DNA of 49,472 nucleotides, taken from positions 1-49,472 of the IMG/VR virus record IMGVR_UViG_3300030616_000035, one strand, 5' to 3'. Both the position numbers and the translations under genes were made by a program. This DNA is from a virus. Below are positions 1-49,472 of this stretch, one piece after another; the first letter of the stretch is position 1, and each line of letters begins with the position of its first letter. A model generated the notes under the pieces. It ran no database searches, had not been told where the DNA came from, and saw only the letters and a list, made by a program, of their open reading frames with translations.

Positions 1-1731
1 TACACTCCCAAGCTAAAACCACAAATAGAAGGAAAGTTACCGGATATAATAAAAGTAAAATCGAAAATGCAATTACGTAACATGCTATTAGCAATAAAAA
101 GTAAAAACAAAACTCTGGAATATAAGCAATGGATAGAATTATGTAGCTCAATATGGTCTCATTTCGATTTCGATGAGAGTATTAGAGTGTTACAAGAGAT
201 ATATCCGGAGGAGTCTACTGAAAGTTATAAATATAAATACGATCATAGATTGAATGATATACCGTACTCGTTTTTTATCAAGAAAGCTGTACAGTGTGGG
301 TATGAAATGCCTGAATCTGAATACCCGGATTTTGTACGATATACCGATGAAGATAAAATGATAATCCCTTCTGTGTGCGTAGTAGATTATCTTATGTCAA
401 AAAATTATTTTACCTTTTTCCCTGATGCAAATAGCCCTAACTTATATCAGGTAATAAAAGAAGATAATAATATATTAACTGAAACCGGTTTAAAACTTAC
501 CAGTGAGTATTTACAGGATCATATAATAAAAAATTATTCTGCTGGTGATGCGGAGATTTTAAGAAGTAAATTAATGCAGGTAAGCATGAATAAAGTGTTT
601 ACCTTTTTACATTCTCCGGAAACTCACATACACCGAGACACTAAAGATACTTGTTATTTTTATTTTAAAAACGGATTTTTAGAAATTACGAAAAATGATT
701 TACAGTTCCATGAATCCTATAAAGAACTTAAAGAACTAAAAATCTGGAAAAAAGGTATAAATAACCGAGATTATATTATCGATTCAGGTAAATGCGAATT
801 CGAACAGTTTTTATATAACGTATCTAATAAAGATCCGGAAAGGTTTAATTTACTTTGTGCTGTTATAGGATACCTGCTGCATAGATACAAAGATCCTCAC
901 ATTACGAAATGTGTAATATTTACGGATGAGGTTATAGATAATGATAACCCTTCAGGACGTACAGGAAAGTCATTAATAATGCAAGCAATAGGTAACGTGC
1001 GTAATGTATTAGATGAACCCGCAAAAACGTTTGATATACAAAAACAATTTTGTTGGCAGAATGTAGAGCTTTCTACCGAGATAATACATCTTGACGATAT
1101 ACCACCAAATTTTCACTTAAAACATTTTTATCCGAACATTACCGGGAATCTTAAAGTAGAACAAAAAGGTTTGAAGTCTTATATCCTTGACTTTAAGAAA
1201 TCTCCTAAGTTCGCTTTTACCAGCAATTACACAGTAGACACGGGTGGCGGCTCAGATCGTGCTAGAGTAGTCGAATTAGAATTGCACAATTACTATAACG
1301 AATATTTTCAACCAGTACACGAATTCAATCATAGGTTTTTTGATGATTGGGAAAGTGTTGAATGGAATAGATTTTATACATTTATGGCAAGTTGTGTGCA
1401 AACTTACTTTAAGACCGGTCTCTTACATACTGTCAGTGAGACACTTATGAGAAATAAGATAATAAAACAAACGAGCAATTTATTCGCTGATTGGGTATTG
1501 GGTTTCGATTTCTACCCGAAAAGCGGACAAAAGTTTTTCACCCATACGGGATTATATAGTAATTATATGCGAATGGCTCAAACTGCGATGGATGAAGAGC
1601 CGATAACACACATCAAATTTACTATGTACTTGAAGAAATTTTTTAACATGATGGAAATTAAATATAGGGTATGTAGTCAACGTACAGGCATTGATAGCGT
1701 TGCCGCCCGTGGAGTGGAGGTAATGAGATGA
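1..1731 (+). CDS. Primase/helicase, SF3-like ATPase region, 5' end cut by window
   Basis: The reading frame is open from base 1 with no stop, so the gene starts left of the window; the first Met inside is at 67 and is probably internal. Numbering from that Met, residues about 20-80 look like the PriCT-2 domain that joins primase to helicase. The ATPase core follows: Walker A GRTGKS at 297-302, Walker B HLDD around 341-344, a sensor-like FTSNY and an SDRAR arginine motif. This order is known from superfamily 3 (D5/primase-helicase) phage replication proteins that unwind DNA at the fork. A primase domain presumably lies upstream, outside the window. It overlaps the methyltransferase start by ATGA and heads the replication operon. 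The ATPase assignment is firm; the exact family is inferred. Confidence 0.8.
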   Translation, partial: YTPKLKPQIEGKLPDIIKVKSKMQLRNMLLAIKSKNKTLEYKQWIELCSSIWSHFDFDESIRVLQEIYPEESTESYKYKYDHRLNDIPYSFFIKKAVQCGYEMPESEYPDFVRYTDEDKMIIPSVCVVDYLMSKNYFTFFPDANSPNLYQVIKEDNNILTETGLKLTSEYLQDHIIKNYSAGDAEILRSKLMQVSMNKVFTFLHSPETHIHRDTKDTCYFYFKNGFLEITKNDLQFHESYKELKELKIWKKGINNRDYIIDSGKCEFEQFLYNVSNKDPERFNLLCAVIGYLLHRYKDPHITKCVIFTDEVIDNDNPSGRTGKSLIMQAIGNVRNVLDEPAKTFDIQKQFCWQNVELSTEIIHLDDIPPNFHLKHFYPNITGNLKVEQKGLKSYILDFKKSPKFAFTSNYTVDTGGGSDRARVVELELHNYYNEYFQPVHEFNHRFFDDWESVEWNRFYTFMASCVQTYFKTGLLHTVSETLMRNKIIKQTSNLFADWVLGFDFYPKSGQKFFTHTGLYSNYMRMAQTAMDEEPITHIKFTMYLKKFFNMMEIKYRVCSQRTGIDSVAARGVEVMR

Positions 1732-2492
1732 TAAAGATTTATAATGGTGATTGTTTAGAAATAATGTCGAAAATACAAGATAAGTCTATGGACGCCATTA
1801 TTACTGACCCGCCATACGGAACTACAGCTTGTAAGTGGGACTCAGTTATTCCTTTTGAACCGATGTGGGATCAATTGAAACGTATTATAAAACCGAATGG
1901 TGCCATTGTGTTATTTGGGAGTGAACCATTTAGCAGTGCTTTAAGAATGAGTAATATTAAAATGTATAAATATGATTGGGTGTGGCAAAAAGATAACTCA
2001 AGTAATTTTTTCGCTGCAAAGTTTCAACCATTAAATGATACGGAAAACGTTGTGGTTTTTAGTTTTGGAGGATGTAATAATGGGACAAAAAATCCAGTAA
2101 TTTATAACCTACAAGGGGTAAAACAGATAAACATAATGCACGTTAATTCAAAAGGTATTGGAGGAAAGGTAGGACGTGTAAAAGGCACTGCATCATTAGA
2201 AGGCAGACAATATAAACAGACACAAACAGGATACCCATTTAAAACATTGTTTTTTAAACGGGACAGTAAGGCGAAGCACCCAACTCAAAAACCAGTAGCG
2301 TTAATGGAATATTTAATAAAAACTTACACTAATGAATGCGAAACCGTTTTAGATTTTACTATGGGTTCAGGTACCACTTTAGTTGCCTGTAAAAGAACTA
2401 ATCGAAACGGAATAGGAATAGAACAAGACAAAAAGTATTGTGAAATAGCAATAGAAAGATTAAAGAATGAAACTTCACACCTTACAGCGTAG
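1728..2492 (+). CDS. DNA adenine/cytosine-N4 methyltransferase (beta-type motif order)
   Basis: The catalytic motif DPPY is at residues 27-30 and the S-adenosylmethionine-binding motif DFTMGSGTT at 209-217. Catalytic motif before SAM motif is the beta-class order of DNA amino-methyltransferases. Conserved KHPTQKP precedes the SAM motif. Length (254 residues) fits phage Dam-like enzymes, which methylate an exocyclic amine on A or C. There is no restriction endonuclease next to it, so it is probably an orphan enzyme protecting phage DNA or marking it. It starts by ATGA overlap with the primase/helicase gene and its 3' end overlaps the next gene by 26 bases. Target base and site cannot be read from sequence. 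Confidence 0.9.
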   Translation: MIKIYNGDCLEIMSKIQDKSMDAIITDPPYGTTACKWDSVIPFEPMWDQLKRIIKPNGAIVLFGSEPFSSALRMSNIKMYKYDWVWQKDNSSNFFAAKFQPLNDTENVVVFSFGGCNNGTKNPVIYNLQGVKQINIMHVNSKGIGGKVGRVKGTASLEGRQYKQTQTGYPFKTLFFKRDSKAKHPTQKPVALMEYLIKTYTNECETVLDFTMGSGTTLVACKRTNRNGIGIEQDKKYCEIAIERLKNETSHLTA

Positions 2493-3864
2493 AATGTTCT
2501 ACTACTGTCAAAGAGTAGAACACCCCGCACTGCTTTGCACTATGCGGAGTGGTAAGACTATTCTTACTATCAAGGATTTAATCTATCAGAATTACTTCCC
2601 TGCTTTAATTTGCGCACCTCTAAGCACGTTGTACGGATGGGAAGAAGATTTACAGAAAGTAAACATACCTAAAAGTGAATACCAAATCATAACCGGCACG
2701 AAAAAGCAAAAACAAAAATTAATAAAAAGTAAATCCTTTATAGTAACAAATAAGGAATTTTATATTTCGATACCAGAATTAATCGATAAGATACATTTTA
2801 AATCCGTGGTTTTTGATGAGTCTACGTTTTTGAAGAACTGTGGTATGTCTTATCGAAAACTTAGTGACGGTAGAAAAGTAAAAAAGCCAATAGCAATGAC
2901 TAATTTCTACCATACCAATTTCAGAAAACTAAAACGTAGGTATATTTTGACAGGTTCGTTTATGACCGGTCATGAATGGGATGCTTACGGACAATTAAAG
3001 TTTTTAGATCCATTGATATTTCCACAACGTAATTTTTGGGAATTTAAGAATAAATATTTTTACGAGTCCTGGAAATACAATTGGAAACTGAAAAGTGAAA
3101 AGAAAGATGAATTTTACGGTAAACTTAATGCTAAGTGCTGTTTTGTTACCCTTAATGATGTACGTGAATCAATCGGTAAAGGTGAATTAGAAGTTGATAG
3201 ATTGGTAAGAAGTTTCGAATTCAGTTCAAAAATTAAAAAGATATATGATAACCTAAAGAAAAATTTTATAGTGTCTTTGGAAGATAAACCTTTGTTTGGG
3301 TTTCAATATATACTACAACAAAGTATTTATTTACGCAAATTATGTTCTGGATTTATAACGCTTGATCCGGAAACCAAAGAAACCCAGTTAGTCGATGACA
3401 GTAAGTATAAATTACTTATGGATCTTATTAATATAGAAATCCCAGACTACAGGTGTATCATACTTTGTAGTTTTTATGATGAAATTTACACTATTGAGAA
3501 GTTTTTTAAGCAAAGTAAGAAAAAATATGTTACATTAACAGGGAAGAGTAAAAACAGAAACGAGATAATAGGTAAATTTCAGAAGGGCAAAGTACAATAT
3601 TTTATTGCAAATGTAGGTTGTGTAAAGCACGGGGTAACTCTTAGTAATGCAGATATAACTATAGACTTTAGTTCGCTGGTAGGCTCTGAAACGATAGAAC
3701 AGGCGGAAATACGCGGAACTGATATTTACAGAGATGATAAGCAAAGCATTATACACTTGATAGCTAAAGGTTCAGTAGAGGAGTATTTTTATAAGAAAAT
3801 AGGAAGGCAGGAAACTGAAAGAAAATTAAGAGAAGATTTTTTAAAATTTCTACGAAAGGATTGA
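2467..3864 (+). CDS. SNF2-like superfamily 2 DNA helicase
   Basis: Walker A is MRSGKT at residues 26-31, Walker B DEST at 117-120, and motif III is the LTGS segment near residue 160. The C-terminal half carries the second RecA-like domain, ending in a GSETIEQAEIRG segment that matches motifs V and VI, with a glutamine and arginine typical of SNF2 proteins. The size of 465 residues matches compact phage SNF2-type helicases, which translocate on duplex DNA in replication or recombination. The start lies inside the methyltransferase gene, 26 bases before its stop, suggesting coupled translation. It ends with TGA. Confidence 0.85.
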   Translation: MKLHTLQRRMFYYCQRVEHPALLCTMRSGKTILTIKDLIYQNYFPALICAPLSTLYGWEEDLQKVNIPKSEYQIITGTKKQKQKLIKSKSFIVTNKEFYISIPELIDKIHFKSVVFDESTFLKNCGMSYRKLSDGRKVKKPIAMTNFYHTNFRKLKRRYILTGSFMTGHEWDAYGQLKFLDPLIFPQRNFWEFKNKYFYESWKYNWKLKSEKKDEFYGKLNAKCCFVTLNDVRESIGKGELEVDRLVRSFEFSSKIKKIYDNLKKNFIVSLEDKPLFGFQYILQQSIYLRKLCSGFITLDPETKETQLVDDSKYKLLMDLINIEIPDYRCIILCSFYDEIYTIEKFFKQSKKKYVTLTGKSKNRNEIIGKFQKGKVQYFIANVGCVKHGVTLSNADITIDFSSLVGSETIEQAEIRGTDIYRDDKQSIIHLIAKGSVEEYFYKKIGRQETERKLREDFLKFLRKD

Positions 3865-3867
3865 ATT

Positions 3868-4065
3868 ATGAAAAAATATGAGTGCTATAAATCAGATAAC
3901 GGAAAATTTTATGATAATAAAGTGGATTGTATTATTGAAAATGTTGACAATTTATTACATGAATCTTGGGGGTGGGATAATAATTTTACCACCCACAAAG
4001 CTGCAAAAACGATAGTGATAAATGCTTATACTATTATTGAAATGTTAGAGGAACTTAGAAGATGA
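3868..4065 (+). CDS. Small protein of unknown function (65 aa)
   Basis: The gene lies between the helicase and the RuvC-like genes, with a good ribosome site (ACGAAAGGATT before ATG) and an ATGA overlap with the next gene, so it is a real operon member. The product is rich in Asn, Lys and Asp with one WGW segment and no motif I recognise. Its N-terminus (KKYECYKSDNGKFYDNK) resembles small phage proteins that begin with a Cys-containing beta hairpin, but I cannot name a family. Confidence 0.65.
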   Translation: MKKYECYKSDNGKFYDNKVDCIIENVDNLLHESWGWDNNFTTHKAAKTIVINAYTIIEMLEELRR

Positions 4066-4553
4066 ATATACTCTCTTTTGACACAGGTCTTAATGTAGGC
4101 TGGAGCATAATAAATATCCATAACAAAACGCTTTTAGAGTGGGGTATTAAACACTTCGATCTATCTGAAGGGATCGGCCAATATTGCGATGATTTGTGGG
4201 ACTATTTTTCTAATTTTTATTATGACATAGACATAATACGAATTGAAATGCCGGAGTTTTATGGTGATAAGAAAGGTATCATATCTGCGAAACGAGGTGA
4301 TTTATTTGTGGTTCATGCTTCGGCCATCACTATATATAATTTTTTTAGAGAATGTTTTGTAGAGTTAATAAAACCTAAAGAGTGGAAAGGCCAAATGGAC
4401 AAGAAAGCTACCGAAAACCGAGTAAAAATAATAATGGGTGATCAAATAAATAATATTTTAAAGTTGCCAAAATATAAAAAAGAGCATATATTAGATAGTA
4501 TAGGTATTGGATTATCTTACGATAAAGAATTATGGAGTTTGAGAAAGGAGTAG
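4062..4553 (+). CDS. RuvC-like Holliday junction resolvase
   Basis: The RNase H-like fold signature is visible: FDTG with Asp7 on the first strand, IEMP with Glu62 on the central strand, and KEHILDSIGIG with His142 and Asp145 in the last helix. These are the metal-binding positions of RuvC-type nucleases. The length (163 residues) is typical. The enzyme would cut branched DNA (four-way junctions, replication forks) before packaging. It sits with a nuclease, a Sak4-like ATPase and an SSB-like protein in the recombination cassette. It overlaps the preceding gene by ATGA. Confidence 0.8.
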   Translation: MNILSFDTGLNVGWSIINIHNKTLLEWGIKHFDLSEGIGQYCDDLWDYFSNFYYDIDIIRIEMPEFYGDKKGIISAKRGDLFVVHASAITIYNFFRECFVELIKPKEWKGQMDKKATENRVKIIMGDQINNILKLPKYKKEHILDSIGIGLSYDKELWSLRKE

Positions 4554-4557
4554 TGTT

Positions 4558-4731
4558 ATGATTATACATGGAAGCTTTTTAAAATCTGTTTGTATAAAGA
4601 TATGGGGTAGACCTGAAATTCCTGAGTTTGTGAAGGAAAATGAATTTATTATATGGAATAACATTGATGAACAGGATTTTAATGAATGGGATAGTTTACA
4701 AAATTTATGGATAGAATGGATGTGTAAATGA
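4558..4731 (+). CDS. Small acidic, Trp-rich protein of unknown function (57 aa)
   Basis: A 57-codon frame starts at ATG 4558 after a strong AAAGGAG site that lies within the last codons of the resolvase gene, and ends with TGA overlapping the next start as ATGA. This tight fit supports a real gene although it is short. The product has several Trp residues (IWGRPEIPEF, IIWNN, NEWDS, LWIEW) and many acidic residues in the C-terminal half. No family recognised. Confidence 0.6.
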   Translation: MIIHGSFLKSVCIKIWGRPEIPEFVKENEFIIWNNIDEQDFNEWDSLQNLWIEWMCK

Positions 4732-5633
4732 ATATAGAAAAACTTAAAAAAATAGGAATAAGCCATAGCAGACTTTCGACGTATAGATCTGGCTGTAAAA
4801 GAAAATTTTGGCTTACGATGAATAACTACATAAACCCGAATTCCACAAGTATTAAAAATACTCTGTTTGGTCAACTGTGTCATTATATATCGGAAAAATG
4901 TACAGAAGATAAAAACGTAAACGTTTTTATGGATTTATGTAATGTATATTGTAATCAAGAAGAAGAACAAGATCAATTATCAGTACTCGATCCTCAACTC
5001 ATTGAGCATGAAAAAGCCCTGGCATCTATAACTATGGAGTGCTATTATAAGTATCAAAATGCTTATGAAGGTTATACAGTATTGAAAAATGAGCTATATT
5101 TAAAACGTTTAAAAATAGGCAAGCACGTTTTTAATATTAAAATTGATAAGGTATTGAGAGATAAGAAAACGGGTGAAATTGCAATACTTGATCACAAGTG
5201 TAAAAGTAGGTTTAACGTTGATATTTTAGCAAAAAAGATTATTATAGATAAACAATTCCAACTTTACCGGAAAGGTTTTGAGACCGCTTACAAACGTAAA
5301 GTAGATAAAATTATATGGGATATAATACGGAAATCCGGTTTACGTATGACTAAAAAAGAGGATATGAATGGCTTTATGGATCGGGTAAAAGTGGACATAG
5401 AAAAAAGACCTGAGTATTATTTTATCTCTATACCGTTGATGTTAAGACCTGAGTATTGTAAAAACTTTGATAATGAATTAGAACAAGAAATGAACGAAAT
5501 ATATCGTAACTTGGAACAGGGAGAATCAGCATTTACAAGGAATACCGAGGTTTGCGATTCCCCCTTTTTATGTGATTTTTTAGACGGTTGTTCGTCCGGA
5601 AATATGGATTTATATATTAAACGAAAGGATTAA
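4728..5633 (+). CDS. PD-(D/E)XK nuclease with probable Fe-S cluster (AddB/Cas4-like)
   Basis: The core motif ILDHK places the catalytic Asp155 and Lys157; a preceding IKID and the GQLCH histidine complete a RecB-type PD-(D/E)XK active site, and QFQLYRKGFE is the usual helix after it. Cys23 near the N-terminus and Cys276, Cys282 and Cys288 near the C-terminus have the one-plus-three spacing that binds a 4Fe-4S cluster in AddB and Cas4 nucleases. Such phage exonucleases process DNA ends for single-strand annealing. Neighbouring Sak4-like ATPase and SSB-like genes fit this role. Cluster binding is an inference from cysteine spacing. Confidence 0.8.
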   Translation: MNIEKLKKIGISHSRLSTYRSGCKRKFWLTMNNYINPNSTSIKNTLFGQLCHYISEKCTEDKNVNVFMDLCNVYCNQEEEQDQLSVLDPQLIEHEKALASITMECYYKYQNAYEGYTVLKNELYLKRLKIGKHVFNIKIDKVLRDKKTGEIAILDHKCKSRFNVDILAKKIIIDKQFQLYRKGFETAYKRKVDKIIWDIIRKSGLRMTKKEDMNGFMDRVKVDIEKRPEYYFISIPLMLRPEYCKNFDNELEQEMNEIYRNLEQGESAFTRNTEVCDSPFLCDFLDGCSSGNMDLYIKRKD

Positions 5634-5636
5634 ATA

Positions 5637-5876
5637 ATGAAAGAACTTTTAGAGTTTTTAGCTGAAATGCAAGAAGAGTATGAAATAGCGAAGTTTAGTA
5701 TATTTGCTACAGCTAAAGGTTTCATCATACATATAAGAGTAGGTAAACATTTTGCATCGCAAAGTATAAATGTTTCAATTATAAAAAGTGAGTATATGAA
5801 AGAAATTTTACGGAATGTAACTAAAGAACTATGTTATCGTATAAACGAAAGGATTAAAAATTATGGGAATGACTAA
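5637..5876 (+). CDS. Small protein of unknown function (79 aa)
   Basis: The gene sits between the nuclease and the ATPase genes, starts after AAACGAAAGGATTAAATA and overlaps the next gene by 14 bases. The product is a mixed alpha/beta protein of 79 residues with a predicted N-terminal helix (ELLEFLAEMQEEYEIAK) and a basic C-terminus. No motif recognised. Its position suggests an accessory to recombination, which is only inference. Confidence 0.6.
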   Translation: MKELLEFLAEMQEEYEIAKFSIFATAKGFIIHIRVGKHFASQSINVSIIKSEYMKEILRNVTKELCYRINERIKNYGND

Positions 5877-6645
5877 AACATTGAGAAAAACTAACCGTGG
5901 TTTTCACTCAGAGACTACGCTTATTCACGGTTGCGTAGGGGTAGGAAAAACTCTACTCGCTGCACAATTTCCGAAAGCTTATTTTCTATCACTTGAGAAT
6001 AATAATTCTTATGCTGATCTCATTCACTTTGATAATGCTGGAACTTGGCAGGAAGCTATTGAAATACTGGATGAATTCAAGGAAGGCAAGCACGACTTTA
6101 AAACCATCGTTATAGATGGTATTGATGTGTTTTATAATCTATGTGTGATGTATTACATTACTGAATACAACAAAAATATATCTAAAGGTGAAAAAGAAAT
6201 CTCTTCTCTGTCCGATGTTGGTTTCGCTAAAGCTTATGATGCAGTTGATAAACTAATAAGCGCGGCATTGAACCCTTTAGATTTAGATGAAAATTATAAT
6301 TTAGTATTGCTTGCGCATACAGAAGAACGAGAAATTACGACTCTCGGAGGGGATACTTTTGTAAAGTTGGTTCCTCAAGTTCCCGGAAAAAGGCCATTAG
6401 CATACTTTCAGAGACTTGCACAAAATATTTTTTATTACTATTTTGTTGGGGGCAAACGTTTTCTTAAAATTGTAGGTGATGATTTTGTAGTAGCGAAAAA
6501 TAGAGGTAACGGTAAGTTTTGTACGACTGAAAAAGAGCCTATTGTTAATATACCAATGCTAAACGGTCCTGAAGAGTCTTATAAATATTTGATTGCTGCG
6601 TATACTAATAAATTAAAAAATTCTTATAAAACTATTAAATCTTAA
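5863..6645 (+). CDS. RecA-fold ATPase, Sak4-like (AAA_24 type) recombination protein
   Basis: Walker A GCVGVGKT spans residues 23-30; Walker B is KTIVIDGID near residue 85. Compact length (260 residues) and lack of a lid domain match AAA_24/Sak4 ATPases, which in phages work with an SSB-like partner in single-strand annealing recombination. The next gene encodes just such a partner, and a PD-(D/E)XK nuclease is two genes upstream, giving the usual cassette. The start at 5863 is chosen for its ribosome site; a second ATG lies two codons later. Sak4 identity rests on context plus motifs. Confidence 0.75.
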   Translation: MGMTKTLRKTNRGFHSETTLIHGCVGVGKTLLAAQFPKAYFLSLENNNSYADLIHFDNAGTWQEAIEILDEFKEGKHDFKTIVIDGIDVFYNLCVMYYITEYNKNISKGEKEISSLSDVGFAKAYDAVDKLISAALNPLDLDENYNLVLLAHTEEREITTLGGDTFVKLVPQVPGKRPLAYFQRLAQNIFYYYFVGGKRFLKIVGDDFVVAKNRGNGKFCTTEKEPIVNIPMLNGPEESYKYLIAAYTNKLKNSYKTIKS

Positions 6646-6656
6646 GGAGTTATATT

Positions 6657-7415
6657 ATGAGTGAAGTGTTAAAAGCTTTAAATCTTATCGACAAATTGTT
6701 GCCTGAAGCAAAGCAACAACTCAAACAAATGTCCCCTAATTACAAAGTACCTGTGGGTATCTTTGAAGGTAGCGTTAAAAAATTTGAACTCGGGGTAAAC
6801 AAAGGTCGTCCGGTTCTTAATTGTGTGTGGAATGTTGTAAAACATCCTGATTCTAATTATAGCGGCAGTGAAGTCAGTAAATTAATGTTTTTAAATTCGG
6901 CTTTTGGAGTAGCAAAAGCAATGGAAATGTTTACTTTGCTTGGCGTTACTAATGCTGTAAAGAAGGGCAAAGATTTTCAGAATCTTGTAAATGCTGCCAA
7001 TAAGGTTAAAGACCTTTTTGCAGTCGATTTGTCGTATACTAAAGATAAAAGCGATGAAACGAAAGAATACGTGGAATTGCGTATCGTCCGAAAGCTTGAA
7101 GAAACTACACCTGTAGTTGAAGCAGTAGCAGAAACCGAAACTGAGGAAATCGTAGAAGAAGAACCGATAATCGACGATTTCAAAGACGATAATGAGCCGA
7201 TGTATGAAGAAATCCCGGAGCTTGACGAACCAAAAAATGATCAATACGAAGCTCAATTACGTGCTTTTTGTTCTGTAGTTTTAGATATGAAACGTTCTGA
7301 AACTAAAGATCTTTCCTCAGAAGAAGCTATTAAGCTGATTAAACAAGGTGATTTTGATGTAAATCAACTCGATACTTCAGAAAAAGAACTCTTAAAAAAT
7401 GTTGGTATAATCTAA
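6657..7415 (+). CDS. SSB-like protein (DUF669 type) with acidic C-terminal region
   Basis: Residues about 25-145 read as an OB-fold: VPVGIFEGSVKKFE, then a conserved strand pair and a KLMFLNS...AMEMFTLLGV helix, as in DUF669 phage proteins found beside AAA_24 ATPases. Residues about 150-195 are strongly acidic (EETEEIVEEEP), like the protein-binding tail of single-stranded DNA-binding proteins, followed by a short folded helical tail of about 50 residues. The likely role is binding single-stranded DNA during replication and recombination. Good AAGGAG site before ATG. A terminator hairpin follows the gene at 7436. Confidence 0.65.
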   Translation: MSEVLKALNLIDKLLPEAKQQLKQMSPNYKVPVGIFEGSVKKFELGVNKGRPVLNCVWNVVKHPDSNYSGSEVSKLMFLNSAFGVAKAMEMFTLLGVTNAVKKGKDFQNLVNAANKVKDLFAVDLSYTKDKSDETKEYVELRIVRKLEETTPVVEAVAETETEEIVEEEPIIDDFKDDNEPMYEEIPELDEPKNDQYEAQLRAFCSVVLDMKRSETKDLSSEEAIKLIKQGDFDVNQLDTSEKELLKNVGII

Positions 7416-7435
7416 CTTTATCTCCCTTTCTCCTG

Positions 7436-7464
7436 AGTTGGGGTGAAATTCCCCAACTTTTTTA
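7436..7464 (+). terminator. Intrinsic terminator hairpin between SSB-like and polymerase genes
   Basis: AGTTGGGG and CCCCAACT form an 8-bp stem with a 7-base loop (TGAAATT), followed directly by six T residues. It lies 20 bases after the SSB-like stop and ends only a few bases before the polymerase ATG at 7470. It may partly end transcription so that less polymerase mRNA is made. Confidence 0.75.
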
Positions 7465-7469
7465 TTATT

Positions 7470-9479
7470 ATGAACTACTTATACAAAGATCTCGAAACTT
7501 ATTCGCATAACTCCATAGATTACGGAGTATATAAATACGCTGAACGGGCAGAAATTTTGTTATATCCTTTTGCGTATAATGATGAAGTACCGGATATTTG
7601 GGATGTCACTAAAGATCCCATGCCAGATAAATTAAAGCAATTATTAAAAATAAAAAATCTTCCGTGGGTAGCTCATAACTCACAGTTTGACCGGATTAAT
7701 TTAGAAAAATGTATGGGTATAACTCACTATCCGTGGATTGATACTATGGTCATTGCCTATCAGCACGGTTTACCTGGTGGTTTAGGTACTCTTTGTGACT
7801 TGTATAATTTTCCCGACGCATTGGCAAAACAAAAACGAGGCAAGCAATTAATAGATCTGTTTTGTAAACCACTTGGTAAGAATAGAAAACTTGATCGAGC
7901 TACGAGATTGACGCACCCTAAAGAATGGGAAGAATTTAAAGAATACGCTATACACGATATACTTTCTATGCGTGAACTCCATAAACGTTTGCCGAAATGG
8001 AACTGTACTGCTTATGAATATAAAGTCTGGCAGTTAGACCAAAAAATTAACGAACGCGGTATGAAAATTGATATGGAGATGGTATATTGCGCTATTGAAG
8101 CATTGAAAAAAGCAGTAAAAGAAAATAATGAAAAATTATCTGATCTAACTAAAGGTGTAGTTACTGCCGGGACTCAAAGAGATAGAATTTTAAAGTTTAT
8201 TAAGAATGATCTTGACTGTGATATGCCTAATTTACAAGCATCCACAGTAATAGACTATATAAATAATCCTGTAATACCAGAAGAAGTGAAAACCATACTT
8301 AAATTACGTCAGAATGGATCTAAAAGCAGTACTGCAAAGTATGAAGCGATATTAAATACTGTCAATGATGACGAACGAGTTAGAGCGCATTTGCAGTACG
8401 CCGGTGCTTTTCGTACTATGAGATGGGCTGGTAGAAATATACAGCCTCAAAACTTACCGAAACCAGCAAAAGACCACACCCCGGAAATCTTGTTTGAAGC
8501 TATTGAAGAGCTAAAACGTGGGGGGTTACAAGGTGATGAAGTCCCTTTTTTGTGTTCTTCTATGCTTCGAAATACCATTATAGCAGATAGGGGTAAAAAG
8601 TTAATCGTACCGGATTATAAGAGTATTGAAGGTCGTACCGTGTGTTGGCTTGCAGGGGATAAGAAAAAATTAGATTTGTATAGAAAATTTGATATTGGTG
8701 AAATAAATTATGATATGTATCAGCTTGCGTATGGTAATACTTTTAATGTGGATCCTGAAAGTGTGACGAAAGCACAGAGAACGATTGGTAAACCTATTGA
8801 ATTAATGCTTAATTATCAAGGAGGTGTAGGCGCTTTAATGAAAGGTGCAGCGACTTACGGCATAAATACCGATGATATAGTCAATAATGTTACAATTCCT
8901 GAACCTTTCTACTCCCAGGCTATAGAGTGGTATTATAAAAGTGGTTCAGATCTTGATTTAGATTTGTTTGTTACTTTAGACGGTATTAAAAGACTGTGGA
9001 GGGATAAAAATGAAATTATAGTACAGTATTGGTATAACGTAGAAAATGCGGTAAAAAGTGCTTTGAAAGGCTATAATTCTTATGTTGGTAATTGTATTTT
9101 TGATACGAAAAAGAACTGGCTTCGAATTAAATTACCGTCTGGCAGGTATATTTGTTATGCCAAAAGTCAATTAATAGATAATAAAATTTGCTATTGGCAT
9201 AAAGATAAAATGGTAGATACCTACGGCGGTAAACTGGTTGAAAACATTACTCAAGCGGTTGCGCGTGATGTACTTACTTATGGCATGTTTCAAGCTGAAA
9301 AGCACGGATATAAATTAATACTCACCGTACACGATGAACTTGTAGCTGAAACTCCAGATACCAAAGAATATACCCTTGAAAAGTTATGTGAAATTGTATC
9401 TATACTCCCCGATTGGGCTAATGGTTTGCCCATGCCCGCCGACGGATTTGAAGGGTATAGATACAAAAAAGATGATTAA
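7470..9479 (+). CDS. DNA polymerase, family A, with 3'-5' exonuclease domain
   Basis: The exonuclease domain comes first: DLETYS with Asp7 and Glu9, then the WIDTM segment and YAIHD. The polymerase domain has motif A (VPDYKSIEGR), motif B (RTIGKPIELMLNYQGG) and motif C (VHDE at residues 621-623). This is a replicative phage family A polymerase of 669 residues. An in-frame GTG at 7443 would add nine residues, but it lies inside the terminator stem and codes for the U-tract, so ATG 7470 is preferred; neither start has a clear Shine-Dalgarno site. The stop overlaps that of the convergent fibre gene within TTAA. Confidence 0.93.
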   Translation: MNYLYKDLETYSHNSIDYGVYKYAERAEILLYPFAYNDEVPDIWDVTKDPMPDKLKQLLKIKNLPWVAHNSQFDRINLEKCMGITHYPWIDTMVIAYQHGLPGGLGTLCDLYNFPDALAKQKRGKQLIDLFCKPLGKNRKLDRATRLTHPKEWEEFKEYAIHDILSMRELHKRLPKWNCTAYEYKVWQLDQKINERGMKIDMEMVYCAIEALKKAVKENNEKLSDLTKGVVTAGTQRDRILKFIKNDLDCDMPNLQASTVIDYINNPVIPEEVKTILKLRQNGSKSSTAKYEAILNTVNDDERVRAHLQYAGAFRTMRWAGRNIQPQNLPKPAKDHTPEILFEAIEELKRGGLQGDEVPFLCSSMLRNTIIADRGKKLIVPDYKSIEGRTVCWLAGDKKKLDLYRKFDIGEINYDMYQLAYGNTFNVDPESVTKAQRTIGKPIELMLNYQGGVGALMKGAATYGINTDDIVNNVTIPEPFYSQAIEWYYKSGSDLDLDLFVTLDGIKRLWRDKNEIIVQYWYNVENAVKSALKGYNSYVGNCIFDTKKNWLRIKLPSGRYICYAKSQLIDNKICYWHKDKMVDTYGGKLVENITQAVARDVLTYGMFQAEKHGYKLILTVHDELVAETPDTKEYTLEKLCEIVSILPDWANGLPMPADGFEGYRYKKDD

Positions 9480-11098
9480 CCTAAAATATTGGCTGTTTGT
9501 AAATCAGCTATAAGAGTACCTACTACATCAGCTAACTCTGCTATAGCTACAGTATCAGCATCAAAAGCCCGGTCTGTACTTACGTTTGTTGGCGTGTACG
9601 CTGAACTTTTTGCGACTGATACGAGATTTTTAGAAGCATCAGTAGCTATAGGTAACGAAGCGGTTAAATTTCCGATTGCTACATTTCCCCCATTAAAATA
9701 AGAATCTCCGTTAGTGTTTAGTAAAACTTTAGAAGTTGCAGATGTGTCATTTAGACTCAGTAAAGCATCCCCGCTATTATCCCCCATATATCCACTAAAT
9801 TTATTATTACAAGAAAAATATATAGCTGTATAATCTGTTTTTATTGTGGGAAAACTGTCTGAAGCATATCCGGGCAATGATCCAGTATCTTTAAACAGCC
9901 CTAAATAATTTCCGGCAGAAGTTCCCGTTCCGCCTTTAGCTACTATATCAGCGTTTACTTCTAAAGCATACCCCGTACTCGATGTACAAACTCCCATATT
10001 TCCGTTATTAAATATAAAATCCCCTGAACCCACCTCCTGACTATCAAAAACCATATCAGAACCATCGTAAGTAATAGAACAGTCATCTCCCGCACCAAAA
10101 TAATTTTTATGGCTGTCTGCGCTATGATAAATATTTCCATAAGTATGAACATCATTAGATGTATCGATTTTAAAAGCCTCAGAATTGTTAACGTATATCG
10201 CAACCGGATGATTTGAAGTAGATCCTACTCTAAAATCGGTATTACCCCATGCTTGTATTAACCCATTACAGTTGTTAGTTTGTAAAAACAAAGTAGCAAA
10301 ATCACTATAAGTAGCAGATATACTTCCAAATGCTGGATCCATCGTTATTGAATTTGATCCGTCCGTCAGCCCTACATTACCCTCGATATTTAAATCGTAC
10401 CCGGTATTAGTAGTTTGTATGCTTAATTTTCCGTCGTCAATTCGTACATTACCATTTTCAAAAACGAAACCTCCTGAACCGACGTCTTGACTATTAAAAT
10501 ACATATTTGAACCATCATAAGTTATAGAACTATCCGAACCTGTACCAAAAAAAACTTTTTCATTATCTTTTATTATTATACTACCTTCAGCGGTTATGTC
10601 TTGGGAAGTATCAATAGTAGCTGCAAGGGTATCCGCGGTATACAATTTCATTTCTGATCCGGCTATTTTAGCGTTAAGTATAAGCTCTCCGTCATCGTGA
10701 TTCCAATTTATAAAAGCACCTTGATTATCAGAAGGTGAACCAAAGCAAAGTGTAGTGTCGTAGCTATCCGGGGCTAAAAAAGTAGCTCCACAATCACCAT
10801 CATTTTCAAGTACTAATTCGTTCATGTTAGTATCTGCGCTTACTGATCCCGCGCTACCTGTCCAAATATGAAATTTTCCGTCTGGACTATCTGTAGTAAC
10901 CCCGCCCCACCCCACGCTTGACCAGTATATCCATGAGTCATCTGTACTAGTGAACCACTGCATGTCGATCCCATTGAGCATGAGATGGCCCATTTTATTG
11001 GTATCAGTAGTAAAACCTAACTGACCTGCTATAAGCGTAGTCGGTAAATTTGCTTCCGTATCTTCAACTCTAATGATATCTTTGTTTTCGTTTGCCAT
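9476..11098 (-). CDS. Tail fibre-like virion protein with internal repeats
   Basis: The last gene of the tail operon. The protein (540 residues) is rich in Gly, Ser, Thr, Asn and Asp and predicted beta-rich. A segment of about 35 residues occurs twice: an FGTG or FGAG start, then ITYDGS, NSQDVGSG or DSQEVGSG, then NGN. Such repeats are common in trimeric beta-structured fibres of environmental phages. The N-terminal segment (residues 1-60) probably attaches it to the tail tip. The C-terminus has a short helix (ADTVAIAELADVVGTLIADLQ). The role in host binding is inferred from position and composition. Confidence 0.65.
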   Translation of the reverse strand: MANENKDIIRVEDTEANLPTTLIAGQLGFTTDTNKMGHLMLNGIDMQWFTSTDDSWIYWSSVGWGGVTTDSPDGKFHIWTGSAGSVSADTNMNELVLENDGDCGATFLAPDSYDTTLCFGSPSDNQGAFINWNHDDGELILNAKIAGSEMKLYTADTLAATIDTSQDITAEGSIIIKDNEKVFFGTGSDSSITYDGSNMYFNSQDVGSGGFVFENGNVRIDDGKLSIQTTNTGYDLNIEGNVGLTDGSNSITMDPAFGSISATYSDFATLFLQTNNCNGLIQAWGNTDFRVGSTSNHPVAIYVNNSEAFKIDTSNDVHTYGNIYHSADSHKNYFGAGDDCSITYDGSDMVFDSQEVGSGDFIFNNGNMGVCTSSTGYALEVNADIVAKGGTGTSAGNYLGLFKDTGSLPGYASDSFPTIKTDYTAIYFSCNNKFSGYMGDNSGDALLSLNDTSATSKVLLNTNGDSYFNGGNVAIGNLTASLPIATDASKNLVSVAKSSAYTPTNVSTDRAFDADTVAIAELADVVGTLIADLQTANILG

Positions 11099-11101
11099 AA
11101 T

Positions 11102-14100
11102 TTAACTCTCCGTTATTGTATTACTCTGTGAGCCTGATTCTGTCACGGTATCAGGGGCATCTCCGGTTTCTATTATAACTCCGTTGGATACTCCAGGTAT
11201 CCCGGCTGCGTAAGTTGATGCAAGTGTTAGTTCTAGATTTATTTTTGAATTGTTCATGTCAATAGATATTTTAGTGATCCAGCCATATAACGTTACATTA
11301 TTTGTTAAAATCGGATCTGTAAAACTTATATAATCTAATAGCTCAAGAGTTATATTTGTTGTTGTAACTGGTACACTTATATTTACTTGATTTTTCGGTA
11401 ATGTAGTCCACTCTACCATATTTTGTAAATACATATAAGGTGCTGAAAGTGAAGAAACTACAGATGTTTCAAGGTTATTATATGCTGCATAATCATAAAA
11501 CCATTTACATTTCATAAGATTATCTGGTGCGCTTTTTATTACTTTTGTTTTTGTATATGCAAAGTGACAGTCATCCCAAAACTGTTTAGCACTACCGTAA
11601 GAATGTAAACCTTCAACGTATGTCATCCATAACGGAGTCCCGGAGGGTTCCTTGTATACAGTGGCATACGGTGCATCTCCAGAAATAGCTCCTGTTTGAT
11701 ATATAAGCGCATCTCTATATAGTACGTCAGTAGTATCTACTGAATACACATAAGCAAAATAAGCGTGATCTGCTGAGTCTATGCCGGAATCCCCGTATTG
11801 TATATAGTATGTGATATAATCCCCAATAGCTAAAGTGCCTGATACATCAGCATCGAAGACTATCTTACCCGATCCATTACCATAAAAAGTTATGTTTACT
11901 AAATTCGGAGAAGTTATTTCTGTAGCTACCCCATCAGTTGATGTGAGATAGTCGGGAAAAGCTGACTGGTCTATGTTTGTTATGCCGATAGATTTATCGT
12001 ATTTTTTTGATCCCGGATTATAGCCCCAATATAGTTTATAATCGTTGTAACATTTTAAAAGTGAAGTTTTACGAAAATTTTTAATTGAATTTCTTAAAAT
12101 ATTACTATCTGTAAAAGCAGTTGATACACTTTGATTTTCTCTAAATGCCGTGACTTTCAGATCTCCGTCTCGCTTTTGAAACATACCAACAAAACCAAAT
12201 TGACATAGTTCTTTGAGATATTCTATAGAATTTTTTTGCTGTGTTACTTGCCTTCCTATTTCCCATCCATAAGTAGATTTTCGTGTATCTGCAAGATTTC
12301 CGTAATCGATATTGACTTGGGGAATACCGTCATAGCTTTCTAAAATATGGTATATAGCATGATAAATAGAGTCGGAAAGATCACCACTAAAATTTATTTT
12401 TTCTCCCCCATCAACCCGCATAAATAATGCATCGTTAGCGGTTTCTGTATTTCTGTAAGAAAAAACTCCTATCTGTCTTATAAGCACTCCTTCCAAAGTA
12501 GTGTCGGCAGTAGTACTAAATTTTAATCTTAGTTGTACCATTTTTAAAGTTTTATTTTTTATCATATCAATAAGATCATCAGGCAATTTCATATAATTTC
12601 TAACTGCGTTTCCATCCGCATCCTCTTCACCAAAAAGCGAATCTGTACCACCTAAACCTATTGTGCCGTTTTTGTAGTATTCGTACGGTAAAAAATTATA
12701 ACGTACGGTATCCGTAAATGGATAACTATCAGTTTCTATTTCATACGTATAATCTATACCCATTTGATCAGTAAAACTGTGCATTCTTTCATATACGTCA
12801 ATTGCTACGAAATCAAAACCCACTCCAAAATCATAAGCTCCGGCCGCATCTGGATCTACTATTACATCGAGATCCACCCCCACGTATATTTCCTCTGAAT
12901 CTTTTAAATTGAAATTATTTAAGTCAAGGTCAAAATAATAACCTGGAAATGGGTACGCGGCATCTGGTGTATGTGAAGTATCAATCCAGTAGTTACCTTG
13001 AGAACTGCAATCAGTCTCTGTTTGCCGGTTCATATCTGCCAAATTTGCAGCATCAGATAAGTTAACCGGAGTATCGTTGTTTGTTCGCACTATTAAACAG
13101 TTGCAGCCATGAGGTGTCATATACTGTACTGTTCCATCTTTACCAATATCGACTTGTAATAGTTCTACGCTGTCTCGACCTTCCCGGAAAGCTATATCAG
13201 TTACTAATCCGTGGGTGTCTATCATTTCCTCTTTATCGCGGTCGTAATTGAACATATACGGTTGATTGTAGCTGTCGTATTTAAAAGCGTTAATTCCTTG
13301 ATTGCTTACTATATGCCTGCTTTTAGCATCTAAAATTTCAAACCACCAAGTTTCTCCTATACTGTCTTTGTCATCTGCCCAACTATAAGCATAATTACTT
13401 ACAGTAGCTTGTGGGGTGTCAAAAGAAGATGCTATCCAACACCTTGTCCAATAGCAATTCGGAAAGCTTGAATTTCCGGTTGCGTGTACACCCGAACTAT
13501 TATTGTCTAAAATTTGTAATAATCGGCTGGTTTCTGCGTTATCTCCCGAAACCGCACGTAAATAAAACCCTGCCAATTCTCCACTTTCAAAAGTTTTTCT
13601 CATAGTTATAATATCAATACGGCTGTATGCTGCGTATTCAGCGAACGCGGCAGTATATATAATATCGGAGTCTTGTATACCCGGGCTGCCGGCATGATAT
13701 TTACCGCTTGCGTAATCAAGTACTATATTTGTAGTCACCCCTGAAACATTAAAAAGTTGTGCATACGGTAGGTTTCCAAGACATACAGGTATAGTATTTC
13801 CGTAAGAGGATTTTTTAGCAAGTGGATATATATTTGGGCTTATTTGATTTGGCGGAAAAGATTTATGTATTTTCCTATAATTAGAATTACATTTTATTTG
13901 TGTTTGATTTTCTTCATAAGGATCGTCCTCTATTATACCTGTCCAGGCAGAATAAAATTTATCAGCAATTACACAGTATACTTTTATCTCGGCATTGAGT
14001 ATTGAAATACTTACGTCTTCAAGTGCTTTCCAGAATTTCATTACGTTATGAGTTTTGAAAGAAAATCCTGAAACTGTACCGTAGTTCCCACCGTTTTCTA

Positions 14101-14329
14101 TATCTATTCTACGGTTAGGGGGTGAAAAACCATTGGCAAGTAAGATACCTTCATACCACACGTCAGTATTATTAGAATCATCTTCCCATAGAGGGCAGGT
14201 AGGACTTCCGTCATACCCTGGCCTTCCCGTTATTAGTCTTATATACCCATCAGTTGTCAAACCAATTGTTGCATTAGTTGAACCGGTTACTTCGGTATTT
14301 ATCTCAATCGCGTATTGTACTTCGCTCAT
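11102..14329 (-). CDS. Large tail tip / hub protein
   Basis: At 1075 residues it is the largest gene and lies between the distal tail protein candidate and the fibre gene, where siphoviruses encode the tail hub or tip protein. It is beta-rich, aromatic and Asn/Asp-rich throughout. A region near residues 640-760 (YHAIYHILESYDGIPQVNIDY...QQKNSIEYLKELCQFG) resembles the hub-type segment seen in other phage tail-tip proteins. The C-terminal 30 residues are a low-complexity Thr/Ser/Gly/Glu tail. No enzymatic motif was recognised. Function is inferred from gene order and size. Confidence 0.6.
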   Translation of the reverse strand: MSEVQYAIEINTEVTGSTNATIGLTTDGYIRLITGRPGYDGSPTCPLWEDDSNNTDVWYEGILLANGFSPPNRRIDIENGGNYGTVSGFSFKTHNVMKFWKALEDVSISILNAEIKVYCVIADKFYSAWTGIIEDDPYEENQTQIKCNSNYRKIHKSFPPNQISPNIYPLAKKSSYGNTIPVCLGNLPYAQLFNVSGVTTNIVLDYASGKYHAGSPGIQDSDIIYTAAFAEYAAYSRIDIITMRKTFESGELAGFYLRAVSGDNAETSRLLQILDNNSSGVHATGNSSFPNCYWTRCWIASSFDTPQATVSNYAYSWADDKDSIGETWWFEILDAKSRHIVSNQGINAFKYDSYNQPYMFNYDRDKEEMIDTHGLVTDIAFREGRDSVELLQVDIGKDGTVQYMTPHGCNCLIVRTNNDTPVNLSDAANLADMNRQTETDCSSQGNYWIDTSHTPDAAYPFPGYYFDLDLNNFNLKDSEEIYVGVDLDVIVDPDAAGAYDFGVGFDFVAIDVYERMHSFTDQMGIDYTYEIETDSYPFTDTVRYNFLPYEYYKNGTIGLGGTDSLFGEEDADGNAVRNYMKLPDDLIDMIKNKTLKMVQLRLKFSTTADTTLEGVLIRQIGVFSYRNTETANDALFMRVDGGEKINFSGDLSDSIYHAIYHILESYDGIPQVNIDYGNLADTRKSTYGWEIGRQVTQQKNSIEYLKELCQFGFVGMFQKRDGDLKVTAFRENQSVSTAFTDSNILRNSIKNFRKTSLLKCYNDYKLYWGYNPGSKKYDKSIGITNIDQSAFPDYLTSTDGVATEITSPNLVNITFYGNGSGKIVFDADVSGTLAIGDYITYYIQYGDSGIDSADHAYFAYVYSVDTTDVLYRDALIYQTGAISGDAPYATVYKEPSGTPLWMTYVEGLHSYGSAKQFWDDCHFAYTKTKVIKSAPDNLMKCKWFYDYAAYNNLETSVVSSLSAPYMYLQNMVEWTTLPKNQVNISVPVTTTNITLELLDYISFTDPILTNNVTLYGWITKISIDMNNSKINLELTLASTYAAGIPGVSNGVIIETGDAPDTVTESGSQSNTITES

Positions 14330-15097
14330 TTATACTACTTCCGCTAATTTCATTTTAATTCGCCAAAAATTTATATTAATTAGTTCGTCTTTGAAATCTA
14401 AAACTTTTACTGTAATTGGGTAGCTTCCACGTTTTGAGCCAAAAGGATTAGTCACCCCGGCTATATCAGCAATTACCATATTTCCACCTCGAATAGTTGA
14501 CAATAGATATCTACGAAAATTTTTCATATCAGTCTGGCTGAGTATAAAAATACCTTCAAAAATTCCAGTGTCTTTTTCGTGATCTATATACGTAAAAGTG
14601 TTGTCATAAGTATCTAATTTTTCTATTGTCCAGGTAGAGTCCCCGCGATAGCCTATCAATGGTTTTAGTGTAGGTAGAGAAGGTGTCCCGCTGTAAGGGT
14701 AAGGAGCTTCAACTAACTGCATAGTACACGACCATGTATAGCTTTTGAATTGTTTTTGCTTTCGTTTATCCCATTTTACTATTGTTGCATCAACACCCAA
14801 AGTATAATAAATATCTGCTCCGAAAATCTGATCCTCTATTATATTAAACTGCGATAAAGTAAAATAATTAGTTCCTCCGGCTCTATTGGCTTCGAATTGA
14901 TCTATAATATTGTCTACCTCAGTTTCTGTCCCGTAAAACGTAACTTTACTTTTGTAAATATCATTTGTAGCTCCGCGATCTACCGCCAACCAATTACCAT
15001 CAGCAGCTTGTATCCAGTTTAGTGCTGCGGTAGTATCAGGAACAGCATTAAACCTAAATACATCAAACTGTACTATATCAGTTCCGGTAACTCGCAT
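14330..15097 (-). CDS. Distal tail protein candidate
   Basis: This 255-residue protein follows the tape measure gene (TAATG overlap), the place of the distal tail (Dit-like) protein in siphoviruses. It has several Trp and Tyr residues, a KSYTWSCTMQLVEAPYPYSG segment and a repeated strand pattern (TGIFEGIFILSQTDMKNFRRYLLSTIRGG) consistent with a beta-sandwich. A ring linking tail tube and tip is the expected role. No sequence family was recognised; the call rests on order. Confidence 0.5.
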   Translation of the reverse strand: MRVTGTDIVQFDVFRFNAVPDTTAALNWIQAADGNWLAVDRGATNDIYKSKVTFYGTETEVDNIIDQFEANRAGGTNYFTLSQFNIIEDQIFGADIYYTLGVDATIVKWDKRKQKQFKSYTWSCTMQLVEAPYPYSGTPSLPTLKPLIGYRGDSTWTIEKLDTYDNTFTYIDHEKDTGIFEGIFILSQTDMKNFRRYLLSTIRGGNMVIADIAGVTNPFGSKRGSYPITVKVLDFKDELININFWRIKMKLAEVV

Positions 15098-17337
15098 TAA
15101 AAAACCACCCCGGCTATACGTCCAGATTCCGAAAGATCCAAAAGGGACTGTCTCAAAGCTTCGTTTTTATCTTCCAGGGTTTGATCTATCTGAGCGAGTG
15201 TATCTTGGTTTACATTGCCTTGAATTATGATATTTGTATCTCCGATAGTAACACCCATGTTTTTTTGCTGTTCTTTGGTCAATACCATTTCACCAGGATT
15301 GGCACGTATTAAATGCTGATCCCCGGTTGCAGACTTTCCGGCCTCTTGCTGTACTATACCACCCTTAGCGAATTTTTGAGCCGCTATAGTTGCGATACTT
15401 GCTGCCGTTGCTACGCCCTGCAATACAAGCATAGGTATTGCTGCCGGAAAACCTACGTTTGCAATGGTTTTTGTTGCACCTAAAGCACCGTTTATTAGTG
15501 CTTGAAAAATGGCCCGTCTTTTATTTTTCTCAAAAGCTTCACGTTCTACCGCTTCTATCAGCTTTGCTTTTTCTTCTTCTGATTTTTTAGAGTTTTTAAT
15601 ACGTTCTATTTGCTGTTTTTTATCGTGTGCAGTACGTTGTGAACCTATTGTGAATAAGGCATTCGAGATCATACTGGCCGAATCAATCGCGGTATTTATA
15701 TACGCTTTTTGTAATTCCCGCTTTTTTCTATCTTCTTCAATATACATTGCTGTGCGGGCTATAGACCATTCTTCCCGTTTACGTTGCATCTCCTCTTCTT
15801 TTTCCATGATTTGTTGATCTATAGTATATTTAAATTCTGCCTGTTCCTGGTATTTCGTAGCCATTTCTTCGAAGTACGAAACTGGTACTTTTGGAGTTTT
15901 AAAAGCCGCTGAAGGTGCAGACACCCCACCGCCTGAACTTGGCGTTTCTGTAGTACCACCTCCACTTGAGGCCGGTAAAGCTCCGCTTGAAACTCCTTGC
16001 ACGTTTTGATTTAACGCTTTTATAGCCTCGTTGACAGTTTCGATATTATTTAAAGCATCTTGCATAGTATCAGGACTAAACAAAACGCTTTTATGTGCTT
16101 GAAAGGCAAGTTGCGTATCTCTAATAGCTTCATATTCGGATCGTAATTCTTTTAGTCCTTGCATTTCTTCAACTATTGCATCGTTCATTTCTTCCTGTTT
16201 TTTAACGTCTTTTTGACTTAATAAGAACTTCCATGCTTGAGCTAATTCTGTTACTTCGGTTATTACCTTTGATAGTGCGGGGGCTAATACGTCTCTGGTA
16301 GTAAGCGCAAGTCCTTCTAAAGCACTTTTCATTTTTACCATTGCACCCGGGAGAGAATCAAGCATTGTATCGGCCATTCTTTTTGCTGATCCATCGGCGT
16401 TTTGTAATTCATTTGACAATACTGCTACATCATCAGCCGCACCAATTAACACAGTTGCGGCGGTTGAGCTTAATAGCCCGAACATATCTGTAGTATCGGT
16501 CAAATCAAGATTTAGAGATTTTAAGACTTTTAATTTTTCAACGAAAGTATCAGCTTTTTGTCCTGTCGCTGCGATAGCTTTTGAAGCTTTGGAATTACTA
16601 TCTGCAAGCTGAAGCATTACGCGCCTTGTAGCAGTACCGGCTTGACTTGAATCTATTGCACGATCAGCAAGCGCGCCCAAAGCTGCAGTTACATCTTCAA
16701 TACTGTTCCCGGATTCCGCGCCAATCGTACCTGCGTATTTCATAGCTTCTGAAAATTTATTCGCGTCTAAAGCACTCGAAGTAAAAGATTTTGCCATTAC
16801 ATCGACTACTTTATTAGTTTGATCTGCTTTAAGCCCGAATTGGTTTAATGTTTGAGTGGATATCGTTGCAGCTTCAGCAAGTCCTATTTGAGACATAGCC
16901 GCAAGATCTAATACTGCACTACCCGAAGCTAATATTTCATTTACTGTTTGTCCTAATTTCGCCTGTTCTGTATAAGCATCCATTACTTGACTTGCAGTAA
17001 AAGCAGTTGTAGCACCGTAATTTAAAGCCGCTTTTTCGAGTGCTTTAAATTGTTCTGTGGTAGGTTGTACTATTGCCTTGAGTTTTGCTGAGGCACCGGA
17101 GAAAGAAAATACTGATTTTACTGTAAAATCTAAAGCTTTTTTCGTAGCATATAAAGCCGCCGTAGTCCCAACAATAGAAGGTAATGCGGCGGATAAAGAA
17201 CTACCGAAACCTTTAGCACTTTTACCAGATTTCTTAAACTCTCCGTCATTTTCACGGAGATTTTTATTTATCTTTTTTAACTTAGCTGATATATCATCAA
17301 CTAATTCATATACATATTTTACTTTTTCGTTCGACAC
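15097..17337 (-). CDS. Tail tape measure protein (TP901 type)
   Basis: Residues about 95-260 hold the conserved block of TP901-type tape measures (TTAFTASQVMDAYTEQAKLGQTV, later SSALDANKFSEAMKYAGTIGAES and ADRAIDSSQAGTATRR). A Ser/Gly-rich linker near residue 465 is followed by a long charged coiled coil (about 490-640), a hydrophobic segment (GATKTIANVGFPAAIPMLVLQG) and a C-terminal IRANPGEMVLTKEQQ. The length of 746 residues predicts a tail of about 110 nm at the usual 1.5 angstrom per residue. The start is GTG, preceded by GAGG; it overlaps the end of the frameshifted chaperone frame. Confidence 0.92.
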   Translation of the reverse strand: MSNEKVKYVYELVDDISAKLKKINKNLRENDGEFKKSGKSAKGFGSSLSAALPSIVGTTAALYATKKALDFTVKSVFSFSGASAKLKAIVQPTTEQFKALEKAALNYGATTAFTASQVMDAYTEQAKLGQTVNEILASGSAVLDLAAMSQIGLAEAATISTQTLNQFGLKADQTNKVVDVMAKSFTSSALDANKFSEAMKYAGTIGAESGNSIEDVTAALGALADRAIDSSQAGTATRRVMLQLADSNSKASKAIAATGQKADTFVEKLKVLKSLNLDLTDTTDMFGLLSSTAATVLIGAADDVAVLSNELQNADGSAKRMADTMLDSLPGAMVKMKSALEGLALTTRDVLAPALSKVITEVTELAQAWKFLLSQKDVKKQEEMNDAIVEEMQGLKELRSEYEAIRDTQLAFQAHKSVLFSPDTMQDALNNIETVNEAIKALNQNVQGVSSGALPASSGGGTTETPSSGGGVSAPSAAFKTPKVPVSYFEEMATKYQEQAEFKYTIDQQIMEKEEEMQRKREEWSIARTAMYIEEDRKKRELQKAYINTAIDSASMISNALFTIGSQRTAHDKKQQIERIKNSKKSEEEKAKLIEAVEREAFEKNKRRAIFQALINGALGATKTIANVGFPAAIPMLVLQGVATAASIATIAAQKFAKGGIVQQEAGKSATGDQHLIRANPGEMVLTKEQQKNMGVTIGDTNIIIQGNVNQDTLAQIDQTLEDKNEALRQSLLDLSESGRIAGVVF

Positions 17338-17696
17338 GTCAAAGCCTCATCTAGTTTTCTGAAGTTCTTTTTTTGTTTTTCAATTTCTTTCTTATCTTCC
17401 CGGCCTTGATCTAAATAATATTCATAGATATTGATTGCTTCAAAGAATTTTGGATTAGTTTTATTGTAATCTAGCGGTTTACAAAATCCATTTTTAATTT
17501 GTCTATACTTGTTATACCAATGCTTTATTTGTAATGATAAATAAGTTAATGGGCATATATAAAACTCGTAATCTCCTATTACCCAAACCGGAGCGTGTGT
17601 GGGTTGTTCACAACCTCTTATTTTTTTGATTTGGTCATTCGTACACTCATCACACGATGAGTCTATTAATCCCGAATGCACCCCGGCAAGTACTAT
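17319..17696 (-). CDS. Frameshift extension of the tail assembly chaperone (gpGT-like T domain)
   Basis: The frame is open in the -1 phase relative to the upstream chaperone. Ribosomes that slip on GGGTTTA at 17702-17696 would continue here for about 125 residues, giving a fusion of about 283 residues. An independent start is unlikely: the only upstream start codon is a TTG without a ribosome site. The domain has six cysteines, including SSCDEC, RGC and YICP, which look like a zinc site, then a charged helical tail. In lambda the equivalent gpGT carries tape measure protein and tube subunits together. It overlaps the tape measure start. Confidence 0.75.
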   Translation of the reverse strand: MVLAGVHSGLIDSSCDECTNDQIKKIRGCEQPTHAPVWVIGDYEFYICPLTYLSLQIKHWYNKYRQIKNGFCKPLDYNKTNPKFFEAINIYEYYLDQGREDKKEIEKQKKNFRKLDEALTCRTKK

Positions 17697-18169
17697 AAAC
17701 CCACTATTTCGCTTGAAAGAAGTCCAGAAATAGAGATCAAACAAAAATATACTGAAGTCTGTATTTTTTGTGGTATCTTACTCCAATCTTTTTTTGAGAT
17801 ACAACCATCTTCTATTTCTACATCAATAAAATCATTCTTACCTACATCATATAATTTTTCTATATTAACTACTTGTGACCGGCATAACTCACCAATTTCT
17901 TTGTTTACTTTAATTTTATCTTCATTTTTTGTTTTTTCACTGGAAAGTTTTTCGATTATAATTTCTACTTTTTCTTTCTGTTCCTGGTTCCACGGTTTGA
18001 GGTGAAATACTGGTTGAAATTCCTCTGGAATCGGACACTCAATCTCATTTCCTTCTTTATCTTTTTCTATAACTTTTTTATATTCTTTTGGTGTATAATA
18101 CTCTACTGAATCACCATCAAAAGGTAGTAAACCTCTCATTTTGTCTCGTATGTTTTTGTCAAGTTTCAT
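17693..18169 (-). CDS. Tail assembly chaperone (gpG-like)
   Basis: The gene lies between the tail tube and tape measure genes, the fixed place of tail assembly chaperones. The 158-residue product is acidic and helical with long charged helices (about 75-110), as in gpG-like proteins, and is not expected in the finished virion. It ends EIVGL then TAG, and the last two codons plus one base form the slippery heptamer GGGTTTA, so part of translation should shift to -1 and add the downstream domain. AAAGGA ribosome site before ATG. Confidence 0.8.
   Translation of the reverse strand: MKLDKNIRDKMRGLLPFDGDSVEYYTPKEYKKVIEKDKEGNEIECPIPEEFQPVFHLKPWNQEQKEKVEIIIEKLSSEKTKNEDKIKVNKEIGELCRSQVVNIEKLYDVGKNDFIDVEIEDGCISKKDWSKIPQKIQTSVYFCLISISGLLSSEIVGL
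17696..17702 (-). promoter_or_regulatory. Programmed -1 ribosomal frameshift site GGGTTTA
   Basis: On the minus strand the chaperone ends ...GTG GGT TTA TAG. Read as X XXY YYZ, G GGT TTA is a canonical slippery heptamer in the right phase, directly before the stop. After a -1 slip the next codons (ATA GTA CTT) lead into the 125-codon open frame. The stop codon next to the site could slow ribosomes and help slippage. I did not identify a firm stimulatory stem-loop; GCCGGGG just downstream could take part in one. Confidence 0.8.
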
Positions 18170-18195
18170 GTTAGTTCCTTTGGTTAGATTGTTAA

Positions 18196-18234
18196 TTTAA
18201 AAATAGCCATCCCGAATTATCGAAATGGCTATTT
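18196..18234 (-). terminator. Terminator hairpin after the tail tube gene
   Basis: AAATAGCCAT (18201-18210) and ATGGCTATTT (18225-18234) form a perfect 10-bp stem with a 14-base loop; on the minus strand it is followed by a short T-rich run. It lies 35 bases past the stop of the tail tube gene and before the chaperone gene, a typical spot for partial termination that keeps chaperone levels below those of the tube protein. Confidence 0.65.
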
Positions 18235-18268
18235 CCAGGATTATATTATGAAAAAAGAGAAGTCGTAA

Positions 18269-19294
18269 TTAAGCCCTTGCACCTTGCAATAATTCAAAAG
18301 TTGCCTCATTTGGTATACTTGCTTGTATTGCTGCCGCTCCGTTGTGATTACGTTGACAAATATAATTTTGTTCGTAACTTACTAAACCCTCACGTTCAGC
18401 TAATGTATAAGGCATAAGCTGTGCGCGTGGAATATATACAGCCATGTGTGTACTTGCAGTGGAAAACGTAATCGGATAATTACTATCTGCAAGTAATCGA
18501 GCGTGTACATCATCAGTTGCAACGGTTAGTTGTAACGGGTTACAAGAAAATCTTGGTTTACGTGAAGCGATATAAAAATATTCGTATCCAGTAGTTTCGG
18601 ACTGATCTATAACTGGCTGTATATCGTTTCCAAGATCTAAAGAAAAACCGCTCACAAACTGGGTTACTCCATTGATAACCGCGGTAGCATTTAATAATTT
18701 TTCTGCTAAAGGCGTTTGCATCCCTGTAGGTTCCGGGATATTAGCGTTTGCTACGGTTACAATATCCTCAAATTTACCTTTGAATGTACAGGAAACCATT
18801 ATTTTCCCGTTATTTTCTGCTGATATTACAGCGTTGCCTACACATCCGGAAAAAAGATACGCTGTAGCATTTGGTGAAGCCCCTCCGAGATCCATTTCAA
18901 AAACTGCAATTGTCAAAGTTTCCGCGTCCATTTGTTTTAAAGGCTGCCAGCCTATTCCTGTGGTAGTATAAGCATTTTCATATAGGCCGCAACCTTGTAA
19001 TATTTTAGTCCAATTCGGTGCAGTTGCTACAGCTCCACCCCAATGTAAAGGGAAAGAAAAAGTGATATCACACGCTTGTTTTCCAGTAAGTCCGGACAAT
19101 TCCCCGTGATCACCAGTTGCAATGTTAGCAACATCCTCATCAAATTCAATTTGAGGTGAAATACCTATATCGTATATCCTATTGTTGAAATCTGCGTCAG
19201 CGGGAAACGTTGCGGATAAGTTCCATTCTGGAGTTCCTGCTGTAGTTTCCGCTTTCGTTACCGCGAACCTTAAATTTTTACTTGAAAACGCCAT
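18269..19294 (-). CDS. Major tail tube protein candidate
   Basis: The gene sits directly upstream of the tail chaperone pair, where the tail tube protein is encoded, and has its own strong ribosome site (AAGGAG) and a following terminator, as expected for an abundant protein. The product (341 residues) is beta-rich with alternating hydrophobic strands (GKQACDITFSFPLHWGG, GNAVISAENNGKIMVSCTFKG, VTQFVSGFSLDLGN). These resemble tail tube proteins that fold as a beta-sandwich, and the greater length suggests an added domain. Call based on order plus fold pattern. Confidence 0.7.
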   Translation of the reverse strand: MAFSSKNLRFAVTKAETTAGTPEWNLSATFPADADFNNRIYDIGISPQIEFDEDVANIATGDHGELSGLTGKQACDITFSFPLHWGGAVATAPNWTKILQGCGLYENAYTTTGIGWQPLKQMDAETLTIAVFEMDLGGASPNATAYLFSGCVGNAVISAENNGKIMVSCTFKGKFEDIVTVANANIPEPTGMQTPLAEKLLNATAVINGVTQFVSGFSLDLGNDIQPVIDQSETTGYEYFYIASRKPRFSCNPLQLTVATDDVHARLLADSNYPITFSTASTHMAVYIPRAQLMPYTLAEREGLVSYEQNYICQRNHNGAAAIQASIPNEATFELLQGARA

Positions 19295-19317
19295 ATATCT
19301 ATACTCCTTATATTATT

Positions 19318-19347
19318 AATATACTAAATTTATTTACAAATTGCCAA
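19318..19347 (-). promoter_or_regulatory. Possible promoter for the tail tube gene
   Basis: On the minus strand TTGGCA, 18 bases, then TATATT lies about 25 bases before the tail tube ATG. Five of six bases match at both boxes, but the region is AT-rich and the spacer is longer than the 17 bp seen at the other promoters here. Confidence 0.35.
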
Positions 19348-19358
19348 AATATTTTATG

Positions 19359-19865
19359 TTATTGCGTTATAGTTTCAGGGTTTGTTCTGTCCTGAAAGTA
19401 CCATACATCTAGCGTAACCTCTAACATTATGGGGGAAAATCGATCCCCTCTACGTAAAGTATCTTCTATGATATCGCTGCCTACATATTGTACGTTACTT
19501 GCGTATACTGAGTTTAACGATGGGTATGTACCAAAAACCTTTTTTATATCTTCCTGCGCTAAATACAAACGCTTTCTTGCATCAAATTTCGGCTTAGTGC
19601 TTTCGCTTGTAAGTTGTACCCGGCATTCAATAGTATACGTTGCCTTGTTGCTGTAGGCCCCAGCGTGTACCATGTTTACGTCATCATGATTTTCTTCACT
19701 CTGAAAGTACACACAAGCAAAACAACCATAATTAACATTGTCTTCTAAGGCCCGATCTTCATAGTTCACTGCGGCCCAATTAAGCCGATAGCCTCCGGTA
19801 GTTGTAAGACTTGCAAGAAGGGTTTCTATTTCTTGCTCTATAAGTGAAATTATTGGAGCTGCCAT
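19359..19865 (-). CDS. Tail terminator-like protein
   Basis: A 168-residue protein encoded just before the tail tube gene, the place of tail terminator (gpU-like) or tail completion proteins. It starts with a helix (APIISLIEQEIETLLASL) followed by strands including RLNWAAVNYEDRAL and TYTIECRVQLTSE, and a helix with KFDARKRLYLAQEDIKKVF, a pattern common to tail terminators that cap the tube and join it to the head. No family was confirmed. It starts right next to the previous stop without a clear ribosome site, so translation is probably coupled. Confidence 0.5.
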   Translation of the reverse strand: MAAPIISLIEQEIETLLASLTTTGGYRLNWAAVNYEDRALEDNVNYGCFACVYFQSEENHDDVNMVHAGAYSNKATYTIECRVQLTSESTKPKFDARKRLYLAQEDIKKVFGTYPSLNSVYASNVQYVGSDIIEDTLRRGDRFSPIMLEVTLDVWYFQDRTNPETITQ

Positions 19866-20225
19866 TTACCAGACCGGAAAAAGATATCCATTAAAAGAAG
19901 TACCGCCAGCGGTATTAAATATTTTTTTAATACGGAAACCATCAAGTATACGTCTGTGACCTTCATCCGCTGAAACACTAAGAGGTAAAGTCATTACACC
20001 ACCCATTTCCATTTCAATAGCTATATCTCCCGTACCTTCAGTAGCTATCATACCTGTCATAATAACGTTATTACTATCTGAGTCTTTCGGTTCGAAAGTA
20101 TTAGTAGATACATCAATACCTGTAGTTGCTGAATAATCAGTATCTCCGGCATGTAAGCAATCTACGTACTGAGACGATTTGCCGTTTTTACGTCCCCCGG
20201 CTTCAAAATTAACTGAAATTGTCAT
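19866..20225 (-). CDS. Virion-region protein of unknown function (119 aa)
   Basis: The gene lies in the head-tail block, between the LamG-like protein and the tail terminator candidate. The start has a good GAGG site. The product is beta-rich, Gly, Ser and Asp-rich, with MEMGGVMTLPLSVSADEGHRRILDGFRIKK in the second half. It may be a minor virion or decoration protein. No family recognised. Confidence 0.6.
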   Translation of the reverse strand: MTISVNFEAGGRKNGKSSQYVDCLHAGDTDYSATTGIDVSTNTFEPKDSDSNNVIMTGMIATEGTGDIAIEMEMGGVMTLPLSVSADEGHRRILDGFRIKKIFNTAGGTSFNGYLFPVW

Positions 20226-20226
20226 A

Positions 20227-21060
20227 TTATAAACCTCTTCCTATCGGGAATGCGTTTGCTCCGTAGTAATTTTGTTTGATTTTTAATCCTGATTTATAAG
20301 ATCCTAATAGGCTTAAAAATATGTTAGATGGATTATAAAACATACTATAAGGATCTTGATATATACTTTTTAATGTTGATTCTGAAAGCACTTTGCTGTA
20401 AAATCGCAATTGGGAAAAAATTGCGTTGGCAAAGTATGATTTTAAAGTTGCATGTTGGAAAAGTGTTAACGCATCTGGTATATCGAAAGTATCTAAAGTT
20501 GTAGCGTTTAATGCGTAATCGGGCACTTTATACTCACCGTCAACATTATATGCCATTTTTTTATTATCAAAAATATCACTACTTTTTCTCCACTGTATAG
20601 TGATCATAGTATATCTAGTAGTCCAGTTTGGGAAACTGTTAGCCAATATACCTATTGTTCTTACTGTTGTTAAATTGTATAAAGTAAATTCCAATCTATT
20701 AGCTGTTGTTTTTCTTATATATATTTGCACACCATCAAAAGCATGTAGAAAAAAACGAAAAAAAGAATCATTAAAAACACTATACGATTTTAACCAAAAA
20801 ATTATACTTCCCTCATCAGAGTTAATTAATTTATCGTTCGCATTAGATACTTCACAATATTTAGTGTTTGCTGAAGAACTATACCCATCAGCAACCCAAG
20901 AAGCATCGGTAATACTCAAATCATTTTGGTTCTGGGTCCAGTCAAAAACCTTACCGCCTAGATCATTGAATAAATAAGCGGCTTTTAAACCTTCCGCGTG
21001 TTCATGATCCTGGTTTAAATAAGTTGGAGTTTCTAAGGGCTTAGCTAGTAGCAATTTCAA
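20227..21060 (-). CDS. LamG/concanavalin A-like virion protein
   Basis: The pattern GLKAAYLFNDLGGKVFDWTQNQNDLSI near residues 24-50, then GSIIFWLKS, and IFSQLRFYSKVLSESTLKSIYQDPYSMF near residues 212-240, is that of a LamG-type (laminin G / concanavalin A-like) jelly-roll domain as found in phage appendages. Such domains bind sugars. The gene is in the virion block upstream of the tail genes, so it may decorate the head or neck. The start is uncertain: TTG at 21060 is very close to GGAG, while a TTG two codons later is better spaced. It overlaps the preceding gene by 20 bases. Confidence 0.75.
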   Translation of the reverse strand: MKLLLAKPLETPTYLNQDHEHAEGLKAAYLFNDLGGKVFDWTQNQNDLSITDASWVADGYSSSANTKYCEVSNANDKLINSDEGSIIFWLKSYSVFNDSFFRFFLHAFDGVQIYIRKTTANRLEFTLYNLTTVRTIGILANSFPNWTTRYTMITIQWRKSSDIFDNKKMAYNVDGEYKVPDYALNATTLDTFDIPDALTLFQHATLKSYFANAIFSQLRFYSKVLSESTLKSIYQDPYSMFYNPSNIFLSLLGSYKSGLKIKQNYYGANAFPIGRGL

Positions 21061-21475
21061 ATCTCCAGTAACGGCCTTTTACATCGATGTCGAAAGTATC
21101 TGTTCCACCTTCAGATTGCAAAGCGAATCGATAGTAACCCGCTCCACTCTGTAAAGCATCAATTACTACACTTTTAATATCCTCACTTCCATCACTATCG
21201 ACTTCGATTTTACGCACGTATATTTCGTCATTGTCCCATGATCCGGAACGACTACGGTACATTGTTAGTATTAATTTATCGGTAGCTCCCGAAGCGTCGA
21301 ATTTAAAATCTATATTAATTCCAGTTTTTGCAGTAAGATCTATAGTACTTGTATACCCGTCAGTATCATCTACCGGGGCGGTATTATCAAGATCAGCATC
21401 AGTTCCGCCGTATGAATCTGTTTTATAAAATTCCGTGTCTGCTGCATCATAGATTAATTGTGGATAATTTGCCAT
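21041..21475 (-). CDS. Acidic beta-rich virion protein of unknown function (144 aa)
   Basis: The product is acidic and rich in Asp, Thr and Gly (DAADTEFYKTDSYGGTDADLDN) and appears to be all beta. It overlaps the LamG-like gene by 20 bases, so the two are translationally linked and may work together, for example as a stalk and a sugar-binding head. Good GGAG site before ATG. A decoration or adaptor function is possible but unproven. Confidence 0.6.
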   Translation of the reverse strand: MANYPQLIYDAADTEFYKTDSYGGTDADLDNTAPVDDTDGYTSTIDLTAKTGINIDFKFDASGATDKLILTMYRSRSGSWDNDEIYVRKIEVDSDGSEDIKSVVIDALQSGAGYYRFALQSEGGTDTFDIDVKGRYWRFEIATS

Positions 21476-21488
21476 TTTCTAACTCCGA

Positions 21489-21863
21489 TCAGGATACGTT
21501 TCTATCCATACCCCAAAATTTTAATATCTTTTTAATATAATTATTAACATAAGTAGTTGATAATTCTATATATCTGTTATCTATTTCTGTTCTCTTTGCT
21601 AAATTACTTAAATTAGCATTAGAGAAAATCCAAGTTTCTACATATTCATAAATTTGTCCGGTTTGCATAGCTGCGTATTCTGCCGCGAATTCGGTTTCTA
21701 AATTTGGAACTACACTTGTAATAGTTCCCCCACCTTGCCATTCATACACTGCTGTTCTGTAATTCGTGCTATCATTATTCAGTTCATCAGGGATTTCAAT
21801 ATGATAAACTACTCTTGCTTTCGTTAATTTTTTAGTTGTATCAAGTATGTGATAATTACTCAT
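21489..21863 (-). CDS. Head-tail region protein of unknown function (124 aa)
   Basis: This gene lies in the neck region of the virion block. The product has strands at the start (TKARVVYHIEIPDEL) followed by helices and a segment EYAAMQTGQIYEYVETW, and ends in a basic helix. The family is not recognised. GAGGATGA ahead of ATG is an acceptable ribosome site. A neck or minor virion role is inferred from place only. Confidence 0.6.
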   Translation of the reverse strand: MSNYHILDTTKKLTKARVVYHIEIPDELNNDSTNYRTAVYEWQGGGTITSVVPNLETEFAAEYAAMQTGQIYEYVETWIFSNANLSNLAKRTEIDNRYIELSTTYVNNYIKKILKFWGMDRNVS

Positions 21864-21869
21864 GTGGGG

Positions 21870-22268
21870 TCATCCTCTATATAAATTTCTTGTTTCTGAT
21901 TTACTCATCCTGGATGCAATTTCGTTTGTAAGTACTTCAACGGTTATTCTATTTTTCATATCATTTACTAATTCTTTATATTGATCGTATTTTACTTTGT
22001 ATTTTTCTTCATCTGCTAAACTATTATCATTAATACCCATCTTATCTAAAAAAAGCATCATACAAAACCAGTACTTACAGTAACGTCTTAAAAATTTATT
22101 TTCTACGTATCCATTGTCATCTGTAGCAATATCAGAAGTTTCGACTTGTTCACCTTCTGCCAATTCGTTTATGTGATTGTCTACGAGCGTGTGATAAGTA
22201 GAAAATGAACTGGTAAACTGTGCTGCAAGCATATCCGTGCTTACGTCAGTATCGGGTATGTACGCCAT
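21870..22268 (-). CDS. Head-tail adaptor candidate (132 aa)
   Basis: A mostly helical protein of 132 residues between the gp10-like gene and further virion genes (TAATG overlap upstream). Head-tail connector proteins of the HK97 gp6 class are short helical proteins at this place. The segment FLRRYCKYWFCMMLFLDKMGIND and the following charged helix (EEKYKVKYDQYKELVNDMKNRI) fit such a fold. Function inferred from gene order. Confidence 0.45.
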   Translation of the reverse strand: MAYIPDTDVSTDMLAAQFTSSFSTYHTLVDNHINELAEGEQVETSDIATDDNGYVENKFLRRYCKYWFCMMLFLDKMGINDNSLADEEKYKVKYDQYKELVNDMKNRITVEVLTNEIASRMSKSETRNLYRG

Positions 22269-22627
22269 TATACCATTGCTTTCATTTTATTTTTTAATGC
22301 TTTTTTTAACATGTTTATATGTTTATTAAAAGAATCTTCTAAAAATTTATCCGGTTTCCAACTTTTAAAACCTTCATGTATAAATTTTCCATAATTCGCT
22401 ATTCTATGATCGAGATGAAATATGCTTAAGATTTTATTTGGTTCGGCTTTTATTTGATTTTTTATAGAGCGTTCCAGGTTTCCCGAACGTGCAGTAAATC
22501 TATGTTGGGCTTTAGCTTCTAAGACAATATCTTTAGATACTTTTTCTATAGTATCTTTTAATTTCTTAAAACCGAACCGAGAAAAAGGTATTGAACCACT
22601 TTGTATTTTTCTTATTCTTACAGGCAT
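22268..22627 (-). CDS. HK97 gp10-like tail completion/neck protein
   Basis: The pattern VLEAKAQHRFTARSGNLERSI followed by YGKFIHEGFKSWKPDKFLEDSF is the signature of the HK97 gp10-like family: helix with a (T/P)xxxGxLxxSI motif, then YAxxxHxG, then a C-terminal helix starting with PxxFL. These small proteins act in head-tail joining. The length of 119 residues is usual. No clear Shine-Dalgarno before ATG; a hairpin lies just upstream. Confidence 0.75.
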   Translation of the reverse strand: MPVRIRKIQSGSIPFSRFGFKKLKDTIEKVSKDIVLEAKAQHRFTARSGNLERSIKNQIKAEPNKILSIFHLDHRIANYGKFIHEGFKSWKPDKFLEDSFNKHINMLKKALKNKMKAMV

Positions 22628-22638
22628 AATGTGTATTT

Positions 22639-22673
22639 ACAAAACGGCACACCATAAAGATATACCGTTTTGT
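22639..22673 (-). terminator. Weak terminator or attenuator hairpin after the head gene
   Basis: ACAAAACGG (22639-22647) and CCGTTTTGT (22665-22673) can pair over 9 bp with a 17-base loop, in the short gap between the 116-aa head protein and the gp10-like gene. There is no T-run after it on the minus strand, so it may weaken rather than stop transcription. Confidence 0.4.
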
Positions 22674-22691
22674 TTCAACAATCAACCAGGA

Positions 22692-23042
22692 TTATTTTGG
22701 TAATTCAAAGACTGATAGTTCCCCGGTCATACTTGCAGCTACAGTAAACTCAATAGTACCATCTAAGTTTATGAACTGCGAACCCTCTAGCTGAATAGCC
22801 ATCGGGATATTTTGAGGAAGGGTAAATGATACATTTCCTTTACCTTTATTGCAAAAAGTATCGGAAGCTAAGAAAGTTATTGCTTTCTGCGCACTAGTAT
22901 TTTTAGCATAAATTACAAGATTTTTCTCTTGATTAATGCTTGTTATTTCATGTTCTGTAGATCCGGCAAGCGTACTCATATCAGTAGTAAAAGTACCCGC
23001 ACCTACATTTATCGTTAAATCAACGGGTGATATTGAAGCCAT
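22692..23042 (-). CDS. Head decoration-like protein (116 aa)
   Basis: Encoded directly after the coat protein, with a strong AAAGGA ribosome site. The product is all beta by its alternating pattern (VDLTINVGAGTFTTDMS, KNLVIYAKNTSAQKAITFLAS, GTIEFTVAAS) and carries no enzymatic motif. Small beta-structured proteins at this place often decorate or cement capsids. It is flanked by hairpins on both sides, which suggests separate tuning of its level. Decoration is inferred. Confidence 0.55.
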   Translation of the reverse strand: MASISPVDLTINVGAGTFTTDMSTLAGSTEHEITSINQEKNLVIYAKNTSAQKAITFLASDTFCNKGKGNVSFTLPQNIPMAIQLEGSQFINLDGTIEFTVAASMTGELSVFELPK

Positions 23043-23069
23043 TTAATTATTCCTTTATTTATTAAGTTA

Positions 23070-23100
23070 AAAAATTATAGAGAGTAGTAATACTCTCTAT
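23070..23100 (-). terminator. Terminator hairpin after the coat protein gene
   Basis: ATAGAGAGTA (23077-23086) and TACTCTCTAT (23091-23100) form a perfect 10-bp stem with a 4-base loop, followed on the minus strand by TAATTTTTT. It lies just past the coat gene stop and should stop or weaken transcription from this highly used gene. Confidence 0.75.
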
Positions 23101-23113
23101 TATTTATTATTTA

Positions 23114-24001
23114 TTATGCACCTTCCGTGCCTTCAGTTACGATTGAGCAAAGTAATTGATCGGCTCTAATGGTTTTGAGACCATATACAACGTAACCAGC
23201 GATATAATCTTCAAAGTACTCGTCTCTCTCACCGGCTTTAATTCTGTCAAGCTGCATTGCAAGTGTAATACAGTTAGTGTTACCGGCCATTACTCTGTAG
23301 TTAGTTCCATTGTTAGAAACGTTATTAGAGCTTTTCAGAGTGAAACCGTAAGCAGTAGAAATCTTACCATTAGCGTAAGTTCCGTTATTATCAATACCGC
23401 GAGCGTCGAGAATCTTGGCTTTTACCATTTTCTGTTCTAACCAATAAGGTACAACCACGGTTTTTTCTTGACTACCTGGAACGTTAGCTTCGCCCATTCT
23501 ACGAGCTAAAGCACTTAACCAATCAACTACCTTAGTACTTGTACCACTGCCATCAGCAGTAATATTGATAGGTACTGAAGAAGTTCCTAAAGCACCCCCG
23601 CCAGATCCTTCCTTGATACCGGCATCAGAGTATTTAGCAGCAATAGCCGCATCAAGTGTATCGTTAACTGCATAGGCTGCACCCTGCATTGCTTGCTGCA
23701 TTAATGCCCCGCCGTCTTTACTTTGAATTTTGTCAAGATTTTTAAGTCTGTAAGCCCAATATTTCTCTTGATCTAAATTCAATGTTTGGCTTGATGTCTG
23801 GATATCTTCAAATGTAATACCAGATGCATCACTATAAGTACTTACACTAGGATTGCTGATCTGATTTATAATTACAGATCCGGCATTCTTGGAATCCTGC
23901 TCATAGTTTTTGTTTGTGAGAGATGAAAAAACATGTACGTTTTCAAGTTCTCTAAGTAATCCCGCGTGCCATATTTGAGGAATAAAACTGTTAACTGACA
24001 T
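23114..24001 (-). CDS. Major capsid protein (P22 gp5-like, HK97 fold)
   Basis: The N-terminus SFIPQIWHAGLLRELENVHVFSSLTNKNYE, then GSVIINQISNPSVSTYS and the LNLDQEKYWAYRLKNLDKIQS segment are typical of the P22 coat protein-like group (IWxxxLLxxLxxxxVxxxLxNxxYE; then KxxxFxIxDxD). It is 295 residues, shorter than P22 coat, so it lacks a large insertion domain. It is encoded right after the scaffold gene (one-base gap), has a good ribosome site, and is followed by a terminator. The C-terminal YVVYGLKTIRADQLLCSIV is the last strand set of the fold. Confidence 0.9.
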   Translation of the reverse strand: MSVNSFIPQIWHAGLLRELENVHVFSSLTNKNYEQDSKNAGSVIINQISNPSVSTYSDASGITFEDIQTSSQTLNLDQEKYWAYRLKNLDKIQSKDGGALMQQAMQGAAYAVNDTLDAAIAAKYSDAGIKEGSGGGALGTSSVPINITADGSGTSTKVVDWLSALARRMGEANVPGSQEKTVVVPYWLEQKMVKAKILDARGIDNNGTYANGKISTAYGFTLKSSNNVSNNGTNYRVMAGNTNCITLAMQLDRIKAGERDEYFEDYIAGYVVYGLKTIRADQLLCSIVTEGTEGA

Positions 24002-24781
24002 TTAGTTTTCCTTTGTGTTTTCCGCAACAACACTCATCATCTGAGCGTGTGCCTCGGGTGAAAGTTTATTAATTTGTTCTGCCGATAAAGCTTTTACTTG
24101 TTCGATGCTTGTAAATTTTTTAGGTACTACTGCAGTTCTTGAATTGAAAGATTTAGAATCCGCACCGCTTTTAGATTTATTTTTTACTTGACTAGGGTGT
24201 AATTTCTTGTACTCTTCTACGATCTCTTTTGTACCTGTAATGATTTCGCCATCGGACAATTTAAAACCTATATCGCCATTGTCATCTATACAAAAAGGAT
24301 TTTTATTTGAATTAATAAGCAAATTTAAAACTGTTTTTCCGTTCGATATATCTTCAGAAAAGTTAGCTTGCAAAGCATTTTCTATTTTAGTTTTTTGTCC
24401 TTCAGCTTTCGCTTTCGCGGCTTCTTTCTCTGCTTCTTCATGCATCTTCATAACTTTATCAAGCTTTTTTTGCATCTTGATATAGTCAGAGTTTTTCGTG
24501 ATATCTGAAGCACTTGTGCTTGTGCTGCTGTTTTTCAGAGCTTCAATGTATTCTTTTGTAGCTTCTGAGATATCTGAATCTTCATCAATTTCTAATCCGG
24601 CTTCTTTTAGTATATCTAAAACGGGATTAGTTTTGCTTTTCGATTCAGCTTCTTTTAAACGCTTTCTCAAGTTTTTAGCTTCGTTGTTTGCTTTGCCGAT
24701 CCGGTTTTTAATCGCGTCCAGCGCTTCTGTTCCGAAGCCCTCGGCTTCTTCTAGTTTTGCCATTAATTCTTCAAAATCCAT
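24002..24781 (-). CDS. Capsid scaffold protein
   Basis: The product (259 residues) is highly charged and helical: a coiled coil from about residue 20 to 60 (KNRIGKANNEAKNLRKRLKEAE) and another near 100-135 (QKKLDKVMKMHEEAEKEAAKAKAEG). The region around 145-190 (IDDNGDIGFKLSDGEIITG) matches the pattern of phage gp20-type scaffold proteins. It lies between portal and head genes and the coat gene, as expected. Scaffold proteins guide coat assembly and leave the capsid. The start has a GGAAGGA site. Confidence 0.8.
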   Translation of the reverse strand: MDFEELMAKLEEAEGFGTEALDAIKNRIGKANNEAKNLRKRLKEAESKSKTNPVLDILKEAGLEIDEDSDISEATKEYIEALKNSSTSTSASDITKNSDYIKMQKKLDKVMKMHEEAEKEAAKAKAEGQKTKIENALQANFSEDISNGKTVLNLLINSNKNPFCIDDNGDIGFKLSDGEIITGTKEIVEEYKKLHPSQVKNKSKSGADSKSFNSRTAVVPKKFTSIEQVKALSAEQINKLSPEAHAQMMSVVAENTKEN

Positions 24782-24885
24782 AAAAAATTCCTTCCAGGAT
24801 AAAGTTAATTGATTGTTAAATAGGATATAGTTACCCCTCTATATTACTAGATTTCGTACGGTGAGAAAAATAAATAAAAAAAGTG

Positions 24886-24914
24886 TTGACATTTTTTCAG
24901 AAAAGGGTTATACT
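24886..24914 (+). promoter_or_regulatory. Strong sigma-70-type promoter of the pentapeptide-repeat gene
   Basis: TTGACA (24886-24891), 17 bases, TATACT (24909-24914) on the plus strand, about 45 bases before the ATG at 24958, with AGGAG at 24946-24950. The -35 box is perfect and the -10 box differs at one base. It faces away from the surrounding minus-strand operon, so the gene is a separate unit. Confidence 0.85.
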
Positions 24915-24957
24915 TATATTAAGGATTTAACAAAAACTTTTAACGAGGAGAAATGTT

Positions 24958-25797
24958 ATGAAAGGGATTAAAGCTTTTAAAAAAATTAGTAACAAAAAAT
25001 TTCAAACTGGCGGTATCGGTGGTAGCATAATTACACATTGGAAAATTGGAGACGTTAAAGAAGTAGACGGGGATATTGAATTGTGCGGAAATGGATTTCA
25101 TTTTTACAAATCAAATAATTTTATATTTGGTTTAGATTTGTTTGACGATAAAACATGTTTTTGTGAAATTGATGCTTTGGGGGATGTAAAAAATGACACA
25201 GAAAAATGTGTAACTAATAAAATTAAAATTATACGCTTAATACCAATGAGTGAATGGAAAAAACAACTAAAAAATAATTACAATTCAGGAGACTACAATT
25301 CAGGAAACTACAATTCAGGACATCGCAATTCAGGATACTACAATTCAGGATACCACAATTCAGGAAACTACAATTCAGGAAACTACAATTCAGGAAACTA
25401 CAATTCAGGAAATCGCAATTCAGGATACTACAATTCAGGAAACTACAATTCAGGACATCGCAATTCAGGATACTACAATTCAGGATACCACAATTCAGGA
25501 AACTACAATTCAGGAAACTACAATTCAGGAGACTACAATTCAGGAAACTGCAATTCAGGGGATGGCTATATTAATTATTTTTGCGAAAAAACAAAATATT
25601 TTTTATTTGACATCGAAGTTGATAATATCCCAACTAAGATTAAAAATCTTAATATGTCTTGGTTTAATTTAGATAACAAAACATACAAGGAAGCATGGTT
25701 AGAATGTCCTGAAGAAGTATTAAACACTATTAAATCTATTGATGTTATTATGGAAAATAAAGAAAAGTTTTTTAATATTACTGGAATTAGACTTTAA
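24958..25797 (+). CDS. Pentapeptide-like Asn-Ser-Gly repeat protein with KGFH-type N-terminal domain
   Basis: Residues 1-100 form a small domain (KGIKAFKK, then GDIELCGNGFHFYKS and CFCEIDALGDV, ending IKIIRLIP) like the DUF7666-type domain that begins several phage proteins with C-terminal repeats. Residues 107-201 are nineteen copies of a five-residue unit xxNSG, mostly NYNSG, expected to form a stacked beta structure. Residues 203-279 are a different C-terminal domain. Function is unknown. The gene is on the plus strand within the minus-strand head operon and has its own promoter and terminator, so it is a moron-type insertion. Its stop overlaps that of the facing gene within TTAA. Confidence 0.85.
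   Translation: MKGIKAFKKISNKKFQTGGIGGSIITHWKIGDVKEVDGDIELCGNGFHFYKSNNFIFGLDLFDDKTCFCEIDALGDVKNDTEKCVTNKIKIIRLIPMSEWKKQLKNNYNSGDYNSGNYNSGHRNSGYYNSGYHNSGNYNSGNYNSGNYNSGNRNSGYYNSGNYNSGHRNSGYYNSGYHNSGNYNSGNYNSGDYNSGNCNSGDGYINYFCEKTKYFLFDIEVDNIPTKIKNLNMSWFNLDNKTYKEAWLECPEEVLNTIKSIDVIMENKEKFFNITGIRL
25276..25560 (+). repeat. Nineteen 15-bp tandem repeats coding xxNSG
   Basis: AATTCAGGA recurs every 15 bases in phase with codons. There is also a higher-order duplication: the run of units HRNSG, YYNSG, YHNSG, NYNSG, NYNSG occurs at 25321 and again at 25456 with identical DNA, showing recent expansion. There are no spacers, so it is not a CRISPR array. Confidence 0.95.
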
Positions 25798-26864
25798 TTA
25801 ACCCTCTTAGGGACAGATACCTCCGTAGTAAATAAAGGTATCTGTCCCTTTTTATTTACTATTTGTGGATTTTTCTTTTTAAACCTGGAGATTTGTCGAT
25901 TCTTATTAACGGGTTTAATTTTACCTACTTGTGCAGAAGTAAGAGGTATTAACTGGCACATACAATTCGGATGATAAGGATACCTAGGAACTTTGTTTTT
26001 AGGATAGACACCTTGACCGAAGCCGTATAAATTACCTCTCGCCCATAAATCACAAACGTCCGGCTTAGGGTGTCTTGCAGACAATACCGATTTTACCCCA
26101 ATTATTTTTTTATTAGATTTAGCTTCTAATAATACGGAATTCCCGTAGGCACTTGCTATTTCAGTTCGTGCAATACGTTCAGCATAATACTTTGATTTCG
26201 CTTTAACTGCGCGTTCTATTCCCTTATTTATTCCTTCAATTGATCCCTTATTTACCTGAGTAATTATATTCTGATAAGCTTTTTTTAAACGTGGATTTTT
26301 ATATCCAAGATTAGCAAGTTTATCAATTTGTTTCTGTGCTTTTTTTGCCTGTTTTTTAAAATCGGCAATCAGGGCGGAATCTTGTAAAGCTTTCTTTCCA
26401 TGCTTGACCAATTTTTCCATATACTCCGGGAGATCAGCTTTTATATCTTTAAGCTTAAAAATACCTTGTGCTGATTTCTGCCAGTTTACCGATTCGCCTA
26501 AATTAGCTTTTAAAACTGCGGAAATATTTTGTTTAGTTTTATTTATGTTTTTATGTATTGATTTACTTAGATTTAACTCACTTTTTACCCAAGTGTTTTT
26601 AAGTAACCATTTTTTAGTATTGGCTATTTCTGAAGTTGCTACAGCCGTACCGCCTAAAGCCATAGCATCAATTGATAAACCTAAAATTACGTTTGTAGTT
26701 TTAGGCTCAACTTTGTGTATGCCAAATAACTTATTGATAAGCTGATCGATATCTTTTTCTGTATAACCGGCTTTTTGTAAGTCCTTAACCACGGGAGTTA
26801 ATATTTTATCGTACTCCCGTCTAAATTTATCAAAAAGTTTATGATTCGGATTCGTTGTCGTCAT
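25794..26864 (-). CDS. Head morphogenesis protein (SPP1 gp7 / Mu gpF-like)
   Basis: The C-terminal half holds the signature of phage head morphogenesis proteins: YAERIARTEIASAYGNS near residue 229, then a conserved Cys-containing ARHPKPDVCDLWARGN and YPYHPNCMCQL near 305. The N-terminal half is helical. These minor head proteins are found inside the procapsid close to the portal. It overlaps the portal gene by 26 bases. The last 18 or so codons contain the terminator hairpin of the plus-strand repeat gene, so the C-terminus may have been altered by that insertion. Confidence 0.85.
   Translation of the reverse strand: MTTTNPNHKLFDKFRREYDKILTPVVKDLQKAGYTEKDIDQLINKLFGIHKVEPKTTNVILGLSIDAMALGGTAVATSEIANTKKWLLKNTWVKSELNLSKSIHKNINKTKQNISAVLKANLGESVNWQKSAQGIFKLKDIKADLPEYMEKLVKHGKKALQDSALIADFKKQAKKAQKQIDKLANLGYKNPRLKKAYQNIITQVNKGSIEGINKGIERAVKAKSKYYAERIARTEIASAYGNSVLLEAKSNKKIIGVKSVLSARHPKPDVCDLWARGNLYGFGQGVYPKNKVPRYPYHPNCMCQLIPLTSAQVGKIKPVNKNRQISRFKKKNPQIVNKKGQIPLFTTEVSVPKRVN
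25809..25857 (+). terminator. Terminator of the plus-strand repeat gene, inside the facing gene
   Basis: AGGGACAGATACCT (25809-25822) and AGGTATCTGTCCCT (25836-25849) form a perfect 14-bp stem with a 13-base loop, followed on the plus strand by TTTTTATTT. It lies 12 bases after the repeat gene stop and within coding sequence for the end of the head morphogenesis protein. Confidence 0.9.
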
Positions 26865-28308
26865 CGTCAGTATCTATATCTTTTTCTAATTCGGGCTTTC
26901 TCGTAGTTTGTTGTTTTTTAACAAGTTCCAAACCTTCTTCATCATCAGGAAATAAAATTTGATAAATTTCTATCTCACATTTATCTTTTGTATGCTGTGT
27001 AAAACTTGGATTTTCTGTAACTTCGATTAACTGTGTATACTTTTCCTGTGTCTGATTTGGTTTAAAATTTGTAGGATATTTTACATCATATTCGACGTTT
27101 TCACTTGTCCACTTGTTGAAAAATTCTCTTATCTTTTTTTCCACTTCAGTAGCAAGTCTTGACGATTCTTTAAGCGTAGATTCATAAGCAAAAAATTCAA
27201 AAGCATAAGCAAGTCCCGACTTGGCATCTTTAGATTTATTAATGCCTTGTACCCCGCTTTGCTCGGCAATCGAAATCAAAGCTTCCATATTTCTCTGTCT
27301 TTTATCAGCGAGTTCTTTTATCAAAGCAGGTTCAACGTTTATCATCTCCGGAGAACGTTGAGAATCATGAGGGTATGCTAAATAATTATTAGTTCCTATT
27401 GTCTTATCTTGCTCTTCCTGTGAACCGTCTTCCGGAACTGTAAGTATGCCAAAACCTTGATTTCTTTCAACTTCTCTACCCTCTGAGTCCTGATTAAAAA
27501 TAGTGTAATTTATTTTTGCTAATTGATATCTTGGAGTATCAGCAAACAAAATTTTAGGATTATCCAGTGGTTCCTCATAAAAAAGATAACAGGGTAATTC
27601 ACCGAAATCATGTAGTTTTGATTCTACAAGTTCATATTTATCTTGAAAAGTTTTTGCTTCCGATGAATATTCTTTTTCTCTGTACAGTATTGATTCTGTA
27701 ACTGTCCATTGCCGATAATATTTTATCACTGCATTTTTTTCAACAACTTGATGATCAAAATACATAACATCAATCATTCTGCCGTTATCATCAAAATTAG
27801 TTCCATCTGCATTTAATTCATAAGCCTTTTTCATATAACAATATGGGTATGTTTTTTTATCCACGACTTCGGTTTTTAATTCTACACCCTCTTGACTTTT
27901 GTTGTCAACAATGAGTAAAACCATTCCATGCATACGAATATATTTTACAAGCAGTTTTACGAAATTTGTTAAATCAACTCCATAATGTGTACAGTCATCT
28001 ACAAACAAATCGTATACTGCATTACTTCCGTAATCTCTTTGTATCTGTTCTGAAAACACCGCTTTATACATTGCCGTGATAACCGGCCCAGTGTAATTGG
28101 CATAGTGAGCTAACTGCATACGTTTGTCGTAAAACATTTCTCTGTGATGTGGAACTAAATATTTACCAGATTTAAAACCTCCAGTTCCCTTAAATGCTTC
28201 TTCAATAAATTGATATTTATCTACTTCTAAAACATCAATTGAGACGTTTCCTGACGTTGAGTTCGGTTGATCCTGGGTTGTTTCGTCAAATTTTACTGTT
28301 TCAGCCAT
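26839..28308 (-). CDS. Portal protein
   Basis: The 489-residue protein lies directly after the terminase large subunit and before the head morphogenesis gene, the standard portal place. Features include HHREMFYDKRMQLAHYANYTGPVITAMYKAVFSE near residues 55-90 (stem/wing region), a KLLVKYIRMHGMVLLIVD segment near 125, and the AEQSGVQGINKSKDAKSGLAYAFEFFAYESTLKESSRLATEVEKKI segment near 345-390, typical for dodecameric portals. The C-terminus is acidic (DIDTDDDDNESES). Good AAAGGA site before ATG. Confidence 0.85.
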   Translation of the reverse strand: MAETVKFDETTQDQPNSTSGNVSIDVLEVDKYQFIEEAFKGTGGFKSGKYLVPHHREMFYDKRMQLAHYANYTGPVITAMYKAVFSEQIQRDYGSNAVYDLFVDDCTHYGVDLTNFVKLLVKYIRMHGMVLLIVDNKSQEGVELKTEVVDKKTYPYCYMKKAYELNADGTNFDDNGRMIDVMYFDHQVVEKNAVIKYYRQWTVTESILYREKEYSSEAKTFQDKYELVESKLHDFGELPCYLFYEEPLDNPKILFADTPRYQLAKINYTIFNQDSEGREVERNQGFGILTVPEDGSQEEQDKTIGTNNYLAYPHDSQRSPEMINVEPALIKELADKRQRNMEALISIAEQSGVQGINKSKDAKSGLAYAFEFFAYESTLKESSRLATEVEKKIREFFNKWTSENVEYDVKYPTNFKPNQTQEKYTQLIEVTENPSFTQHTKDKCEIEIYQILFPDDEEGLELVKKQQTTRKPELEKDIDTDDDDNESES

Positions 28309-28319
28309 TTTTTATTCCT

Positions 28320-29759
28320 TTAATATATTCTGTTAGTATTGTAAATACGTGGTTTCTTTTTGAAAATATGATAAATCATTGCCATACAATCAACTATGTC
28401 ATCATGTTTATGGTTCATAGACGGGGAAAAAGCTCCAACTTCTGAAATTAAATCCTGGTTCCACAATCCTTTTACTAAGTATACGTTACCGGATTCAAAA
28501 ATCGGTTCCATTGGCGATGCCTTTACCACCTTATCCCCGGAAAGTTGAGGCATTTTTAATACTGAGATTATACCCATGAGGGTATCTCTCATAGTTTGAT
28601 AGCTATCTTTATACCCTGCGATAGCTTCCATGTAAACTCTTACCCCATGCCTCAATATAAAATTTTTTATTAACTTATTTCTCCTTGTTGCATTCTCCCT
28701 AAATCTAAGCAAATCAGTAATATATAAGCTTGGAACACCTTTATTGTATACCATGCCCCCTTTTAAACATACTGTATAATCAGGATCTTTACTTTTCCTG
28801 CTTACTTCTGTACTAGCCAAATCAATAGTAATTACTTCTTTTACGTGTTCCGGCACATCTTTTTTTTCTATTATTTGTATGTTATCTATTTTAAATAAGT
28901 TACCGCCTCGGATGATTGGTTGTTGTTGCATTACGGAAGAAAATTCATACTCTGTTACAAGGGTAGCTTTTTGCGTTATGTACCATTGCGGAGAAAATTT
29001 TTCCGGAAAAAGATAACCTGATTCATATTGATCTGATATCCCCGGCAAACATATATATTTCGGCTTCGGATAATTTGGATTGTTTTCCACTTCATCAAGA
29101 ATTCTACCTATTAAGTCTTTTGGATTCCAACGAGTAGCTAGCACAAAAACTATGTAAGGATCTGGAAGTCGAGACATTAACCCCGGTCCAAATTCATGCC
29201 ATACTTTATCGCTAATTACCGGACTGTCAGCATCCTCTCGGTTTTTAAAAAAATCATCAACTAGTAGCATATGCGCACCAGATCCAGCTACACCACTTTT
29301 AAAACCGAAGTACTGACTTTTTCCTTTCTCGTTTGTTAATCGCCAAGATTTTATATTTTGAATATCCGGAGCAAGTTTTATATCAGGATATAATTCATGA
29401 AATTTGGCGTTATCTCGTATTAATTTACGTCCTTCTTTAGATACCTCATACGCCTTATCGGCTGTATGAGTAACGTAAATTACTTCCTTTTCCGGAAATT
29501 CAGCAAGAAAATGAGGGGGTAAAGTTCGCCCTATAGCTTCCGTTTTGCCATGCCGGTATGGAATAGAGATTATTGTAAATGAGCTTTCGCCATTTCGAAA
29601 TTTTTCTATTACTTCATCAATACGGTTACAGATTAGCTTGGTAGGATAACCTACTAAATATGGAGCCACATAATCCCACGTATATTTAATAAATTCTAAA
29701 TGGTCTTTTCGTGCAAGCTCTTTTTGTAATTCTTTTTCGTAAAAATTTATGTTTAACAT
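28320..29759 (-). CDS. terL: Terminase large subunit
   Basis: Packaging ATPase with Walker A-like PYRHGKT at residues 67-73 and Walker B LLVDD at 165-169, a coupling motif LATRWN near residue 215, and the nuclease domain (TIDLAST with the first acidic residue; NHKHDDIVDCMAMI with the last). The length of 479 residues is typical. It cuts concatemers and pumps DNA through the portal. It starts by TAATG overlap with the small subunit. The Walker A variant RHGKT in place of GxGKS is common in phage terminases of this group. Confidence 0.95.
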   Translation of the reverse strand: MLNINFYEKELQKELARKDHLEFIKYTWDYVAPYLVGYPTKLICNRIDEVIEKFRNGESSFTIISIPYRHGKTEAIGRTLPPHFLAEFPEKEVIYVTHTADKAYEVSKEGRKLIRDNAKFHELYPDIKLAPDIQNIKSWRLTNEKGKSQYFGFKSGVAGSGAHMLLVDDFFKNREDADSPVISDKVWHEFGPGLMSRLPDPYIVFVLATRWNPKDLIGRILDEVENNPNYPKPKYICLPGISDQYESGYLFPEKFSPQWYITQKATLVTEYEFSSVMQQQPIIRGGNLFKIDNIQIIEKKDVPEHVKEVITIDLASTEVSRKSKDPDYTVCLKGGMVYNKGVPSLYITDLLRFRENATRRNKLIKNFILRHGVRVYMEAIAGYKDSYQTMRDTLMGIISVLKMPQLSGDKVVKASPMEPIFESGNVYLVKGLWNQDLISEVGAFSPSMNHKHDDIVDCMAMIYHIFKKKPRIYNTNRIY

Positions 29760-30163
29760 TAACCTTTAATCTTACGTATATTTTTCAAAGCTTCTTTGAT
29801 TTCTTCAGTTGATGAACATTTTATTTGTTTTCGAAAATCCTCTTCTGGATTTTTGTGTTCAATTGGGTTTACAATATCAGAGTATGCATTTTTATCCTCA
29901 GCTCCGTAACCTCTATGTTTTGCGTGAGCGTCCAGGTAATCTTTTAAGCATTTAGAATCGCCGGAAATACCGAGTTTAAACTGAGTGCTTATAGCTAAAT
30001 CATTGAACCCTTCTACTATCTCCGATAACTTACGATTGAATACGGGATCTCTATTAGCAAGTTCCATTACCTGCGTTCGCGTCACACCCACTTCTTTACA
30101 AGCTTCTGTTAAGTTAGCGAAGCTGCGCTCAAAAGCTTCTAGGAATTGTTCTGGTTTTTTCAT
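29759..30163 (-). CDS. terS: Terminase small subunit
   Basis: Residues 1-50 have a helix-turn-helix pattern (FLEAFERSFANLTEACKEVGVTRTQVMELANRDPVFNRKLSE) for recognising packaging sites; the rest is charged and helical, as needed for ring assembly. It is encoded directly before the large subunit. Length (134 residues) is at the small end of the family. It overlaps the upstream gene by ATGA. Confidence 0.8.
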   Translation of the reverse strand: MKKPEQFLEAFERSFANLTEACKEVGVTRTQVMELANRDPVFNRKLSEIVEGFNDLAISTQFKLGISGDSKCLKDYLDAHAKHRGYGAEDKNAYSDIVNPIEHKNPEEDFRKQIKCSSTEEIKEALKNIRKIKG

Positions 30164-30504
30164 ATCATATCGTCTATTTTATAATACAAATCGTTTATTT
30201 TATAATACAAGTCGTCTATTTCTTTTGTTACCGCGTTTACCTCTTCTTTCGTTTTATTACCTGCCCACGCATCGTTAGTTAAACGTATCCGATATAAATT
30301 TTTTTCGTTAAGTTCTTTCAATAAATTTAACATTGCTTTTCGTTTTATTTTTTCTTTCTTTTCTTTTTCACATTTATCTTGTTTCTCTAAAAACTCAACA
30401 AAATCTACTACCCCTACAAACTCTTTAAAATCTACAGTAATCATTTCATCATAATCACCAGCTTTACTCATTAAATACTCTGATAACAATTCTACACCAT
30501 TCAT
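30160..30504 (-). CDS. Coiled-coil protein of unknown function (114 aa)
   Basis: The product is Lys- and Glu-rich and helical. A highly charged run (KQDKCEKEKKEKIKRKAM) is in the middle, and it ends with a short tandem repeat (DDLYYKI, NDLYYKI, DDMI). It is transcribed ahead of the terminase genes with an ATGA overlap. AAAGGATT ribosome site. No family recognised. Confidence 0.65.
   Translation of the reverse strand: MNGVELLSEYLMSKAGDYDEMITVDFKEFVGVVDFVEFLEKQDKCEKEKKEKIKRKAMLNLLKELNEKNLYRIRLTNDAWAGNKTKEEVNAVTKEIDDLYYKINDLYYKIDDMI
30170..30222. repeat. 21-bp tandem repeat, 2.5 copies, at a gene end
   Basis: Units begin at 30170, 30191 and 30212 (each starting TCGTCTATTT or TCGTTTATTT). They lie in frame at the 3' end of the coiled-coil gene and code for repeated DLYYKI heptads, so slippage changes the length of the C-terminal helix without a frameshift. 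Confidence 0.85.
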
Positions 30505-30519
30505 AACATAATCCTTTCT

Positions 30520-31275
30520 TTATACTATATAATTTTTTTCGTGACCTACAATTACACCAATATCAACGTAAACTTGATATCCCGCCCTCTTTGCTTTAAC
30601 GCAAAAAGAGCTATCTTCAGAATAAAAATCGCTTATACCATTCGATAAAGTAAAAGATTCAGGGGCAAAATAAGGATATCCTATTTTTTCAAAAACACCT
30701 TGTTTAATTACCGTGCAGCCAAATCCAGTATAGTAAACGGGCAGTAAAGAACACCCAATATTATACCCATTTACATCCGTAAACTTTTTCTTATCGGTTT
30801 CTTTTTCGTTATTTTTCGTAACTAAATGTTGATAGGCCTGAACGTCTTGATCTGTTAAAAATTCAAAACTTCCGTGTTTTTCGTAATACTCCCAGTTTTC
30901 CTTTTCTACTACTGGAAATTTGTCTTTACACTGCATGTGATATAAACCTGAAACTATATCAACATCTTGTTTAAGTAATCTGTATATATGTTGAAAATTT
31001 ACTATACAATCATCGTCGATCCACACTATATAGTCGTAAGTAATCTTACCACCAAACAACGGTCTATAGATATCTCCGCTATCAATACCGTTATTACCCA
31101 AGCACATTGTACGAGCATAATAAACATTAGCATTATATGGAGGGTGTACACATGCACATTTGTAACCAGCTTTTGCGCTATCGAGCCAAATACTATGAAA
31201 CCCGTCTGGATATTTTTTTCCAGGTAAACAGTATACTATATTATAATGTGGTTTTTCTTTTTTCTTTTTAGCCAT
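30520..31275 (-). CDS. Glycosyltransferase, GT-A fold
   Basis: A metal-binding DxD motif is visible in YDYIVWIDDDCIVN near residue 88, followed by VDIVSGLYHM. A later GYNIGCSLLPVYYTGFGCTVIKQGVFEKIGYPYF and DFYSEDSSFCVKAKRAGYQVYVD are the acceptor-binding and catalytic elements of GT-A enzymes. Length 251. It uses a nucleotide sugar to modify a glycan, protein or DNA base; the substrate is not readable. It lies with other glycosyltransferases. Confidence 0.8.
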   Translation of the reverse strand: MAKKKKEKPHYNIVYCLPGKKYPDGFHSIWLDSAKAGYKCACVHPPYNANVYYARTMCLGNNGIDSGDIYRPLFGGKITYDYIVWIDDDCIVNFQHIYRLLKQDVDIVSGLYHMQCKDKFPVVEKENWEYYEKHGSFEFLTDQDVQAYQHLVTKNNEKETDKKKFTDVNGYNIGCSLLPVYYTGFGCTVIKQGVFEKIGYPYFAPESFTLSNGISDFYSEDSSFCVKAKRAGYQVYVDIGVIVGHEKNYIV

Positions 31276-32080
31276 TATTATACAATCCTTTCATATACTC
31301 AATAAATTTTTCTAAAATATCGTGTCTCGTACTACGTGTTTGTACTGTATGTATTGTGATCAAGCTGTCAAACCAGCTTTTTGGATATCGCGATAAAAAC
31401 GTTTTATCTATGTTTCTCATTGCGCTATTAGCAGCCTCTTTATATGATTGATTTCCAAGATGATACACGAAATTATTAGTTAAAATTTCAGCTTGAAAAT
31501 CTTTTAATTTTGCACGTAAAGAATAGTCATCTTCACTGCCGTAATTAGGAAAATATTTTTCATCTAAATAGCCTATAGATTTAAAAACTTCATTACTTAT
31601 TATATAACAAAATCCGTTCAAAAAACTTACTTTTAAATTTTCAAACTTAACAGTTTTTAAAAACCCTTCTATATGATGAAGGTCTTTTTTATCGATTGGT
31701 ATCATGCTTTGATATGTAGCATTGTTTGATATTGGGCTACATAAATCTTGATTTTCTATACCTTTAAGCCAATTTTCGGTCACTATGGTATCAGAATTTA
31801 ACCACACGTAGTAATCAGATTCATCTGAAGCTGCTTGCATTCCGTTATTGACTGCCCTAGAAAATCCAGGTTTTTCGTGATCTTCAACGACCTTTAGATT
31901 TTCTATGTTAGAAGTAAAATCAAAGTGAGTATAATATTCTGATAACTTTCTATGTGATGCTGAATCTGATAAAATAACTTCATAATCTTGAGCTGTATTT
32001 TTAATTATTGATTGTAAGCACTGATCTAATAAGTTAAATTGATCGTGAACTGATATGATTATTGAAAATTTTTTACCCAT
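31268..32080 (-). CDS. Family 2-like glycosyltransferase
   Basis: The N-terminus FSIIISVHDQFNLLDQCLQSIIKNTAQDYEVILSDSAS is the GT2 nucleotide-binding start, followed by GFSRAVNNGMQAASDESDYYVWLNSDTIVTENW with the NSD form of the DxD motif. Later YGSEDDYSLRAKL supplies the acidic catalytic pair. 270 residues. The product likely glycosylates a virion protein or the host surface. It overlaps both neighbours in the glycosyltransferase cluster. Confidence 0.85.
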   Translation of the reverse strand: MGKKFSIIISVHDQFNLLDQCLQSIIKNTAQDYEVILSDSASHRKLSEYYTHFDFTSNIENLKVVEDHEKPGFSRAVNNGMQAASDESDYYVWLNSDTIVTENWLKGIENQDLCSPISNNATYQSMIPIDKKDLHHIEGFLKTVKFENLKVSFLNGFCYIISNEVFKSIGYLDEKYFPNYGSEDDYSLRAKLKDFQAEILTNNFVYHLGNQSYKEAANSAMRNIDKTFLSRYPKSWFDSLITIHTVQTRSTRHDILEKFIEYMKGLYNNG

Positions 32081-32496
32081 AAAGATTTTTTACTTTCTAT
32101 ATTTTTACATGAAAAACCGTAATTATGCAAACTATCAAATATTCTTATACGTTCGTAAGGTTCTATTGATAGACTAACTACAGCTATATTATTAATATAA
32201 CTATTAAATGATAAAAATGCTGAAAAATTTTTAACCACGACAAAATATTTGCCGGTTAAGCGTAATATTTTGCCGTGGTTATCAAGAAAGGAAGTGATAT
32301 CTTTTATTTTCCAATACGGAAACAAAAACTTTTTATAATAGGTTTTTTTCTTTTTTCTCCCGAAAATATAAATTTGACTTAATGGAAAATTTATATATTG
32401 ACATATAGCAATTAAACTATTTATATCAAAATCAGGATCAGGTTCTATTATAAGAATGTGATCAAAAAGTCTATCCGTAAAAAGGGAACCATTCAA
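32059..32496 (-). CDS. Unknown protein within the glycosyltransferase cluster (145 aa)
   Basis: It overlaps the phosphoesterase gene at its start (26 bases) and the GT2 gene at its end. The likely start is TTG at 32496 with GGAAGGTG upstream. The product has hydrophobic strands (DHILIIEPDPDFD, KYFVVVKNFSAFLSF, NIAVVSLSIEPYERIRIFDSL) suggesting an alpha/beta Rossmann-like fold. No motif identifies an activity. It may be a partner or relic of a glycosyltransferase. Confidence 0.55.
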   Translation of the reverse strand: MNGSLFTDRLFDHILIIEPDPDFDINSLIAICQYINFPLSQIYIFGRKKKKTYYKKFLFPYWKIKDITSFLDNHGKILRLTGKYFVVVKNFSAFLSFNSYINNIAVVSLSIEPYERIRIFDSLHNYGFSCKNIESKKSLWVKNFQ

Positions 32497-33349
32497 CGGA
32501 ACACCTTCCTACACCTTTATAATTTAGCCCTAATTCTACGATCCAGAAACCGGAGTGATTCGCTAATCGCTTACTTTTCATCCAGCTTGATTGAGAACAC
32601 ATTGCACCAGCGCTCACTACTTGTACATGCCTTTCAAAAAAATATCCTTGTTTGTGCGTATGTCCAGCAATCAATACGTCTGGTTTTTCACCTCCGGTAA
32701 ACGCTTCTATAACTTTCTGTAAACGGTAGCTCGTTGCATAACTTGAACCGTCCTCTCCATGCCATAACATAATATCAGCCCTATCAACAACAATAGTACC
32801 TGAATCATGACCTAAAAATTCAGCTTCAAAATCAAGTTCTTTTACTATATCCTCTACTATAATAGAACCTGAATTTTTGATATACCACCGATCATGATTA
32901 CCATCAATAAGATACATCGGTATTTTTTTAGTATTATATTGATTGAATTGTTCTATGGCATATTTTTTCTGTTGTGCGTACCCTACATGATCTAGCTCAT
33001 ATACTTGTCCCGGCCTGTTACTAAGCCCGTCAACAACATCCCCGGAATGTGTTACGATATCTACACCGGTTTTATTGAACTGTTCAAAAGCTTTCTTTAA
33101 CCATTCGGTATGATACCAAATACTCCCTATATGTGTATCGGAAATTACCCCAATTCTAAATACATCTTTACCAAAATCGATCTTTGGATATTGAGGTTTT
33201 ATAGGTGTAACATGCAGTTTACCGCTTGCAAGTATTGTTTTTAATTCCTCTGCTGTAAACTGATTTTCTATTTTATCCAAAAGTTTACTTTTAGCTGTTT
33301 TCTTTTTTTGTTTCTCTTTTAACTTTCCTATAATTTTAGATGCGGCCAT
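32471..33349 (-). CDS. Calcineurin-like metallophosphoesterase
   Basis: All metallophosphoesterase motifs are present: SDTHIG (Asp71, His73), GDVVDG, DGNHDRW, WHGEDG and AGHTHKQG. An N-terminal basic helical segment of about 60 residues precedes the domain and could bind nucleic acid. These two-metal enzymes cut phosphodiester or phosphomonoester bonds; substrates range from nucleic acids to cyclic nucleotides. Size 292. In a phage it may trim DNA ends or destroy nucleotide signals; I cannot choose between them. Confidence 0.88.
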   Translation of the reverse strand: MAASKIIGKLKEKQKKKTAKSKLLDKIENQFTAEELKTILASGKLHVTPIKPQYPKIDFGKDVFRIGVISDTHIGSIWYHTEWLKKAFEQFNKTGVDIVTHSGDVVDGLSNRPGQVYELDHVGYAQQKKYAIEQFNQYNTKKIPMYLIDGNHDRWYIKNSGSIIVEDIVKELDFEAEFLGHDSGTIVVDRADIMLWHGEDGSSYATSYRLQKVIEAFTGGEKPDVLIAGHTHKQGYFFERHVQVVSAGAMCSQSSWMKSKRLANHSGFWIVELGLNYKGVGRCSVEWFPFYG

Positions 33350-33539
33350 ATTTTCGCTCCAATGCCATTTTTGTACGTCCGGGAAATAATTCTTTCATCG
33401 TATCTTCATCATTAAAAATTGTACTAGCTTTTATACCAGCGTCTTTTAAGTCTTTTAAGTCTTTGATTTCCTGGTCTGACCACGGCATAAGCATTTCATG
33501 CTGTTTACCTCTTAATTTTTGTATTATCTCTTTTTTCAT
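33336..33539 (-). CDS. Small SANT/Myb-like DNA-binding protein
   Basis: The pattern WSDQEIKDLKDLKDAGIKASTIFNDEDTMKELFPGRTKMALERKYGRI, read as W, then a helix, then FPGRT, then AL and the final KYGRI, is that of a SANT/Myb-like three-helix DNA-binding unit. The start at 33539 follows AGGTGG; a longer frame to 33584 would overlap the 31-codon gene just upstream and lacks a ribosome site. 67 residues. Possible transcription or packaging regulator. Confidence 0.6.
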   Translation of the reverse strand: MKKEIIQKLRGKQHEMLMPWSDQEIKDLKDLKDAGIKASTIFNDEDTMKELFPGRTKMALERKYGRI

Positions 33540-33552
33540 ACCACCTTTTCCT

Positions 33553-33648
33553 TTACTTTTTATGATGTAAACCCCATACTTCACGTACGATTTTTAATCT
33601 TCTTTTTTCTTTATACTTTTCAATCCATTTTAAAATTAGTTTTTTCAT
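33553..33648 (-). CDS. Small basic peptide (31 aa)
   Basis: A 31-codon frame with a strong AGAAAGGATTTT ribosome site before ATG, ending 13 bases before the next gene start. The product is very basic (KLILKWIEKYKEKRRLKIVREVWG), a likely amphipathic or nucleic-acid-binding helix. It fits exactly between its neighbours, supporting it as a real gene. Confidence 0.55.
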   Translation of the reverse strand: MKKLILKWIEKYKEKRRLKIVREVWGLHHKK

Positions 33649-33658
33649 AAAATCCTTT

Positions 33659-34366
33659 CTAGAACATCTTCAAAAATTCAGGCGAGAACTGAGTAAAAGC
33701 GTACTCCCAATCTGGATCTTTACAAAGCGTTTCCTTTATCTCAGTATATTTTTTATTCCTATTTGGGCTTAAATGGTATCCAGGCATAATACGTTTATTG
33801 CCTTCTGTGAGTTTTTCCGGATCTCCGATTGTCTCTTGTACCATTTTATAGAGAAAACCTTCATCACCGAATTGATTTATGCTGGATATATCCTCAAAAG
33901 TTTTTAGGTATTGTGCTAATTTAGGATACCATTTTTTAGTTTCAACGAAATGCATACCAGATAATTTCGGCCCTGAATCGCGTAAAATATTAAAAAAACC
34001 TGACTTAAGATTGTCTATGTTATTTTTAATTGCTTTTTCGTACATCTCTTTTGTAATTATTAGGTCTACGTCAGTGATGTAAGTATATTTATTTTTCATA
34101 TATGGATAGTTTACAAATCTAATAGTATTAGGTATCACTGATTTGTCTGTAAAATCTCCAAATATTACTGAAGTTTCTTTTTTTATTATACGCTGTAAAT
34201 TTGCTAACTTTTTACCGTATTCATCATAAAAACCTTTTCTTTTTTCAAGTAAGATTTCTACATCAGCATTGGTATTTTTCAATATACTAAACATATACGG
34301 CAAAACAAAAGGATAATAATTCTCATCTGCATAAGCAAAAAATAATACCTCAGTTTCATTTTTCAT
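33659..34366 (-). CDS. Glycosyltransferase-like protein, GT-A type
   Basis: The pattern TEVLFFAYADENYYPFVLPYMFSILKNTNADVEILLE at the N-terminus, then YTYITDVDLIITKE with DVD (the DxD motif) near residue 100, then KSGFFNILR, GMHFVETKKWYPKL and NQFGDEGFLYKM resembles GT8-like or LPS-type glycosyltransferases. 235 residues. It is one of four such genes in this region. Confidence 0.7.
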   Translation of the reverse strand: MKNETEVLFFAYADENYYPFVLPYMFSILKNTNADVEILLEKRKGFYDEYGKKLANLQRIIKKETSVIFGDFTDKSVIPNTIRFVNYPYMKNKYTYITDVDLIITKEMYEKAIKNNIDNLKSGFFNILRDSGPKLSGMHFVETKKWYPKLAQYLKTFEDISSINQFGDEGFLYKMVQETIGDPEKLTEGNKRIMPGYHLSPNRNKKYTEIKETLCKDPDWEYAFTQFSPEFLKMF

Positions 34367-34776
34367 TATTTAACTCCTTTATATCTTTCAGTTTTTATTC
34401 TTTTTTTTCCGGTAAGATATCTCAAACTACCTTCTTTATATTCAAAAGATCCACAATTATTTTCTTCAAGCTGTTTACATTCTTTTTTACAAAATAAACA
34501 CAAGTAGAAAGGATCACCATTAAAACCCTTAAGTATCAAATTTTTTACTCTGTTTTTCCGTATTTCTTTTTCTCTATATTGTATCCAAACTTTTTTAATT
34601 TCAGGTTCTTTATTCATTTCCTTTTTAAAATCAAACACCTCATTATTTTGTATAGTATTGCACATATTACTTGTATACGTTCCCGCCCCAATCCCTCCGA
34701 TAGCTGCTGGTGAAAAATATAGCGCGTCGTTTTGCTGTTCTATTATTTTATTTAAGTGTAACAATTCTTTTTTCAT
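34366..34776 (-). CDS. Cys-containing protein of unknown function (136 aa)
   Basis: The start is placed at ATG 34776 because the upstream gene ends at 34778 and a GGGGG-type ribosome site lies ahead; a longer frame to 34881 would overlap the neighbour by 100 bases. The C-terminal half contains CLFCKKECKQLEENNC, a likely zinc-binding cluster, and the N-terminal part has PAAIGGIGAGTYTSN. Family not recognised. Confidence 0.6.
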   Translation of the reverse strand: MKKELLHLNKIIEQQNDALYFSPAAIGGIGAGTYTSNMCNTIQNNEVFDFKKEMNKEPEIKKVWIQYREKEIRKNRVKNLILKGFNGDPFYLCLFCKKECKQLEENNCGSFEYKEGSLRYLTGKKRIKTERYKGVK

Positions 34777-34777
34777 T

Positions 34778-35077
34778 TTAATCCCCCAATTCTTCAGCTT
34801 TTTTTTCGGTAACTTCACCTGTGCCATTGCAAAAATCACAAATACCGCCATCTGGCACTTTATGCTCCGGATCGTGCCCACATACGGGACACCCTAATCT
34901 GCTTATTTCAAAACCACCCATTCCGTTGATTAAACCGTGATCTGGATTACTACAAGTTTCTTTACCATCACCACCACAAATTGGGCAATTTATTAATGTT
35001 TCTTTCTTTTCACCGAGTTTAAAATTTTCCCAATATTTTTTAAAATTAGTTTGCATTTGACTTGTTTTTAGTGCCAT
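34778..35077 (-). CDS. DnaJ-type zinc-finger protein (99 aa)
   Basis: Three CxxC elements are present: CPICGGDG, CPVCGHDPEH and CDFCNGTG, close to the CxxCxGxG pattern of the DnaJ zinc domain. Start at ATG 35077 with AAAGAGG ahead; a longer frame to 35116 overlaps the gene before. Small proteins like this are common in phages; they may bind nucleic acids or other proteins. Confidence 0.65.
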   Translation of the reverse strand: MALKTSQMQTNFKKYWENFKLGEKKETLINCPICGGDGKETCSNPDHGLINGMGGFEISRLGCPVCGHDPEHKVPDGGICDFCNGTGEVTEKKAEELGD

Positions 35078-35253
35078 ATTAACCTCTTTAATTTTCTTAA
35101 TAGTTTTACATACCATTTATCAAAAGTATGCTCGGAAAACATCTGATACGGATCTCTTACAATACTTCTGATTTCATCATTACTTAATTTTCTATCAAAT
35201 AAAAATTCAAAACCTTTAGTTTTTATAAATGTTTTTTCTGAATTTTCTTTCAT
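35068..35253 (-). CDS. Small protein with LamG-tail-like motif (61 aa)
   Basis: The segment LSNDEIRSIVRDPYQMF is nearly the same pattern as the end of LamG-like phage domains (compare LSESTLKSIYQDPYSMF in the virion protein at 20227-21060). Here it stands alone, followed by a basic helix (KLLRKLKRLIW). It may be a relic of a LamG domain or an independent module. It overlaps the next gene by 10 bases. Confidence 0.6.
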   Translation of the reverse strand: MKENSEKTFIKTKGFEFLFDRKLSNDEIRSIVRDPYQMFSEHTFDKWYVKLLRKLKRLIWH

Positions 35254-35263
35254 AACTCAACCA

Positions 35264-35479
35264 CTATGGATAATCATAGTATACTATAACTGGTGATGTA
35301 TCTTTTATTTCTTTAGCTAAAAACTTTTCACATTCTTTCATTGTCAAAAAACATATAATTTCTCTCCACCCACTATAATAATAAGAATAAAAATAATTCC
35401 AAAAACCCAACCAATTTTTATATTGTGGATAATACTCAATATTATCGCTATATTTTACTGCTTTAATTCTGTATTTCAT
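35264..35479 (-). CDS. Aromatic small protein of unknown function (71 aa)
   Basis: The product is rich in Tyr and Trp (YYPQYKNWLGFWNYFYSYYYSGWRE) with a KECEKFLAKEIKD helix. The pattern fits small phage proteins of unknown role. The start overlaps the preceding stop by ATGA, with an AGGAG site. Confidence 0.6.
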   Translation of the reverse strand: MKYRIKAVKYSDNIEYYPQYKNWLGFWNYFYSYYYSGWREIICFLTMKECEKFLAKEIKDTSPVIVYYDYP

Positions 35480-36342
35480 AACTCCTCTCCTATAACTCCA
35501 CTTAAATTTTTTAAAACCTCATCCCAAGTATATTTTCGCAATTGCTGTTTTATATTAATATAATCACAAAGTTCAAAATTTGCAAATATTTCTTCAGGTT
35601 TTTTAATAAACTTGCAATTCTCATTATCTTTATATATCTCACAACCGTCCATTATATAAGATTTACATCCGCATAACATAGCTTCAATTCCAGGCCTATT
35701 AAGTCCTTCGGTACTTGACAAACTCAAATATTTATTTGAGTTCGACAACACCCATCGCACCTGTTCCGGCACAGCGTTAAATACTATTCTGTCCGCACCT
35801 GACAAATTAAAACCCGCATTCCTCGCACCGAATAAGCAGATTCTTAAACCCACCTGTTTACAATACTCGAAAGCTTCTAAAAAATGCTTGTCCGGAGATT
35901 TATGAAGCATAATCGCAACATCAAAAATTCTGCGGTTATATACAGTATCTTCAGCATAAAAAGTTTCAAGCGTTTTTTCTTGTGAGTGCCCTACATAGTA
36001 TATCGGTTTATCGGAAAAGTGATATAGTATTTTTTTCTGTATATGTGTAGTGCTACAACATACAATTGTATCAGGATGACATACGACTTTATTTTCTCGT
36101 TCTAAACACATGCCGTAGGATAGTTGATACACTATTACTTTTTTTGCTTGTTCACAAAGAGTATCTATTCTCGGATTATCAGAATAAGTTATTACGTAAT
36201 CATGATCGGGTAAGTTATCATCACACGATAGGTGTAATTCTGATTCGTGACCGTGTTGACGTAAAGCATTATTAAACTCTCTCATACGTGCAATACCGCC
36301 TGAGAGAGCATTAAGGGAAGGTATATCGATTAGAAATTTCAT
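35476..36342 (-). CDS. Family 4-like glycosyltransferase (GT-B fold)
   Basis: Near the C-terminus STEGLNRPGIEAMLCGCKSYIMD is the E-x7-E element of GT4 enzymes, whose glutamates bind the nucleotide sugar. The N-terminus IPSLNALSGGIARMREFNNALRQHGHE is the usual acceptor-side loop, and ICLFGARN with WVLSNSNKYLSLSS also fits. 288 residues, shorter than cellular GT4 enzymes. It belongs to the glycosyltransferase cluster. Confidence 0.85.
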   Translation of the reverse strand: MKFLIDIPSLNALSGGIARMREFNNALRQHGHESELHLSCDDNLPDHDYVITYSDNPRIDTLCEQAKKVIVYQLSYGMCLERENKVVCHPDTIVCCSTTHIQKKILYHFSDKPIYYVGHSQEKTLETFYAEDTVYNRRIFDVAIMLHKSPDKHFLEAFEYCKQVGLRICLFGARNAGFNLSGADRIVFNAVPEQVRWVLSNSNKYLSLSSTEGLNRPGIEAMLCGCKSYIMDGCEIYKDNENCKFIKKPEEIFANFELCDYINIKQQLRKYTWDEVLKNLSGVIGEEL

Positions 36343-36845
36343 ATTGTTACATCGCGCATTATTAGTTCCATAAAATCAAATGGTGTAAAAGAACGGCCCC
36401 CGTACCCGCTCTTTTTCTTATGCTTCTTAACCCAAGCGTACAAAATAGCTTTTTCTAAGTCATGTTCTTGTTGACGTTCGACCATCGAAACTGAATTATT
36501 TTTAAATACTATTATAGTATCCGGATCTTTATAAATGATCTTTTTAACGTCTGGGAGATAGTTAAGCATAAAATCTATTGTGGTATCTTTAGGTTTTTTT
36601 ATTATATCATTATAGTTGTACTGTTGAGCTTTACCGCAATACCTAATCGTATCAAAGCACACATCTTTATCTGAATATATTGTTATATAATTTTCTTTTC
36701 TTATACGGGGCGTCCATTTCAATAATTCATCTCCGGACTGCCATCTATATCCCTTAACACTCAACCATTTAAACAAGTTCTTAATCTGATATTCAGATTC
36801 GCATTTCACCACGCAATCTTCTTTCAAAATCTCTTTTCTAAACAT
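36339..36845 (-). CDS. Phage protein with conserved IVF / Cys-less domain (168 aa)
   Basis: The segment VKKIIYKDPDTIIVFKNNSVSMVERQQEHDLEKAILYAWVKKH in the second half matches the common phage pattern of a strand pair (TIVFWxxGxxTxV), a linker and a helix (AxxxAIxKK), which is seen in many small phage proteins of unknown role. The N-terminal 80 residues (EYQIKNLFKWLSVKGYRWQSGD) look like another small alpha/beta domain. Function unknown. Confidence 0.6.
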   Translation of the reverse strand: MFRKEILKEDCVVKCESEYQIKNLFKWLSVKGYRWQSGDELLKWTPRIRKENYITIYSDKDVCFDTIRYCGKAQQYNYNDIIKKPKDTTIDFMLNYLPDVKKIIYKDPDTIIVFKNNSVSMVERQQEHDLEKAILYAWVKKHKKKSGYGGRSFTPFDFMELIMRDVTI

Positions 36846-36847
36846 AA

Positions 36848-37075
36848 CTAATCCTTTCCTGTAATTTCTATATCGTCTATTTTTTCCCTTAGTTCTTCTC
36901 CCGTATATGTTTTAGTCAAAATATAAGAATTATCTTCTTTTAAATATACTTTTAACAGTCCGTTTTCTGTTTCAAAAAAATCTCCTATATTTTCATGATC
37001 TATCCAAGCTTTTTCTATCCAACTACTTACAATCCTTTCGGGATCAATATATATTGTTTCAAAATATATTCTCAT
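36848..37075 (-). CDS. Small acidic protein of unknown function (75 aa)
   Basis: The frame overlaps the following gene in the operon by ATGA. The product has IDPERIVSSWIEKAWIDHENIGDFFETENG and is acidic, with no recognised motif. It is kept because overlaps and spacing to its neighbours are those of a real gene. Confidence 0.55.
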   Translation of the reverse strand: MRIYFETIYIDPERIVSSWIEKAWIDHENIGDFFETENGLLKVYLKEDNSYILTKTYTGEELREKIDDIEITGKD

Positions 37076-37293
37076 TTTTTTACCAATGAATCAAGTGAAA
37101 TTTTAATATCGATTAGTAATTCTTGTGATGTCTCTAAAGTGTTAACTTTATTAGTAATACTCCCTATTTTCTCCCCGAAACTTAAACTAATTACTATAGC
37201 CCCGATAATCAAAGCACTCAATATCGGAACAAAAATTTTATAAGAAATAAATAAATTTTTACAATGTGAAAATTGGTCTTTAATTGCTTGCAT
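37072..37293 (-). CDS. Small membrane protein, holin-like candidate (73 aa)
   Basis: A single strongly hydrophobic segment (IFVPILSALIIGAIVISLSFG, residues 20-40) is followed by a short coiled-coil tail (KIGSITNKVNTLETSQELLIDIKISLDSLVKK). One-span proteins of this size can be holins or other phage inner-membrane proteins. There is no endolysin gene next to it, so holin is only a candidate function. Confidence 0.55.
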   Translation of the reverse strand: MQAIKDQFSHCKNLFISYKIFVPILSALIIGAIVISLSFGEKIGSITNKVNTLETSQELLIDIKISLDSLVKK

Positions 37294-37900
37294 TTTTAAA
37301 CTCTTTCCAGGATAATAAATATTTATATAATTTTATTTGATTCTCTAAGTTCTTTTCTAATATAATATCCTGTAAATCTAAAACTTTTAAAAGGGTTACG
37401 TATTTTTTTCTGTGTTCTTTTAGCCTATTTTCACAGTTTTTTCGATGTTCACAATACCTGCAACTACTTTTTTTCTCTTTAACGTATTTTATTAATTCTA
37501 TGATAAAATCCTGCACCGCATATTTAAAAGGTGCTTCTTCTGTTATTCTGTTTATAGTATTGGTTTTTCTTAACTTAACTGAGAACAACTGCAGAGTATG
37601 ATTTTCCGCTGCTAAATCCCGTGACATACATGGAGGGGTAAATATTACTTGTTTAGTCGCGTACATTCGCGCCCGTGCAAAGATTCTATCTCGCAATTCG
37701 CACACACTTTGTTCTCTGCTATAATCAAAGATACGTGAAATTTCTTTTTCTGTCTTACCCTTCCAGTAATACAAATCAAGAAAAATTTTATCTTTTTCGG
37801 GCAATTCTTTAATTATACCTTCACATAGAGAAATGTACTTAGAATCCCAATTTATTTCTTTAAACGCCGGCTCCAAAGGAGTATTGTTGTAAGTATCCAT
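37280..37900 (-). CDS. Sigma-70 region 4-like regulator
   Basis: Residues about 30-80 (IIKELPEKDKIFLDLYYWKGKTEKEISRIFDYSREQSVCELRDRIFARARM) follow the region 4 pattern of sigma factors: LP-x-x-D/E-K-x-x-x-x-LYY, then a helix-turn-helix with K-x-E-I-S. There is no region 2, so it is a fragment of a sigma factor or an activator with region 4-type HTH. The C-terminal half has CRYCEHRKNCENR, a probable zinc site. Starts considered were GTG 37915 and ATG 37900; neither has a clear ribosome site. Confidence 0.6.
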   Translation of the reverse strand: MDTYNNTPLEPAFKEINWDSKYISLCEGIIKELPEKDKIFLDLYYWKGKTEKEISRIFDYSREQSVCELRDRIFARARMYATKQVIFTPPCMSRDLAAENHTLQLFSVKLRKTNTINRITEEAPFKYAVQDFIIELIKYVKEKKSSCRYCEHRKNCENRLKEHRKKYVTLLKVLDLQDIILEKNLENQIKLYKYLLSWKEFKNASN

Positions 37901-37959
37901 ATTATTAATATACACATTTTTAAACCATTTCGCTTGAATATTTTAAAATTAAACCTTTT

Positions 37960-38424
37960 TTATTTAAAAGTTTCTGCGAAAATTTTGACATTTAAAATGT
38001 CGTCGTCGTTTATTACTTCATCTCGATCCGGCCTGCCGGAAAGTAACGGTTTTTTTGGTTTTCCTAGTATTCCGCCTTTTGTCCAAGAATTATTAAAAGC
38101 ATAACTGAAACCATCAATTCGATCATCACTTTTATTTAATTTTTTACAATAACAAGCCCAACACAAATCCCCAGAAAAAACCTCATAAAATCCACATTCT
38201 TTACACATTTTCGGTTGTATACTCTTACTCCTCTCTAAAATTTTAATCCAGTTTTGTACCATATTTTTTGTTCTATTTAACGAAGCTTCTGTTCCCGCCC
38301 CCATTTTATCGGGGCAATTTTGATATAATTCATTATATTTATAGCACCAAAAGCTTACACTCTTATCTAATAAATTTTTTTCAGCTAACTTATGATAAAT
38401 ACAATTCTTACAGTGATCTACCAT
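37960..38424 (-). CDS. Zinc-ribbon protein of unknown function (154 aa)
   Basis: Paired cysteine motifs recur: CKNCIYH at the N-terminus, CKECGFYEV and CWACYCKK near residues 75-95, forming probable zinc sites. The C-terminal half is RDEVINDDDILN-type, acidic and without motif. It is the last gene of the unit driven by the promoter at 38730. Function unknown. Confidence 0.6.
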   Translation of the reverse strand: MVDHCKNCIYHKLAEKNLLDKSVSFWCYKYNELYQNCPDKMGAGTEASLNRTKNMVQNWIKILERSKSIQPKMCKECGFYEVFSGDLCWACYCKKLNKSDDRIDGFSYAFNNSWTKGGILGKPKKPLLSGRPDRDEVINDDDILNVKIFAETFK

Positions 38425-38591
38425 TTATGCACCTCCACTTTTGTTGTACAGCTCCCATTCGGGAGTTTTACGTTATACCAAAAAACTAGATGTTTTTCAT
38501 CTTCTGTAAATTCTGTTTCTTTCGAAAAACGTATTAAATCAGGGTATCTTTTGTATGCCTTTTCTATAAGTTCATTTTTTATTTTTTCCAT
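38418..38591 (-). CDS. Small protein of unknown function (57 aa)
   Basis: The start is ATG 38591 (MEKIKNELI) because GAGGATTAAG precedes it and the longer frame from 38603 overlaps the membrane peptide gene. The product has a charged N-terminal helix and a beta hairpin (HLVFWYNVKLPNGSCTTKVEVHKW). It overlaps the following gene by 7 bases. Confidence 0.6.
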   Translation of the reverse strand: MEKIKNELIEKAYKRYPDLIRFSKETEFTEDEKHLVFWYNVKLPNGSCTTKVEVHKW

Positions 38592-38592
38592 C

Positions 38593-38694
38593 TTAATCCT
38601 CATTGAAAAAATATTTTTTAGGATTTGAAATAATTAATAAAGCTGAAAAAATAGCTGAAGTTATCACAAATGCCTGTATTAATATTAGTACCAT
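38593..38694 (-). CDS. Membrane micropeptide (33 aa)
   Basis: First gene after the promoter at 38730-38758, with AAGGAG ahead of ATG. Of 33 residues about 22 form a hydrophobic span (VLILIQAFVITSAIFSALLIIS), followed by NPKKYFFNED. A tiny membrane protein is strongly suggested; its stop is only 1 base from the next start. Perhaps toxic to, or protective against, the host membrane. Confidence 0.6.
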   Translation of the reverse strand: MVLILIQAFVITSAIFSALLIISNPKKYFFNED

Positions 38695-38729
38695 TTTTAT
38701 CTCCTTGTTTAAGTTTTACTCTTATATTA

Positions 38730-38758
38730 ATTATACTACTTTTTTATAAGAATGTCAA
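38730..38758 (-). promoter_or_regulatory. Consensus sigma-70 promoter (TTGACA-17-TATAAT)
   Basis: On the minus strand TTGACA is at 38758-38753 and TATAAT at 38735-38730, a full match to both boxes with a 17-bp spacer. The -35 box overlaps the stop of the upstream DUF5675-like gene. It is followed by CTTAAACAAGGAG and the membrane micropeptide gene. Confidence 0.9.
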
Positions 38759-39147
38759 TAGCATTCTTTAATTGTTAGCATAAATTCTCTATCTCCGTCT
38801 AATTCATCGATAAATTTTTTGAATGCTTGTCTTGAATGTAATATAGCCCAGTTACCAAAACTTTGCCCTACTAAAATACAACCTTTAGAATCACTCATAA
38901 AATTACCGCAATGAAAAAGAATGTCTGTTCTGTCACTAACATCATTCACTATGTAAGTTTCACCGTATTTTTCAGACTTTATTAACTCACAAACAAATTG
39001 CCCTGGATAAATACAGGATACGTTGCGTTTATTAAAGTACCAATATCTTTCTAACGTGACGCAAACAGGCATTTTTTCAATTAAAAGCACACCATAAGTT
39101 CCATACATCGAATTAGATAAAACTCTAAATATTTCTACTTGTTTCAT
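38755..39147 (-). CDS. DUF5675-like protein with L,D-transpeptidase-type motif
   Basis: The pattern GTYGVLLIEKMPVCVTLER, then SCIYPGQFVCEL and finally ILFHCGNFMSDSKGCILVGQSFG, is that of DUF5675, a phage family linked to lysis or wall modification in many genomes. HCGN and SKGC recall the catalytic His and Cys of L,D-transpeptidases. It could act on peptidoglycan. No signal peptide is visible. It overlaps the preceding gene by 23 bases. Confidence 0.7.
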   Translation of the reverse strand: MKQVEIFRVLSNSMYGTYGVLLIEKMPVCVTLERYWYFNKRNVSCIYPGQFVCELIKSEKYGETYIVNDVSDRTDILFHCGNFMSDSKGCILVGQSFGNWAILHSRQAFKKFIDELDGDREFMLTIKECY

Positions 39148-39319
39148 TATTCTGCTCCCATCCGGCCAACAAGGTCATTATTTCTGTTTTATTTTTAATC
39201 AAGGTTTTAGTTGCATCTACTCCTAGCATCAAATGCAATTCATATTTTATATAATCATTTTTATTCTCAAAAGGTACTTTATCCTTAGTAATATAATATA
39301 ATTTTTTCTCGAATGCCAT
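39125..39319 (-). CDS. Small protein of unknown function (64 aa)
   Basis: ATG at 39319 follows TTAAACTAAAGGAG. The product has a Tyr-rich N-terminus (KKLYYITKDKVPFENKNDYIKYELHLML) followed by a helical stretch and no motif. It overlaps the DUF5675-like gene, so both are probably co-translated. Confidence 0.55.
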   Translation of the reverse strand: MAFEKKLYYITKDKVPFENKNDYIKYELHLMLGVDATKTLIKNKTEIMTLLAGWEQNNETSRNI

Positions 39320-39373
39320 AATATTTCTCCTTTAGTTTAAAATTAACTTTATTTATGTACTTATAGTATATAT

Positions 39374-39628
39374 TTATCTTCTTTTTTGACGTTTTAGAAC
39401 GATCGGTTTTTTATCTGACGACCATTCATACTCAAAATATTTTACAAACCAATCTTTCATTGACGGTCTGTAGATATGAGTTACTGAGGGTACAGTATCT
39501 CGAATAGGGAAACCGAATTCGTATTGATTTTGGATTATTAATATTTCGATAGTAGTTGTGTCCAAATCTGAAGCATCCAGTGCTGCGCCTACTAAAAGCC
39601 CAATCAGAAAAGCTATTATATATTTCAT
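39374..39628 (-). CDS. Secreted or membrane-anchored small protein (84 aa)
   Basis: The N-terminus (KYIIAFLIGLLVGAALDASD, residues 1-21) is a clear hydrophobic signal or anchor. The rest is hydrophilic with no motif and ends basic (KRQKRR). CAGGAG ribosome site 7 bases before ATG. Candidate envelope-targeted protein (spanin-like or exclusion protein). Identity not established. Confidence 0.6.
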   Translation of the reverse strand: MKYIIAFLIGLLVGAALDASDLDTTTIEILIIQNQYEFGFPIRDTVPSVTHIYRPSMKDWFVKYFEYEWSSDKKPIVLKRQKRR

Positions 39629-39630
39629 TT

Positions 39631-39816
39631 TTACGCTCCTGAAAATTGTTTGAATGTTGTTTTTGATTCTCTAAGATCAGAGTAATACGGTAACTCATCA
39701 TTAATTGTAAGCCATGAATCGGTACTTATCCATACATCCGTTGCGACTGCTAAAGCATTCTGATAGTTCTCAAAAATCGCTACAACTCTTCCGTTAACTT
39801 TAAGTTTATAATCCAC
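39631..39816 (-). CDS. Small protein with GTG start (61 aa)
   Basis: Start GTG 39816 follows GAGGAGGTGT; the frame extends upstream to 39831 but that region overlaps the preceding gene stop. The protein begins VDYKLKVNGRVVAIFENYQNALAVATDVWI, an N-terminal hairpin followed by a helix as in small phage proteins of unknown role. It directly follows the 51-codon gene and precedes the secreted protein. Confidence 0.6.
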   Translation of the reverse strand: MDYKLKVNGRVVAIFENYQNALAVATDVWISTDSWLTINDELPYYSDLRESKTTFKQFSGA

Positions 39817-39817
39817 T

Positions 39818-39973
39818 TTACACCTCCTCAATTAATTTTTCGCTCTGTGTAACTGCCTCGTTGGATTTAGCTATAATAGCTTCAATTCTTAATTTTTGAA
39901 TTTCTGGTATAGCATAGGTGAGATCGTCCGATACTTTTTTACTCATTGTCATTTCTAAATGCGAGTATGTCAT
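39818..39973 (-). CDS. Small helical protein (51 aa)
   Basis: First gene after the promoter at 40004-40032, with AAAGGAG before ATG. The product is helical and ends EKLIEEV; the final codons encode GAGGAGGTG, which is also the ribosome site of the following gene. No family recognised. Confidence 0.6.
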   Translation of the reverse strand: MTYSHLEMTMSKKVSDDLTYAIPEIQKLRIEAIIAKSNEAVTQSEKLIEEV

Positions 39974-40003
39974 CTTTATCTCCTTTGTTTAAGTTATATA
40001 TTA

Positions 40004-40032
40004 ATTATACGCCTAAAAAAGAAAAAATGCAA
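40004..40032 (-). promoter_or_regulatory. Promoter, TTGCAT-17-TATAAT
   Basis: On the minus strand TTGCAT (40032-40027) and TATAAT (40009-40004) with a 17-bp spacer. The -35 box overlaps the 3' arm of the terminator of the upstream sulfotransferase unit. CTTAAACAAAGGAG follows before the 51-codon gene. Confidence 0.7.
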
Positions 40033-40060
40033 GAATTATTTTACGATCCTTGCATTTTTT
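40022..40060. terminator. Terminator hairpin (bidirectional shape)
   Basis: AAAAAATGCAAG (40022-40033) and CTTGCATTTTTT (40049-40060) pair perfectly over 12 bp with a 15-base loop. T-runs on both strands make it work either way; on the minus strand it closes the sulfotransferase unit, 23 bases past that gene's end. Confidence 0.85.
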
Positions 40061-40082
40061 TATTAAAGAGGAGAAAAATGCC

Positions 40083-40694
40083 TTAAAAAGTATATTTAAA
40101 ATAATCAATCTCAAATTCAAAAGCGTTTGAAATCAATTGCTTACTAAAATCTGTATACCAATCTTTATAATCAACATTTATTTGAGCTTTATTATAATGT
40201 TCTAGTTTTAGCTTTCCACACCCAATTATACTACAAACATATTCGAAATCCTCTTGTAGATTTTCGAATTTCCCAATAAATTTAACCGCCTGTTTATCAT
40301 CTTTAAAAAGCCAAGTGCTTGTCCTGTCAGTGACATAACGATTTTGCATTACGTAACGTTGTTGTACCCAGAGATTAAAATACGTTCTACCTGGCATATA
40401 AAAATTTGGTAATCTTCCCCGTTTCAGCTCATATAAATACCGAGATACTGCCAAATCCCACGGGTTTCTAGTAAAACCAAAGGTAAAATACCCATCACCT
40501 TTTATTTCTCTTATTTCTTGTACAGACATGAATTCCGTATAAGGTTTACACTCACGATTAGATAATTGGTCTATATTTCCGTACATTACATAATCGGGAA
40601 CTTCACATATCTCTTTAAGAGCATTTTGAATACTCGTGCTCGCTGTCTTTGGTGTCTTGTAAAAAACAAATTTATTAGTAAAAGATAATATCAT
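40083..40694 (-). CDS. Sulfotransferase family protein
   Basis: The PAPS-binding loop is KTPKTASTSI (Lys13 to Ile22; core PKTASTS), and FTFGFTRNPWDLAVSRYLYE (Arg76 to Ser84 region) is the 3'-phosphate-binding motif; KFENLQEDFEYV is the third family hallmark. This is the pattern of carbohydrate sulfotransferases (Sulfotransfer_2). The enzyme moves sulfate from PAPS to a sugar or other hydroxyl. Size 203 residues, a bit short but complete. It could modify surface glycans. Good AAAGGA site. Confidence 0.88.
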   Translation of the reverse strand: MILSFTNKFVFYKTPKTASTSIQNALKEICEVPDYVMYGNIDQLSNRECKPYTEFMSVQEIREIKGDGYFTFGFTRNPWDLAVSRYLYELKRGRLPNFYMPGRTYFNLWVQQRYVMQNRYVTDRTSTWLFKDDKQAVKFIGKFENLQEDFEYVCSIIGCGKLKLEHYNKAQINVDYKDWYTDFSKQLISNAFEFEIDYFKYTF

Positions 40695-40697
40695 TTT

Positions 40698-41357
40698 TTA
40701 ATTCCTTTCAGTATATTCAATCGCTTTCATGTACACTTTCGGAGAGTGCTGGATAGCTCTTACAAAAGGCAGTCCGGTAAGCCTCAAGTACCACGGCAGT
40801 TTTAGGGTTAATATATTCCCTTCTTTACGATACCCCTGAACTTTTAAGGGTACGTTAGCAACGGGATCTCCAGGAGTTTCTACGCGCGTGCACCAAATCG
40901 GCAATCGATTAAATATGTTTCTTTGTTCTTTCTTTACTCTTCTTGGAGCGCCGAACGGAATACAAGAATACCCCATATCTGACGGTAGATCATAAAACGT
41001 TCGCCAACTATACAAAATAGATATACATTGTATAGCAAATACTCCGCCTCTACTATGACCTGTACAAATAATTTCGTTAACTTCCCTGCTGACCTCGCTA
41101 ATATACGATAAAATTTCATTACTCAAGGCACTAAAACTATCTTCAAAACCGTCCATAATTCCGTTGCAGTTTCTATCTAAGCATCTAAAATTACTTTTCC
41201 AGCCTTTTTTATTTTCTGTCCCTCGAAAAACCACGATTAATTTAGAGCCTTCTTTTATAATCTCACAATAATCGGTATCATTTTTAAACACTTTTCCGAT
41301 TCCAGGTTCATTATAGACCTCTGTACTAAGCATTAATAATTTTTTTAGTAGTTTCAT
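40698..41357 (-). CDS. Lipase-3-like alpha/beta hydrolase
   Basis: GHSRG (residues 100-104, nucleophile Ser102) follows a strand, with FRGTE upstream and FGAPR downstream, then GDPVANVP (acid) and QHSPKVY (histidine). This is the class 3 lipase order. 219 residues, no signal peptide visible. It could be a phospholipase acting on the host membrane or a deacylase for surface glycans. It overlaps the FkbM gene by ATGA and is three bases upstream of the sulfotransferase. Confidence 0.82.
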   Translation of the reverse strand: MKLLKKLLMLSTEVYNEPGIGKVFKNDTDYCEIIKEGSKLIVVFRGTENKKGWKSNFRCLDRNCNGIMDGFEDSFSALSNEILSYISEVSREVNEIICTGHSRGGVFAIQCISILYSWRTFYDLPSDMGYSCIPFGAPRRVKKEQRNIFNRLPIWCTRVETPGDPVANVPLKVQGYRKEGNILTLKLPWYLRLTGLPFVRAIQHSPKVYMKAIEYTERN

Positions 41358-41995
41358 AATAAATCCTCTCTTAAAAATATTAAATCATCCTGGTATTTCG
41401 GTATGTGCAATTTATGCACCACTTTAAAACCAAATAAACCCATATAATCTATTACTTCTTTTTGTAATTTCTGCCCGGGAAAAACTTCTACAGTCTCAGT
41501 TTCTACGTGTAAAATTTTAACGTTTTTAAGCATATTCCCAAAACCTTTTAATACTTCATAACTTGCACCTTCAACGTCAATTTTAACTACATCCGGGTTT
41601 CGTGGTATAATACCTCTAAACATTAAGGTATCTATACAACTCATTTCCGTATAGTGCTTTTTATGCGGCCTATCAATCTGAAAAACCGAGCTACAGCCGT
41701 GATGACAGTTTTGAGTAAGATCTATAGCATTAAAATCTGTCCATCCGTCACGGTCAGTAATTACGCTTTCAATTACATTATCAGTACGTTTTTTGCAATG
41801 TTGAATCATATCGGGATGCGCTTCAAAAGCCCATAAGTTTTCTTTTGACACATTAAACTCTGCTCCTAACTCCTGCAAGTGCTTTGCATTGTACGCCCCT
41901 ATATCAAATATTATTTTGGGTTCTATTTTATATTTTTTGATTTGTTCGATGAAAAAACACATCGAGTTGAGTAGTTTTAATTCTTCTTTAGTCAT
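41354..41995 (-). CDS. FkbM-family methyltransferase
   Basis: The SAM-binding IIFDIGAYNAKHLQEL and WAFEAHPD are followed by MSCIDTLMFRGIIP and the hallmark VVKIDVEGASYEVLKGFGNML. FkbM enzymes methylate hydroxyls, often on sugars. 213 residues is full length. Together with glycosyltransferases, sulfotransferase and lipase it forms a glycan-modification set. Overlaps both neighbours. Confidence 0.88.
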   Translation of the reverse strand: MTKEELKLLNSMCFFIEQIKKYKIEPKIIFDIGAYNAKHLQELGAEFNVSKENLWAFEAHPDMIQHCKKRTDNVIESVITDRDGWTDFNAIDLTQNCHHGCSSVFQIDRPHKKHYTEMSCIDTLMFRGIIPRNPDVVKIDVEGASYEVLKGFGNMLKNVKILHVETETVEVFPGQKLQKEVIDYMGLFGFKVVHKLHIPKYQDDLIFLREDLL

Positions 41996-42497
41996 TTTTT
42001 AACCTTTCAAACTGCTTTAAAAATTTCCACTCAACGACTTTAGGGCTATAGACTTGAATATTAACAGATATATCATTTTTATACATATCAAAATACCCAA
42101 AATCATCATTAAATAATTTCATAGCTTCGTGATATAACACTACTTGATCTACTACTTTTATTCGTCTATGATCCACATAATTTATACCGAATTTTCTATA
42201 AATTTTGTCTTGTGCTTGTTCTTCATGAATTTTATATCCGGTTATCGCACGTTTTACTGGGCTTGCTAAATCGCATAGGTACGCTTCACTGGCATCATGG
42301 AGTAAACCAGCAAGTTTCCATTCATCCGGGAGCAAGTAACTTACGTATAAAGAATGTTCGGCAACGGAATAAAATGTATTCGTGTGCGCGGTAAATCTAC
42401 AGAGCTGACTTAAGCAATGAGCAATATCCCTTATGTCAATATCTTCCATTTTTAAGTTTAATGGATTTACGAATTTTCCGGTGAATGTTTGTATCAT
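41988..42497 (-). CDS. HD-domain nucleotidase (YfbR-like)
   Basis: The order IDIRDIAHCLSQLCRFTAHTNTFYSVAEHSLYVS, then AGLLHDASEAYL and the later VVDQVVLYHEA fits HD-domain phosphohydrolases: His48, His67 and Asp68 with a C-terminal Asp. In YfbR these dephosphorylate dNMPs. Phages use such enzymes to adjust nucleotide pools. 169 residues. Confidence 0.8.
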   Translation of the reverse strand: MIQTFTGKFVNPLNLKMEDIDIRDIAHCLSQLCRFTAHTNTFYSVAEHSLYVSYLLPDEWKLAGLLHDASEAYLCDLASPVKRAITGYKIHEEQAQDKIYRKFGINYVDHRRIKVVDQVVLYHEAMKLFNDDFGYFDMYKNDISVNIQVYSPKVVEWKFLKQFERLKND

Positions 42498-42507
42498 TTT
42501 TGCACTC

Positions 42508-42900
42508 CTACATTAATTTTATTAAAATACCTATTAAATCCTCATCCGACATACCGTTATCTCTCCACCCACAGTCACGAATACTTTTCATTTCATTAAT
42601 AATAAACTCACTAAAATGTTTAAGATCAGTATCATAAATTGAATGCCAAGCACTAAAAATATTTGGGCATCTAAGTTTTAAAAAACAATCGCTGCAATAA
42701 GCGTGCCCATCGCCACTATCTGTAGCACTCTCACAACCCATGCACCGCGCGATAATTTTTCCTGGTATAACTTTCTCTTTTAAATCATTTATTTGACTCG
42801 GGCTTTTACCGGATTTAACAGTTTCTATCATATCATTCCACCATTTTTGGTGCAAGTCATATAAAAATTGAAATATTTCTGCTCTTTGTTCTTTTGTCAT
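42508..42900 (-). CDS. Zinc-binding protein of unknown function (130 aa)
   Basis: The core CMGCES followed by YCSDCFLKLRC forms a likely zinc site in the centre of the protein; a helical N-terminus (FLYDLHQKWWNDMIETVKSG) and acidic C-terminus flank it. Good AAAGGAG before ATG. No family name. Confidence 0.6.
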   Translation of the reverse strand: MTKEQRAEIFQFLYDLHQKWWNDMIETVKSGKSPSQINDLKEKVIPGKIIARCMGCESATDSGDGHAYCSDCFLKLRCPNIFSAWHSIYDTDLKHFSEFIINEMKSIRDCGWRDNGMSDEDLIGILIKLM

Positions 42901-42946
42901 AATAAAACTCCTTTATATTAATATAATACTTTTTCGATGGAAATGC

Positions 42947-43168
42947 TTAAATTTCTTCTTCCATAATTATTTTATAATTATACAATTCACCTTCAACAGT
43001 ATATTGACCATATTTAATATTAAATTTATCGATTAATTCATACCATTCATCTGTATAAGATTCTGTTTCACAAATTTTATTGTCCAGATCTTCAAATTCT
43101 TTTATTTTACTTTCTGGTACTACATAACTATTTCCAGCACAATCTGTTCTATAATATCCTATTTTCAT
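42947..43168 (-). CDS. Small acidic protein of unknown function (73 aa)
   Basis: The product starts KIGYYRTDCAGNSYVVPESKIKEFEDLDNKI, a beta hairpin then acidic helix, a pattern seen in small phage proteins beginning with a hairpin. It overlaps the upstream gene by ATGA. Function unknown. Confidence 0.55.
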   Translation of the reverse strand: MKIGYYRTDCAGNSYVVPESKIKEFEDLDNKICETESYTDEWYELIDKFNIKYGQYTVEGELYNYKIIMEEEI

Positions 43169-43428
43169 ACTTCTTCCTCCGCTTCATCGAATTTATATCC
43201 TTGCTCAATTAAAGCATTTCCAACTTCATCTATTACATCTTGTACGGTCAACCAATTTTCGTACAGTAAAATTTCATATTCATATTCTAAAAGATCCATT
43301 AAATCAAAAACATGAATTTTATCGATACCTAAATCATAATATAATTCAGAATATACTCTCACAGGTTTTATAGTCGTAGACTCGATAATCTCGATAATCT
43401 CATCTCTTAATTTTTTTCTACTTAGCAT
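43165..43428 (-). CDS. Small acidic helical protein (87 aa)
   Basis: Begins LSRKKLRDEIIEIIESTTIKPVRVYSELYYDLGIDKIHVFDLMDLLEYEYEI, resembling a short acyl-carrier-like helical bundle by its helix lengths and the DLGIDKIHVFDLMDLLE segment, which recalls the DSL region of carrier proteins, but without the Ser. Overlaps with both neighbours in the operon. Function unknown; the carrier resemblance is weak. Confidence 0.55.
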   Translation of the reverse strand: MLSRKKLRDEIIEIIESTTIKPVRVYSELYYDLGIDKIHVFDLMDLLEYEYEILLYENWLTVQDVIDEVGNALIEQGYKFDEAEEEV

Positions 43429-43778
43429 TCACACACCACTTTCTTTTGTACTATTTGTGTTTCCTCTATTTTACATTTCCCACCGCTGATTTTTTCAAGT
43501 GCGTGTTTTGGTGTATTGCACAATAAAATAATTTCTGGCTTATCAGCAATTTCATATCTCATAGCTAAATTATTGCCGTTTATATAATATCCGATTAATC
43601 CGTAATTTTTAAAATTATGCAGGATTTTGAGACATTGTTCATAATTTTTGGCTTTAAAAAATATGGTTGTCTCATTATAAAACCAAACATCATCTTCAAA
43701 ACCTTTACATTGTTCTAACACTTTTAATGTGTTTTCGTATTTTATTTTTAGTTTAATTTTTTCGTCTTGTATGTTCAT
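43422..43778 (-). CDS. Unknown small phage protein (118 aa)
   Basis: The product has MNIQDEKIKLKIKYENTLKVLEQCKGFEDDVWFYNETTIFFKAKNYEQCLKILHNFK, a helix then strands, and ends with Cys-Glu-Cys (VVCEC). AAGGAG before ATG. Overlaps both neighbours. Function unknown. Confidence 0.55.
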   Translation of the reverse strand: MNIQDEKIKLKIKYENTLKVLEQCKGFEDDVWFYNETTIFFKAKNYEQCLKILHNFKNYGLIGYYINGNNLAMRYEIADKPEIILLCNTPKHALEKISGGKCKIEETQIVQKKVVCEC

Positions 43779-44188
43779 TTTCTTAACTCCTTAAGTTCTT
43801 TAAGTAATTTTTTGTTATCAAGAGATAATTCCAAACCTTCGATTAACTTATCAACTGCCCTTTCCTCAGCTTCAAAAAAAGTTTTACCCCAATAACCATC
43901 AGCTATTTCACCTTCATAATCTTTCAAAGGACATCGGTTATCAAAATCTCTATGGCTTCCGTAATCTTGTCCACAATTCTTACATTTAGTTTCGTAATCC
44001 ATTTTCTTTTCCTCATGTTCGGGTAATAATTTTATATTAAAAGATATGTTATATTTTATCATATCTGAGAGATATTCATCATACTTTACACATTGATTAC
44101 CATAACCACATTCTGAGCAACTCCTAAAACTACTACAATGTACTATTAGATCCTCTTTTTGTTTTTCACTTAGTTCACTTGATTTCAT
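43775..44188 (-). CDS. Zinc-binding protein (137 aa)
   Basis: Two cysteine clusters: CSSFRSCSECGYGNQC near residues 18-33 and CKNCGQDYGSHRDFDNRCPL near 68-88, the second with CxxC and an H/C pair. They fit one or two zinc sites. A helical tail (LIEGLELSLDNKKLLKELKELRK) follows. Good AAAGGAG site. Unknown function. Confidence 0.6.
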   Translation of the reverse strand: MKSSELSEKQKEDLIVHCSSFRSCSECGYGNQCVKYDEYLSDMIKYNISFNIKLLPEHEEKKMDYETKCKNCGQDYGSHRDFDNRCPLKDYEGEIADGYWGKTFFEAEERAVDKLIEGLELSLDNKKLLKELKELRK

Positions 44189-44212
44189 TCTTTCGCTCCT
44201 TTATTTGAATTT

Positions 44213-44377
44213 TTATATTTCTCCCCAAATCCATCCCTCTTCAGTTTCTTTGATGGGTTTAAAAATTTTATTACCGAGCATTGCAAAAGGTTGACCGTTC
44301 GCTTCTATATCATCCACTACTATAGCATTACAAGTCTTATATCCGGTTTTTGTTTTGATTCTGATTTGCTGTTTCAT
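44213..44377 (-). CDS. Small protein, possibly leaderless mRNA (54 aa)
   Basis: The product (KQQIRIKTKTGYKTCNAIVV...WIWGEI) is a small beta-rich protein of unknown role. The only Met that fits is at 44377, just six bases past the -10 box of the promoter at 44384, so an mRNA from that promoter would start at or next to the ATG. AAAGGAG is present but 12 bases ahead and inside the promoter. Its stop lies 25 bases upstream of the next gene's ATG. Confidence 0.55.
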   Translation of the reverse strand: MKQQIRIKTKTGYKTCNAIVVDDIEANGQPFAMLGNKIFKPIKETEEGWIWGEI

Positions 44378-44380
44378 ATA

Positions 44381-44581
44381 CTAAGTATACTCCTTTTTTC
44401 CGGGAAAGTCAGCTATTTCTTTATAATAAATTATAGTAACTTCTTCACCTACATTCGGATGATATATACTAGTTATAGTAAATATAGTGTTCCCTTCCTG
44501 TTCAATCATATTTAAAACTTCGTTTAACTGTCTACTCATTCTGTTATCACAACGATAATGCCATGTACCCCACATTTTCAT
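44381..44581 (-). CDS. Small protein of unknown function (66 aa)
   Basis: Start ATG 44581 is chosen because GGGAG precedes it; a longer frame to 44641 overlaps the neighbour. The product has WGTWHYRCDN and NTIFTITSIYHPNVGEEVTIIYYK, a beta-strand-rich small protein. Its last codons carry the promoter for the next unit. Confidence 0.55.
   Translation of the reverse strand: MKMWGTWHYRCDNRMSRQLNEVLNMIEQEGNTIFTITSIYHPNVGEEVTIIYYKEIADFPGKKEYT
44384..44412 (-). promoter_or_regulatory. Promoter, CTGACT-17-TATACT
   Basis: CTGACT (44412-44407) and TATACT (44389-44384) on the minus strand with a 17-bp spacer. The sequence between matches other promoters here (TTC then GGAAAAAAGG). It lies in the last codons of the upstream 66-codon gene. 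Confidence 0.7.
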
Positions 44582-44585
44582 TATT

Positions 44586-44960
44586 TTACTCCCTATCTTT
44601 CCAATATTTTTCAATAATATCACAAATCTTATCCCTTGCAACCTTTGTAAGATTTAACAAACACTTTGATGACATTTTTCCTTTCATTTCCATGATGTGT
44701 TCTTCAAGTAGTGTCCATATTTCCCCGAAAATCCACGTATTACAAAAAAACTCATTGCGGACAGATAAGCAATCCTCACATGTTTTATTATAGAAAAATT
44801 CATCGTCACATTTACCTGCATACGCTTCATATTTTTCACCTTTTGATATTACACGACCACATTCACCACATTTATGTTCTTTACGCGCTTTTACCACATC
44901 TTTACGTAGCGTTTCTGAATAACCATCACAATCTACATATACACATCCACATTCTGACAT
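44586..44960 (-). CDS. Zinc-ribbon phage protein (124 aa)
   Basis: Residues about 1-70 carry the pattern CGCVYVDCDG, KEHKCGECGRVISKGEKYE, then CDDEF and CEDCLS, a zinc-ribbon arrangement common in many phage proteins that continue FFCNTW...LWTLLEEHI. Function unknown; the family is well spread in phages of several hosts. Start ATG 44960 has AAAGGAAA ahead; a longer frame to 45035 overlaps the gene before. Confidence 0.7.
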   Translation of the reverse strand: MSECGCVYVDCDGYSETLRKDVVKARKEHKCGECGRVISKGEKYEAYAGKCDDEFFYNKTCEDCLSVRNEFFCNTWIFGEIWTLLEEHIMEMKGKMSSKCLLNLTKVARDKICDIIEKYWKDRE

Positions 44961-44976
44961 AATAGATTTCCTTTCT

Positions 44977-45195
44977 TTAAGGTGCAATCCCGGCATCCCA
45001 AGTATATTCTTTTTCAGTTTGTATAACACCTTCATCGTCCATATATTCGTATTTTTCTACCCATTTTTCGTATTCGCTATCCTTTACTACTCTTAGTATT
45101 TGATCTAATACCCACATTTTATGATGTGCCCCGGAAATCTGAGCATAACTGTAGATCAAATCCTCAATGCTTTGTAGTTTTTCTTTATCGTTCAT
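44977..45195 (-). CDS. Phage protein of conserved HHKMWVLDQ type (72 aa)
   Basis: The segment QISGAHHKMWVLDQILRVV and the C-terminal YTWDAGIAP match a common phage protein family of unknown function (AHHKxWxIDQ, ending WDxGIAP). Start ATG 45195 follows AAGGAAAGTAGGATT. It is 72 residues long, as expected for the family. Confidence 0.75.
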   Translation of the reverse strand: MNDKEKLQSIEDLIYSYAQISGAHHKMWVLDQILRVVKDSEYEKWVEKYEYMDDEGVIQTEKEYTWDAGIAP

Positions 45196-45199
45196 AATC

Positions 45200-45373
45200 C
45201 TACTTTCCTTTCTTATACTCCTGATAAGCTTTTTCGAGTTCATCGTAATCATCTACTTCAATTTCTATATCAGCATAAGTAGAAGTCCAGTGGTCAGCCT
45301 CATATCTTCTATAATCAAAATTACCAACTGTAACAAGCTCGTATTTACATTCTGTTATATAATCGATTTTCAT
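45200..45373 (-). CDS. Small acidic protein (57 aa)
   Basis: 57 codons from ATG 45373 to TAG 45200. GGAG is 8 bases before the ATG, within the end of the upstream gene. The product is acidic in its second half (DIEIEVDDYDELEKAYQEY) with a beta-rich start. Fits tightly between its neighbours. Confidence 0.6.
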   Translation of the reverse strand: MKIDYITECKYELVTVGNFDYRRYEADHWTSTYADIEIEVDDYDELEKAYQEYKKGK

Positions 45374-45720
45374 TTCTTCAGCTCCTTCTTAAGTTTATCA
45401 TCTGGTATAGGACTATATTGTATCTTACCAATTAACCCACTTGCTATTTTAATGCATGGAATTCTTTTGGTACAAAGAAATCTAGATCCATCATCATCAC
45501 AACAAAATTTACCTTCACATAAATGTGTGAATCCAATAATTACCGCTTTAATCGGTTTTAGCAAAGGTATTGTTTCTATTGTGCGTATTAAGTTATCAGT
45601 AGAATTAAATTTTAATGGATTAGTTACGCTCCAATTTATTTCGTCTTTTTTTCTAAAAAGTCTATCAACAACAATCTTCTTACCGATCAGCTTTTCTTTT
45701 TGTTTTTTAGTTAGTTTCAC
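45370..45720 (-). CDS. Unknown protein with CCDDDGSRFLC segment (116 aa)
   Basis: Start GTG 45720 is chosen: GGAGGT lies 7-8 bases upstream. An ATG at 45735 would lie exactly six bases past the -10 box, making a leaderless start. The product has EGKFCCDDDGSRFLCTKRIPC, a likely metal or disulfide site, and basic N-terminus (KLTKKQKEKLIGKKIVV). Unknown function. Confidence 0.55.
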   Translation of the reverse strand: MKLTKKQKEKLIGKKIVVDRLFRKKDEINWSVTNPLKFNSTDNLIRTIETIPLLKPIKAVIIGFTHLCEGKFCCDDDGSRFLCTKRIPCIKIASGLIGKIQYSPIPDDKLKKELKK

Positions 45721-45741
45721 AACTCTTACCTCCATATCTTA

Positions 45742-45770
45742 AGTTTAACACTTTTTCCTGAGAAAGTCAA
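45742..45770 (-). promoter_or_regulatory. Promoter, TTGACT-17-TAAACT
   Basis: TTGACT (45770-45765) and TAAACT (45747-45742) on the minus strand with a 17-bp spacer. The -10 box is weaker than at the other promoters. It precedes the unit from 45720 down to 44381. Confidence 0.6.
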
Positions 45771-45776
45771 CTACTT

Positions 45777-45926
45777 TTATTCACTAAAACCATTTTTAGG
45801 ATATAAATCCCAATTTAAAGTTTCATAAGTTTCCGTTATACATATTACCATACAGTCTTCACATAGATAATTGTCCATATCATCTATATATCTCGCTTCA
45901 TTTTCACAAAGACTACATTTTTTCAT
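45777..45926 (-). CDS. Small zinc-ribbon protein (49 aa)
   Basis: Starts at ATG 45926 (or 45929, one codon earlier), with GGAGGAG directly upstream. KKCSLCENEARYIDDMDNYLCEDCMV contains two CxxC pairs, a zinc ribbon. It overlaps the preceding stop by ATGA-like sequence. It ends before the promoter at 45742. Confidence 0.65.
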   Translation of the reverse strand: MKKCSLCENEARYIDDMDNYLCEDCMVICITETYETLNWDLYPKNGFSE

Positions 45927-46288
45927 CATCTCCTCCATTCTTCCATAAGCTTTATGGTATTTTTCAAACTTTTTACTTCTTCTATTAGATCTTTATTCAG
46001 ATCTTCGATTATCTCCTCTCTGTTTTCTTCAAAAATTTGTTTTCTAACTTCAACGAAATCATACCTTTCTTGGATCTTAACATTTTTATAACCCTTAAGA
46101 CCATCGAGCAATTCGTTTCTAAAGTTTTGCCAAGAATCAGATTCTATATAGCCCGAAAGCGACGTATACAATTCTGACAAGGCATCTTTAGCTGCATTAG
46201 CCATTTTCTCTTTAAATTCCTGTAATATAGCTTCAGCTTCTTTTTCAGCTTCTTTAGATAGCTTTGGATATAATTTGTCATTTTCCAT
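45926..46288 (-). CDS. Conserved phage protein (ESDSWxNFRxxxxDGL family, 120 aa)
   Basis: The core YTSLSGYIESDSWQNFRNELLDGLKGYKN followed by KIQERYDFVEVRKQIFEENREEIIEDLNKDLIEE is a common, conserved but uncharacterised phage family. The start ATG 46288 follows GGGAGGTGTG and overlaps the previous stop. 120 residues. Early-region location suggests host takeover. Unknown function. Confidence 0.75.
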   Translation of the reverse strand: MENDKLYPKLSKEAEKEAEAILQEFKEKMANAAKDALSELYTSLSGYIESDSWQNFRNELLDGLKGYKNVKIQERYDFVEVRKQIFEENREEIIEDLNKDLIEEVKSLKNTIKLMEEWRR

Positions 46289-46542
46289 CACACCTCCCAA
46301 TACATTTTATTAAATTTATATTTCGTACCTTTATCTTCATAGTACAAGTAATCTTCATCCTGACGCCCATACACCCACTTTTGAGATAACTTCTCAATTT
46401 TAAGCATTTGGAGTATCACTTTTTTAATTTGAGATGTTCTACGGGTCTTTTCTTTCTTTTTGTGGTACTCATTTAATGAACGATTTTTGAAAATGTGACA
46501 CGGTAAAAACATTCCATCGTCTGCGAATATCCTTAGTTTCAT
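46288..46542 (-). CDS. Small basic protein (84 aa)
   Basis: The product is basic in the middle (EYHKKKEKTRRTSQIKKVILQMLKIEKL) and aromatic at the end (YLYYEDKGTKYKFNKMYWEV). It could bind nucleic acid. GAGGTGG ahead of ATG; overlaps the upstream gene by ATGA. Unknown function. Confidence 0.55.
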   Translation of the reverse strand: MKLRIFADDGMFLPCHIFKNRSLNEYHKKKEKTRRTSQIKKVILQMLKIEKLSQKWVYGRQDEDYLYYEDKGTKYKFNKMYWEV

Positions 46543-46757
46543 TTTACCACCTCAATACCGTTTTTTAGCATAAACTTTTGCCATTTTTTAAACAAAGTAT
46601 CTTTAACGGCGGATATACTATCTTTAGTATTTAGCTCTCTAAAATTCACCCTCGGTATGTTTAGCTTTTCTGAAAGATATTTTTCAGTCATAGCAGTACA
46701 ACCTTTGCATTCCGTTAAAATTAATCTATTGTTCACTAAAAAAATACTGTAATACAT
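46539..46757 (-). CDS. Small protein of unknown function (72 aa)
   Basis: First gene after the promoter at 46776-46804, with CTTAAACAGAGGAG ahead of ATG. The product starts MYYSIFLVNNRLILTECKGCTAM with a CKGC pair and ends in a basic helix. No family recognised. Confidence 0.6.
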   Translation of the reverse strand: MYYSIFLVNNRLILTECKGCTAMTEKYLSEKLNIPRVNFRELNTKDSISAVKDTLFKKWQKFMLKNGIEVVK

Positions 46758-46775
46758 GATTTTCTCCTCTGTTTA

Positions 46776-46804
46776 AGTTTAGCATAAAAAACTAAGAAAG
46801 TCAA
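46776..46804 (-). promoter_or_regulatory. Promoter, TTGACT-17-TAAACT
   Basis: TTGACT (46804-46799) and TAAACT (46781-46776) on the minus strand with 17 bases between. The next bases run CTTAAACAGAGGAG into the gene starting at 46757. Confidence 0.65.
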
Positions 46805-46807
46805 GTT

Positions 46808-47056
46808 TTATTTAATCCATCCATATAATCTTAATTTCCAAAGCATTGATTTCATACGTTCTTCGTGCCCTGACCCAAGAGCAGCCATTGCTTCGACGTG
46901 TAGGTCCGTAAGACAAACCCCATTTATGGCCATATCATGACATGCCTTATTTATTCTATCATATACAGATTCCCAACCTTTCCAATTTCTATCACCTCTT
47001 TTATATTCTTTTAATTCTTTATCGACCGGACTGTCTTTCCAAATTTCATCTTTCAT
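46808..47056 (-). CDS. Small protein of unknown function (82 aa)
   Basis: The product is WKDSPVDKELKEYKRGDRNWKGWESVYDRINKACHDMAINGVCLTDLHVEAMAALGSGHEER, a helical protein with one basic patch. It starts by ATGA overlap with the 35-codon gene and ends before the promoter at 46776. Unknown function. Confidence 0.6.
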   Translation of the reverse strand: MKDEIWKDSPVDKELKEYKRGDRNWKGWESVYDRINKACHDMAINGVCLTDLHVEAMAALGSGHEERMKSMLWKLRLYGWIK

Positions 47057-47160
47057 ATCGTTTTTCCATTTTTAACTGTTCTCTTTTTCATTCTTATGGA
47101 TGAGTAATTTATATCTTTATTTTTCAACCCTAAAGATATAGCTTTTAAACAATACCCCAT
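47053..47160 (-). CDS. Small basic peptide (35 aa), translationally coupled
   Basis: 35 codons from ATG 47160 to TGA 47053, linked upstream by TAATG and downstream by ATGA, with no ribosome site of its own. The product is basic (GLKNKDINYSSIRMKKRTVKNGKTI). Its overlaps on both sides suggest coupled translation and support a real gene. Confidence 0.5.
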   Translation of the reverse strand: MGYCLKAISLGLKNKDINYSSIRMKKRTVKNGKTI

Positions 47161-47435
47161 TATACGGTTTTTTTAAAAGTCATATCTTGATGTTCGTAGT
47201 AACTTATAGTTTCTTGTGCAGCATATAAAACATTAAGTATCATAGGACATTGAATGTAATCTTCCCACTTATCGATATGTAATAACACTCTTATACCTTT
47301 ATCCCATTTTTCTACCCATTCTATGAAAGTGGTTAGGCTGTCATAATCTTTACTTTTTAATGCTGCTGTTATTGCAACGTCCATTATTCCCTCTATACCT
47401 TGTTCGATACAAAACATTTGTACACTTGATCTCAT
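47160..47435 (-). CDS. Unknown protein (91 aa)
   Basis: First gene after the promoter at 47477-47505; AAGGAG before ATG. A helical protein (IEQGIEGIMDVAITAALKSKDYDSLTTFIEWVEKWDKGIRVLLHI) without recognised motif. It is the first gene of a three-gene unit. Confidence 0.6.
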   Translation of the reverse strand: MRSSVQMFCIEQGIEGIMDVAITAALKSKDYDSLTTFIEWVEKWDKGIRVLLHIDKWEDYIQCPMILNVLYAAQETISYYEHQDMTFKKTV

Positions 47436-47476
47436 AACAACTCCTTTTTAAAATGAAAAATTAATCTTACATCTTA

Positions 47477-47505
47477 AGTATATTCCTTTTTTCAGAGAAA
47501 GTCAA
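47477..47505 (-). promoter_or_regulatory. Promoter, TTGACT-17-TATACT
   Basis: TTGACT (47505-47500) and TATACT (47482-47477) on the minus strand with a 17-bp spacer. It sits directly after the end of the 67-aa gene. Confidence 0.8.
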
Positions 47506-47508
47506 CTT

Positions 47509-47712
47509 TTATTTTATATCAAAAAGGTCAATAAGAAAATCAATGTGTTTTGCACCTTTGCCTTCCAACCAGTATCTGACATAACTAACAGAGTTATTAT
47601 TTCTTTTCATGTTATCAAGATCATTAAAAAACTTATCATGCTCAAGTTCTTTACTTGCAAGGTCCCTTTTATATTCGTTCAATTCTGCCGTTGTCATATT
47701 TAGTGATTTCAT
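47509..47712 (-). CDS. Small helical protein (67 aa)
   Basis: Single-gene unit with promoter at 47743-47771 and AGAGGAG before ATG. The product starts KSLNMTTAELNEYKRDLASKELEHDKFFNDLDNMKRNNNS, a charged helix, then YVRYWLEGKGAKHIDFLIDLFDI. Unknown function. Confidence 0.6.
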   Translation of the reverse strand: MKSLNMTTAELNEYKRDLASKELEHDKFFNDLDNMKRNNNSVSYVRYWLEGKGAKHIDFLIDLFDIK

Positions 47713-47742
47713 TTTAATCTCCTCTGTTTAAGGTACTCTCTA

Positions 47743-47771
47743 ATTATACTGCTTTTTTAGAAGAAAGTCAA
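47743..47771 (-). promoter_or_regulatory. Promoter, TTGACT-17-TATAAT
   Basis: TTGACT (47771-47766) and TATAAT (47748-47743) on the minus strand with a 17-bp spacer; the -35 box overlaps the stop of the pentapeptide gene. CTTAAACAGAGGAG follows downstream. Confidence 0.85.
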
Positions 47772-48139
47772 CTAGAAAGTTTTTTTATTTTAAAATTACA
47801 TTTCTCCATAGAAGCATGATTAAATAACGTGTCTCCAAAATCACAATTAATAAAGGACGCCTTATTAAGCACAGAGCTGCTAAAATCAGTCTTAACTAGT
47901 CCACAGGTAGTAAATGTTACCCCTATTAGATTAGATACCGTAAAATCAGCTCCGGAAAGCTCACAATCGATAAATTCAGCATTAGATAGATCGGTGAGAG
48001 TGAAATTATACCCCGATAGGTTCATATCGACTATAATAGCCTTACTTAATCGCGGGAGGATTTTAGTTTTATATTTCCTCCAGCGATTCCAATTATCTTT
48101 GCTCGTTTTAGTGAGTACCTCGTAATGTCTTTTTAGCAT
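47768..48139 (-). CDS. Pentapeptide repeat protein (123 aa)
   Basis: Residues about 30-115 show the A(D/N)LSx pentapeptide pattern (SGYNFTLTDLSNAEFIDCELSGADFTVSNLIGVTFTTCGLVKTDFSSSVLNKASFINC), which folds as a right-handed beta helix. These proteins can mimic DNA, as in gyrase inhibitors. Start ATG 48139 follows AAAAGGATTATT; a longer frame to 48154 would put that ribosome site inside the gene. Unrelated in sequence to the NSG-repeat protein. Confidence 0.8.
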   Translation of the reverse strand: MLKRHYEVLTKTSKDNWNRWRKYKTKILPRLSKAIIVDMNLSGYNFTLTDLSNAEFIDCELSGADFTVSNLIGVTFTTCGLVKTDFSSSVLNKASFINCDFGDTLFNHASMEKCNFKIKKLSS

Positions 48140-48158
48140 AATAATCCTTTTCAATTAA

Positions 48159-48178
48159 ACCCGGCTTTTACACCGGGT
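48159..48178 (-). terminator. Weak terminator hairpin
   Basis: ACCCGG and CCGGGT pair over 6 bp with an 8-base loop, followed on the minus strand by TTTAATT. It lies between the gene at 48189 and the pentapeptide gene, so some read-through is expected. Confidence 0.4.
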
Positions 48179-48188
48179 AATTTAGCAT

Positions 48189-48425
48189 TTATTTTGTTTT
48201 AGTATATCCAGGTAAACACCCAGTGTATTCTTCTTTTATTAGCTTACCTTCCTGTACTAACTCATCTAAAATCTTTTGTATAAAACTAACCGCTCTATTC
48301 CAAGATTTATATGGAGCACCTTTAAAACCACATAATGTATTTTCTGCAACATCAGTTACCCAAGTAAAAGTTTCTATATTGTTTATGTAGTCTAAAACTT
48401 TTTCTTTTGATGTTAGCTTTTTCAT
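48189..48425 (-). CDS. Winged-helix-like DNA-binding protein (78 aa)
   Basis: The pattern KEKVLDYINNIETFTWVTDVAENT followed by SWNRAVSFIQKILDELVQEGKLIKEEYTG, a helix-turn-helix then a strand wing, fits a small winged-helix DNA-binding protein. It is the gene directly left of the non-coding repeat region and has a strong promoter (48468-48496), so it is a candidate regulator of the early genes or of the repeats. AGGAG ahead of ATG. Confidence 0.6.
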   Translation of the reverse strand: MKKLTSKEKVLDYINNIETFTWVTDVAENTLCGFKGAPYKSWNRAVSFIQKILDELVQEGKLIKEEYTGCLPGYTKTK

Positions 48426-48467
48426 TTTCTTTCTCCTCGTTTAAGTTTGCGTTTACCTTACTATTTA

Positions 48468-48496
48468 ATTATACCGCTTTTTTCAGAAAAAGTCAA
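48468..48496 (-). promoter_or_regulatory. Promoter, TTGACT-17-TATAAT
   Basis: TTGACT (48496-48491) and TATAAT (48473-48468) on the minus strand with a 17-bp spacer. CTTAAACGAGGAG follows before the winged-helix gene. It opens the leftward early region. Confidence 0.85.
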
Positions 48497-48664
48497 CCCC
48501 TTTTTTAATTCTCGTTATAAATCAACGGCTTAGAAAGAAAACTCTGTAAGTCCTTGATTTCAGTATGTTACAGTTTGACCCCCCTGTGTTGAGGGTCTGT
48601 TACGCATTTTGTTGAGGGTTTGAGTCGAAAATATGTACGATATATCAATGAGTTACAGAGTTGA

Positions 48665-48827
<163 letters not shown>

Positions 48828-48871
48828 GGAGAGCTGTAAGTTTATGATATATCTCATAAGTTTTTTAGCCT

Positions 48872-49021
48872 ATCTGTAACAAAAACTGTATACAAAAAAA
48901 AGGTGTACCCGGGGACAGGTTTGAAATTTGGGTACCGTGGTACCAATGTACATTGGTTTGCTGGTAAAATCCCCCCAACGTACCCAAATAACATCTAAAT
49001 CTGTAACAAAAACGTTATACA
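48872..49021. repeat. 23-bp direct repeats flanking palindromes
   Basis: Both copies (48872-48894 and 48999-49021) begin ATCTGTAACAAAAAC and end TATACA; 21 of 23 bases match. Between them lie the palindromes at 48931-48957. Confidence 0.85.
48931..48957. repeat. Palindrome cluster
   Basis: GGTACC occurs at 48931-48936 and 48939-48944, directly followed by the 16-bp perfect palindrome ACCAATGTACATTGGT (48942-48957). A likely protein-binding site or cruciform. Confidence 0.85.
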
Positions 49022-49026
49022 TACTA

Positions 49027-49236
49027 TTACCACCCCACGCCTATAAAACTGTCTTTATCAACTCTCATTAAATCATAACCCATAAAAGAACAAATTCCAG
49101 TATTTTTAATGCTATAATTTAACTGATTTAAAATTATATTAAATTCTTTACGGCCTACAAAAATAATTTTAACATCCATATTTTTTAAAAATGCTCTTTT
49201 TAATTTAAAATTTATTTTGTCTAATAAGTATTCCAT
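49027..49236 (-). CDS. Small protein of unknown function (69 aa)
   Basis: The product is hydrophobic and basic at the start (YLLDKINFKLKRAFLKNMDVKIIFVGRKEFNIILNQLNYS) and ends FMGYDLMRVDKDSFIGVGW, an ending seen in small phage proteins. It stops right at the edge of the repeat region. AAAGGAG before ATG, overlapping the neighbour's end by position. Unknown function. Confidence 0.6.
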   Translation of the reverse strand: MEYLLDKINFKLKRAFLKNMDVKIIFVGRKEFNIILNQLNYSIKNTGICSFMGYDLMRVDKDSFIGVGW

Positions 49237-49248
49237 TTTAATGCTCCT

Positions 49249-49431
49249 TTATAATATCTGTTCAACAGAAACATATCCATTATAATAACTAGTAATATCA
49301 TTAATAACATCGTACTCTAATGCCGATCCCCTGGAAGAGTAAATACGCTTCGGTGCTTTTACAATATAATATTCTACTTCTTCATCTTTTTCTTTAACGA
49401 TTTCAATAGTTACTTTCTTTTTAGTTAGCAT
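49249..49431 (-). CDS. Small protein of unknown function (60 aa)
   Basis: Starts LTKKKVTIEIVKEKDEEVEYYIVKAPKRIYSSRGSALEYDVIND, a beta-rich basic/acidic protein without motif. AAGGAG before ATG, with the leader box GTTAAACAGAAGGAG further upstream, so its promoter is probably beyond the right edge. Unknown function. Confidence 0.6.
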   Translation of the reverse strand: MLTKKKVTIEIVKEKDEEVEYYIVKAPKRIYSSRGSALEYDVINDITSYYNGYVSVEQIL

Positions 49432-49472
49432 TTCAACACTCCTTCTGTTTAACGATTACATCTTTAACTCTA

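Follow-up and report, generated by a model that had tools for sequence, protein, structure and literature searches.

How does a phage express a reading frame that opens directly ahead of its tape measure gene and carries no start codon of its own? The question is raised by a 49.5 kb metagenome-derived virus record, the whole of which (49,472 nucleotides) we call the window. Its minus strand carries a head and tail module that is read in this direction, in the order: terminase, portal, major head protein, tail completion protein, tail protein, a short ORF termed G, the start-less frame termed T, and the tape measure protein. The reading that we favor, at a probability of roughly 93%, is that G and T form a G/GT tail assembly chaperone pair of a long-tailed phage, made by programmed -1 ribosomal frameshifting at the slippery heptamer GGGTTTA, as the reading frames and their conservation in relatives suggest.

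All window features described here lie on the minus strand. The tail protein gene 5' of G (18269..19294), which holds the same position in the relatives, matches phrog_290 (minor tail protein, E 1.2e-7); its position together with the PHROG match makes the major tail tube protein the likely product. G itself (17693..18169) encodes 158 amino acids from an ATG start to a TAG at 17695-17693, and its 3' end reads AGC GAA ATA GTG GGT TTA TAG, placing the heptamer G GGT TTA (17696..17702) in phase and immediately 5' of the stop. The -1 frame is open from 17777 to 17322 (152 codons, 125 of them past the shift) and stops at 17321-17319. T, taken as its extension from the heptamer to this stop (17319..17702), overlaps by 19 nt the tape measure gene (15097..17337, GTG start at 17337; phrog_1533, E 1.5e-58; PF10145, E 6.7e-25). 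It comprises a Cys-rich domain (C..C...C...CP) followed by a long helix. No ATG was found in the T frame of the window, and the only ATG, GTG or TTG codons ahead of the T domain are TTG 17744 and GTG 17681, before neither of which was a Shine-Dalgarno sequence found. As in the lambda-type arrangement, the tail tube gene and the tape measure gene thus enclose a pair of overlapping ORFs, the first with an in-phase canonical heptamer near its end and the second start-less and open across the heptamer in the -1 frame. A sequence-only reading of this DNA had described the heptamer at the end of G, the start-less frame of about 125 codons running into the tape measure gene, and the likeness in order and overlap to lambda gpG/gpGT; each of these observations holds.

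Frame change might be sought elsewhere in G, at an A-run, by ribosomal or transcriptional slippage. Two further heptamers are in phase, AAAAAAT at 17930 and AAAAAAA at 17795, and A-run heptamers are the commonest kind in neighboring phage groups. Both are followed by -1-frame stops, of which the final one is at 17780-17778, so that a product shifted by -1 at one of these runs would terminate before the T frame opens at 17777; hence, neither can lead into T, and the dismissal of the seven-A run as the working site by the sequence-only reading was right. Moreover, GGGTTTA is not a homopolymer, and it is the sole canonical slippery site in the G/T overlap of two relatives (L101 and L104, below). 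We give slippage at an A-run almost no credence.

In first-order simulations with the composition of the window, where 11.5 stops would be expected, a -1 frame stays open for 152 codons with a probability of about 5e-5. The chance that a canonical heptamer falls on the two final codons of G is about 0.016, and that of one anywhere in the final 28 codons is about 0.33; given this latter value the heptamer alone is weak evidence, and it is conservation in relatives that decides. Judged from the window alone, before comparison, the frameshift was plausible but unproven.

Single-sequence searches with the G, T, tape measure and major head proteins of the window against phages and IMG/VR found no relative of G or T. 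The portal search did yield a 7990-base uncultured-virus contig with a portal identical to that of the window (26839-28308), suggesting that assembly recovered the window phage, or one almost identical to it, more than once; this contig does not extend to the frameshift site. Relatives were recovered by profile searches, with the tape measure protein first and then with T, all being uncultured-virus contigs. Three distinct ones share the arrangement of the window: L101 (identical in sequence to L100, the two being assembled from two samples and counted as one), L104 and L182. The gene order of tail protein, G, T and tape measure is the same in L179, L181 and L182. An ORF antisense to the tail genes of L182 (1729-2331, minus strand) resembles, by eye only, an HNH-type homing endonuclease.

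Homologues of G are present in L101, L104 and L182, and all three carry the identical heptamer, in phase and at the aligned position, with 16, 16 and 13 nt, respectively, from its start to the end of the G stop codon. T is homologous too: the -1 frames of these relatives share 26-35% identity with that of the window (E 2e-9 and 5e-9, and 6e-14 pairwise). The homologous stretch starts with the residues GF, encoded by GGG TTT when read in -1: the aligned starts are GFIVLAGVHSG in the window and GFRILAGFHSG, GFRILAGYHSG and GFKVIAAIHAG in L101, L104 and L182. In the zero frame the same bases encode GL, which is retained at the end of G although G is otherwise poorly conserved. The only bases that encode both G-L and G-F in these two frames are GGGTTT with A or G as the next letter; the retention of both dipeptides is therefore the pattern that constraint on the heptamer would produce. 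The comparison with related phages that the sequence-only reading had proposed as a check thus found the same in-phase heptamer, joined to a start-less T, in three distinct relatives, and supports its programmed -1 frameshift.

This comparison also bears on whether the split between G and T is artifactual, that is, a sequencing or assembly error, or whether the -1 frame is an unexpressed, decayed relic. A metagenome-derived record invites such a suspicion; yet the identical split, with the same direction and heptamer, recurs in three other distinct genomes, one of them assembled from two samples, and T is conserved as a protein, with 11 invariant columns (C17, C20, C31 and C50 among them) in an alignment of five. 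Error or decay is, hence, extremely improbable.

T could instead be made as a separate protein, by termination-reinitiation at GTG 17681 or by a start at TTG 17744 inside G, leaving the heptamer coincidental. The GTG is suitably placed, just ahead of the T domain and 12 nt past the G stop, and T does occur as a separate gene with its own ATG in one lineage (below). However, beyond the want of a Shine-Dalgarno sequence at both codons, the place of GTG 17681 is taken in L101, L104 and L182 by codons for F, Y and I, so that reinitiation there is disfavored; past the heptamer, the earliest ATG, GTG or TTG in their T frames comes only at +312, +219 and +75 nt, when the conserved Cys region has already been entered or passed. 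Nor is TTG 17744 matched in these relatives, since their T frames open just 9-12 nt 5' of the heptamer. The homology of T also reaches 5' of GTG 17681, up to the heptamer itself. We regard independent initiation of T in the window as very improbable. For annotation this means that gene calling would overlook the T frame of the window or give it a spurious GTG or TTG start.

The lineage with a separate T is a distant one, represented by L183 and L185, near-identical contigs from two samples; their G and T are homologous to those of the window and keep the same place with respect to the tail genes. The sequence-only reading had held that loss of the heptamer with both frames kept would speak against frameshifting. 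Such a loss does occur here, as neither contig has the heptamer; the two frames are not kept as an overlapping pair, since G ends earlier and T, which does not overlap it, starts at its own ATG. T can accordingly exist as a separate gene and, where it is separate, has gained a start codon. L183 and L185 are, hence, an alternative arrangement and no contradiction for the frameshift of the window. Between the two genes, at 3933-3955 of L183 and in the same region of L185, is a perfect 7-bp hairpin (GGGCTGT-ACAG-ACAGCCC) followed by TTTTT, which ends 24 nt ahead of the start of T and has a z of -6.5. It looks like an intrinsic terminator or attenuator, but it is absent from the list of a terminator scan, so that an attenuator role is only an idea. 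On that idea a single chaperone family would have switched its route of keeping T below G, from the GGGTTTA frameshift in the window and three relatives to transcription attenuation at the hairpin in L183 and L185, where T is unlinked; we consider this switch rather unlikely. L183 also has a 230-aa ORF (4375-5067) between T and the tape measure gene, with no counterpart in the other relatives. Whatever the role of the hairpin, this lineage offers a natural comparison of fused with separate T.

Returning to the frameshift at GGGTTTA, signals that might stimulate it, of a sort that is common at such sites without being obligatory, were sought on both sides of the heptamer. Against dinucleotide shuffles, the 76 nt 3' of the heptamer fold with z-scores of -2.7 in the window, -3.5 in L104, -2.6 in L182 and +0.7 in L101; with the T amino acids and codon usage held fixed, the corresponding p-values are 0.011, 0.007, 0.075 and 0.75. 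A stem-loop is, thus, predicted in three of the four genomes, with L101 being the exception, and in the window it occupies 17633..17682. In these three genomes its outer stem is built from equivalent codons and starts 13-17 nt after the heptamer (about 13 nt in the window). The usual spacer between a heptamer and its stimulatory structure is 5-9 nt; with the longer spacer a stimulatory role is possible but not established. When the aligned downstream regions were folded to a consensus, the hairpin did not emerge, probably owing to a misplaced codon gap. In a reading by hand, the window, L104 and L182 all pair a CAT (His) codon with the same codons further 3', and the stem of L182 shows one U-A to G-C exchange. 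Altogether, the stem-loop as a putative frameshift stimulator is suggestive only. On the 5' side, L101 and L104 have GAGGA or GAGGAG, while no Shine-Dalgarno-like element was found 5' of the heptamer in the window.

Neither G nor T gave a convincing family match in Pfam or PHROGs. The structural model of G (mean pLDDT 78.7) retrieved several named tail assembly chaperones among viral models (BFVD), including those of Gordonia phage Teatealatte, Arthrobacter phage Molivia, Xanthomonas phage Suba and Halobacterium phage ChaoS9, all at E 0.008 or above. Against the PDB nothing was found with the G model, and no convincing match with the T model. The chaperone assignment therefore rests on gene order and frameshift architecture, and the predicted fold of G, which weakly resembles that of phage tail assembly chaperones, lends it slight support.

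On the frameshift model, the majority of ribosomes would translate G and terminate at the TAG. In a minority, tRNA-Gly on GGT and tRNA-Leu on TTA would slip back together by one base onto GGG TTT, after which reading would continue through ATA GTA CTT GCC into T. The predicted product is a GT fusion of 283 residues (17319..18169) with the junction EIVGL-IVLAGV. By analogy with lambda, the G part would bind the tape measure protein, the T part would recruit the major tail subunit, and keeping GT low relative to G would matter in tail assembly. We infer the synthesis of this fusion, the occurrence and frequency of the slippage and the protein contacts of G and T alike.

To place the locus among its neighbors, we considered 62 distinct loci with start-less -1 frames 5' of related tape measure genes, a set that was collected via tape-measure similarity and is not a random sample. 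An in-phase canonical heptamer is present in 53 of them, against 6.6 expected from codon shuffling, indicating that the mechanism is an ordinary one. The only members of the set with GGGTTTA are the window, L101 and L104 (L182 was recovered afterwards), and most other loci use A-runs, T-runs or GGGAAAC. Several candidates from these searches were set aside. The ORFs ahead of the similar tape measures of Flavobacterium and Cellulophaga phages are unrelated to G and T. In L009, whose tape measure is about 42% identical, the T similarity to that of the window is not significant, and it was not counted as a homologue; it has a different Cys-containing -1 frame (3417-3803) before the tape measure gene and an A-run heptamer (GTA AAA AAA AAC) 13-16 nt before the end of the G stop codon. 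A profile search with T in about 800 genomes of two bacterial phyla returned short, stop-ridden matches, which we took as false; T found no match in plasmids and none at a significant E-value among phage isolates. The literature searched did not yield GGGTTTA together with frameshifting, phage and tail.

The closest known system is the programmed -1 frameshift of lambda gpG/gpGT, which has counterparts in other long-tailed phages (reviewed in PMC5009743, citing Xu, Hendrix and Duda, 2004). The window shares with it the gene order, an upstream chaperone ORF with an in-phase heptamer near its end, and a -1 extension that has no start and ends at the tape measure gene. It differs in its Cys-rich T and in its heptamer, which is GGGAAAG in lambda; the named families show no detectable sequence similarity to G or T of the window. 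Two HK97-like phage tail chaperone frameshifts have been measured at 6-7% (PMC3711429): these are alike in gene class and kind of recoding and unrelated in sequence, and their efficiency may serve by analogy as a fair expectation for the window. The identical heptamer, as GGGUUUA, serves the -1 shift of gag-pol in the yeast L-A virus (PMC8780742), but there it acts on eukaryotic ribosomes and in unrelated genes. The L183/L185 lineage has homologous G and T, in contrast, while differing in the heptamer, the overlap, the ATG of T and the intervening hairpin with its T-run. The window thus joins the lambda G/GT group as a new member, in which a well-supported frameshift of uncultured phages combines a heptamer seldom seen among the loci examined with G and T proteins that match no Pfam or PHROG family.
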